A stretch of 64,000 bases of DNA, from assembly GCA_949130485.1 (NCBI GenBank), contig OX422185.1, positions 5,350,928 to 5,414,927 on the forward strand, written 5' to 3'. Positions within the stretch are counted from its first letter, which is position 1. Each line of letters starts with the position of its first letter. The DNA comes from Agelas oroides (taxonomy: Eukaryota > Porifera > Demospongiae > Agelasida > Agelasidae). Shown in pieces: positions 1 through 64,000 of this stretch. The notes below the pieces were generated by a model. That model was not told the DNA's origin and did not search any database. It worked only from the letters and a program-made list of their open reading frames with translations. The position numbers and the translations under genes were made by a program.

Positions 1-507
1 AAGTTTTTGAGCCCACACATCCTAGTCTCGTACTTTCGACAAACAACACACCAAAGCGTCGACACAATTTATGGACTTGTCTTGGTCGTCCATATCAGCA
101 CGTAGCCACACCATAGACTGATACTTCCTCTAATAAGTCTGTGGACACTTATGGAATGTCTCCTTCGACACTTACCTTTTCGATTGCTTCATTTTTGAGC
201 CGGCACTTAATCCCACAGCTGTGTTTTGCTTGCGAGCACTTGCAGCCTGATGACTGACTCAGCATTTCTTATTTTGATTGTTGCAAGCACATGTGCATCT
301 CTTGTCCGGCCAGAAGGACCGATCACTGAGTATAATGGGCAGCTAGCTTGGTACCCGGCGCGGAGGAAGAGCGCCTGGTACACACTGATGTGCTTCCGAT
401 TAATTAAAAATGGTGTTGCTCACGTTTATGACATTCACACTGTTTAGGGGTGTGTGCTCTGACGACATTTAAGTAGTAAAGATCCTACCATGGCCCAGTT
501 AGCGAAA

Positions 508-701
508 ATGGCATCAGTGTGCCACCTTTGCGGATCCTCTGTGGCTTATAGCCACCATAGTTTGGTAAAAAAGCTAGCCAGGAAAGACTAGCATCAAGGT
601 AAGCACTCTGTTGGATATAACGTTGAACGATGACGACGGCTTACCGAATCTCATGTGTGCAAAGTGCAAGCAGAGAGTTGAAAGTTTAGAGAACCATCGC
701 T
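508..701 (+). pseudogene. Relic of a small two-CxxC zinc-finger module
   Basis: An ATG at 508 reads MASVCHLCGSS and stops after about 25 codons. About 60 bases on, a different phase reads LPNLMCAKCKQRVESLE before a stop at about 700. The two CxxC pairs about 40 residues apart look like a broken treble-clef-type zinc finger such as transposon-encoded proteins carry. A GT donor-like site (AAGGTAAGC) lies between them at about 599, so an intron is possible. No wider domain is visible; function unknown. Confidence 0.25.
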
Positions 702-990
702 GAAGGGCTTGAGAAATCGCTTGCTGAAAATCCGAACTTTCATAATACATGCCATTATATTATCGTGACAAGTTTACTATATCGAGTCCGAACTCTGACG
801 TCACATGGCACGGAAGAATCAGAAAATAGCCCGGAGTCCCCACATCTTGGGGAGATTAAATGCATGCGCAAACAGTGTGTACCAGGCGCTTCTCCGTTTT
901 TCGTGCGCGCCAGGGACGAGGCTAAATGGGCAGCCAACTTAGCTATATAAGCGGATTTTGGTCGATGGCCGACTGTCATTTTCATCCCTG

Positions 991-1042
991 ACACACACAC
1001 GCACACACACGCACGCACACACACACACACACACACACACAG
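991..1042. repeat. (CA)n microsatellite
   Basis: An interrupted CA/CG dinucleotide tract. About 75 bases just after it (1041-1115, starting ACAGGTATGCACTAACAACA) recur at 8485-8560, also directly after a CA tract. So the microsatellite and its flank are part of one dispersed repeat. Confidence 0.9.
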
Positions 1043-1266
1043 GTATGCACTAACAACACGATTCCTGGAAAACCTAGAGTAGACTTCAGAGAGGACATAG
1101 CTGGCACTATTTCATGTTGTAGTTGTGAGAACAGACAGAATTTCAATGTCAGCAAACTGCATGCAGAATACATCATGTTTTCTAACTTAATCATAAAGGC
1201 ATTTAAAGTATGTAGCGTAAAGCTACATACCAACTGTGCAAATTTATCCCAAATTGCATGGCTATC

Positions 1267-1339
1267 GACCAATCAAATGCTGATTTCACTTTTTGCACGG
1301 CTCAGCAGTACAAAAAGTAAAATCCGCATTTGATTGGTC
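1267..1339. mobile_element. 73-bp foldback (hairpin) repeat
   Basis: The arms GACCAATCAAATGC... (1267-1295) and its complement (1311-1339) match at about 27 of 29 positions around a 15-base loop. It is a small MITE-like hairpin. No clear target duplication seen. Confidence 0.5.
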
Positions 1340-1689
1340 AGTAGTATTACCACAGGTGCTCGGATAAACGTAGCAACGGCATTGTAAACAAATCAAAACG
1401 CGAAAGAAAGCAACAACAGAAGGCTGCATTAGCTGCTTTTCAGTAAATTGTCGACAGAATCGCTACTCTGAAGCAGCAATACAACAGTGATTACCATGCG
1501 TTCAAATCTTTCAGGTCACCGGAGCCTGGCGGAGGATTGCCAGTAGGTGTATCTGTTCTCCTAGCTGATTGTCTTGTGTTTTGTGGCGAATGAGATTGAC
1601 CAGAGCACCACTCAGGTTTGCTCGCATGCTTTGTTGGTCAAACAGCCAATAGCCACGCCTTCTACTCTTGGCTAATTACTTGTAATGAG

Positions 1690-2310
1690 TCCAATTATTT
1701 GTTAAATAATTTCATTTCTGGCATTCGAATTCTATGGAATACATTGATTTTTCTCAGAAAGGGGGGGTGTCGAACAATTAGCTGAATTGTTTGATAATTA
1801 GATCTATAATAACACAGTTAACACAAACACACTATATACATTACCAGTTACTATAACTAGTCCAGTCCATATACTGTCGAAGGCTAATAGACATTCGGCA
1901 ACCCGGTTCAAACTCCACAGAGACTGTCGAAGGCTAGTACACGTTTAGCAACCGCCGTTCGAGCTCCGCAGTGACAGTAGGAGTCTAGTAGATATTTGGA
2001 AATGACTGTAGGAGTATAGTAGACGTTCGAAGATGCCTGTAGTACACTAGAAGACATTCGGTAACCCTCACTCTAGCTCTGCAGAGACTGTCGAAGGCTA
2101 GTAGACGTTCGGCTAACTCCGTTGGAGTTCCGTAAAGACAGCAAGTCTTGTAGACGTTCAGCGACCCCTGATCGAGCTCCACAAGGTGTAGGTGTTTGGA
2201 TATTGGATAATTTTAAACGTGGGTGTTTGAATGCTTGGAATACAATAATTAATCATTTTTCCTGGAAAAGGGGGGTGTTCGAATAATTGGATGGTACGAA
2301 TAATGTTTAG
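1690..2310. repeat. Degenerate minisatellite with direct-repeat flanks
   Basis: At 1876-2185 units of roughly 55-65 bases recur with the core GACTGTCGAAGGCTAGTAGA followed by ACGTTCGGCAACCC and a GAGCTCCGCAG-type end. On both sides lie related sequences (about 1725-1795 and 2215-2305) sharing a GGGGGGGTGTCGAACAATTA-like string. The array thus sits between two diverged direct repeats. No coding potential seen. Confidence 0.7.
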
Positions 2311-3025
2311 CTGAAGAAACATGGAACCTATATGATTAATAAGTGATACCATGGTTTCGCCTCGTGACATTACAAACCTTACTCATGCAATTAATCCCAA
2401 ATTCCACTGCAAGCCTTGGCATCACATATACGTATAGGGTACATACAATATAAAAGTTGAATGAAAGATGAATTCACAATTTCGGTACTTTCCAATTTGG
2501 TGATCTAGTCTGTATATTTATAAAAACGTTCTTCAAGTGAGGCCTCCAGCCAGTTTATCATCACTTGCGGAACAGTCTACTGGGAAGAAGGCTAGTAAAT
2601 GTGAACACATGGGACCACACCCACCTACTTGATGCAGCATGCAGTACGTACCTAGTAGGCTGGGAACGTCATCATCAAGGGGGAAAGTGGGGTACACTGT
2701 GTGACATTATAGTGAGCATGTACAATGTGCATGCAAAGAAACGCTGAAAATGACAGATACCCAAGACGCTATGAGGAGGGGTATGACAAGTTAGGATGTC
2801 ATTCCGAGAAAAAATAGTTTGTGGATGCCCCTTACAATCTAGTCTTGCATGGCCAGACCTAGCCTCGTTCCAGGGTTCTGGCTCTTTCTAAGCATTTCAT
2901 TGGAGGAACAGACGTGAAAACTGTACAATAATAGTTTGCACAAAATTTGCATGATGTACTAGAATAGCTTTCACAAATACTGTCTCCATGTGGTATGAAT
3001 TGAATATACTACCTATACTCAGAGT

Positions 3026-3467
3026 TAGCCTCGTTCCCAGGCCTCCCCCGTTTTTTTTTGTTCTTAATTCACCATAATAAGCAGAAGCGGGAGAGTGGTG
3101 AAAAACGGGAAAGGCCTGGGTTTATTGATCACGTGAATGGACGCGAGGTGGATGTGGGGAGGAATGGTTGATATTCAAATATGTATACCCTAAGCTCAAA
3201 AGTGAGTTTGTTACGGGTCAAGACAAGTAGTTTTGACCACACCAATGTTTGGAGTCCAGAGTGCTCAAATGGATAATCCAGTGCATTGTTTTTGTAGTTC
3301 GGCCCCTCCCCCTACATCCACCTCACGTCCACCTGACGTCATTCACATGATGAATGAGTGCAGGCCTTCCCAGCTTTTCGTCGCTCTTCCTCTTCCATGT
3401 GTACTTGTGTACTGAACACAAGCAAGCCAAAGAACAAAAAAACGGGGGAGGCCTGGAAACAAGACTA
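3026..3467. mobile_element. 442-bp foldback element, TAGCCT family
   Basis: It starts TAGCCTCGTTCCCAGGCCTC and ends with the complement of a near-identical sequence, giving terminal inverted repeats of about 40 bp including a T-run/A-run. The flanks ACTCAGAGT (3017-3025) and ACTCAAAGT (3468-3476) are a 9-bp target duplication with one change. Copy B (from about 8820) keeps the left end and has lost the right end. Confidence 0.75.
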
Positions 3468-3689
3468 ACTCAAAGTATACTCCTCAAATAGTTGAACATC
3501 AACGCATATGGAAATTTTCGCAAGCACGAATCACCAACAAACACACCAGGGAAAAAATTTCACGATTTTTAATTTCGTGACAAGGTACGTCACGATCTCT
3601 GAGAGCACATCCCCTACAATTTCTCGCATGGGAATGGCGACCCTGCCAGGGAACTCCGTGCGTATTTCAACTTCGAAATGATAAGAGGG

Positions 3690-3970
3690 CTACCATACTT
3701 ACCAAAGTGCATAGGTCTCTGTCGGCATAGAACTGCCATGCTAAAGGAGCAAGCTAACTCCGAGGATCCATTCACAGTGTCGGTGATGACAGGCATATAA
3801 GTTGATCGCAGGTCGTGAAAATTTTCCGAAGTTTCCTTGATGTTTATACGACAAAATGGGTCAATTTTCTGTCGACTTACTGGATCCACGGCTCAATGGC
3901 AATATGCTCAGCTTCCTCAACCCATTGTCAACAAGAAATTCTTGTGGGAAGAAATTTTTGCAAGTTGGCA
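3690..3970 (+). pseudogene. HIRAN-like domain relic, copy A
   Basis: Translation in shifting frames gives ANSEDPFTVSVM near 3749-3791, then FIRQNGSIFCRLTGS at about 3845-3890, interrupted by stops. The order of motifs (a DPFAVAV-like strand, then an RxNGSIxCRxTGS strand) matches a module seen again at 9535-9830 and 17330-17650 here. I assign it to HIRAN-like folds by motif resemblance only. Clearly broken. Confidence 0.4.
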
Positions 3971-4282
3971 TTTTTCGCAAGTCGGTGTTTGATCGCGAAA
4001 ATCGCGAAAATTTCTGTCCCATGAAAATTTCCCGCTATATGGTAATACATCAATAAACCTGAAATTCAAAAGGTGTACAACTACAGGACAGATTTCAGCC
4101 AATAGCAGCCTCATTAGCTACCCCCAGCCCCAGGCTCTCTCCTCTGCCTCCTCTATTTTCTGTCAGGGTGGAGGGAGAGCCTGGGAATGAGACTACTCTA
4201 GAATGACTAAATTGACTCTCTCTAATACCTACCACTTGTGGTTATGTCATACTGCGCAGTGCATAGAAAAGATGTGTGAGAC

Positions 4283-4314
4283 GGGGGGGGGGGGGGGGGG
4301 GGGGGGGTGGGGGG
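4283..4314. repeat. Poly-G tract
   Basis: A run of 25 G followed by TGGGGGGTGATGGGGG. It is G-quadruplex prone and a likely site of length error. Confidence 0.9.
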
Positions 4315-5334
4315 TGATGGGGGCATCCGCAGGTTGCTGTGCACATGGCAGCTGCTAGGCTTGGCTGTAAAGTGGCCGTGGTTGGCACTGAATGGGCTTA
4401 GAAAGCGCTACTCTCACCTTGTAGGGAGTGCTGTTTACGTTATGGACTATCACAGTCTTGTTAATGAGTGAGCAATGGCTGAAAGTGCACTTAGTTCCGG
4501 AGTCAGAGCTCAGGAAGATGTAAGGAACCTGCAATCTGCTAAAAGTGTTACTGTTTCGACCCAGAGCAACTGGGACTCCAAAAATTTGCTTTTCACAGCG
4601 GAAAGAATATAGATTTAGCTCCACGACTAGACATCCGTTCCGTTCTGTGGTCCTACTTTATATACCTTGGCTCGTTCCTAACACTTATGGGTTTTGTGTG
4701 ACGTCATGTGGTGAAATATTGATTACAAGTTTAGAGATATTCATTGAAAGTTTGAGTTATTCATGAGCTATGAATCTAGTTATAGCGGTACACAGAGTGT
4801 TGGGTGTTATGTGTGAGAGGGTCCGGTGTTCTGAGTGACATTCATGTCACATGGGGCGGGGTCTACTGCATAAGAATGTCATAATTGCATTTGACTCGAG
4901 CTTTCTGACTGCTGCATAGTATGGTTAACAAAGCTCAAGAAGACAGAAGTCTCTTGGGAAAGTCGAGAGCAAGCCGCGAGGCAAGTTTATTTTACCTCCA
5001 ATTCACGGTTCAAAATCATCACTTATGTCATGCACATTCTGCAATCTGGTTCGAGGTCTCAGATTGGAGGGTGAACCCGCCCACCCAATGAGACATGAAA
5101 AGTCGCTCAGAACACCACACTCTCGTTCTTGAAGGGTCTCAGCACGAGACTACATCAGCAACACACACCTGGACCTGGAAATAAAGACTCCATCTCCTCA
5201 CAAGGAAAACAGCCATACCAGGTTGAATTTTGTGGGCTACCATGTGTTAAGGTCTCTACACAAGAGTACAGTATAACCAAGCAATGTCTAACAGATTGTG
5301 AAACATACCCTTTCATAGTCTCATTCCCAGCCCA

Positions 5335-5737
5335 TTCCCAGTGGCAGATTTAGGGGGGGTAAGGGGAGTGCAAATGCACCCGCCTTTGGCAGCTAGTGGT
5401 GTATTTTTGCGTACATAACTGCACGAGTTCATCAAATGCTTTGCAGCAGTGGCATGCAGCAACAACAACCAGGCACAGTTACACACTCACGTATCAGTAA
5501 CAGTAACTTACGTCTACTGTACAGCAGTTTTGGATTTGTTCTGATCATCATTTTTAGTCTCCAGCGCTAGACAAGTCACCTTGTCTAACTTCAATACTCA
5601 GGTCAGACAATAATTACGTGTGTCATGAATGCATTCACGTGACCAGAAGTGGGCATGGCAACCCAAAAATTTTCAGGTGCACTTCACTCGCCAGTGGCTA
5701 AACCCCCCTTTCTAAATTTCTAAATCCGCCACTGATT
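5335..5737. mobile_element. hAT-like MITE (CAGTGGC termini)
   Basis: The termini CAGTGGCAGATTTAGGGGGG and the complement of CAGTGGCGGATTTAGAAATT mark both ends, and ATTCC(CA) recurs outside each end. The paralogous site in copy B (about 11080) lacks the insertion and reads straight through CATTCCCACCTC. CAGTGGC-type ends are typical of hAT MITEs. No ORF. Confidence 0.6.
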
Positions 5738-5740
5738 CCC

Positions 5741-6771
5741 ACCTCCAGTTTTGATCGCTTGCAGCATATCGGGTATGCATACTGATAGCAGGAGCGTATC
5801 AGGTGGGAAGGCCTTGGAAGAATGCTGTACTAGAGCAGGGTCTGAGAAATGCAGTACATTCTCACACTGCAGTCTGGATACAAGGAGAGCCTGGGAATGA
5901 GGATGAGTGACTTAAATTGACTCTCTCTTAACCTACCACTTTTGATTATTGCGCAGTGCGTCTAGCTTGTCGTTCATGCTTACCTGAAGCAAACCTCCCC
6001 ACCGTCACTATGCCATCCGTTACTCACAGCCTGCCTTGTTGTGCAGCAGTAAGACTCATAGCATATCAAGTTATCCAGAAGTAAGTTGCCATCCATGTTG
6101 CAAGCCATTCATCTCAAGAGGTCTTCGCTCCTGCTCTCTTTCATGCTGACGCTACAGTCTGGCAGTAGCCCTTCACACGGCTGAGCTGAAGTATGTGGAC
6201 ACTCAATCTTTGTGAAATATTTGAATGTGCTCATTTCAAATTTACGGTAAGTGGTCGGTCCAAACAAGCGAACACGCTAGTGTGGGGCTCGATCAGGCTT
6301 GCCCTTAGCTAGAGCAGGGTCTGGAAAATTACATTCTCACACTGAAGTCTGGATACAAGACTAACCTACTAAAGAAAACATTACGATACTTAATAGCTTT
6401 GTTCCAAGACCTCCCCTGTTTTTGTTCTTCAGTTTTCAGAACCTGAAGAGCAGTATGAAGAAAGGGAAGGCCTGGAAACACTTAAATAATTACCACGCAA
6501 ATGATGTCAAGTGGGGGAGAGGTGCACGTTAAAAAAACCTACGTGACTTCATCATCAAGCACTCCATCGCTAGGCAGGACCCCATAGCTTCAAGAAATAA
6601 AGAGTAACTTAGTGTATATGAAATTTTAGTCATATTTTAGTCAGACACCATCCCCTCCTACTCTACCTCTCGTCACATGACAAGTGTTCCAGGCCTTCCC
6701 CATTTTCCCCCGCTCTTTCATTTATCATCTATGATTATACAGTGAACGCAAACCAAAAACATAAAATAATA
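5741..6771. other. Intergenic, repeat fragments only
   Basis: No gene seen. Fragments resemble other places in the window: a GAGCAGGGTCTGAGAAATGC-type string at 5836 also occurs near 6310 and 11425. A CAAGACCTCCCCTGTTTTTG piece near 6406 is a decayed end of the TAGCCT foldback family. Confidence 0.6.
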
Positions 6772-7004
6772 TAGTACCGGGTAGATTATTCCATTGTGTA
6801 TTTCAATAACGATACTGTGTTCAAAGCGCTATAGTGCAGAACTTCTGTTAAGGGCGGAGTTCATACACACTGCATAGACCTGTCAGGTATTCGTGCATCT
6901 ATCCAGCGCGTATGAGCCCCACCCTTAACGGAAGTTCTGCGCTACAGCAATTACAACACAGTAATGCGATTGAAATACACAATGGAATCATCTACCCGGG
7001 ACTA
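6772..7004. mobile_element. 233-bp foldback element, TAGTACCGGG ends
   Basis: The arms TAGTACCGGGTAGATTATTC and the complement of the right end pair over about 36 bp, and weaker pairing continues inward (AGAACTTCTGTTAAGGG / CCCTTAACGGAAGTTCT). A related, more decayed copy lies at about 30040-30185. No convincing target duplication. Confidence 0.6.
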
Positions 7005-7504
7005 TACAAAGAAAAAGGAACCACTACTTTCATATGATGGAGGATGAAGTTGCTACTGTGTATAAAACATACCAGATCTGTTTTAAGGCGAGTTGTGCTC
7101 TAAATAGACCTTTTGAACACATAAATCGCAGCATAACTTTTAAACCAAGCTACTACTGCTGGGCCAATAGCTGATTCAATGCTTATTTAAAACAGAGATA
7201 CATTCTCAGACTGCAAATTAGCACCAGAATGGGAATTGGATGATGTCCTGCAAACGCAGTTGTCCAGTATTAGCACAAACTGGAATCTAGGCAACCCAGC
7301 ATCATGTATTGGACATGATTTAACGCACACATTGTGCTGCGCGGACATGCCTTCACAGACCCAAGTACCAGTAGCAATTGCCTCTGAATATGAGACAGTG
7401 GAGGGACAGGTTTAAGGTGACTAGATACACACACCACTGCCAACGGATTCTGGGTACAACACTGTGGACACAAAGGTTCAAACGCTCACAAATGCACATC
7501 CACG

Positions 7505-7505
7505 T

Positions 7506-7567
<62 letters not shown>

Positions 7568-7584
7568 TGCACACGCAAAACGTG

Positions 7585-7621
<37 letters not shown>

Positions 7622-7662
7622 ACATACACGTGCACACACACACACATACACACATACACACA
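7505..7662. repeat. (CA)n microsatellite
   Basis: A long CA tract with interspersed CG and TA units. The His/Thr/Val/Cys repeats translated across it are not genes. Confidence 0.95.
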
Positions 7663-7699
7663 TTCTCTCTCTGAGTCTACATAACAACATTAACGATAA

Positions 7700-8480
7700 G
7701 TCACACAACTTGTAGATAACAATTATTGATCGACACCCAACTAATTAACAATCATATCATAGCCTACCTATGACATCATGAGAAAAGGTCATGCAGTCAC
7801 ATGTAGAAGTGAAAGAAGAGAGATCAACTAAAGAGAAGAATCTAGCAGCATCCATTGCCTTCCTAAGAGATAAGTCATATAAGTATACCTCTGGCATTGC
7901 TACTACTTTCATTTTGCTGGTCTGTAAACAAAAACAATAGTTCAAGTACTCATTTGATTCTCAGAGATTCAAGCTGAAGGTCAAATAGCTGTGACAGTCT
8001 ATAGTCGTTTAGCTACTATAAGACTGGTAACTCAAAGCATGTGTAAGATCGCATGTAGTGAGCCTACATGCTCCAAGCCCACATGCAGCATGTCCCAACT
8101 ACCAGACTTAGCTGGACTTCATGCACATATGGGAGTGGCTCCGCCCTTTCTGTAGCCATCCACAGGTCGGGAGTTTAAAGGAGCCGAAACCTGTGTTTGT
8201 GTGATGATCAGACTGGGAAGTCCGCTGATGACCAGCAAATAAAACTGTAAAGTTTTAAAAGAAAGTAGCAAACCCATGCTAAATGCATGTTCACATAATA
8301 TCCATATAGTTAGGTACTATGTAGCTCAGCTTGATAGTACTCTGTACAGTATATCACACACAAACAAGTGCCTCCAAAGAAGAATTAGAGAAAAATCAAT
8401 TATCTTGTTTTCACTGACTCAAAGTGCAATGGACATGTTCCCTACCACCCTCCTTAACAGGAAGACATTCCAAACACACA
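7700..8480. other. Intergenic, nothing recognised
   Basis: No ORF with protein-like composition, no splice-bounded exon and no clear repeat apart from the short shared piece starting at about 8485. Confidence 0.5.
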
Positions 8481-8944
8481 CACACAGGTATGCATTAACA
8501 ACACAATTCCTGGAAAACCTAGAGAAGACTTCAGAGAAGACATAGCTGGCACTACTTCACTTTGTCTCGTCTGGCCAGACCCTACCTGGAAGGGTCTAGC
8601 TACACGAGACTACTTACAATCTGCCTACTTGGGATACAGCCCTCACAAAATATTACATCACTTTCTAAGTATTTCATGCAAGTTTTGTGCAAACTATTAT
8701 TGTACAGTTTTTACGTAATATATGAGCCATCTGTTCCTCCAATGAAAGGCTGCATGATGTAGTTAGAACAAGTACTGTCTCAATGTGGTATGAATTGAAC
8801 ATACTACCTATACTCAGAGTTAGCCTCGTTCCCAGGCCTCCCCCATTTTTTTTTTTTTGGTCTTCAGTTCTTGTTCACCATAATACACAGAAGCGGGAGA
8901 GCGGCAAAAAAAACAAACGAGGAAGGCATGGGCTCATTCATCAC

Positions 8945-9016
8945 TAGTCTGGTACCCAGGATGCGTGGGAGGAGAGAAATGTTTCTCTCCTCCCACGCGG
9001 CCTGGGTACGAGGCTA
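8945..9016. mobile_element. 72-bp foldback element with exact 9-bp TSD
   Basis: It starts TAGTCTGGTACCCAGG and ends with CCTGGGTACGAGGCTA, with GGGAGGAGAGAAA / TTTCTCTCCTCCC inner arms. ATTCATCAC occurs exactly at 8936-8944 and 9017-9025. Copy A lacks it. Confidence 0.8.
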
Positions 9017-9534
9017 ATTCATCACGTGAGTGGACACCAAAGTAGACACCAAAGTGGACATAGGGGGGAGGGGCCAATATTCAAATATGTACACACTAAG
9101 CTCAAAAGTGAGTTTGTTGCTGATCAAGATAAGTAGTTTCAACCATGTTAACATCTGGAGTCCCAAACTGCAGTAGAGTGCTCAAATGGATGATCCAGTG
9201 CATCGTTTTTGTGGTTCAGTCCCTCCCCCCTACATCCACCTCACATCCACCTGACATCATTCACATGATGAATGAGCGCAGGCCTTCCCAGCTTTTTGCT
9301 GTTCTTCCTCTTCCATGAACAATAAACAAAACTCCTCAAGTAGTTGAACATCAATGCATACGGTATAGTGGGAAATTTTTGCAAGCATAAATTTTTGCGA
9401 ATCACCAACAAAGACACGATGAAAAACTTTCGCGATTTTTCATTTCGGGACAAGGTACGTCACATCTCTGACCACACCCCCTACAATTTCACACATGGAA
9501 ATGGCAACCCTGCCAAGGAACTCAACGTCGAAAC

Positions 9535-9830
9535 GATAGTAAGAGGCTACCATGCTTATCAAAGTGCATGGGTCTCTGTCGGCAAAGAGCTGCCATGCTA
9601 AAGGGAGCGAGCTAACTCCGAGGATCCATTCACAGTTTCCATGATGAGGTGAGTTGATCATAGGTCGCAAAAATTTTTCACAGTTGGCTCAACGTTCATA
9701 TGACAAAATGGGTCAATTTTCTGTCGAGTAACTGGATCCGTGGCTCAAAGGCAATATGCTCGGCTTTCTCAACCCATTGTCAGCAAGAAATTCTTGGAGG
9801 AACATCTTTTGCGGGGAGAAATTTTTGCGA
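9535..9830 (+). pseudogene. HIRAN-like domain relic, copy B
   Basis: Reads RGYHAYQSAWVSVGKELPC, a stop, then ANSEDPFTV, and after frame changes SIFCR-like sequence near 9720. The same order of motifs is seen in copy A and at 17.3-17.65 kb. Inactivated by stops and frameshifts. Confidence 0.4.
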
Positions 9831-11063
9831 GTTGGTGCTTGATCGCAAAAATCTCAAAAATTTCTGCCTCGCGAACATTTCCCATTATACAGTGATACAT
9901 CAATAAACCTGAAATTCAAAAGGTGTACAAAGTCAACAGCAGCCTCATTAGCTAGCCCCAGCCCCCAGCTATCTCCTCTGCCTCCTCTATTTTCTGTCAG
10001 GGTGGAAGGAGACCCTGGGAATGAGGCTACTCTAGTTGGGGAAGAGTGACTAAATTGACTCTCCCTTAACCTACCACTTTTGGTTATGTCATACTGCCAG
10101 TGCGTAGAAAAGATAGTCTCTGTGTGCTTGCGCACAGGTTCGGCATCGGCAGAAAGGATGGGACAGGGGGAGATGGGTGGGGTCACCCGCAGGGTGCTGT
10201 GCACATGGCAGCTGCTAGGCTTGGCTGTAAAGTGGCCGTGGTTGGCACTGAATGGGCTTAGAAAGTGCTACTCTCACCTTGTAGGGAAGGCTGTTTAGGT
10301 TCTGAACTGGTATTTGCTAGACAAGAACACTGACTATCACATGCTTATTAATGAGTGGGCTTGGTTAAAGTTATCCAGCTCAGTTTTCGGAGTCAGAGAT
10401 CACGAAGATTTAAAGTGCTTGAAAGGAATCTCCCCCCCAAAAATTAAGTGTTACAGTATAGACCCAGAGTAACTGGGACTCCAAAAATTCACTTTTCGCA
10501 AAATGGTTGGTTTGGACACACGACTAGGTACCTATTTGTGGTCTTACCTTATATACCCAGGCTCGTTCCTAACACTTATGGGTTTTGCGTGACGTCATGT
10601 GGTGAAATATTGATTACAAGTTTAGAGATATTCATTGAGAGTTTGAGTTATTCATGAGCTATGAATCTAGGTATCCCAAGTGTTTGGTGTTGTGTGTGAG
10701 AAGGTCTGTAGATCTGAGTGACATTTCTTGTCACATGGGGCGGGGCCTACTGCATAAGAATGTCATAATTGCATTTGACATCTGGGACTCTGACTGCTGC
10801 ACACTGTGCACAGTATGGTTAACAAAAGCTCAAGAAGACAGAAGTCCCTTGGGAAAGCCGAGAGCAAGCCGCAAGGCAAGTTCATTTTACCTCCAATTCA
10901 CAGTTCGAAATCCAATGCTTATGACATGCACATATAATTATACATTCTGCAATCTGGTTCGAGGTCTCAGATTGGAGGGTGAACCTGTCTACCCAATGAA
11001 ACATGAAAAGTCACTCTGAACACCACACTCTCGTTCTTGCACATACACCAACAGACTTTGCAA

Positions 11064-11221
11064 CATATCCTCTCATAGTTTCATTCCCACCTCTAGTTTT
11101 GATAGCTTGCAGTATATCGGGTATGCATACTGATAGCAGGAGCTCCTGCTATCAGTATGCATACTCGATATACTGCAAGCTATCAAAACTAGAGGTGGGA
11201 ATGAGACTATGAAAGGGTATG
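11064..11221. repeat. Spacerless palindrome, about 79-bp arms
   Basis: The sequence is symmetrical about 11142/11143 (centre AGCAGGAGCTCCTGCT). Arms run from AACATATCCT to the matching AGGGTATGTT with few mismatches. The sequence to its right (11210-11385) is the reverse complement of copy A 5150-5330, so the palindrome marks an inversion junction. Confidence 0.8.
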
Positions 11222-11744
11222 TTTCACAATCTGTTGGACATTGCTTGGTTATACTGTAGTCTTGTGTAGAGACCTTAGCACATGGTAGCCTACAAAATTC
11301 AATCTGGTATGGCTGTTTTCCTTGTGAGGAGATCGATTCTTTATTCCTAGGTCCAGGTGTGTGTTGCGGGTGTAGTCTTATCAGGTGGGAAGGCCTTGGA
11401 AGAATGCTGTACTAGAGCTGTACTAGAGCAGGGTCTGAGAAATACAGTACATTCTCACACTGAAGTCTGGATACAAGGAATGAGGCTACTCTAGTTGGGG
11501 AAGAGTGACTAAATTGACTCTCTCTTAACCTACCACTTTGGTTATGTCATACTGTGCAGTGCGTCTCTGGGTCAGCAGAAAGTGGGGGGGAGTATGATGA
11601 GTGGTTGGCACTGAGTGGGCCAATTCTCGCCCTGGCTGCATGAATGGGCTTAGCAAGTGCTACTCTCATCTTGTAGGGAAGGCTGTTTGGGTTTGCTAGA
11701 CAAAAACAATCACATGCTTGTTAACAAGTGGGCATGGTTAAAGT

Positions 11745-12210
11745 AAGAGTCTGCTTAACTCTTTAACAACCCTAGGCAATTTACTGGAAGTGTTTAATAG
11801 GCTATGGATACCTTCCTTGGTCCGTATTTTCACTTCTGCTTGGAGCTAGCACTGGAAACTTGAGTCAAAGCTTTATTGACATATTCTCTGTGGGTTCATG
11901 ACCTTGGACACACCCACTCATTAGCAAACGTTCAATAGTCAGGGCCCTCTGACCAGAGAACGCTCCTCTGGACTAAAAGCTGCCTAAAATGCCAGAAATG
12001 GAGTCCCTACAAGGTGAAAGGAATGTTTTCTACGCCCGTTTGTGCACGAAAGCAGACAAATGGCCCACTGGTGCTGACCAGAGCTTTTCTACAGGCAGCT
12101 GCAATGGCCGCCATGTACTGTCAGCCAGAGCGGTGCACCCACCCACCTCCCCCTGTCCCACCCTTTCTGCTAAGGCTTCAAAGGAATCTCCCCCCCAAAA
12201 ATTAAGTGTT
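11745..12210. other. Repeat fragments upstream of the retroelement
   Basis: 11760-11960 is the reverse complement of 33890-34120, the second half of the GTTAAAG-ended element. 12120-12170 resembles the complement of 10140-10200. The short ORFs here do not resemble proteins. Confidence 0.55.
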
Positions 12211-12227
12211 ACAGTATAGACCCCGGT

Positions 12228-15125
12228 GTGCCGAGTGTAGTTATTGCTAGCACCTCGAAGACTATGCAGGAGGTTAGAGGTGTGCCTCTTGTTGTTGATG
12301 CTAGCACCTCGAAGACTCAACAAGAAGACACAGGTTTGTCATGCACCAGTGCCACGAACAATCCCAGATCCCAGCAGCATCGAAGACCGAACAGCATTAG
12401 CAAATGTAACCGCAAGAATTGCCTTACATGCCCTATTTTTAAGCCTGACACAATGTTTAGAAGCAGTGTCACCGGAAAAACGTACAAAGTTATAGGCTCA
12501 GGAGACTGGTCTTGCAGCACCTCGAATGTTGTCTATTTAGTTACCTGTCAACGCTGTGGCATACAATATGTAGGAGAGACAAGTCAAGCCTTGAGGAAAA
12601 GAATGAACAACCATAGAGCCAACATTAAAAGCCTGAAGCCTCAATTTTTATACAAGCATTTTACATCTGACGGGCATAGACTCGAAGACATGTTTGTTCA
12701 GCCTATCGAAAGCATTGTAGTAGCTCCAAACGAACAAACTAGTACTTACTCAAAACGTCTAGAAAGAGAAGAGTTCTGGATTAGAGAGCTTAAGACTGTA
12801 TACCCATACGGCCTGAATGACAACATTCGTGGTGTCGGGAACATCTCCAAGCAAAACGACGAGCTTATAGTCTGGAAGTTTTTTAACAAGCATTCTAAAA
12901 CTAGGAAGCGAAAATCAAAACGACCCAGTCGCAAGAATACAAAAAAAAACACTAACCCTCGTGATTGGCTTAAAAACAAACTTGGTGATTACAAATCCAT
13001 GTGTTTTCTACATAAATACATTAGTGCAATTTTTGGGCTTAGAAATACCTCTCTTAGGGATACCAGGACACTCGTTGAGGAACAACTCCATCTCCATACC
13101 TTTCCTACTCATCTCCTTCTGATTTTGAAGGATTTGATCAAATTTAGACTAGGTTCCTCTCAGCCTCAGCCTCAGCCTCCGAAACAGCATACCAAAGAGA
13201 ATAACCGTAAGCATTTCTTGAAAGTAAAATTCCATAACAAAGGCATCGAAATGATCAACTTAAGCGGGATACTCCGTTCCAGGCAAGTTAAGGACACAAT
13301 CCCAGTGTTTTTTGAGCATAACGAACCCCCAACGGTTTCTTACAAATATACCAAGACTATAGGACCCTCAGTCTTCAACTTTAAAAAAGTTACAGAGAGC
13401 ATTAACCTATCCAGCAACGACTGCACAACCTGCAAATGCAGTTCATCTGCCTTTCTTTACCAGCCTTTAGGCCATGTGGTCACCGGTGACCTCAGCATCA
13501 TAACCAATAGGAAACTTAGACACCTCATTAAAAAAGGCCCTAATTTTAGAGAGCAAAATAATATCAACTGGGATCTGTGTCTGAAACTGTGCATGGAGGG
13601 AGTACACGATTATAGAAATACATGGGCTTCTAGAGAGGGAGTAGACCCGTGCACACTCAATGAGTGGGCGGGCACGGTGAAACTCCTTATTGAAAAGAAC
13701 ATCAAACGTCTCGAGTCTCGGGGACATAAAACAAGAAAAAGACAAGTTTTGAAAGACACTAGGTGTAGGACAGCCCTCCGGGAACTCCACAACGAATATG
13801 TCCTGGTACCTGCAGATAAAGCTAGCAATAACATAATCATAGTCTGTAAGAAATACTACACTGAGGTGATTAGAAACGAACTAGCTGGAAAGAGTGGGAA
13901 AGCATCTACATATGTCCACTGTAGGGATTCTGTAGACCAGATTGTACAAAAACATTTAGCATACATGCATAGCACGAAGGTTAAAGTAGCAGAAGACATG
14001 AAGAGATTGCCTGGTTTTTACTGGATGCCTAAACTACACAAAAATCCCTATGGACATCGCTTTATAGCAGCTTCTGCCTCCTGCACAACCAAATCTTTAT
14101 CTAAGCTGCTTACCCACTGTCTCCAGCTGATACTTAAACATTACAAGGAATATTGCAATGGTATAGAAAGAAGAACCGGGGTAAACTGTTTTTGGGTCAT
14201 TAACAACTCCACTGAAGTGACTAACACCCTAGAAAAGTTGAGACACGCAAGAGCATTGGATAGCTTTGATTTCAGTACACTCTATACTAACATCCCCCAT
14301 AGTCAGCTCAAAACACGCATGGAAGAGTTAATTAGAAATGCATACAATACTAGAGATGCCTCCCACATGGCCTTAGGAAAAGATTATGCTTACTGGACTT
14401 CCAGACCTGTAGCTAATACCCGTAAATTAACGGTGAACCAGTTAGTTGAGATGTTCAATTTCTTGATAGATAACATATACATCCAGATAGGATCAGCTGT
14501 CTACCAACAAACAATTGGCATCCCTATGGGTACTGATTGTGCTCCATTAGTTGCGGATCTATTTCTTTTCTCCTATGAATTTGAGTTTATGAAATCCCTA
14601 ATCCGGACTGACCTCTCTGTAGCAGCTAAATTTAGTAATACTTGCAGATATATTGATGACTTGCTTACACTTAACAACCCTGATTTTCAAGCATGCATAG
14701 GCCAAATTTACCCCCCAGAATTAGAGCTTAAGAAAACTACAGAGAGCCATGACAGCTGTTCCTACCTGGATCTTAACATTAATGTCCTGAATGGTAAGTT
14801 TTGCACAGACTTGTATGATAAGAGGGATGCCTTCAACTTTTCAATAGTCAATTTTCCACACATGGATAGCAACATACCCTCAAAACCAGCATACGGAGTA
14901 GTAATTTCACAGTTAGTTCGATATTTGAGGATATGTTGTAATTACCAAGATTTTGTTTACAGATCTAAACTACTCACAACCAGATTACTTAGACAGGGAT
15001 ACGTATACCAAAAACTCTGTAGCACCTACAAGACCTTTGTGCATCGCTACCCCAGGACTTTACAGAAGTACGGGAGGTGCCTGAAAAACATTATTACTGA
15101 ATGCATTGCCATAGCTACTGTTTAA
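12228..15125 (+). CDS. Penelope-like element polyprotein: Zn finger, GIY-YIG endonuclease, reverse transcriptase
   Basis: An open frame of 965 codons with no stop or frameshift. The first codon is GTG; the first ATG is codon 13 (12264), so the true start is either there or lost by 5' truncation. Two DASTSKT-like repeats precede a CxxxxCxxC finger (C60, C65, C68). The GIY-YIG nuclease follows (about 100-200): VVYLVTCQRCGIQYVGETSQ, the arginine of LRKRMNNH, the glutamate of REEFWIRE and PYGLND. The middle is a basic linker. The RT starts at about 530 with VLVPADKAS, then MPKLHKNP, FDFSTLYTNIP (Asp681), GIPMGTDCAPLVADLF, the catalytic YIDD (808-811) and SYLDLNINV. Nicking of target DNA followed by primed reverse transcription is the expected mechanism for this family. 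The intact frame suggests recent activity. Confidence 0.92.
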   Translation: MPSVVIASTSKTMQEVRGVPLVVDASTSKTQQEDTGLSCTSATNNPRSQQHRRPNSISKCNRKNCLTCPIFKPDTMFRSSVTGKTYKVIGSGDWSCSTSNVVYLVTCQRCGIQYVGETSQALRKRMNNHRANIKSLKPQFLYKHFTSDGHRLEDMFVQPIESIVVAPNEQTSTYSKRLEREEFWIRELKTVYPYGLNDNIRGVGNISKQNDELIVWKFFNKHSKTRKRKSKRPSRKNTKKNTNPRDWLKNKLGDYKSMCFLHKYISAIFGLRNTSLRDTRTLVEEQLHLHTFPTHLLLILKDLIKFRLGSSQPQPQPPKQHTKENNRKHFLKVKFHNKGIEMINLSGILRSRQVKDTIPVFFEHNEPPTVSYKYTKTIGPSVFNFKKVTESINLSSNDCTTCKCSSSAFLYQPLGHVVTGDLSIITNRKLRHLIKKGPNFREQNNINWDLCLKLCMEGVHDYRNTWASREGVDPCTLNEWAGTVKLLIEKNIKRLESRGHKTRKRQVLKDTRCRTALRELHNEYVLVPADKASNNIIIVCKKYYTEVIRNELAGKSGKASTYVHCRDSVDQIVQKHLAYMHSTKVKVAEDMKRLPGFYWMPKLHKNPYGHRFIAASASCTTKSLSKLLTHCLQLILKHYKEYCNGIERRTGVNCFWVINNSTEVTNTLEKLRHARALDSFDFSTLYTNIPHSQLKTRMEELIRNAYNTRDASHMALGKDYAYWTSRPVANTRKLTVNQLVEMFNFLIDNIYIQIGSAVYQQTIGIPMGTDCAPLVADLFLFSYEFEFMKSLIRTDLSVAAKFSNTCRYIDDLLTLNNPDFQACIGQIYPPELELKKTTESHDSCSYLDLNINVLNGKFCTDLYDKRDAFNFSIVNFPHMDSNIPSKPAYGVVISQLVRYLRICCNYQDFVYRSKLLTTRLLRQGYVYQKLCSTYKTFVHRYPRTLQKYGRCLKNIITECIAIATV

Positions 15126-15323
15126 CGCAGCCTGAACATGCAGTTTACTTGGCTTGGCACATTTATGCACACACAGCCTTTAAACACGCACTGTTTGCCT
15201 TACACTGTTTGCCTTGTGCCTTATTAACAATACTTCCGGTACCTCCAGTGCCTCTGTATGCGCGCGCGCGCGCACGAATCACCTGACTGCATTCTGTGCA
15301 TGAGATAGCAGTCCCCATCTCCC

Positions 15324-15388
15324 GGTCACCCCAGCGCAGCTGATGAGGCCTGGTATTGGCCGAAACGCGTCCTGCGCAGCGGGTGACT
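15324..15388 (+). ncRNA. Type I hammerhead ribozyme with minimal helix III
   Basis: All core positions are present: CTGATGA (15340-15346), CGAAAC (15361-15366), GCGTC (15367-15371) with cleavage expected after C15371. Helix I: 15334-15339 pairs perfectly with 15372-15377, and after a small internal loop 15326-15331 pairs with 15381-15386. Helix II: four pairs (15347-15350 with 15358-15361) closing a 7-base loop. Helix III has only two pairs with a GC loop, but its ACGCGT is self-complementary, so dimeric folding is possible. Hammerheads of this minimal form are known from Penelope-like elements, and it lies about 200 bases after the stop codon. Confidence 0.85.
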
Positions 15389-15440
15389 TTGCATAACATC
15401 TAAGCCTGTTTTATAAGGGAGATGTGGTTCGTTGATTGTT

Positions 15441-15497
15441 CATGCAGCCAACTGATAACATGCAGCCAACTGATAACATGCAGCCAAAACTGACAAC
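15441..15497. repeat. 18-bp tandem repeat at the retroelement 3' end
   Basis: Two exact units of CATGCAGCCAACTGATAA and a third diverged unit. Confidence 0.85.
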
Positions 15498-15539
15498 ACC
15501 TGCATGCTAAAAAATAATTAGGCCTAACAGTATAGACCC

Positions 15540-16300
15540 AGAGTAACTAGGACTCTAAAAATTCACTTTTCAAAACTGGAAAAATGTTGGTCTGGCTTTG
15601 CGACTTGATATCTATTCTGTGGTCTTACTTTATATACCCAGTCTCGTTCCTAACACTTATGGGTTTTGTGTGACGTCTGTGGTGAAATATTGATTACAAG
15701 TTCAGAGATATTCATTGAGAGTTTGAGTTATTCATGAGCTATGAATCTAGTTATACATGGCTGCACCCAGTGTTTGGTGCCCTGATAGTCTCTGAACCAG
15801 ACTCTCGTCAGTGTGAGAAGGTCTGGTGTTCTGAGTGTGGGGGTGCGCAGATTATGCCAGCATTAAAATGAGCATAATATGCATGCAAAAGCATCAAGCA
15901 TAATGGGAGCAAAATAGGCAAATTCTCTGAGGAAATGACATCATTAACTAATGGAAACTTGGTGGTAATTCTACGATGGCAACAACTAATGAGAGTCAAG
16001 CGACTGGCAGCATCTCACAGGTCACCGTTTCTTCTCCGACGTCCTTACTAAGCAAACGTCGGAAGCGGAAGGGGAAAATGCACCGCCAGTTATGGACTCT
16101 TGATACACATAGTTTGAGCAAATAATAGTAGGGGGCATTTGTAGAGCATAATAGGTAGATTTTTGAGCACAATCAGCCTACCCCTATCTGAGTGACATTT
16201 CTTGTCACATGGGATGGGGCCTACTGCATAAGAATTTCATAATTGCATTGACTGTTGTACAGTATGGCTAACAAAAGCTCAAAAAGACCATGCATACCGC
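15540..16300. repeat. Third partial copy of the A/B repeat block
   Basis: From AGAGTAACTAGGACTC onward it follows 10465-10800 (CACTTATGGGTTTTGTGTGA, then ATTCATGAGCTATGAATCTA). An unrelated stretch is inserted at about 15835-16185. It is the right half of the repeat interrupted by the Penelope-like element. No gene. Confidence 0.7.
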
Positions 16301-17320
16301 AAGCAGGAGCTTATCAATAGAATAGCCCTTTTCATGGCTTTTGAGAGGCACATACAAGCATGTGTGCTGTATTTTGTTTACTGCTCACTTTGCACATGCA
16401 TGCGTTAACTGCAATGTTTTGGTCCACATACCACAGCGTGTATCTCAGACCCTGTCCTGTGTACACGCTTAGTTTTTGCATATTTTATAGCCTGATTCCT
16501 GTGCTTTCAAATGGTACCTGTTTCATGCAGCTCAGGGGGGGGCGAAACGAAACGTGCCAAGCTAAAACGCACCCCCCTCGCACGAGGTATGATCGAACCG
16601 TCCATAAACAAAGGCTTCCCTACACGAAGCAGTAAGAGTCTGAAGCTTGAAACGTTGGATATCGATAGTGGAGTGACTGGTCTAAAAAACCGCTGGCAAG
16701 GTAGGCGCATGCAGCTTCTTGTTTGTTGGCAAGAAACTTTGGAAACTCACCAGAAGACAAGGTACCGCTAATTAAACATTGGAATGCGCCTTTGTTTGAA
16801 CTTCCTGTTTTTTCAATAATTCCGGTATACTTGTCACTGGCGGAACGACTGTGTGGGTCTATCCTGATTGCCATTTTGAGATATTCATGAGCAATGAATC
16901 TAGCTATACATAGCTGCTTGGGTTGGCTTCTACACCTTCTTGGGCTAGGAACCGTAGCAGCCGCAGCCACAGCTGCTACACTTTTTAGCCCTTAAGGCCA
17001 CTATTTGTTGCATATTAGTTTGACTATAGTACTAATACATAAATAACTTCCGAGAGGCGGACGCTTCTTGATTCCGGACAGCGGACAAGATTGGACTCCC
17101 AACGTGACTTTTCCATACAAAGTTGCCTCTAAATAACGGACACCCAGGAAACCGCACCTATAAAATTTTAGCACACCCACACATTTTGAGGACTTTCAGG
17201 AATTTCGATTATAGATAAACACGCACGCATGTAGACAGCTAAACATACATATTAAGCTTTCACACACAGTTAATAATGCATTGTTGTCAAGGATTTAGTC
17301 TAGATGTAGGGCCTATACAA
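16300..17320. other. Intergenic, nothing firm
   Basis: Short ORFs on both strands at 16511-16970 overlap each other and lack protein-like motifs. The ATTCATGAGCAATGAATCTA string near 16884 is another small piece of the A/B repeat. No gene can be supported. Confidence 0.45.
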
Positions 17321-17329
17321 GTCCAGATG

Positions 17330-17650
17330 CTGGAGTCCACCAATTCCTTCATTTTATCTATGTAAGGTTTAGGTCCATAAAGATGATATTATGTATGGGA
17401 TTTCAAGTCCATATCCACCTCCTCTGTTAACTTTCTCTCCAACTACTTTAGCAAATGCCTTGTGTCTCTTTTCAAAAACAGTGAAACACTTGGGGCTAAG
17501 TTGAAAGGAACATGACCAACCACTTGATCTTCTCTGAATACAGCTACAGCATTTCTGTCAGAAACGTTGGTTCGCGCGTTTCAGGATCAGCATTTCATCT
17601 CGAACTGGTGTCCATAGTTCCATGTATGCATGATAGCCTCTTATATACGA
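17330..17650 (-). pseudogene. HIRAN-like domain relic, best preserved copy
   Basis: On the minus strand an upstream frame reads RGYHAYMELWTPVRDEMLIL. After a one-base frame change comes SDRNAVAVFREDQVVGHVPF and then AFAKVVGEKVNRGGGYGLEI. The DxNAVAV...VGHVP signature is what HIRAN and HIRAN-like domains (DNA-end or stalled-fork binding) show; the family call is by resemblance. There is at least one frameshift and no start, so it is treated as a broken copy. Confidence 0.5.
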
Positions 17651-17659
17651 ATTAATACG

Positions 17660-18600
17660 TAAAACTTCAAGATTTTTAGCTACAACTTGCTCAGGCGCGT
17701 TAAGGACTGGGTCCAGCTGTTTTGCGCGCGCTGCCTAAATTACCCTTGGGGCGGGCGTTATCGGAAAGCGGTTGTATCTATGTAAACAATGCGGAACCTT
17801 GGAATGCAATTAAGTACCTTCGCTATCACAATACCGATGGACCGTTTTAGGCTTGTACTCTTCCTAACAGTCTTGTCCTTACACTAAAAGTCGTTCTACA
17901 AAGCGCTTCCAGCAATTTTCAAAGCGTCTGTAGTGGAGTCACGTGCACCATGTAGGGTAGCACATGCCAGCTACTCTTGAATAAGCCGCATAATGGCCGC
18001 TTGGCAGCTCTTTTTCCGGAAGTAACTCATGCGGAATTCTTCAGAAGCGAACTGGAGTGTACTATTGGGTTTGATGGAGCAGAAATCTAATTGTCTTTGA
18101 TTTCACCGTGGGAAAAGTTCGTAGCTTACCGCTAAAGGTACGAAGTGGAACTTTAAATGCCCAGTGGGCGTGGCATATTGGCAGTTCCAGCGCTTTGGAA
18201 AGCGACATTGACTACTCCCACGGATAAAAAGTTGGGCCAGTTGAAATAGAACGTATTGGTACAAAAAGAATTTTGCTCGCGCGAATTCCGCATATCACAT
18301 TTATTGCACTGATATACCTCAAGGGAGGGGCTTGGTACAGCTAAGCTGTTTGTGGGCGTGGCCTAAAATTATGTCACAGTAAACAGTAAGGGTGTGGCTA
18401 CATGTAACAACACTAAACAATTACTTTAAGCTTCCTCATTTGTCATAAAATTGATTCAAATTTTGCCATAATACTGCCTCAGAAGCACTGGACCCAGTCC
18501 TTAATGCCTCTGAGTGGCTAGCCATGATTCAGCTTTATGTTTAGTCCGCAATCAGCACAATCATGCATTTTATTGATTATCTACCCATATATTGTCATTA
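17660..18600. other. Intergenic, nothing recognised
   Basis: No ORF above background and no clear repeat structure. A GGACTGGGTCCAGC string (17705) and its partial complement near 18490 (CTGGACCCAGTCC) form widely spaced inverted repeats, so 17.69-18.52 kb might be one large foldback element. Confidence 0.3.
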
Positions 18601-18625
18601 AAACATTATTTGAGGATTATACATT

Positions 18626-18712
18626 TGAACCTCCGAGATAGGGGCAACCTCCGAACAAAGGACAAAAGACCCGTTCCCAAAGTGTCCTTTGTTCGGAGGT
18701 TCGACTGTACAC
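18626..18712. mobile_element. Small foldback repeat
   Basis: ACCTCCGAACAAAGGAC (18647-18663) pairs exactly with GTCCTTTGTTCGGAGGT (18684-18700) around a 20-base loop. It is followed closely by a CA tract. Confidence 0.6.
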
Positions 18713-18763
18713 ACACAAGTGGCGATGGTCTCTGGATATGAGACAGTGGACACAAACGCGCAC

Positions 18764-18818
18764 ACATACACACACACACACGCATGCAAGCACGGACGAA
18801 CGCACGCACGAACGCGCG

Positions 18819-18909
<91 letters not shown>

Positions 18910-18910
18910 T
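18764..18910. repeat. (CA)n microsatellite
   Basis: Long uninterrupted CA tract (about 18820-18905) after interrupted CG-rich units. Confidence 0.95.
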
Positions 18911-19001
18911 CACTCACTCACACACACCTGTCACAATCTTCCTACCTCCTGTTATGGCTTTCATGGAGGTAGGAACTCATGATTGGTACCTGAAGGTAGG
19001 T

Positions 19002-19079
19002 AGGGAGGGAGGGAGGGAGGGAGGGAGGGATGGGAGGGAGGGAGGGAGGGAGGGAGGGAGGGAGGGAGGGAGGGAGGGA
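19002..19079. repeat. (GGGA)n microsatellite
   Basis: About 19 tetranucleotide units with one GGGATGGG interruption. Confidence 0.95.
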
Positions 19080-20518
19080 CAAGGAAGTAGGGTGCTTCCG
19101 CAAAATAGCTGGCATGTCCATCGTTACTGTGGGCAGTCCACGTTTGCAGTAGACACTTTAACAGTAGACAGCTGAGTGGCTTAAATCTACTCATGAATTT
19201 ACTATAGTATGCAAACAACAACAGACTTCCTTAATTCTTAAGGTGGCGGGTAAGCTACCACACAAGCGCAATAATTGTTTCCGGTTTACGCCCACCATTG
19301 TACAGCTGGTTTTTCTTTTTGAATGAAGCAAATCACTGTAGCAGCTGCTTCAGTAGCTTAATATCGAAGAGCTACCTAGCCGTACAGCCGTACTACAAGC
19401 GACAAAAGCATGAAGGAAACCCTGAGAAGTTTCTACGTCGTCGATCGCCGTACATCAATGGCCACACCCACCGAGAAGGCCAGGGGTACATTTTTTCGGG
19501 ACGCTTCGTGAATCAGGTAAATGACTTTAGCAACTCTCTTTACTATAAACAGCTTCTCCAGTGGTTAGTCGAGGGGGTAACGTAAAGTATTCGTGACTAA
19601 CAAATGCTCGGGAGAGTTCGTACCGCGAAACGCTACAAAAAGTGACTTTCCAATAACAGTTTCAACTCGCCATCGTTAAGCTTTACAGCTTATGACCAAA
19701 ACTCTACGTAGCCCCCTCTTGCGACTGTTGAACTTTCTACTCGCCAAGAATGGAGTATGTGGCTCTCGTACCGCGCGAGTGAAACGTCCTGAAAAATTGT
19801 AAAACTCAACCACTGCTCTCCGCGCTGTTTTCTGTAGCATGGTATCAAGATTTGTTACAGAGATAGTACTTGCCATACAGTACTTGAATATCAAGTTTGG
19901 CTGTAATTGATTGCACAACTAGTAAGATGAGACATTTTATATATAGCAGATAATTTATTGTGAAATTATTTACCCGCCCCCTTAATTAATTCTGGATTGA
20001 TTAAATCTGCATACTATCAGCCAATTCAGAAATTGTCTGCAGAACAATGGGTGGGTCACTCCAATATGCCTGGCTCAGCTATTCGTTATATTTCCTGGCT
20101 CTGGTACCAGACACCAGATGAGGCTGGCTGCACGAGACTAACGCACCCACGTGTTAGTTTCGCGTGGCCAGACCGTCCTACCCTAGTCTATCAAGCTACA
20201 CCATCTCTCACCCTCCAGAAAAGCTACACCATCTCTCACCCTCCAGAAAAGTGAGAGACCAGAAAGGTGAGAGATGGTCTAGCAGATGTTATTAGTATTC
20301 ATAGTTCACAGCTTGTTTAATCTGCAGCCCTAAAACTGCACTAGTATTGGTCTTACATACTGAAGCCAAGGTGTTGCTACTGTCTCAAAATGGAACAGTC
20401 GGATCTGATTGGTCAGCATCTCATGCATACTAATAACATCTGCTAGACCCTCTCTCACTTTTCTGGGTGATAGACTAGTCCTACCCGTACTCGGAAGGTC
20501 TGGCCACGCGAGAGTACC

Positions 20519-20627
20519 AAGTCTCGCAAGCCAGACCCAAACAACCCCAGCGCGGATCGCTCTCAGTATCACGCACGATACTGAAAGCGATCTGCGCTGG
20601 GATTGTTGGGTCTGGTTTGCGAGACTA
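20519..20627. mobile_element. 109-bp foldback element with 9-bp TSD
   Basis: Arms of about 50 bp (AAGTCTCGCAAGCCAGACCC ... GGGTCTGGTTTGCGAGACTA). Flanks GAGAGTACC (20510-20518) and GAGACTACC (20628-20636) differ at one base. It lies in a 500-bp cluster (20100-20640) of overlapping pieces of similar elements, including a tandem pair AGCTACACCATCTCTCACCC at about 20190 and 20222. Confidence 0.7.
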
Positions 20628-20656
20628 GAGACTACCCACGTATATCAGATACATAC

Positions 20657-20982
20657 CTTGGTGGTCTCTGCATGGTCTGTCTGTAACCCTCATCCTTCTC
20701 CGTGCAGTGATACTTGAACAGCTCCTTGTCGCAAGCTAGCTTCAGCGCTATCTCCTGCACGCTTTCAAAGGGAATATCGACTACACTGAAACAGTTCTGA
20801 ACCAGATCAGGATTCAGAATTTTCAGATCTGAAAACTGACTAATTAGGTCTAATGCGCGCGTAGGGCTCGCAACGTCAGTAGTGGCTAGGTATAAGGACG
20901 CTATCCTATCACCGCCTATACTAATAGTTCTTTTCTTTTTGGAGTTGAGTGATAATGCTTGAGCTTCCAGATAATCCAAGCA
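20657..20982 (-). CDS. Putative internal exon, product unknown
   Basis: The minus strand is open from an AG acceptor (20984-20983) to a good donor AAG|GTATGT (20656-20655), about 108 codons. It reads KKKRTISIGGDRIASLYLA, later ALDLISQFSDLKILNPDLVQ and ending TMQRPPR. Composition is protein-like and unlike the surrounding repeats. A 713-bp transposon copy begins only about 30 bases upstream of the acceptor, within the presumed intron. No family recognised and no partner exon found, so it may be a relic or part of an unseen gene. Confidence 0.3.
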
Positions 20983-21013
20983 CTTTAGTTATCACTCATT
21001 CTATAGCTCCAAG

Positions 21014-21726
21014 TAGTGATGTCAGAGTTTCCAAAAGTATGTAAATATTGTTCTACACGGGCCATTTCTCCACAATATCTTAATGTATTCACATCAAATT
21101 TGATATAGAGGTTCCTTAGAGGCTTGGGTATATTTCCTTGCACAGCTTTGTTAAAAATATCTGCCTCGATCAAAACTACACACAATTTTTTGTCACATCT
21201 CGCTACTTTTCTGCAAATTGTTGAAGTATTAAGACATTTTGTGATGCTGCTCACAGTTACTTCAATATTCAACAAAGCACAACCAGTTCTGTATACTAGA
21301 GTAGTTGTCCAATGGGATGGTACAGGTTTTTGATTGGAAAATTGCTCCAACTTCCCCGGAAATGCAACTATTTATGGCCACAAAATGCCGTTTTTTAAGC
21401 ATTTATCAAGCCTAGTGCAAGGATTATACTAGATATCTAAAATCCACAACCTTCATTGGACTGAATAGGTACAGACTATCCTTCACAGCGAGTTTCGTTG
21501 TGATCGGGCTTACAGCGGCTTCCGGAAAAGTAGTGACCGGAATATTGCGCTAAAATGACGTAGAAAAAATTTAGCAAACCAGTTACATTTCGAAGACCGT
21601 ACCGCTTGCTGTATTCACCCAATCTCATTGATATGGGTACCGTTGGAATCGCCATTTTATGCTCTTTTCAAAAATAAAGGTTGTTGTTGTGATAAACAAA
21701 TTTTGATTTTCACCCCGACATCGCTA
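21014..21726. mobile_element. 713-bp DNA transposon-like element, copy 1
   Basis: The ends TAGTGATGTCAGAG and the complement of TAGCGATGTCGGGG form imperfect terminal inverted repeats. CTCCAAG flanks it on both sides (21007-21013; 21727-21733). Same length as and nearly identical to 32034-32746. The minus strand carries a 100-odd codon frame (TTLVYRTGCALLNIEVTVSS...) preserved in both copies, but it runs over the element end and matches nothing I know, so it is probably non-autonomous. Confidence 0.85.
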
Positions 21727-21733
21727 CTCCAAG

Positions 21734-23046
21734 TGCAGAGTTCTTTATTAGCTCAACAGGTCATTGGTGTAGAGGATGTAGCTAGCTAGTTAGGGGAGGA
21801 TAGGACAGCTGAGAGGACAGCATGCACTTTGTTTCACTCCTGATTATGCTGATTGGTGCTGATAGTACGAGATGGTTTATCATTCTACAGGGACAGACGA
21901 GGTTGCATGGTTATGCATACCAGTGTGATGAAGTTTGTGCACACTTTAACACTTTAATATCACTAGCAAGCCACACTGTATCAAAGGCTTTAGCAATGCA
22001 ACACGCACTTTTACACTTCCACTGATAATTTAAAGTGGTATATAAAAAAATAAAACAATATTGAAAGTCACCACTGTCCATGCAGGACACGTTGTTGGCC
22101 AGTACTTATACAAACATAGAGGTGAGGATAAACTGTGTACTGGCACAAAGCTGTAGCCTGAGCAGAGCTTCCTTGCAGAGAGTGTATCCTGGCTATAACC
22201 TGATTGGATTGGAAACTGAGCTCTAAAGAGTGATCCAGTGATGTTAGGTCATGCCTGTCTCTAGAGACTGGAATGTTGTTTGATGGAGAGACTGTAATAC
22301 ACACCGTATTTCCAAACAACAAAGTTGAGGAAATGCATATTATGTTCCTGAGATGGATGAAGAGCAGCGTAGCTAGCTACTGGCTGACGTCTTTGTTGTA
22401 GCTATGTAAAATCGTTGGTCCCTTCTGGCAAGTTTTGCAGTAGATGTCATCAAGCCACTATTGGGCTAGATAGCTAATTATTAAACTTATGTATCATGTT
22501 AAGCTAATTCAAAGAATGTGTAATAATATACAGTAGGGGGTTCATGAATTCTACTAAAGTGTCAGCTCTTCTTTCAAGCAGTATGAATTTGAGCTGCATG
22601 GGATAGTCACACAACTAGCTAGTAAACAAAATACTTCACCAAAACTCCAATTGTTGTTTATGAAGTTGCTAAAATTAGTGACGTGTCATGGGTGAGAATT
22701 TCTCTTGCGGTGTCATCAATCACAACAAGTGTTACCGCACTATTTAATTAGCTTGCATGCTGGTGTAATACAGTACTGGTATGAATTGCATATAATGTTC
22801 CTGTACACAATTATACAGTATTGTGTTTCATGAGTCCACTTGAATGTTTTGGAGTGAGATATACATATAGTGCAGTTTGTTTTTTATTATTGATAGTGGT
22901 TAGAAATCTAGTTTTTGCACATGCAGTTTGTGACAGATCAACTGGCAAGAGAGGATCCACAGGTTTGTGATAGCTTGTAGGGTACTTTAATGTGTACATT
23001 ATATATCATTATAGCTACAATTATGCATATTTTATATTCCACATGC
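21734..23046. other. Intergenic / 5' region of the secreted-protein gene
   Basis: No coding exon recognised. It probably contains the 5' UTR exon and intron of the gene starting at 23063, since an AG acceptor (CCACATGCAG) lies at 23047-23048, just before that ORF. Confidence 0.4.
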
Positions 23047-23062
23047 AGTGAAGGCAGGGACA

Positions 23063-23743
23063 ATGAAGAGCATTTGCTATTTTGCCACGTGCACATTGCT
23101 ACTGGTTGCATTCGTCACAGAAAGTTGGTGTGCTCGTTTTACGCCTATTCTATCTAACACGAGAAACAAGCCCAGTCGTCTTCCTCGACAACCTACCAGA
23201 CAAGAGTGTCAGGCTTTCCAAATCAGTTTTATTGCTGGTCTACAGTCTGCAAATGAGGAATGTCGCAGCTCAATTTTTTCAGTAACTGGTCTCTTGCTTG
23301 AATTCCAAAATGTAACTGCTTTAGAAATGGCTGCAGCAGCAGTATGCATTCCTGCATGCCAGTCTTTTTATGACCTCCAAGTATTATGCATTGGACAGGA
23401 GGAAGCTGACAATCGTACCACCTTTTATTGTGGACGAAATTCTCAAGGACAGGCGTGTTATGAAGCATTTCAGTCCAATAATGGTGTTCGAGTATCTTCT
23501 GCATGCAGCGGTAATTGTACAGGCTCTTGTGCTGCAGAATTGCAAACCCTTATCTCTGATGTTGGCTGTTGTGTTCGTTCATTTGCATACACCTTCCTAA
23601 TGGCCGACTCTTTATTTAGTACCTGTGGGATCACCATGCCTGATTTTTGTCCACATTCTTTCAACAGTGCAATCACAACAGCAGCTGCCTACACTACCAT
23701 ATTCACAACCTTTATTGCCACTTTCATATTATTAATGTATTAA
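23063..23743 (+). CDS. Small secreted, cysteine-rich, probably GPI-anchored protein
   Basis: A single exon of 226 codons. I chose ATG 23063 because the upstream GTG at 23048 overlaps a splice acceptor (ATGCAG). The N-terminus MKSICYFATCTLLLVAFVTE is a signal peptide, cut perhaps after ESWCA. The ectodomain carries about 17 cysteines in pairs (VCIPACQSFYD, CSGNCTGSC, VGCC) and N-glycosylation sequons (NVT, NRT, NCT). The C-terminus has a hydrophobic tail (TTIFTTFIATFILLMY) with no charged end, as for GPI-anchor signals. No named family recognised; extracellular on the cell surface is inferred. Confidence 0.75.
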   Translation: MKSICYFATCTLLLVAFVTESWCARFTPILSNTRNKPSRLPRQPTRQECQAFQISFIAGLQSANEECRSSIFSVTGLLLEFQNVTALEMAAAAVCIPACQSFYDLQVLCIGQEEADNRTTFYCGRNSQGQACYEAFQSNNGVRVSSACSGNCTGSCAAELQTLISDVGCCVRSFAYTFLMADSLFSTCGITMPDFCPHSFNSAITTAAAYTTIFTTFIATFILLMY

Positions 23744-24825
23744 AGAATGTAGCAATGAACTTGTAGTGTACAGTAATAGCAATGAACTGATGTTGATTTT
23801 TGTATATCGCACAGAAAGTTTCACTAAGTCACTACTGTGTATAGGCAAGTTGGTTTTCCCTCACATAGCATTATAATTATAAAATACGTAAGTGAATTAA
23901 CACAGAGTGGGCGACATTCATCAGCATGGTTGTGTTACCATAGTAACCAAGGCTATGACATTGCAGTGAATGAGAAAGTAGTGTTTTCAGCTGTCTAATG
24001 ATAGTTACTACATAAGTACTCCTATGAACTGCTAATGTGTTCAGCCATACCATCTATAGCCAAATTTAAGTAGCTATTTAAGCATACATGCATGTTCATT
24101 GGTAAACTATATTTCAATGATACTTCTCTGCTAGGTATGAAGCAGTTTGGCTAATCTAATGTTTCCATAAATGGAGTACAAAACGATAAGTGAAAGATTT
24201 CAAACTGCAACAGTCCTATATACAAATGCATGTAAAATTTGACAGATTAAAATTATTAACTATAGCACTTTATTTTGCTTGGTAAAATGATGTATTTACC
24301 AGGAAATATGATGCCTCCTAACTAAAGTGCTCACAATCAAAATTGACCATATTAGCTAGCTAGTCTGTCACTGAAGAATTTAATTACTGAGTGATAATTT
24401 TAGCCATGGGAATTTAATTACTGACTGATAATTTTAGCCATGGGTCAGGGGTATATGGGTTTCTACTTTGCAAGACATGACTTGTGTAGGAAGGTACTGG
24501 GATCCTGCATGTGGACTTTCTTTCTCTCCCTCAAAATCTTACATCAAACTAATAGGTTCCAATGATGGGGAGGGAGGGATGACCAATCCTTACCGACCTT
24601 TAACCTCCAATGATATGTATCCACAGTAATGCATGGCTATAAAATATTCCGTAGGACATACCTTCTGGATGTGGGAGTTATTTAATTAGCTGAATCCTTC
24701 CAAGTATGAACCACACCCCAATAAAAGAATGCATGGTTGTATTAAATCTTTTACACAGGTTATCACATTCAAATCAAATTAGAAGTAGCAATCGTTGCTT
24801 GATCTAACATGTCAAGGTTTTTCTC
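23744..24825. other. Intergenic, with one 34-bp tandem duplication
   Basis: AT-rich, no gene seen. A 34-base unit starting AATTTAATTACTGA is duplicated in tandem at 24377-24410 and 24411-24444 with one mismatch. Confidence 0.6.
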
Positions 24826-25262
24826 CTATAGTTCATGACAATCCACACATCCATGTTGCTCTGCAGACTTGTCGACAAGTGACATTTCGATGTTATCAGC
24901 AATAACATTCAAGTGTGAATCCCGCAGGCATTTTACAAATGTCTGCCAAGTAACAGGCTTTCTACCCCTCCCCTGTAGCCAATGCTGCAGGATATGAAGT
25001 GTAATGCGAAGTGGATCACCGTGATTATAATTTTCAATGGCTCTCAGAGTATAACCATAATTGTCCTCCAGGAGAAAAGTTCCAAACAATACATAACGGG
25101 TTCCAATCTCTGCTGCAATGTCAATGAATCCATTCTTCCCAGGGAAGTTCAGCAAGAAAGGAAGGTTGGGACCATCTTTCACATTACTCTTCCGAATATA
25201 ACGTCTAAAATCATTATCTTCTTTAATCCTTGTTGCAATGTTCTCATGTCTGGGAGAATAGC
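24826..25262 (-). CDS. Last exon of a death-domain protein
   Basis: The exon opens after acceptor TTATCCACAG (AG at 25264-25263, phase 1) and ends at a TAG (24828-24826). It encodes GPNLPFLLNFPGKNG, then FGTFLLEDNYG and HILQHWLQGRGRKPVTWQTF followed by LRDSHLNVIADNIEMSL. It is the same module as in the last exon of the large gene at 45.45-46.10 kb (LEDDMG... GRGKHPVTW... LAGEIEA), a DD variant with a Trp in helix 4. It probably mediates homotypic association. Upstream exon candidate: 31067-31414, with compatible phase. Confidence 0.65.
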
Positions 25263-25289
25263 CTGTGGATAACAAAATGAATGAGATCT

Positions 25290-26985
25290 AGCATAATTAT
25301 TGAAATACTAGATTTTTCAGGAAAGCTACAGCTACAATGTACAGAACGCTATATCAAGTGTGAAGATGACTGCATGGACAAACAGTACATCTGTAGACAG
25401 CTTAGCAACACAAACCAAAACTGCTATGGGAAAGTAGGCTAGTCTCAATTTATCCAAAAGTGTAGCTAGGCTTCCCTGTAAAAGTAGGGTGCTAGTGCAT
25501 ATCATAGGTGGCGGAACCGGGGCACAAGGGGCACGTGCCCCCACAAAGTCTAATGTTGGGGGTCAATTGCCCCCCACAAAACCTTACCTGCATACACATG
25601 CATGATTCAGACATCCGACCAGCAATGTGATCCACGTAGACTTTGCACTGGCTAGCAAGAGAACTCAAGATGAACGAGTATCCTTGTCTTTAGATTCAGA
25701 AGTAGCGGATCCTCCGCTTCTATAACTATAAGCTTATATACAAACCAAAGAAACAGGAAAGGCCTGGGGGCAAGGCTGATACCAGGATCCAATCAACACC
25801 CCCATGACCTACTGCTGTGAAGATGCTCTCGTCAGACTATAAGTAGCAAGTTTTGGTCCAAAAATGGCTTCAGAAGCTATCTCCGAGTATCTAATTAAGA
25901 AAATTCTCTGGGGTAGCATGCCCACAGACCCCCTTAGACGATGCATGCTTACACATGCAGCCATGTGCTCCCCCAATCTCAAGTGCATTTTGCCACTTAT
26001 GCATATATATAATGAACTAATGTATGAAGCAGCAATGTCCAAGAATTAGTACCTGTTTTCCTACTCCCATTTCATCTACTTTGGGTTAGGGGTACCGGTG
26101 CGGCAAATACGGCGGGCATAATATCCGGAATAATTATTGGGCCTTTCGAGCACTAGGGCATAATTTGAGATAATCGGGTGATACACTGGAAACAAACGGA
26201 TGTATTCCGGGCGTTCCCAGAAACTGCCACGAGGTTGTTAAAAATGGAAGTGATGGCAAGTACGAGTGCAAGCAGTAGTCTCAGTGCTGCTTTGATCCAT
26301 TTGATCTTGAGTCTGACATTGATAGTGACACCGAGCTGACCGAGGAGAGTGAAACTACACAAAATAAGACGGTAGTGTTGCTTCTAGATCGGCTAAAATC
26401 ACAATGGCGGCAGACATATCAATGCCAACATAGGCGGCGGAACCGGGGGGGGGGGGGCAGTGGGGGAATTTTCCCCCACAAAATTCAAGGCATAGGGGCA
26501 TAGCCCCCACCATTGTCCATAGTTACGGGAGTGGCATGGCCATCTCTTTATTAGATACCACACACACAAATTGACACTGCAGCAGTCAGGTAGCATTCTC
26601 TAGGCCAACTAATCTCGCGCAGCTAGCCATGGACTTTCAGTACCTGGATTTTGAAACTCAGAAAGTTGGAACAGAACCGCCATTTTCAGCAAAGGCAATC
26701 TGCGATAACATGACAGTCTCCATTTGAGCATCTAAGGAACTAGAATACGCAGAATCATACATGCAAAGAACTGCAGGTAAGACTAAAGATCGTAGTGCTA
26801 CTTTGGGCCAAAAATGGCCTCAGAAGCGACCCTAGACCATCTAATTTTTCCTAGTCGCGTGTGGCACACCCCTTTCACAAAGAGCGGAGGGGGGGCATGC
26901 GACACTACATTCGCTCCCCAATATCAAATGTCTTCCGCCGCCATTGGCCAAGGAATACGAAAAATAATTATCCTCCTTGTTGTCG
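25290..26985. other. Repeat-rich intron or intergenic sequence
   Basis: Two copies of a GGCGGAACCGGGG ... CCCCCACAAAA repeat (about 25505-25585; 26428-26520) and two copies of CCAAAAATGGCTTCAGAAGC-like sequence (25858; 26812). No gene. Confidence 0.5.
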
Positions 26986-26989
26986 TCAG

Positions 26990-28567
26990 ATCCAAAAGGA
27001 GATCTCCTAGCCGACGGGTTAGGGAGTTCGAGGAGGAATCTCAGTCTCGTATTGTCCAATGGTCATCTCTTTTCTGCATGCCGCAAGCAACTCAGCCTGA
27101 AACACGGTATCATTAAGTATTACTCCAAGCATCAAAGGAGTAAGCAATGACTCGAGAGGAAGGAAGCAAGAGAGAAGGACATAGTTGAGAGTTTGAGAAA
27201 GTACGACAAAGAAACCCATACCAGAGGGGAGACCTTGCCTGAACAGCAACAGGTTTACCGTGTGAAGGTGGTTACTGCCTTTCTGAAAGCTGGAGTTCCT
27301 CTAAACAAGATTGAATCATTTAGAAATCTCCTGGAAGAGAATGCCTTCCGACGGCCGTCTACAATCACTGGACTGGACTAGTGGACTGGACTGGTGGACT
27401 GGACTGGTGGACTGACATTAAAAATCATTTTTACGCTCTCTAATGAGACTCACTCGCCTGTAGGGTTGCATGATGCATAATATTACCCCCAAAACAGCAT
27501 TCTTCTTGGACAGACTGACTTTATGCCAAAGCAGTAAATTTTTGATGGCAATAACCACTGTGCATAAGCTGGGCTTCATTTCCAAAAATTGTCAGGGTAG
27601 GAGCAAAAGTGATCTAACGGTTAGTCAAATATTAGAGGGAGCAACATCGTATGTTGTTGGTCCTCACAGGACAACTGACATTTGGTAGTCTAGATGATGC
27701 TTGTACGAAGGAACAAGTATTGCACCGAGCATGCGATCAGATTGCTCACTAGTACATATACACTTGTTACAATGTACAGTATGGTGTAATGACAACTAAA
27801 ACATTTACCAAACTACCAAACCTCATCTGAAGTCTTAGGAACTGAAGTCAGGTTCCAATTGTCTACACTACATCATAGAGGAGAAAGACATTACACACTG
27901 GGTACAAAGACCCTCATGAATACTGTATGGATATACGGTGGACTGGGGTGAGCCTTTCGTGAAAGCTTGCTACCACCTCAAAGGAGATGGTCTACTAGCT
28001 CTGGACTGCTTTGAAACAATTGACCAAGTCATAGCATCAGTGGCCACAGAAAACATACCCAATGTCAGAGCTGTAGCCCAAAATTGACAAGAAAACCTCC
28101 TACACATCTGCTTCATGAACAACGGGTTACTTACACCAGGAGCTGTGTACAAGATGGACTTTAACAATCAGCTTGCTTCCAGCTTGAAGGTCCCTTTGGC
28201 TGTGTTCAAAGACTGTAGGCTTTTTTCGCCTCATAGAGAAACCTACTGCTTCATCGCTGGATTGGGTTTTGACTTGCGAACCCTTTCTGAATGCTGGTAA
28301 ACTTTATGGACTCAAAACTGAACTACCAGCCTACTTAGCAAGAGTTTCTGACCTTGATCAGGAGTTTAATCCACTGGAGTGGTGGAAGTAAAATGCCCCA
28401 GTGCTTCCAAAGGTGGCCCTCAGCTGCAAGGAAAATCCTTTCAGTGCAACCGTCTTCTGCTGTTGCAGAACATGTTTTCTCCTTATTGAAAATGCCGTTT
28501 GGCGAATAACAGGACAGTTCTTTACATGACTATGTGGAAGCATCACTTATGCTTCAGTTCAACAAGT
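26990..28567 (+). pseudogene. hAT-type transposase, dead
   Basis: Pieces in several frames align in hAT transposase order. About 27180-27380: VKVVTAFLKAGVPLNKIESF. About 27945-28085: ACYHLKGDGLLALDCFETI. About 28110-28260: ASSLKVPLAVFKDCRLFSPH. 28415-28567: WPSAARKILSVQPSSAVAEH, VFSLLK, a stop, then QDSSLHDYVEASLMLQFNK. The last block is the hAT C-terminal dimerisation region. Stops and frameshifts break every segment. Terminal inverted repeats were not located. It would lie inside an intron if the flanking DD exons form one gene. Confidence 0.75.
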
Positions 28568-28569
28568 GA

Positions 28570-30810
28570 TAAAATAAAAAATGGAACAAAAACATGATGT
28601 CATTCCCATAGCACTAGCCCCCAGCATGAAGAATCCCTATCTGGATCCATCGAACTATTCAGCCCCGCCCCCAGCATAATCCAGAACAAGTGGCCATCAC
28701 CCCCCCCTCTCCCTCAACGATCCCCACGCATTAGGAGAAGACACAATTTACACAACTATGCGAGCCTTGCCTCAACAAATGGGAGCTACGATGTGCATAG
28801 CAGTGTTGGCGCTCCCCCACCCGATACCCCAACTTCGTTCTTTTGGAATAAGAATAAGGGGAGAGTTTGTCAGGAATAATTGGGTTGTTCTACATGCAAG
28901 CACTGCAGAATAGAAAATGGGTAGATTTGGGAGTATATTAGCCTCACCCCTACTTTGAGCCAAAAAGTGCAATTTCACAGACTCTTATATTTGGGTATCA
29001 AACTCATGTGAAAGTGTCATCCTGTACTATGATTAGCTTTGTCTGTCTGTCTATGTACCAAGATAGCCTCGTACCCAGGCCCCGCCCAGCTTTCCGTCGC
29101 TTGCAGTACGGTAGAGCCTGGGAACGAGGCTAGTACCAAGAGTTGTAGTTGAGTGTATTGTATGTCTATTAGTGCATTTGCATTCAAAGAAACTGATAAA
29201 AAAAGTTTTAAATTAGTAGGCAAAACACCACCTTTTGGCCTATAGCAGGTGAATAGGAGTAGATGAAACAGGAGTAGGTGAACAGGGAATATCCCATGTC
29301 CAGCTTAATTGTTTGGTGTTTGGGTGGTTTATGTACTGTCTCAACAACTCCCAACCTTCTGTCCATTCTCATTGACACTGGTACAGATGTAACTCATACC
29401 TAATGTAACTGATGAATATCAGCTGTGGTCTATCTTCAAAGGCAGATAACCACAACATTCCAACCAACACAAGGACACCAGTTGCACCACAAGTACATGA
29501 CCACATATTTTGATCAGTTTTTTTCGACGGCAATCAACTATGAAAATGAAAAGAACATCTGATCAAAAGGACCAGTGGTAAAGTTACCAAATATGGAATT
29601 CAGATAGCAGCCATTAACGCTTGGAATGCAGAAATAGTTGCTGTTTATTACTGCAGAAGTTGTTCAATATTAGTGCTACCAATCTGAAGGTCATTGTGTT
29701 ACTATCTGAAGGTCAAAGCAGACATTGTGTGTTACTAGCTAGCCCTGGGACAGTGCCAGTTGTGAAGACAAGTGTGTGGACTACCTGATCTGAAGTGCTA
29801 ATTGCGCTGATGTTCTGAGATACAAATTTCCCACTTGACACTTACAACCCTGGCAAACAACCATGTGCACAATATGACACCCAGACTTTTTCAACAGTAT
29901 GAACACACTTCAAAATGTCAACAACACAACTATTAACCCTCTGTACCTGCTTTTGTACCCAAAAGCATTCCTGAAATAAATAATTTTCACAAATTAGTTC
30001 TGTTGTGTATTTTGATGGCATCGCCATGTTCGAAATGCCATATCACCGAACTTTCAATAAGAGTGAGGCTCATATGCACTTCATAGACACCTTCAAAAGC
30101 ATGTGTAAGCACCACCCTTAAAGGAATATGGTGCTTCAATTAAGCGCAGTGATGTGAGCAAACTGCACAATGGAATAATCTTCAATTTCAGTGCACACAT
30201 GTAAAAAAACACCACAAGGCATGGTTGACAAGATGGCACAAGAGGTGCTGCGATAGTATTGCCATGTCATTCCTACTTTGTCTGGGGATTCCATTCTTTG
30301 TTTTCATTTTGAACACTTTTTCCCACTTGTTTAAACAGGGTTTTTTTTTCATGTTTAATGCAATGGCAAAGGAAGGGCTAGTCTCGAACCGAGACCCCCT
30401 TCAAAGAGGAAAAGGGGATCCGGCAAATATAGTAAATCCTCACACCATGGGCTATGGTAAGCCATTGAAGTCGCTTGCTGGGCTTCAGTAAATTGGAGGG
30501 TGTGCTAAGTAGGTCGTACAGGTGTGATGAGTAAAACTAAGTGGTTGTACATGTGGTAAGCACAGGTGAGATAATTGCCAATTGTCACCAGACCCCCCTT
30601 TCTATTTGGAGTTTTGAAGGGAGGTCTGGGGACGAGACTAAGGAAGGCCTAACTAGCATGACTGCTCATATTAAGGGCCTCTTACAAAACAAGAGACATA
30701 CTCTGAGTGAGCTGACAAAGGAAATACAATAATATTATATAGAGATGTACAGTCAAACATGCAACCTTTCAGACACAAGAAGGTATTATTACGGCTAAAA
30801 AAGACATTGA
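28570..30810. other. Intergenic or intronic, repeat fragments
   Basis: Contains one foldback element (29064-29132) and a decayed relative of 6772-7004 at about 30040-30185. 30480-30600 is the reverse complement of about 39545-39640. No gene seen. Confidence 0.5.
29064..29132. mobile_element. 69-bp foldback element with exact 9-bp TSD
   Basis: TAGCCTCGTACCCAGGC at the left pairs with GCCTGGGAACGAGGCTA at the right. GTACCAAGA is exactly repeated at 29055-29063 and 29133-29141. Confidence 0.8.
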
Positions 30811-30882
30811 GATCCAGCCAGGATTCGAACCTGGGTCCTCTGAATTCCGGTCAGATGCTCTTACCAACTAAGCCACTGGAGC
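30811..30882 (-). tRNA. tRNA-like sequence, probably pseudogene or SINE head
   Basis: A 72-base cloverleaf on the minus strand. Acceptor stem 6 of 7 pairs; D arm TGGCTTAGTTGGTAAGAGC; anticodon stem TCTGA/TCAGA perfect with loop CCGGAAT; T arm CCAGG-TTCGAAT-CCTGG perfect. The anticodon would be GGA (Ser), but there is no long variable arm and position 33 is C instead of U. A functional tRNA-Ser is therefore unlikely; a diverged tRNA copy or tRNA-derived SINE is more probable. Confidence 0.5.
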
Positions 30883-31066
30883 TCTGGCATTGGAGCAGAG
30901 GATAGATGGCATTTATCCATTCTCGATTCTCAGGCTGGATCTTTAGGCTAACTCTAACTCTGCATGGTTAGTACCGAGGTACTTTTCAACTCTGCAAATA
31001 AAATACATCTCAAGGTATTATTAGTCATCAGCAGTAATACTTACCTGTAGTGAATTTGAGAGTTAC

Positions 31067-31414
31067 CTGTAGTGGAGACAAGGAGAGAGCACACCTCCTC
31101 AGCCACATCAGCCCTGCCAACTTTCAGTAGCACTTCAACCAGACATTTGTATGTTGCTTAAAATGCAAATCTCTTTTTCCATTGATTGAGAACATACTGA
31201 TTCTTCTCTTGTTGATTGGTGGTGTCATGTGCATCTGCGCTTACTTCCAAATGGGGTGCAACCATTTGCCAGTCGGGTAACCACAGAGCAATCGTTGACA
31301 GGTGAACCTCAGTGCATGGTTCTTCAAGAGCTTCATTGGACACATCCACATGTGACATTAACTCTTGGAGTGTAACTGCAGTACATCTTGAAATGGTACA
31401 CAGTTCACAATCAC
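31067..31414 (-). pseudogene. Death-domain exon with an in-frame stop
   Basis: A phase-1 to phase-1 exon of 348 bases: acceptor TCTTACAG (AG at 31416-31415), donor ACAG|GTAACT (31066-31065). A second donor ACAG|GTAAGT lies 22 bases further on. It encodes a DD: LQELMSHV, HLSTIALWLPDWQMVAPHLE, VLNQWKKRFAF, then TAA, then ATYKCLVEVLLKVGRADVAE. The stop (31160-31158) stands where this module usually has FKATY, so a single Lys-to-stop change is likely. It may be the exon preceding 24826-25262. Whether the gene is dead or the allele is variable cannot be told. Confidence 0.7.
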
Positions 31415-32033
31415 CTGTAAGATGATACAAATTGCAAGGTAAATGTGATCAGGTGGATATGAATTCACAAATCTCTCTGACAACATTGGCTGTCTTTGGC
31501 TTTTCACACTTGGACACAAAGGTTGACCAACCAAATTGTGCTAATTGGTGATAATTGAAGCCGCATAAAAGTGAGAAATCCTGCTGCATGAAAACAGTAA
31601 GCAATGTCCAAATGGGAAAGTTCACATAAATTGAATGGTGAAAATCAACTGTTCCACAAACAGATGCTTGTTAGTCTTGGCTAGGGTTAGGCCATGCAAG
31701 TAGATCTTTGCAGAACACCACCAATACTGTAGTAAACTTTCTTGAAATACTGCTGTCCCCAAACGAAAGTAGTAGTTACATGTACATGCTATATCCAATA
31801 AGGAGGGCACTGCCACAGTCTATTCTGCAAGTTTGCTTCATGGTATGAAGTCTTGTTCCCAGGCCGCATCTTCTGCAATGCACGTACCATTTCCGGCTCG
31901 ACGAAAGTAGTCGAGGTGCGAGATATCATAGATAATATAGGGGAGGGTGTATTATCTAATAAATTTGGAGATATGCGAGAGACGAGTCCGCACTGAGTAT
32001 CATGGGAACATGAATTGAATACAGAATTATAGT

Positions 32034-32746
32034 TAGTGATGTCAGAGTTTCCAAAAGTATGTAAATATTCTTCTACACAGGCCATTTCTCCACAATGTCT
32101 TAATGTATTCACATCAAATTTGATATAGAGGTTCTTTAGAGGCTTGGGTATATTTCCTTGCACAGCTTTGTTAAAAATATCTGCCTCGATCAAAACTACA
32201 CACAATTTTTTGTCACATCTCGCTACTTTTCTGCAAATTGTTGAAGTATTAAGACATTTTGTGATGCTGCTCACAGTTACTTCAATATTCAAGAAAGCAC
32301 AACCAGTTCTGTATACTAGAGTAGTTGTCCAATGGGATGGTACAGGTTTTTGATTGGAACCTTGCTCCAACTTCCCCGGAAATGCAACTATTTATGGCCA
32401 CAAAATGCCGTTTTTTAAGCATTTATCAAGCCTAGTGCAAGGATTATACTAGATAGCTAAAAGCCACAACCTTCATTGGACTGAATAGGTACAGACTATC
32501 CTTCACAGTGAGTTTCGTTCTGATCGGGCTTACAGCGGCTTCCGGAAAGGTAGTGACCGGAATATTGCGCTAAAATGACGTAGAAAAAATTTGGCAAACC
32601 GGTTACAGTTCGAAGACCGTACCGCTTGCTGTATTCACCCAATCTCATTGATATGGGTACCGTTGGACTCGCCATTTTATGCTCTTTTCGAAAATAAAGG
32701 TTGTTGTTATGATAAACGAATTTTGATTTTCACCCCGACATCGCTA
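32034..32746. mobile_element. 713-bp DNA transposon-like element, copy 2
   Basis: Nearly identical to 21014-21726 and of exactly the same length, in the same orientation. TTATAGT flanks it on both sides (32027-32033; 32747-32753), different from copy 1, so it is an independent insertion. It ends about 225 bases before the UBE2K start codon. Confidence 0.85.
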
Positions 32747-32970
32747 TTATAGTAGATAATTTTAGCCTACATAGCTGCCAGAATTACATCTTTACCCAAT
32801 ACAGTATTTTATTACCATGCTGATGCAAATGACATGCTCGTTAATTAACAGCTCCGAAGGGTGTGGCTTGCGTTAAATTAGGTGAAGAAACGGTTAACAT
32901 CTAAAGTTGGCGTAACCCGTATAAGACTGCTAGGGCCGCGTGTGGTAGTCACGTGACGGTGGCTTTAAAA

Positions 32971-44329
<11,359 letters not shown>

Positions 44330-45240
44330 TATGCATCGACACATGAACTATTTTAGACTATTATTATGTTCCTATTAGGTAGCGATTTGTAACATTCATG
44401 CAAAATCTGATGAACTCACATGTAATGATGTTTGTGTGTGCACTGTTGTGGTATTAATAATTTTCTAGGGTTGTGGCAAATTACAACATGCAGGGAACTA
44501 GGGTGTTACAATGTTGAGAGGAAAATTTACAGACCAGGATGTGAGCAGAAATGTGTGTAATATCATGTTATGGTGTAAATCACTCCAGTGTAATACACGT
44601 TATTCCCAGGCCACCATGCATCTCTCGTTCTCAGAACTTTGTAACATTCACGCAAAATCTGATGAACTCACATGTAATGATGTTTGTGTATACACCATTG
44701 TGGTGGTAATAATTTCTAGGGTTGTGGTAAAGTTATGATAGGCAGCTTAGGAAAGTATGTTATACAATACATAATTGCCAAGCACCTTAGCCAAAGCTTA
44801 AGGCTACTATATACTTCCAATATTGTGATAATTTACAACATTGGAAACAAATTACATGAACAGCAAGGAATTGCCACAATGTCAATTACTCCACTGTAAT
44901 AGCCCCTAGGCCCCACCCAGCTTTTTGTTATTAGCTGTTGCATGTACAGTGTACGAAGAGTCAATTGAGGTTTAGCAAAAGTTCGTGATATCAATGTTGA
45001 TATCAGCTTATCAGTGACAAAAGCTCGTGCAAACAGTTAATGCACAATTGTTTTAAGCAAAAATCAACCATTTATGTACAACAATGACAGCTATAGCTAA
45101 TGAGACAGCCAGGGGCCAGCTAGAAGACACACAATAAATTTAGGCACTTGTGGGCCCACACACTGTGCCAGGGGAAAACCTCGGCAAATTAAGCTGAGGA
45201 AAAAACCCACTGATCTGCCTTCTACATACTAGTTACACAA
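44330..45240. repeat. Spacer between UBE2K and the ankyrin gene, duplicated at 58.8-60.2 kb
   Basis: The 3' flank of UBE2K recurs after the second exon 7 (58781 onward). The piece GCACTTGTGGGCCCACACA (45147) recurs at about 60152. Inside, about 95 bases containing GCAAAATCTGATGAACTCAC are repeated (44400-44490; 44650-44740). No gene. Confidence 0.8.
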
Positions 45241-45452
45241 AATAATGCATACACAACAAAACAAAACAGCATTACAACTATGTGCTATATAGAAATTTAA
45301 AAGGGCCACAAATGAGTGGTATACAATACATACATACACAAACAGCAGTCAAACTAATAATGTCTACACCAATACGTACCACTGCAGCAAAACTGCAGCA
45401 ATGAAAATTGAATGTGATAGTGTGAATATAAACAGTATCAGTGTCTATGTCA

Positions 45453-48400
45453 CTAATCCTTATCTTGTAATGGTCTGGTTTTTGCGCTGTCAGTCCCAAG
45501 TGGAACACTGGTCCTTTGATTTTCCTGTGAATCTTCACAGTCTATAGCTAATACTTTAGCTTCAAGGTTTCTGGCAAGTTGTTTCTTTTCCTTTTCCTTA
45601 CTAACAAAAGGTGGATCTGCAGCAACATCGACTGTCTGTTCTAAAGTTTCACAGTACTTACCTGCAGTAGGTATGTACCTAGTGCTTCTCTGTTCTGAGC
45701 CTTCAACAGTTGATATTGTCATTTGGTCTCTCTGAACAGGACCATCACCGCCCCCAACAGAAACATCTCCATTAGCTTTATCTTCATGACACTTAACTGC
45801 TTCAATCTCTCCAGCTAGTGTGTTGAGTTCAATATCGTGTAAAACTTCGGTTAAGGTCTCCCAGGTGACTGGGTGTTTGCCTCTGCCATTGACCCACTGT
45901 TGGAGGACCTCCATATTGATTTGTTCAGCATCATCCCTATGTTTGTTAGCTATGGAACAGATCCTTGCTCCCATGTCGTCCTCCAGGAGAAGGACACCAA
46001 ACTGGTAGTACTTGATACTAATCTCCTGGGGAATGTTGATTCTTCTTTCTCTTCCTCGGAATCTGATGCATTCAATCAGGTTTGGTCGATCAGCTTCATC
46101 ATCTATTAGAGCATAGAATATAAGCTAAAAGTGGAAGTTAATCAAATCTCCTGTAGCTATACAGGGAAACAAAATTTGATTAAGTGTAGCCAAATCAGAA
46201 AATGTGAGGCAGAAAGTCAAAACCCTATTAATATATTGTTAGTTCACTTTATTCTAAAGTGGAACAGGGTTATATGCAGTGAACACAGGCTTAACCTATT
46301 ATGGCCAACCTATAGCCAAGGGGACATTACATCCACACAGCTAGCTACTCCTTTGAAACACATTACATCCACATAGCTAGCTACCTTTGAAAACATGTAG
46401 AAATAAAACCCTAGCTGGGGGAATGGGGGGGCACAAAGTAATCACAGTTGTCAGAGTCAAAATGCACTCATTCTCTTACTGTGAGATGAACTGTCCACTC
46501 TGCTCTTATTTCCTCTTTCCTTATTTTCACCAGTTTTATTGAACTGACAGGAAAAGAAGAACACAGGAACTGCATTATATTTGTGAGGGCTATAGTAATT
46601 CAAAGCACATGCAGTATGTTATTCTGTAAGGCTTTGATAATGATGCTGAACAGCGGTTCAGGGACCAAACTAGATCGCATATGACTTCTATATATGTTGT
46701 ACTACATAGTAAATCACCCAATTGTGTTTGCTGGTAGCCTCTGTTTGCACACTGGACTGCCTCAGCATTTTTCGGAAGTATCCAGTCTCTCCTTCTGGAA
46801 CACACAGTAGTTCATGATTGAATAACCCCTGAACTGATCCCACTTCATTTGGGGAAGCATGTTTCATTATGTGGAGTTTCTCCTCTCTCATAGTGATACC
46901 ACTACCTGGTGAAATAAAGAGTAAGATCCAAATCCTTTTTGTAGCTAATGCATCTTAGTTATAGAATAGTACCAGCATGCAACAACTTCATGACTCCACA
47001 AAGTTTCAGAGTTGTTGGACTAGCTGTGTGTGTGGGTCTGGGTACATACCAAGGTTTTGGCTAGTTGTAATCCATGTTGACTGTTGAGCTGGAGAAGAAA
47101 CATTCAGTGACGTATCCATATTTTCTGTACCTGCATGTTGTACCAGGTGTAAAAGACAATGTTAGCAAGATGGTAGCTGAATACAAGACATGGAATATCT
47201 AATCATAACAACCATAATTGCAATGGAGACAAATCCTGCTGTGCACATATTTACTCTTAATGTTGGATGCACATACATGCAACTTACCATGGGTTTGACT
47301 GTCAATTGTATCATCTTGTTCAGAACTGCCTGAACTTTCGTCACCACTGTCAGAAGACTAATATAATGGAGCAATGGAGTATCAGTTCAAGATAAAGAAC
47401 TTGATCTGTGCTTACAGAATAAGCAGCTATACCTGATAAGGACATAAATTGCTCCGAAGTATTTTATACACTGAGTTCTGACTAGTAGAAACACTGTGTT
47501 CAATGGCTGTTCACTATATATAGGAACACTAAGTACTGCTTACCAAGTTTAGTGGATTTCTTCCACAAAAGATGCTGTACTTGTTAAGCTCTTGTCTTAA
47601 TGTTTTGTATGTGGCAGCAGGTCCCAGCTGCTCCAACCAGGCTTCCAAAATGTGTTTACACCTCAACTGTTGTCTGGATATTTCACCAAGACTGTCCGGG
47701 TGAACTTCTTTGTATTTCCCACTGAGAACGCTTGGATCTGGTTTAAGTGCTTTTTCAAGAGCATCACTGAATGGGTACATGCGACTGGCTAACTCTGTGA
47801 CAAAACTACTTGGTACCTTCTTCTTTACATTCTCCTTTGCAAACAGTTGTGTTATGAGATCTGCAGTTAGAACTGCATAAGGTTCAAAGTAAAGAAGTTC
47901 AGAAATTTTCTTTCCAGTACTTCCATCACTGTGTGTTAGCACTAGGTCTGGATCATCCTTTGGATCTCTGTTCGCAATTGTCCTACTGAGGTATTTGATA
48001 CCATGTGAAGGGCAATCCAATATCATTTGAAGATTGCCAGCTGCTACCTCCATTAGGCACTCCTCAACATGGACACAAGCACAAAACTCATTCTTTGCCT
48101 TTAAGATAGCTCCAATCAACTTTGTGCGAAGTCTGACACAGTGAATTTCTCTTCCTTCCAGGCAAATCATTTTGAGACTGGCAGTTTTCAAGTCTTTCAT
48201 TTCAAAAACAGCTTTTACACCATTTGTATCTGGCCAGCTTATGCCATTCTTCCACATGTGGCACCTACGACTTAGAACTGGAGTTTTAATCTTTCTGCTA
48301 CTTGGCATAGTTTCATCTTGTGGTGGAGCAAACAGGAAGGCAAGTCGGAGAAGTAGGACATGGAGGAACTGAGTGGTAAAGAATTGATCTTCTGCAGCAG

Positions 48401-51400
48401 AACACAATAGCCAATCACAGCAATAGGAAATTTCATGGGTCTCCTGTGATACTTGGGGCATATTCTCTGAAGTGACCAGAGCTGGAAAGAGGTAATATTC
48501 ATCATCTGATAGTGCTTGATTTGACCAGCTATCACCTACCCAGTCTAGGCCAACTCGATGACAGAACTCAAAATGCTCTAAGAATCCTATGACCATGCCT
48601 ATGTTAAGGTCAGGAAAGACTTCATTTATTCTGGACTTTGGGACAATTCCAGTGCTGCCTGGTGCAATGTGCTGTGGAAAGTTACGCGGGGCAAATATAC
48701 TCCCAATCACCGTTTCAAGCATTGCTGCAATATTGGTGATGACCCAGCAGTCACTAATGTCTTGGTCATTCTTTAAAAGAATAACCTGGCCTTTGTCATG
48801 TAAAGTTTGAACTAATGGCAGTAGTTCGTTTGGATTACTGGGAAGCAAGTATAGGTTGCCTTCAAGATCTTCAGAAATACTTTTAAGGCTACACCCAGGA
48901 ACACCCTTGTTGATGTATGCCTTGTGGACATACTTGTGTAGGACATAGCAGCGTTGGTCAATCTTTTCTGTTCTTTCTCTGATGGAATTACAGCTTTCCC
49001 CCAAATGATAGCGCAGAAGGTCCACTTGTGGAGAGGCAGGCTGTGTGCAGTCCAAGCATATGACTGCCTCAGTTTCATAAAAGTTATTTACAGAGAAACC
49101 TTGTTCAATTGTTGTAATTGCCTTTTCAATACTTCCCATATCAACTTGGTCAGCATGGCTTCCAACAAATATAACATGAGGTTTCATCTTATTATGAGTA
49201 CAACAGTCCTGAATAAATGACACCCAATAATGCAGAGATTGGCAAATATTGTCTTCGCACTGTGCAATGCTTGTCACAATTATAAAGATTCCTGTCATGT
49301 GAGTGGAATAGTTCTGCAAAAAGGCGGCATGACTTGAATGGAACTCCCGCTGGCCTACAAAGTGATAGATCATGACATCTCCAAAGTCACTACTACTGCA
49401 ACTGAACAAACTGATTCCAGCTGTTTGTTTTCTCACTCCTTGAACCTTCTGGGCAGTCAGTGAACTGAGAAATCCAGGATCATTTTGGATGGCTTGCACC
49501 AAAGAACTCTTTCCTGACATTGGGTCTCCCAGTACAAACACTTTGACAACCAACTCGAGGGGGTACTTCCCTTGGCAGAAATGATCAAGCAGTTTCCTGA
49601 TTTCTGGTGATGTTGCTATCTCCACTGGAGACAATCCATTTGTATTTTTGATCAGTGGATCACACTCACCAGTTGAAAGCAGGAATTGTACAACTTCCAC
49701 CTGGTGGGATTTGCAAGCAAAGTGCAGTGGAGTGTCACCTGAGTGTGCTGTGTGGACTAAATCACTGAGTTTTTCGCTGTGGAAGTATTGCACAATTTCA
49801 AGTTGGCCACTCACACATGCATAATGGAGTGGAGTTTGTCCCTCCTTGTCCCTGCATTGTGGGTTACACTTGTGTTCATTAATGAGGTACTTGACAACAT
49901 CAAGGTTGGGGTTTTGGGGTTGTTCACCACTTTTTTTACGATTGGCCCACATAGCATCACTCAGGATTTCATAATTGTACGTTTGTTTTGCAGGATTAGG
50001 AAATCCTGGCACCAAATTTGTAAGTAATTGTGTGACCATTGTGACTGGGAAAATGATTGCATGCCAAATGTGCAGAAGAATGTCAAAATTAGAAGTAGTG
50101 ATCTTTTCTGATGGTTGGTGTCTATTCTTGAACAAATTTTGCATGTCAATACAGGCAAAGTGTAGTGAGATAGCACCATCACCACTTCTAAAATGTGGGT
50201 TACATTCACATTCATCAATGAGGTACTTGGCAATGTTGAGGTCTCCAAAACAACATGCAGCAAACAGGAGACCAAGCAAGTCTTGGGAACTACTTTCACG
50301 AAGCAGATACTTTAACACATCAAGCTGACCAAACATGCATGCAAGCATGTCAAGTGGGAAACTGTTTTCATTACATTCTTGATTGCATTTTTGTTCACTG
50401 ACAAGCCACCTGATAATGTTGAGTTGTCCCCAAGCAGTTGCTACAGTCAATGGAGTAATAAAAGTGTTTTGATAATATGTGGTGATGGAAATTGTTTGTG
50501 GTGTACTTCCAACCACAGTACAGTTGGGATCACATTTACACTCGGTGACCAGATATTTGGCTATTTCAAGATGACCCATCATGCATGCAGTGTGCAGTGG
50601 GGTCAGGCCTAACAAACCTGCTGAAGAAGGATTGCATCCAGATTTTGCAATACAAGACTTAGTTGTTTCAATATCTCCAATAATACAAGCCTGCTGTAGA
50701 GGAGGAATGCACAAGTCGTCATTGCAGGCTAGACAATCACTGAAGTTAAACTCCAAAGGGTTTTGCCGAGCCTGTAGCACCAAACTACTAAGCACTTGTC
50801 TCCAGCTTGAACTGCGTTGGTGTTCATTTCTGAGGTAGACAACAACTTCTTTATGCCCACACAGCTGTGCAAAGTCAATTGCAGTGAGGCCATTGCTGGT
50901 AGAGTGGTCTGGGTTGCATTTGCACACATCAATGAGGTATTTCACCATGCGAAGGTGTCCTTTCATGCAAGCAAAATGTAATGGGGTGATTCCTTCAATG
51001 TATTTGTTAGTGATTTCTCTTGTTGTCCAACCATGCATATATTTAACAAACAAAAAGGTTTCATATGCTTTCACCATAAGTGAATTCTGTAGTGGAAAAC
51101 ATTTTTTTTTCGTTAGTGTTGAAAGCATTTCATCATTTATTGTAGCCTTGGGTTCATATGCACAATTTAGCTCTTGTATAAGATATTGAGCAACATGCAA
51201 GTGTCCACTGCCACAAGCTTCATGCAGTGGAGTAAGACCATCGATGTCAGCAAACTCTGGATTACAGCCAAGTTCACTGATGAGATACTTCACAACAGCC
51301 AGGTGGCCATTGCTAGCAGCAGAATGTAGAGGCATATAGCCATTAACATTCCCATGTTCATGATTACACTTGTGTTCACTGATGAGATACTTAGCAACTT

Positions 51401-53294
51401 CAAGATGACCTTCCTGACAAGCACAGTGAAGTGGAGTGTTGTCATTGCTTGTAGAGCATTGTGGGTTACAGTTGCAGTCTGAGATGAGATATTTTGTGAT
51501 ATCAAGGTGCCCGTTTAGACATGCACAGTGCAGTGGAGTGAGGCCATTACTGTTGGCAATCTGTGGATTACAGCCAAGCTCAATAATGAGGTACTTCACA
51601 ATAGCCAGGTGGCCATTACTAGCAGCTGAATGTAGAGGTGTATAGCCATTAACATTGCCACGTTCTGGATTACATTTGTGTTCAGTGATGAGATACCTTG
51701 CAACTTCAAGATGACCATTCCGACAAGCCCAGTAAAGTGGAGTGTTGCCATTGTGTGTAGAGAACTGTGGGTTACAGTTGCAGTCTGAGATGAGATATTT
51801 TGTAACATCAAGGTGTCCATTTAGACATGTATAGTGCAGTGGAGTGTTGCCATTACTGTCAGCAATCTGCGGATTACAGCCAAGTTCACTGATGAGGTAC
51901 TTCACAACAGCCAGGTGGCCATTGTTAGCAGCTGAATGTAGAGGTGTACAGCCATTAATATTGCCATCTTCTGGACTGCATTTGTGTTCAGTGATGAGAT
52001 ACTTTGCAACTTCAAGATGACCATTCTGGCAAGTACAGTGGAGTGGAGTGTTGCCACTGTTATCAGAGCATCGTAGGTCAGAGTTGCAGTCTGAGATGAG
52101 ATATTTTGTGATATCAAGCTGTCCATTTAGACATGCACAGTGCAGTGGAGTGAGGCCATTATTGTTGGCAATTTGTGGATTAGAGCCAAGTGCAGTAATG
52201 AGATACTTCACAACAGCCAGGCGGCCATTGCTAGCAGCTGAGTGTAGAGGCGTAGAGCCATTAACATTGCCATGCTGTAGACTGCATTTGTGTTCAGTGA
52301 TGAGATACTTCACAACAGCCAGGTGACCATGGAAAGCTGCTGAGTGAAGAGGTGTGTAACCAATAACATTGCCATGTTCTGGACTACATTTGTGTTCAGT
52401 GATGAGATATCTTGCAACTTCAAGATGACAATTCTCACAAGCACTGTGCAGTGGAGTGTTGCCACTATTGTCAATGCATTGTGGGTCACAGTTGCAGTTG
52501 GAGATTAGATATTTTGTGATATCAAGGTGTCCATTCAGACATACAGAGTGTAGTGGGGTGAGGCCATCGTTATTGGCAATCTGAGGATTACAACCATGCT
52601 TATCAATAAGATACTTTACCAAAGGTAGGCAGCCACTTAGGCATGCCAAATAAACTGAAGTGTTTCCAAACATGTTAGTGCAGTTAGGACTACACTGATG
52701 TTCCTCTATTAGGTACTTGACAACAGGAATTTGTCCACCAAGGCAGGCAAAGTGCAAAGGAGTGCTTCCTTTACTGTTGGACTGTTTTGGATCACAGTTG
52801 AAGATAGTAATCAAACACTGTACTATATCCAGATGTCCACTTTCACTGGCATAATGAAGGGGAGTATTACCAATACTGTCAACAACATTTGGATCACATC
52901 CTTGTTCAGTGATGAGGTAATTAACAGTTTCAATGTTACCACTTTCACTGGCTGCATGCAATGGAGTGTAACCATCATTGTCAGTGCAGTGTGGATTACA
53001 CTTGTGATCAGTTATGAGATACTTTACAATATGCAGGTGACCACTTTTGCAAACAATGTGGAGAGGAGTGCAGCCTTTAGTGTTGGTAGTTTCTGGTTTG
53101 CAGTTCTGATCATTGATAAGGTACTGAACAATGTCCAAATGTCCGTATTGGCAAGCAAGATGCAGGGGAGTGAGGCCTGAAGGATCCTTCACCTCATTAG
53201 GATTCAATCCTTGCTTAGTGATGAGGTCTTTCAGAGTGAGTAGGTCACCATCTGTGCACAACTGAAGTAGGTCTGATTCTGTATTTGAAGCCAT
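45453..53294 (-). CDS. Ankyrin-repeat, Roc-COR GTPase, death-domain protein (DAPK-like architecture without kinase)
   Basis: The first coding exon (53294-47544, ending at donor TTG|GTAAGC) has 1917 codons and starts with MASNTESDLLQLCTDGD after a likely acceptor TTATAG. Residues 1-1235 are about 30 ankyrin repeats (consensus TPLHxAC...GHLxIxKYLI). About 1240-1420 is a Roc-type GTPase: P-loop GDPMSGKSSL, FVGQREF, VGSHADQV. About 1430-1760 is COR-like, then a DD-like end (ILEAWLEQLGPAATYKTLRQ). Later exons: 47357-47288 (acidic SSDSGDESSGSS), 47130-47050, 46905 to about 46706 (a shortened DD, donor unsure), 46543-46480 and 46102-45453 (DD with GRGKHPVTWETL, then a charged tail, TAG). Compare DAPK1: kinase, ankyrin, Roc, COR, DD; here no kinase exon is seen. 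Likely a cytosolic scaffold GTPase in stress, death or immune signalling. Confidence 0.88.
51250..52560 (-). repeat. 306-bp higher-order repeat within the ankyrin array
   Basis: Within the ankyrin exon three repeat types alternate: A (LNGHLDITKYLISDCNCNPQ), B (GHLEVAKYLITEHKCSPE), C (SNGHLAVVKYLISELGCNPQ). The ABC set of 102 codons recurs four times, e.g. equivalent sites at about 51540, 51845 and 52150. One extra C-type unit breaks the period. DNA similarity is much higher than among the other ankyrin repeats, which points to recent unit duplication or conversion. Confidence 0.85.
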
Positions 53295-53299
53295 TGATC

Positions 53300-55020
53300 T
53301 ATAAGCACAGTTGACACTTCTCTTTTTATTAGCTGAAGGTTTTGAGGTTAATTGTTGTGGCTGTTATTGATGCAGTTTCATATTCTTATCAGTCAGAGAT
53401 GTACACAATCAAAGTTAAGCTGCAATCCTGTACATGACAGTAAGTAGTAGCAGTGCTGTAATCATGGTCGGTAGTGTTTATGATTGACAATATGCAGGGG
53501 TTTGATTTGCACATACTTTTTGATTGCTCCAAAGAAGCAGACATGTTGATCTTCTGATTTGAACAGTTTACAAAATTTACTGTAGTATAGTATGCTTTGG
53601 CTCATAATAAAGCAGAGTAAGAATTTTCGCGTACATATGAGTTTCTAAGATATGTAATTTTTAAACTACTTTTTACATTTCATACAAAATAACCAATTCT
53701 GGTTGTACAAATCTATTGGAGCACAAAAGTTTATATAGATGGGGTACAAATTAATAGAAGAATTGCACAAAATGATTAGAATGCACACATGCTATGAAGT
53801 TGACTGCCTACAGTTAGCCTCATTCTCAGTCCTCCCCTAGCTCCGGTTTTTGACTGCTTGTAAAAAGCTATGGTGGAAAAAGGCCTGGGAACTAGACTAT
53901 CTTACAGTCATTTATAAGCTTCTTTGTGTGGTTGAATTCACCGGGTGGTGCTGTTCTGTCACCAAGGATTGTGTCTTACCACATGCTATTTCTCTGTACA
54001 TTGGCACAGCCAGGTCACAGATGATGCCAAGGCAGAGCTATGCCACTGTCGCTGTGATGTGTCCAATGATAACTTTCCAGATGTCCCATCACTGCATATT
54101 AATTAATTTGTCATGTTCACTGTCCTTCTATGATTGTTGTGCTCAACAGTAGGAATGCCACTTACTAGTAGAGAAACTTTAATTCTATCATCACACACTC
54201 CTCAATCAACAGAAATATTACCTACTTAACCTAAAAGTTTGGGATCTTATTTTACTGAATAGTTGTACATCTTACAAAGCATTATTAAGTTTACTGATGG
54301 ATATCATCAACAATATATTGAGGGAGTGCTTTGTTGTAGTAAGCAGCTGCATCTGGCTGTATCTTTATTGCAGACTAGCATAATAGGTTGAAGTTGTAGG
54401 TTGTCTAGATACTGAGTAATGCCAATATGCTCGTGCCTAGTTCAGTTTACATTATCCAGAAGAATACAGGTACAATGTTAGGTTTATTATTACCATACTG
54501 AGGCATGGACAGGTGTCCTAAAGATGTGTACTCATATGAGGAAACATGTTCAATTTCTGCAAAACTTGCTATTAAATTCAGCTAGAGAAATACTGCAACT
54601 CATTCCCTCACAAAACCATACACAGTGGAGTTATTACATTGGCATGTTATTCATTTCACTGTCTGAGTTTGCAAAATTAAATTAAATTTCCAAATTCTTT
54701 ACTTCACAACTCCTTGTTCAGTGTTTATTTAAGTATTGCATCATTCAATTACTCATCTTCACTGAGTTCCAAATTTTATGCTGGACTCTTTCCAAACTTT
54801 ACCACCTAGGTCTTATTGTAATAAATGTCACGTACAAGGGTTTAGCAAGAGGAAGAAGTTCAAAGTACATCCCAGCAAGTGTTAACACATCAACCAAAAC
54901 TAGGTTCAGCTTTACACAATGCTATTTAAAAGAAAATGATAATTCACATGCATGTAATGAGACCAGGAGTGCATTGAATGCGGCCCAATACTAAAGTACT
55001 GATTAGCTATATATTTATTG
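53300..55020. other. Upstream region of the ankyrin gene
   Basis: Probably holds its promoter and a 5' UTR intron. One decayed foldback element at 53815-53899 (TAGCCTCATTCTCAG ... CTGGGAACTAGACTA; flanks GCCTACAGT and TCTTACAGT). No coding exon seen in the AT-rich remainder. Confidence 0.45.
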
Positions 55021-55254
55021 AGGCAAACTAGATTTATTGTTTCGCATCAGCCACTTACTCGATTTGAGTGTGGGCGGGCGGTCATTATTCATTATTCATT
55101 ACTAGCATAATTATGCTATAGACACTCGACAAATCAACGGCACTACGGCCATTAAAAGTGAGCATGTCATTGCATGTAAGGCGATAATGACAGTTGAGGC
55201 GGCAAGTCTCAGACGAAGTGGGCGCTGATGCGAAACAATATATCTAGTTTGCCT
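55021..55254. mobile_element. 234-bp foldback element
   Basis: AGGCAAACTAGATTTATTGT plus TTCGCATCAGC at the left pairs with GCTGATGCGAAACAATATATCTAGTTTGCCT-type sequence at the right. No clear target duplication. Confidence 0.7.
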
Positions 55255-55880
55255 GGCCTAACTTCACAGGAGCATACATGTATGTGCAACAAAATCACAA
55301 ATTCAACTCTGTGAGTGCATTGCATAACTGTGTATTCAACCAATGAATGTATAGTAGGCGTGATTTGTAATATAAAGATATTCCATCCGACTTGTAGTGC
55401 ATTACTTCATGTAGCAGTTATTAATATAGGTAGTGAGAACAAATATTAGACAAGCTCATAGTAACAATTCTGTGCTGATCAGATAAGAATGAGCCACTAA
55501 TACTCTGTAATCCTTATACCATGTTGGTGTGATAACATACTCTATTACTGTCCCCTCATCCTTCCATAATTCACTGTTACTAGTCTAACCGGTCTAAAGG
55601 CTAATTATATTACGTAGTAGTGGTAGGCAAACACTTACAATTTATAGGGCGCGGAAGAAACAGCTGCTTGCACCAGTCTCGCACCGTTGGCCCAACAGTT
55701 CTTCCAACTCAACAAGTTTCACAAAGTTTCTGTCCAAAAATTTAGTTGACTGACTGACGGCCAGCAACACTAAGTGCTAACGCACCCTGGCCTTACCTTA
55801 CTGAATGTAAATATCTGTAAGTCTTTAATACATTGACGTCATTGTCGTTCGAAAACACGTAAAAAGGGGCGAAGTTCATA
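55255..55880. other. Intergenic, nothing recognised
   Basis: No ORF, exon or repeat structure that I can support. Confidence 0.4.
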
Positions 55881-55884
55881 ACAT

Positions 55885-56125
55885 CTGATGTAATTGCAAT
55901 TACATCATGTAGCAAGAAGAATGACGTCATGATCTTTGTATACCGAAGAGCTACGAGATATTTGCCTATGTATGCAGATAGCTCCAGTCAGCTCTAGAGT
56001 CCCCTTTCTCTACCTCTCAAAAATAAACAACAGAATCTAGCTTTTCTAGGCTGACTTGACCTCGTAGCTCTTCAGTACACAGGTCATTCTTCTGTGTGAT
56101 GTAATTGCAATTACATCATGATCAT
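55885..56125. mobile_element. Foldback element with GATGTAATTGCAATTACATC ends
   Basis: The self-complementary string GATGTAATTGCAATTACATC occurs at about 55887 and 56098. Inside, GAAGAGCTACGAG (55946) pairs with CTCGTAGCTCTTC (56071). A poly-G run follows at 56128-56152. Confidence 0.6.
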
Positions 56126-56159
56126 ATGGGGGGGGGGGGGGGGGGGGGGGGGGTGGAAC

Positions 56160-56252
56160 TAGCCTCGTTCCCAGTCCACCACCTCAGCTATCGTCGCTTG
56201 CAGTACAATGTACATGTACGATAGCTGTGGTGGAGGACTGGGTATGAGGCTA
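56160..56252. mobile_element. 93-bp foldback element with 9-bp TSD
   Basis: TAGCCTCGTTCCCAGTCC pairs with GGACTGGGTATGAGGCTA. The flanks GGGTGGAAC (56151-56159) and GGGTGGGAC (56253-56261) differ at one base. The left copy abuts a poly-G tract. Confidence 0.75.
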
Positions 56253-56262
56253 GGGTGGGACC

Positions 56263-56305
56263 TAGTCTCGTGCCCCGCCCGCGCGCGCCTCCCGGGACGA
56301 GACCA
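56263..56305. mobile_element. 43-bp mini foldback element inside a neighbour's target duplication
   Basis: TAGTCTCGTGCCCCG pairs loosely with CCCGGGACGAGACCA around a CGCG-rich centre. GGTGGGACC (56254-56262) and GATGGGACC (56306-56314) flank it. It would have inserted into the right target duplication of 56160-56252. Confidence 0.5.
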
Positions 56306-56319
56306 GATGGGACCAACTT

Positions 56320-57160
56320 AGTGCGCTCTACATTTCCCCGAAAGCCGGGAAGGGGTCTGGGCACGAGACTAGACTTGTGCATGACTGAGTGAGGAGGTGA
56401 GGTAGGGAGGAAAGGGAGACGAGGAGAGGGTGATCATGAGGCCACATGGAAAAGTGGGGTGTTCAGCATACACCGCCGGCCCAGTGAGTGGATATTAATG
56501 TTCAGCTGGTTGTTGCCACGCCTATACCTGCATTCCGGAATGTTAGTAACTGGCACTTGCAATTTATTATAAACTAGGAAGATGCTTCAGCGTCATGGGG
56601 CGAGTCTCACCTGTGTATAATTTTCGGAATGTTAGTAACTGATTTATTATAAACTAGGAGCGTCATGGGGCGAGTCTGAGCAAGCAACACATTGGACTAT
56701 TCCATTAAATAAGGATACACCCCCTATTGACATCTTAATTTGTCCAGGGGGAGTTGCGGCTGATTTCTGTCCCGGGGTGGTTTCTACGACAGTGTCTGTC
56801 CTAGGGTCTACCTTGTCAAAATCTAGGGACAATGATCTGATGTCAACCAGCCAGCGTTTTTGCGTCCTAGGTCTCTCCCGACGAGGCAAAAGAGCTCAAC
56901 AGGCCGATAGGCATAGGTCGGATTGACTGGCCGAGCGCAGCTATACTCACATGACTATAATTGGCGAGAACCTCCTTATGCGCTTTTGTGCGTGCCGCAT
57001 TGCAGGGTGTCTAAGTGATTTTTGCTTTTTCCCTTTGCTGCCGTGCTAGCTAAATCTATACAACTTCTATCTTGATGATCTTCTATTAAAGCTGTAGTAT
57101 GGGTAGCTGTTGGGTTGATACCACACCATAGCAAGACACGTTTGCAGCCCACTTTGCCAT
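56320..57160. other. Intergenic, nothing firm
   Basis: A direct repeat of about 45 bases containing TTTATTATAAACTAGGA and CGTCATGGGGCGAGTCT (about 56561-56613; 56641-56678). No gene recognised. Confidence 0.45.
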
Positions 57161-57447
57161 GCAGGGAAAGGGGTGGAAAGAGAGGGGTCAAAGGTCAAAA
57201 ATTTCTACCACATATTTTTATAGCTAGATCTGACTGCATAGCAAAATTAGATTAGATCACACATACATACATTGTAGATGTAGAAACACCACATACAAGG
57301 GGTGCAGGCCTCCAGCGGGTGAGAATACTGCATTACAAATGAAATCACTTTTCACACGCACATACACACACACACATACATACACACACGCACATAAACA
57401 CACACACACACACACATACACACACATACACACACACACACACACAA

Positions 57448-58780
57448 GGCAGCGGTCATGACCCTCCGCACAGTTCTCCTCTCCATCCAAGCACTGTTAC
57501 AAGCAGCAGAGCCTGATGATCCTCAGGATGCTGTGGTGGCCAGACAGTACAAGGAGGACCCCGAACTGTATAGGAAGACTGCCAGACATTGGGCACAAGT
57601 CTACGCTGGTGGTGAGTTCACTGCCTACCTTCCCTTCACTTCTCATGTCCTCTACTTCCTTTCCTTCTCCTACCATATCTCCACTTCCTTTCCTTTTCTT
57701 GCTCCATTCATATTATCTATCATAGTACTTCTCCCCTCCTTTCTCCTTCTATTTCCTTTCCCTCCCTTCACTGCATACTTTCATTAAACCTATTTCAGCA
57801 CCAAAGAATTCTAAGCTTGACAATGAGTTTGAAGATAAACTTCAGCAACTATTGACTATGGGAATTTCAGAGGTATGGAATTCACTTACACATAAAAATG
57901 GGCGGGTAAAGGAAGAGTGTGTATGTTACTCCAATATAGGCCCATGGTCCGGGCAAAATTTTTTCAACGGTACAACAATAAGACACAATAAGAGCTTATC
58001 TGGGTAGACAGAAGCCACTGTTGCTTCAGCATGTGACTAGGTGTTCTATTTTTGGGGCGAGCCTGAGTGAGCTGCATTGCGCACATGCGTGTGTATGTTT
58101 GCTTGCTTGTTGGCTTGTTTATTTGCTTGGACCGACCACTTACCATAAATTTCAAACGAGTGCATTGAAATATTTCAGGAAGATTGAGTGTCCACGTTGC
58201 ACGTGTACTTCAGCTCGGCCATACTGTGTGAAGGGCTACTCCCAGACTGTAGCGAGAAAGAGACCGGGAGCGAAGATGACTCAAGCTGGATGTGTTGGCA
58301 GCACACACAGCAACTTATTTACGGATAAATCTGTGTATGCTATGAGTCTGACCGTCGTGCTTAGCCCATGCTCGTGTAACCTTAGTAGCTCCTCCAGCTT
58401 AATGAATAGCTGCATTGTCAGCATGTGTGGTCACCTACATGTGTACATCAAATTGCTTGACCATCTAATCGCTCAGGCTCGCCCCAGGATGATGCAGCAT
58501 CTCACTAGTTGCCAGTGTGTCAGTCAGATGACCTGATGACATGTTCCCAGGCCTTCCTCACAGCTCTTGTACATGTACTTGCAGTGAAGGCAAACCAAAG
58601 AGTAAAAATGGAGGAGGTCTGGGAATGAGGGTAAATTTCCACCCAGCTTTCGAGGGCCTTGAAATGCTAATGCTAAATTTGCTATTGTTAATTTGTTCCC
58701 TTCCTCAGCATGAAGCCAGAACAGCGCTGTCAACGTACTCCTGGGATGTTGAGAGAGCTGTAGAGAGTATCTTCAGTTAG
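57448..58780 (+). pseudogene. Partial second copy of UBE2K (exons 5-7 only)
   Basis: Equivalents of UBE2K exon 5 (57448-57611), exon 6 (57799-57872) and exon 7 (58709-58780, TAG) are nearly identical in sequence, with good donors and with acceptors for exons 6 and 7. The catalytic Cys exon and everything before it are absent, so it cannot make an active E2. The exon 5 acceptor reads CACAAG instead of CACAG: the AG has become AA. Use of the AG one base on would shift the frame. It derives from a duplication whose left limit is at about 57170 (matching 42080). It could still be transcribed. Confidence 0.85.
58054..58485. mobile_element. 432-bp MITE with GGGGCGAGCCTGAG ends
   Basis: GGGGCGAGCCTGAG at the left and CTCAGGCTCGCCCC at the right. 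Absent from the matching UBE2K intron 6, so it arrived after (or was lost since) the duplication. The 171-codon plus-strand ORF spanning it shows no recognisable domain. Confidence 0.65.
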
Positions 58781-59178
58781 TATGCATCGACACATGAACT
58801 ATTTTAGACTATTATTATGTTGCAATTAGGTAGCGATTTGTAACATTCACGCAAAATCTGATGAACTCACATGTAATGGTATTTGTGTGCACACTGTTGT
58901 GGTATTAATAATTTTCTAGGGTTGTGACATGTAGTCACCTTGGGAACTATGGTGTTACAATGTTGAGAAGCAACTTTACAGACCAGAATGTGAACAGAAA
59001 TTATAAGAGTGTGTGTAATATCGTGTTAATGGTGTAAATCACTCCATTAATCTTTATTCCCAGGCCACCATCCAGTAGTCTTGTCCCCAGACCCAACCCT
59101 CTCACAAGGAGAAACAGTCTGGGGGACCAAGTCAAATTTCTTAGGCTGGTGCACACTTCTGTGACAGTGTCACCTAGC

Positions 59179-59261
59179 TAGCCTTGTTCCCAGGCTCTAC
59201 CCTTGTCCCAACAAAAAAATAAGTTTCATCGGGGCGAGGGGAGAGCCTGGGAATGAGGCTA
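59179..59261. mobile_element. 83-bp foldback element with 9-bp TSD
   Basis: TAGCCTTGTTCCCAGGCTCT pairs with AGAGCCTGGGAATGAGGCTA. Flanks TCACCTAGC (59170-59178) and TCACCTAAC (59262-59270). Confidence 0.75.
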
Positions 59262-59412
59262 TCACCTAACAACATTCAAAACATTTTACAGCAAACTCGT
59301 TCAACAGATAATCAAGTAGAGGTAAAATTTACCATTGGAAGGGAAGTGCTACGTACTCCAATTTTGCAATTTCATTTGTCCTTACCATTTTTGGGGAATG
59401 ATCCCAAGAAAT

Positions 59413-59733
59413 TGGACTTGTCCACCAGACTGTTTCTCGCCAGCACACATGGGCTGGGCATGAGACTAACCATCCAGGCCACTGCCTTTTTGTCATGCAC
59501 TATAGCTTGCCATTCATATGTAATAAGTACTATATTTATACAAATGACAAAAAGGTGGACAGAGGAGGTGGGGCATAGACTTGTCCACCATGCAGACTGT
59601 TTCTCGCCAGGAGGCACACATGGGCACAATTTAAGACTAAAACCATCCAGGCCAGGTTTTGTCATGCACGATAGCTTGCCATTCATACGTAATATACAAG
59701 AGCCAAAAGGGTGGACAGAGGAGGTGGGACATG
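59413..59733. repeat. Tandem duplication of about 160 bases
   Basis: Two units, each with GACTTGTCCACCA, GACTGTTTCTCGCCAG, ATAGCTTGCCATTCATA and GGTGGACAGAGGAGGTGGG in the same order. The ORF across them (59253-59738) is a by-product, not protein-like. Confidence 0.75.
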
Positions 59734-60301
59734 TTTAAACTTTGCTAAAACAACTTGCTGGATTTTGCTCAATTTAGCCTTTTTGTTACGGATGGACCAA
59801 GCGATCTTGATATGAGAAGTGTGACCCCTGATAACAGTAAAAGCCAAGAACTTTTGTCTACAAAAATCAATTAGTAGCAACTCTATCAATTAGCAAAGGT
59901 CAACCATGCATCCAGTAGATGGAGGCCTGGAAACAAGTTGTATGTATATGGAAACGTACATTGAACATAGCTAAGAGTCAATTGAGGTTGTAAAAGCTTG
60001 TGATGTTGATCAGCTCAAGCAGTTATTCGAATCATGGTGGCACAAGAACAAACGAACATACTATAACAATGTACAACAATGATAGCTAATGAGACAGCCA
60101 GGGACCAAGTTTAATATAGTACAGTGTCAAGACAAAACAACACTAAATTTAGGCACTTGTGGGCCCACACAATGTGCCAGGGAGAAACCTCGGCAAATTG
60201 ACAGCTGAGGAGAAAAACCCGTTGATAATCAGGCTTCTAAACTATGTAACACCTATACACAACATGTAAAAAGCGTTTAGCAGATGAGATATTAGTTGAC
60301 T

Positions 60302-63300
60302 TTAGTTAACTGGTGACTTCGTTTGCATCCTAGTTTGAAGTTTAGAACATCTGCAAAGTAGATCTGTAGCAATGTCAGCTATCTGTCGTAGAATTTCTTT
60401 GGATTTACCACTTGCAGATTCATATCTGACACTTTCTTGTTTTGTGCTGTTTGTAACTTCAGTCTGTCTTTCTCTTACACCATGATGACCAAAAGTATCT
60501 TCACATACTCTATGGAGAGCAGGATTCTTTTCTCTTTCCTGGTTTGCAAGACATAGTTCAAACTCAAAACATCTAGAAACTAGTTTTGCAGCAATATCAA
60601 CAACCACTTGTAAAGCTTCATAAAACATGGCATACTCTATTCCACTTGCAGGCATATCTTCAAAGCCTTCTTGCACTAAGACTTTAGCAGTTCCTGCTCT
60701 TGGGCTATTTTGAAACTCTAGTAGTTCAAAACATCTGGAAACTAGGTTTTCAGTAATATCAGCTGTCTGTTGTAATGCTTCATCAACAATGTCTTTCTGT
60801 TCTGAGCCTTTAGTCACATCAGCAGCTGAGCTCTCTTGAATGGGAAAATCTTCCTTAGTTCTATGAAGAGCATTGCTCCTTTGGTTCCCTTCCTTTGAAG
60901 CAAATTCTAAATATCTAGAAGGTAGACCTGCACCAATGTCAGCTATCTGTTGTAAAGCTTCATTATATCCCTCAACATCTTCAATACCACTTGCAAGTGC
61001 ATCTCCTATGCTTCTTTGCTCTGACCCTTCAGTGTCTTCAGCAGCTATGTTGCTTGTGTGTCTTTGAAAGGGAGATTCTTCAGTAGAATTATCTCCTTCT
61101 AGAATTAGAAGATATAGTCATGGAAAGATGGAGTATATAAACACTGAATCTTAGCAATTAAAACAATGATACCACATAACTGGTGACAGGCAATGATCAC
61201 ATATAGCGGGCACTAGACAAAATAACGCTTTGTCGTTTGCAACAGCTGAAAATCTTGAGAAGCTCTAAAAAGCTGACACTATTGGCTATCCTTATGTATC
61301 AGTTCTTCACAGTGCATGAACAATCAATGAACCACATATCCCTAAAAAAAAATAGGCCTGGGTGTTATGTAAAGTCACCTACTGCGTAGGACGTGTTTCG
61401 GCCAGTACCAGTCCTCATCAGCTGCACTGGGGTGACTGGGAGATGGGGACTACTATCTCATGCACAAAATGCAGTCAGGTGGCTGGCCTTATCCAAAAGG
61501 TTGACAGAAGCTCTTCAAAGCCATCTTCTCTTTGTGCGGCTGTCTTTCGTTCGAAGATCGTAGCGATCATAATCATCACGTGTTGTCGCATGCATGCTGC
61601 TCAAATGACCATTATATTTCCCATTTGTCTAGGCTCTGCACACTGCCAAACAAAACAATCACCACTTACGGTAACTTCTTGGAAAGCTCAAAAGAACGCT
61701 TTCTTGAAAGCTTTCACCCTAACCTTTCCATCATTCTGACTAGCTCACAAGGAAGCAAGATTTGTTCCACTATTTGTGTTGCAGTTATAGTATCGTACAG
61801 TAGTTAATATATGGATGATGACTTTCTACTTCCCATTTTGTCAATTCCACTTTACTGAAAGTGGAAATTGACAAAGTGAGAATTGACAAAGAGGGAATGA
61901 GAGTAAAGCAACTAGCTACCATCAGTACTTACTGTAATCTCCCGAAAATAAGCCCACCCTCGAAAATACGCCCACCTTCGAAAATACGCCCACCCCCCTT
62001 TTTTGAATGAAGTTGTTGCAAAGGGTGCTTTTCTCTCGAAAGTATGCCCACCCGTTTATGCCACAGTATATGCTGTTATGTTAAGCAAGAAGCACCGAAG
62101 AAGCAGCACAGTGCAAGAGGAGGGACTAACAAATGAAGGCAGACACCATTTGCTGTTATTGTGTAAGCAAGCGCATGACAAAAGAGGCATTGAAGAATCA
62201 CTGCATGCGCGAATAATAAGGGATAGACTAACAGCGTGTGAGGTGGGCGTATTTTCGAGAGAAATATCACAACTCTTGAAAATACGCCCACCCCCCTCTT
62301 TTAGGAGCCACTTAAGTTCATTGCCCATGGGCATACTTTAGAGATTACGGTATTTGTGTACCCTATTGTATGACATAACGGCTATCTCCTATCACATTAG
62401 GTAGATAGTTTACCATAATATATAGCTAGAAATTGTGATTGGAACAAATAGACAGTATCTTACCATACAGTGAACAGCATTCTTCATTATTAGTTCTTTT
62501 TTTGCCACTTTCATCTGACTAATATCAGGAAAACAACATGTGAACAGTCGAGTATCTTTTGTTCAAGTACAATGTTATTATAACACTGTGATTATAGTGT
62601 TGTTAAGGACAAGAGAACAGGAGAGAACAACAGAATTGAACTATACCAAGGTATGCAAGTGTACAGCTAATCAACTTAAGTATATGCAGTTGGATCAGAA
62701 TGCACAATGTTATTGCTCCAGGAGCACAACCGTAAATGCTTGGTTAATCTGCATTAAAGAAATTAGATCCAAATCAGTGAAACTACCACTAGGTCTTGAT
62801 AAATAATTATGCTTGAGAATCATGCGGGAATACTAGGTACAAATGTTAACACATGTGAGAATAACAGGCATGAGTCTCTAGTTGCTGTAATATTTGCTCC
62901 CAGTTTGCCCTGGAGGTCACTCGATTAGTAACATGTAGTGTTGTTTCCTGTATTTCCCTGTTGCAGAACTTTTTGACCAACAAAAAAATATGCATAAGAA
63001 AATACACAACTCTAAAAAAGCATAACTGAGAATACTAGGGCAACTTTCAAAGCATAATGGCATAGCTAAGTCATGAGCATAAAGGAATAGAATAATGGAC
63101 CAATAAAAAGCATAATTTATCAAGGCCTAACTACCACACATTCTCAATCACAGTAGGCATTGGGTGTGTGTTGTGGTGATATCCACTGATACATGTCTGT
63201 TCACAAGTTGGAGGCAGAGGATAACATGATTCTAACATCATGGATGCAACCTTGCTATTTAGAAATGCACAGTCTGATGCTTGATTACCTGAAGTTTTCC

Positions 63301-63972
63301 TCTATTATAAAGCATAACACTAGCTACATCTTGTCAATTTGATGTGGATCATTACCCCTTTGATTGACTACTTCCTTTGAATCAGGTTTTATATCTACAA
63401 AAGTACTCACTTCTAGCTCATTATGGCACTCGGCAGCTTTGATTTCTGCAGCAAGTATGTCTCCACTGTCTTTTTGCTCTTTAGAAGGCCATGTAGTAGT
63501 TGGCACTGATACAGATGTGTGCAGAAAAGGTAAGAGTAGTTAACTATTTACTACATAAATACATGGCCACAATACAGTAATATATAGACTTGATCAGAAA
63601 AACATTCCACCGTTCAACCCATACTTGTGCGTGTTGCATCTTATTTACTGTAAATACCTTTCTTCTTCAGAAACAATGGCATGAGTTGGACTGCAAGCCC
63701 TTCATGCCCACATCTCTGAAGGGCAGGTTGCAAAGGTTTAAGGGTTGGCCAGGAATGGTTGGGAGGGGCCCACTTTAACCACTGGCTCAGCATCTCTCTG
63801 AAATAGCCAGTGAGTCCTTCTGGAATAAGCAGTGGTGTGCGCTCTATAATAGTGAGTTCATGGTCCAGGAACCCAAGAGCAAGTCCTACTGCTTTCCAAT
63901 GTGGAGTGGCAGGTTTTAGCGAGTCAAGAAGTATGGATAGATCTTCTTCTGTCAGAATGATGTCACCACCTA
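60302..63972 (-). CDS. Second death-domain gene, 5' end beyond the window
   Basis: Four exons with canonical sites and matching phases. 63972-63658 (phase 1 to 1, 315 bases): a DD with GGDIILTEEDLSILLDSLKP, HWKAVGLALGFLDHELTIIE, GLTGYFREMLSQWLKW. 63505-63411: remnant of the second DD type (LAAEIKAAECH). 62518-62464: charged linker SDESGKKRTNNEE. 61098-60302: a 265-codon tail with four diverged units of the form EALQQxADIxxxLVSRCFEL, ending TAA. The last exons match the ankyrin gene's in order and phase (linker exon phase 0 to 1; tail containing EGSEQRS). The duplicated spacer lies just downstream, so this is its paralogue. An ankyrin-Roc-COR exon may lie outside the window. Confidence 0.7.
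61335..61450 (-). mobile_element. Penelope-like element 3' fragment with decayed hammerhead
   Basis: On the minus strand it follows 15300-15410: the core CTGATGAG, then GGCCGAAACACGTC, and GGTGACTTTACATAACACCC. All core hammerhead bases remain, but helix I has a C-A mismatch, helix II an A-G mismatch, and helix III is no longer self-complementary. It lies in the intron between 62464 and 61098 of the second DD gene. Confidence 0.75.
61930..62352. mobile_element. 423-bp foldback element (CGAAAATACGCCCACC type)
   Basis: TACTGTAATCTC at the left and GAGATTACGGTA at the right. CGAAAATACGCCCACC occurs twice near the left end and, in both orientations, near the right. A related interior fragment lies at about 40575-40680. 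Short ORFs on both strands have no motif. Intronic in the second DD gene. Confidence 0.7.
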
Positions 63973-64000
63973 CTGTAATATATTTGGAGTGTATATAGTT

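Follow-up and report, generated by a model that had tools for sequence, protein, structure and literature searches.

Penelope-like elements (PLEs) in which the GIY-YIG endonuclease (EN) is N-terminal are reportedly represented by Naiad and Chlamys. These elements are said to have a CxC motif between the EN and the reverse transcriptase (RT), and an RT with an insertion in its fingers domain. A CCHH pattern is reportedly present in the Naiad EN and absent from that of Chlamys, and the canonical hammerhead ribozyme is said to be absent from the clade. Pseudo-LTRs (pLTRs), tandem copies and insertion often in TG/CA-rich DNA are reportedly further properties of these elements.

In canonical PLEs (Penelope/Poseidon, and PAc of Anolis), as far as one account of them goes, a single open reading frame (ORF) encodes RT and a C-terminal GIY-YIG EN, and the elements have a hammerhead, a tandem pLTR structure and a fixed 3′ start of reverse transcription (PMC11167929). 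In that account the protein cleaves both DNA strands, its sites being AT-rich, and initiates reverse transcription at an internal position of the RNA, and the hammerhead cut only with protein and was dispensable for insertion in vitro (PMC11167929). Minimal type I hammerheads of PLEs are described in a second account as being without helix III and located in the pLTR (PMC6155905).

The element described here lies in a window of 64,000 nucleotides from the sponge Agelas oroides (contig OX422185.1), the whole stretch of DNA that was analysed. It is probably, and with some margin of comfort, a very young, 5′-truncated copy of a PLE with an N-terminal EN, that is, of permuted domain order, which carries a hammerhead and shows TGCA-biased insertion, and for which a TGCA-cutting cycle is proposed. 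Features of the element are as follows.

12225..15442, + strand: PLE sequence of the window copy, from position 213 of the L008 unit to GTTCA
12228..15125, + strand: open frame of 965 codons from GTG; lacks the native start codon and the first 26 codons
12246..12317, + strand: two copies of an 18-aa repeat, with ASTSKT at residues 7-12 and 25-30
12405..12431, + strand: CxxxxCxxC finger, residues 60-68, opening the endonuclease module
12528..12797, + strand: GIY-YIG endonuclease, residues 101-190 (Pfam, E 2.7e-5, above the curated cutoff)
12897..12947, + strand: basic linker, residues 224-240
13422..13439, + strand: CxC motif CTTCKC in the EN-RT linker, residues 399-404
14040..14672, + strand: RT core, residues 605-815 (Pfam RVT_1, E 2.4e-5, just below the cutoff)
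14265-14285, + strand: RT motif A
14349..14432, + strand: A-to-B′ extension stretch, candidate insertion-in-fingers domain
14517-14546, + strand: RT motif B′
14649-14660, + strand: YIDD, residues 808-811
15272..15279, + strand: 8 nt in place of 133 missing nt (comparison with the L008 unit)
15324..15394, + strand: predicted type I hammerhead with minimal stem III (Rfam HH9, fold, descriptor)
15371/15372, + strand: predicted self-cleavage site

RT and the GIY-YIG nuclease share one ORF, in the order finger, GIY-YIG, basic linker, CTTCKC and RT. This is opposite to canonical Penelope, as a preliminary description of this DNA had proposed, and the Pfam positions bear that proposal out; the uninterrupted frame, the finger and the YIDD tetrad are also located where they had been claimed to be. 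PLEs have a telomerase-like RT; a PDB sequence search with the window protein gave no match at E ≤ 0.1, and two single-sequence structure predictions had a pLDDT of 35, the models being unusable. From the domain order, the CxC motif and the longer A-to-B′ region, all reportedly found in Naiad and Chlamys, the best reading of the sequence is an N-terminal-EN, Naiad-like PLE, a placement that goes by the reported criteria of the class. The conserved C and H columns of the EN (CCHH, reportedly as in Naiad rather than Chlamys) are present and are common to C-terminal ENs as well. Pseudo-LTRs, tandem copies and insertion often in TG/CA-rich DNA are further likenesses to this clade as reported, whereas the hammerhead and a preference for palindromic TGCA are differences. 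The hammerhead at 15324-15394 runs counter to its reported absence from Naiad and Chlamys, and since the window element carries one, it would be a variant of the N-terminal-EN PLE.

In the genome (259 Mb, 141 contigs), a search with the EN, in which 150 of 303 candidates were scored, gave at least 150 matches. From the lists of the protein and EN searches, nine regions were taken for comparison. Two of these, L053 and L054, are older copies of the window element's family; the other seven, grouped at an EN identity of 75% or more, make up about four families (L055/L058, L056/L057, L093/L094 and L092). In six of these loci a single frame encodes first the RT and then the EN; in the seventh, L092, the EN lies at the end of a 281-aa frame, and upstream of it there is no more than a weak RT-like match (E 0.08). 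The CxxxxCxxC finger had been put forward as the mark of a separate subfamily. That suggestion is rejected, since a CxxxxCxxC or CxxxCxxC finger occurs in the C-terminal EN of all seven loci sampled. The ASTSKT motifs, proposed for the same role, are part of the 18-aa tandem repeat, which is present in two copies in all ten long copies read and in more than two in an older relative at C4, and they too do not define a subfamily.

The RT of the window element is 23% identical to those of L055-L058 and L093, which are 31-44% identical among themselves, and its A-to-B′ distance is 83 residues versus 59-62 in five loci whose EN is C-terminal. The EN of the window element shares 33-43% identity with the seven canonical ENs, and these are 29-39% identical to each other (near-duplicate pairs were left out of the identities; for the EN these are L055-L058, L056-L057 and L093-L094). 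In unrooted maximum-likelihood (ML) trees the branch of the window element is 2.21 for the RT, versus about 0.6 for the others, and 0.61 for the EN, versus 0.77-0.94. By these measures the RT is a deep outlier and the EN is not. The contrast may reflect domain exchange, or merely the limits of a short domain. Perhaps the N-terminal EN was taken from a C-terminal-EN Penelope element, so that EN and RT have different histories, instead of sharing descent from a single old permuted ancestor; the low RT identity, the nearness of the EN to canonical ENs and the opposite branch lengths all point that way. This origin nevertheless appears unlikely, in that the EN is short (∼135 residues), with possible saturation or stronger constraint, two of the EN tree supports are 38 and 65, and the trees are without an outgroup and without Naiad or Chlamys sequences. 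In viral and prokaryote collections, six peptide patterns, which reach close relatives only, and tblastn gave no relative.

Further copies of the element itself are present in the genome. Among 90 matches listed (40 of 3072 candidates scored), at least ten, the window copy included, span the window ORF at 99-100% identity, one more spans it at 93%, and the others are shorter. A protein search gave 49 rows, some of them pieces of one copy; the match starts at residue 1 in ten rows, at residue 2 in one and no earlier than residue 27 in 38. Full copies are ∼3.55 kb, from TATGCC to GTTCA, and consist of a short 5′UTR, a 992-aa ORF and a 3′ UTR with the hammerhead. The family has variable 5′ ends and a fixed 3′ end, and tandem or partial tandem copies, pseudo-LTRs and 5′ truncation are all found in it. 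Among nine start-containing copies that were fetched, pairwise differences range over 0.11-1.01%, with a median of 0.45% for the 36 pairs. The 992-aa ORF is uninterrupted in seven of them; in the remaining two it stops at 110 and 581. Of 3047 columns, one sets the window copy apart from all nine relatives. By sequence comparison it is very young, which supports the recent mobility that had been suggested for it. A fusion of two repeats, also considered previously, is not seen, and the nine other loci carry the same joined frame.

Locus L008, with a unit of 3556 nt and an ORF from ATGATG at position 135, served as the ruler for unit coordinates. The element had been described as intact, with codon 1 or 13 of the frame as its possible start. 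The native start in the start-containing copies is an in-frame ATGATG 26 codons further upstream, which gives the ORF of 992 aa. The window copy is therefore 5′-truncated: the 5′UTR, the native ATG and the first 26 codons are absent, and the GTG at 12228 is not a native start. Unit positions 3260-3392 (133 nt, between the ORF and the ribozyme) are absent as well. The insert had been taken to end at 15526. The 3′ end of the element in the window is GTTCA at 15438-15442, and other copies likewise stop at GTTCA, in 46 of the 47 3′ ends that were read (27 loci and 20 short regions, 19 of the latter showing GTTCA and L081 being the exception; L031 and L037, where the next copy runs off the locus, are omitted). 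The 84 nt at 15443-15526 are host DNA and not element sequence. The surroundings of the element have the following features.

11755..12172, unstranded: host repeat R, body, on the left side of the element (match to L010, 91.6% over 419 nt)
12175..12223, + strand: patch between R and the element, matching 10417-10465 (98% of 49 nt)
12211..12223, unstranded: 13-bp direct repeat, left, ACAGTATAGACCC
15443..15446, + strand: TGCA at the 3′ junction, first host-side bases
15447..15500, unstranded: host repeat R, end, on the right side of the element; contains a tandem duplication of 18 nt
15527..15539, unstranded: 13-bp direct repeat, right, ACAGTATAGACCC

Repeat R is whole at L010, and 15447-15500 (54 nt) match its end; between the R body and the R end around the element, ∼29 nt of R are missing. 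The 3′ flank in the window begins TGCAGCC, the same as in R, and the last 26 nt before 15527 do not match R. The preliminary description regarded the 13-bp repeat as a target-site duplication and a third copy as its empty site. The exact copies at 12211, 15527 and 10453 stand, but because the element sits in R, which is split around it, the 13-bp repeat is unlikely to be a target-site duplication, or 10453 to be its empty site. The patch is closer to 10417-10465 (98%) than is the rest of that paralogue (87%, right side), and the 13-bp repeat is best read, from these alignments, as a by-product of the patch. On the alternative view, the element inserted at ACAGTATAGACCC and duplicated 13 bp of target, and the final 84 nt are element or 3′-transduced sequence; an allele with R body-ACAGTATAGACCC-AGAGTAACT and no R end would accord with such an insertion. 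In its favour, the two flanking copies of the repeat match exactly, and 10453 has a similar H repeat. We consider it improbable, however, in view of the GTTCA stop in 46 of the 47 other 3′ ends and of the R body and R end that flank the element with so little of R missing. In addition, the one other match of the tail is 36 nt in R at C6, a site with no PLE among the matches listed, and the window PLE has no match in 3 kb of L010. Transduction of the 84-nt tail at the 3′ end was also judged unlikely in its own right, since the tail is whole only in the window.

The 5′ junctions counted were 39, of which 27 loci gave one each and a set of 13 short regions gave 12; the window copy, L070 (element not alignable), L006 and L018 (upstream piece runs off the locus) are omitted. 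TGCA, with a background of 0.0077 per base in the window, lies within -8 to +2 of 23 of these 39 junctions (binomial 6e-20), versus 6, 0 and 2 of 39 in control windows shifted by 10, 20 and 30 nt. The -10 control (6/39) is somewhat raised, as expected if the sites lie in TG/CA-rich DNA. At the 3′ side, 39 of 46 flanks begin TG, and in 20 of the 46 TGCA directly follows GTTCA (2e-30, or 1e-10 given TG). TGCA is on both sides in nine of the 25 copies with both junctions read. By these counts the family tends to insert at the short palindrome TGCA. As 16 of 39 5′ junctions and 26 of 46 3′ junctions are without TGCA, the site is preferred but not obligatory. Among the 5′ flanks without TGCA, several are rich in TG/CA, e.g. 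TGTACA, and the window copy too has a 5′ junction other than TGCA. The insertions yielded no true empty site, so that a 4-nt duplication is presumed only. The open-licence literature yielded nothing that joins Penelope-like elements, target site and TGCA. Elsewhere in the window, a decayed copy on the minus strand (∼61317-61587) begins after TGCATGC and ends GTTCA-TGCA.

The joint GTTCATGCATATGCC is found in the tandem arrays of L004, L005, L006 and L008, where the upstream piece ends in GTTCA, TGCA follows and the next unit starts with TATGCC; the joint in L018 has the same spacing. Thus five tandem joints, read at full-length starts, have one TGCA exactly between copies. L020, a solo copy, starts at the same base as the tandem units, after GTGTGCA, and the short tandem piece of L082 has TGCC, not TGCA, after GTTCA. 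The TGCA preference may be the reason that copies align in tandem.

In the predicted hammerhead the core bases are in place, stem I is made up of two helices and stem II has 4 bp. Rfam HH9 matches 15324-15394 with 24.4 bits (E 7.7e-4 in a 441-nt search), below the gathering score of 52, and also matches in L008 (E 0.0019). Rfam searches over the whole window or over eight loci did not list a hammerhead, the eight-locus search being too insensitive, and at the gathering threshold the whole window gave only a tRNA. A descriptor with five pairs in stem I and three in stem II has its sole match in the unit at this place and matches 2 of 3000 shuffles. The fold of the stretch has a z of -2.9, but the predicted minimum-energy structure differs from the active form. 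When as many as three mismatches are allowed, the core pattern has 898 genome matches (451 and 447 by strand) versus none for the reversed pattern, and thus some 900 ribozyme-bearing pieces may exist. Three older copies (L053, L054 and that at ∼61 kb in the window) keep CTGATGA and GAAA with changed stems; compensatory base changes were not seen in the hammerhead stems. Because stem III is minimal and ACGCGU is self-complementary, a ribozyme dimer is possible.

One may ask whether the sequence is inactive, having arisen by chance or decayed, as might be supposed from the score below the Rfam cutoff, the minimal stem III and the lack of visible covariation. That seems quite unlikely given the core bases, the two-helix stem I, the 4-bp stem II and the rarity of the descriptor in shuffled sequences. 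Moreover, the pseudo-LTR position and the missing helix III fit published PLE hammerheads, so far as that account describes them (PMC6155905). The hammerhead is a likely self-cleaving RNA motif. It shares core bases, the lack of a proper helix III and pLTR location with the minimal type I hammerheads in the same account, and differs in that its host element has a permuted domain order (PMC6155905). In the seven other-family loci the descriptor had no matches, and an Rfam search of L055 gave no hammerhead; this is weak evidence for absence, as only L055 spans the whole unit. Nothing joining Naiad with a hammerhead was found in the open-licence literature.

With canonical PLEs as described in the first account, the window family shares the single ORF for RT and GIY-YIG, the hammerhead, the tandem pLTR structure and the fixed 3′ start of reverse transcription (PMC11167929). 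It differs in having its EN at the other end, an RT that is about 23% identical to the canonical loci of the same genome, and a ribozyme that is in the 3′ UTR, does not overlap the ORF and, in an array, is followed by the next start codon ∼200 nt further on. The apparent target is TGCA, in contrast to the AT-rich sites of the canonical protein in that account (PMC11167929).

In the proposed cycle, the nuclease would cut both strands at palindromic TGCA-like sites. A freed 3′ end could then pair with UGCA beside GUUCA in the RNA and prime reverse transcription, and the 5′ end would be joined at a second TGCA. The TGCA left beside each copy would be a target for the next, giving rise to head-to-tail arrays. 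The shared region of such arrays may act as a pseudo-LTR, and the ribozyme would cut the multimeric RNA into units. Re-entry of the nuclease into TGCA at the element boundary would give the main tandem pattern, a step that fits the both-strand cutting and internal start of reverse transcription described for the canonical protein (PMC11167929). The window copy itself would have entered a TGCA inside repeat R, its 5′ joint holding a patch copied from nearby DNA. A bolder proposal is a permuted PLE lineage with a working hammerhead and a palindrome-specific nuclease, in which the TGCA boundary recruits the next copy and so builds tandem arrays, the ribozyme then cutting their RNA, and the EN perhaps came from a C-terminal-EN element; taken as a whole, this is tentative and falls a little short of an even chance.

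Penelope site choice and the formation of tandem arrays have been poorly understood so far. This young family offers a testable rule, with TGCA favoured at both ends and one TGCA per full-length-start joint (n = 5). If true, a hammerhead in a permuted element would suggest that the ribozyme is older than the split in domain order, or that it has moved between the two orders.

The Penelope-like element (PLE) at 12225..15442 (+) lies among two host repeats: R, which is split around it and whole at locus L010 of the same genome, and H, which includes the 13-bp direct repeat beside it. The copies and pieces are as follows.

Window 11755-12172: piece of R
Window 15447-15500: piece of R
Window 33749-34121: R
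Locus L010: R
Window 4550: H
Window 10439: H
Window 15527: H
Contig C3, 4.4-5.4 Mb: H

The same PLE is also represented in the window by an older, decayed 3′ fragment at 61317-61587 (-), in which the hammerhead stems are altered and which is flanked by TGCATGC and TGCA. At locus L082 (C2:20258286-20258336), which holds a PLE 3′ end, another hammerhead segment begins directly after GTTCATGC, and this arrangement is a very short tandem PLE piece. A canonical Penelope family, with a C-terminal endonuclease, is found at L055 (C1:19813000-19818400). The family has three endonuclease matches, among those listed in the genome search, at a spacing of 4306 bp, and a second long frame, proline-rich and of 556 codons, lies upstream of the main frame and overlaps it. 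The window also carries, at 47529-53363 (-), a 1944-amino-acid frame in which numerous ankyrin repeats are combined with a Roc GTPase domain, and which may point to an animal host.

R is roughly 500 bp in length with inverted, TTTAACCAC-like ends, and is perhaps a short DNA-transposon derivative. The listed H matches mostly span just ∼68 nt. Since 37 of the 40 are on contig C3, nearly all within 4.4-5.4 Mb, their clustering suggests that H forms a local array there.
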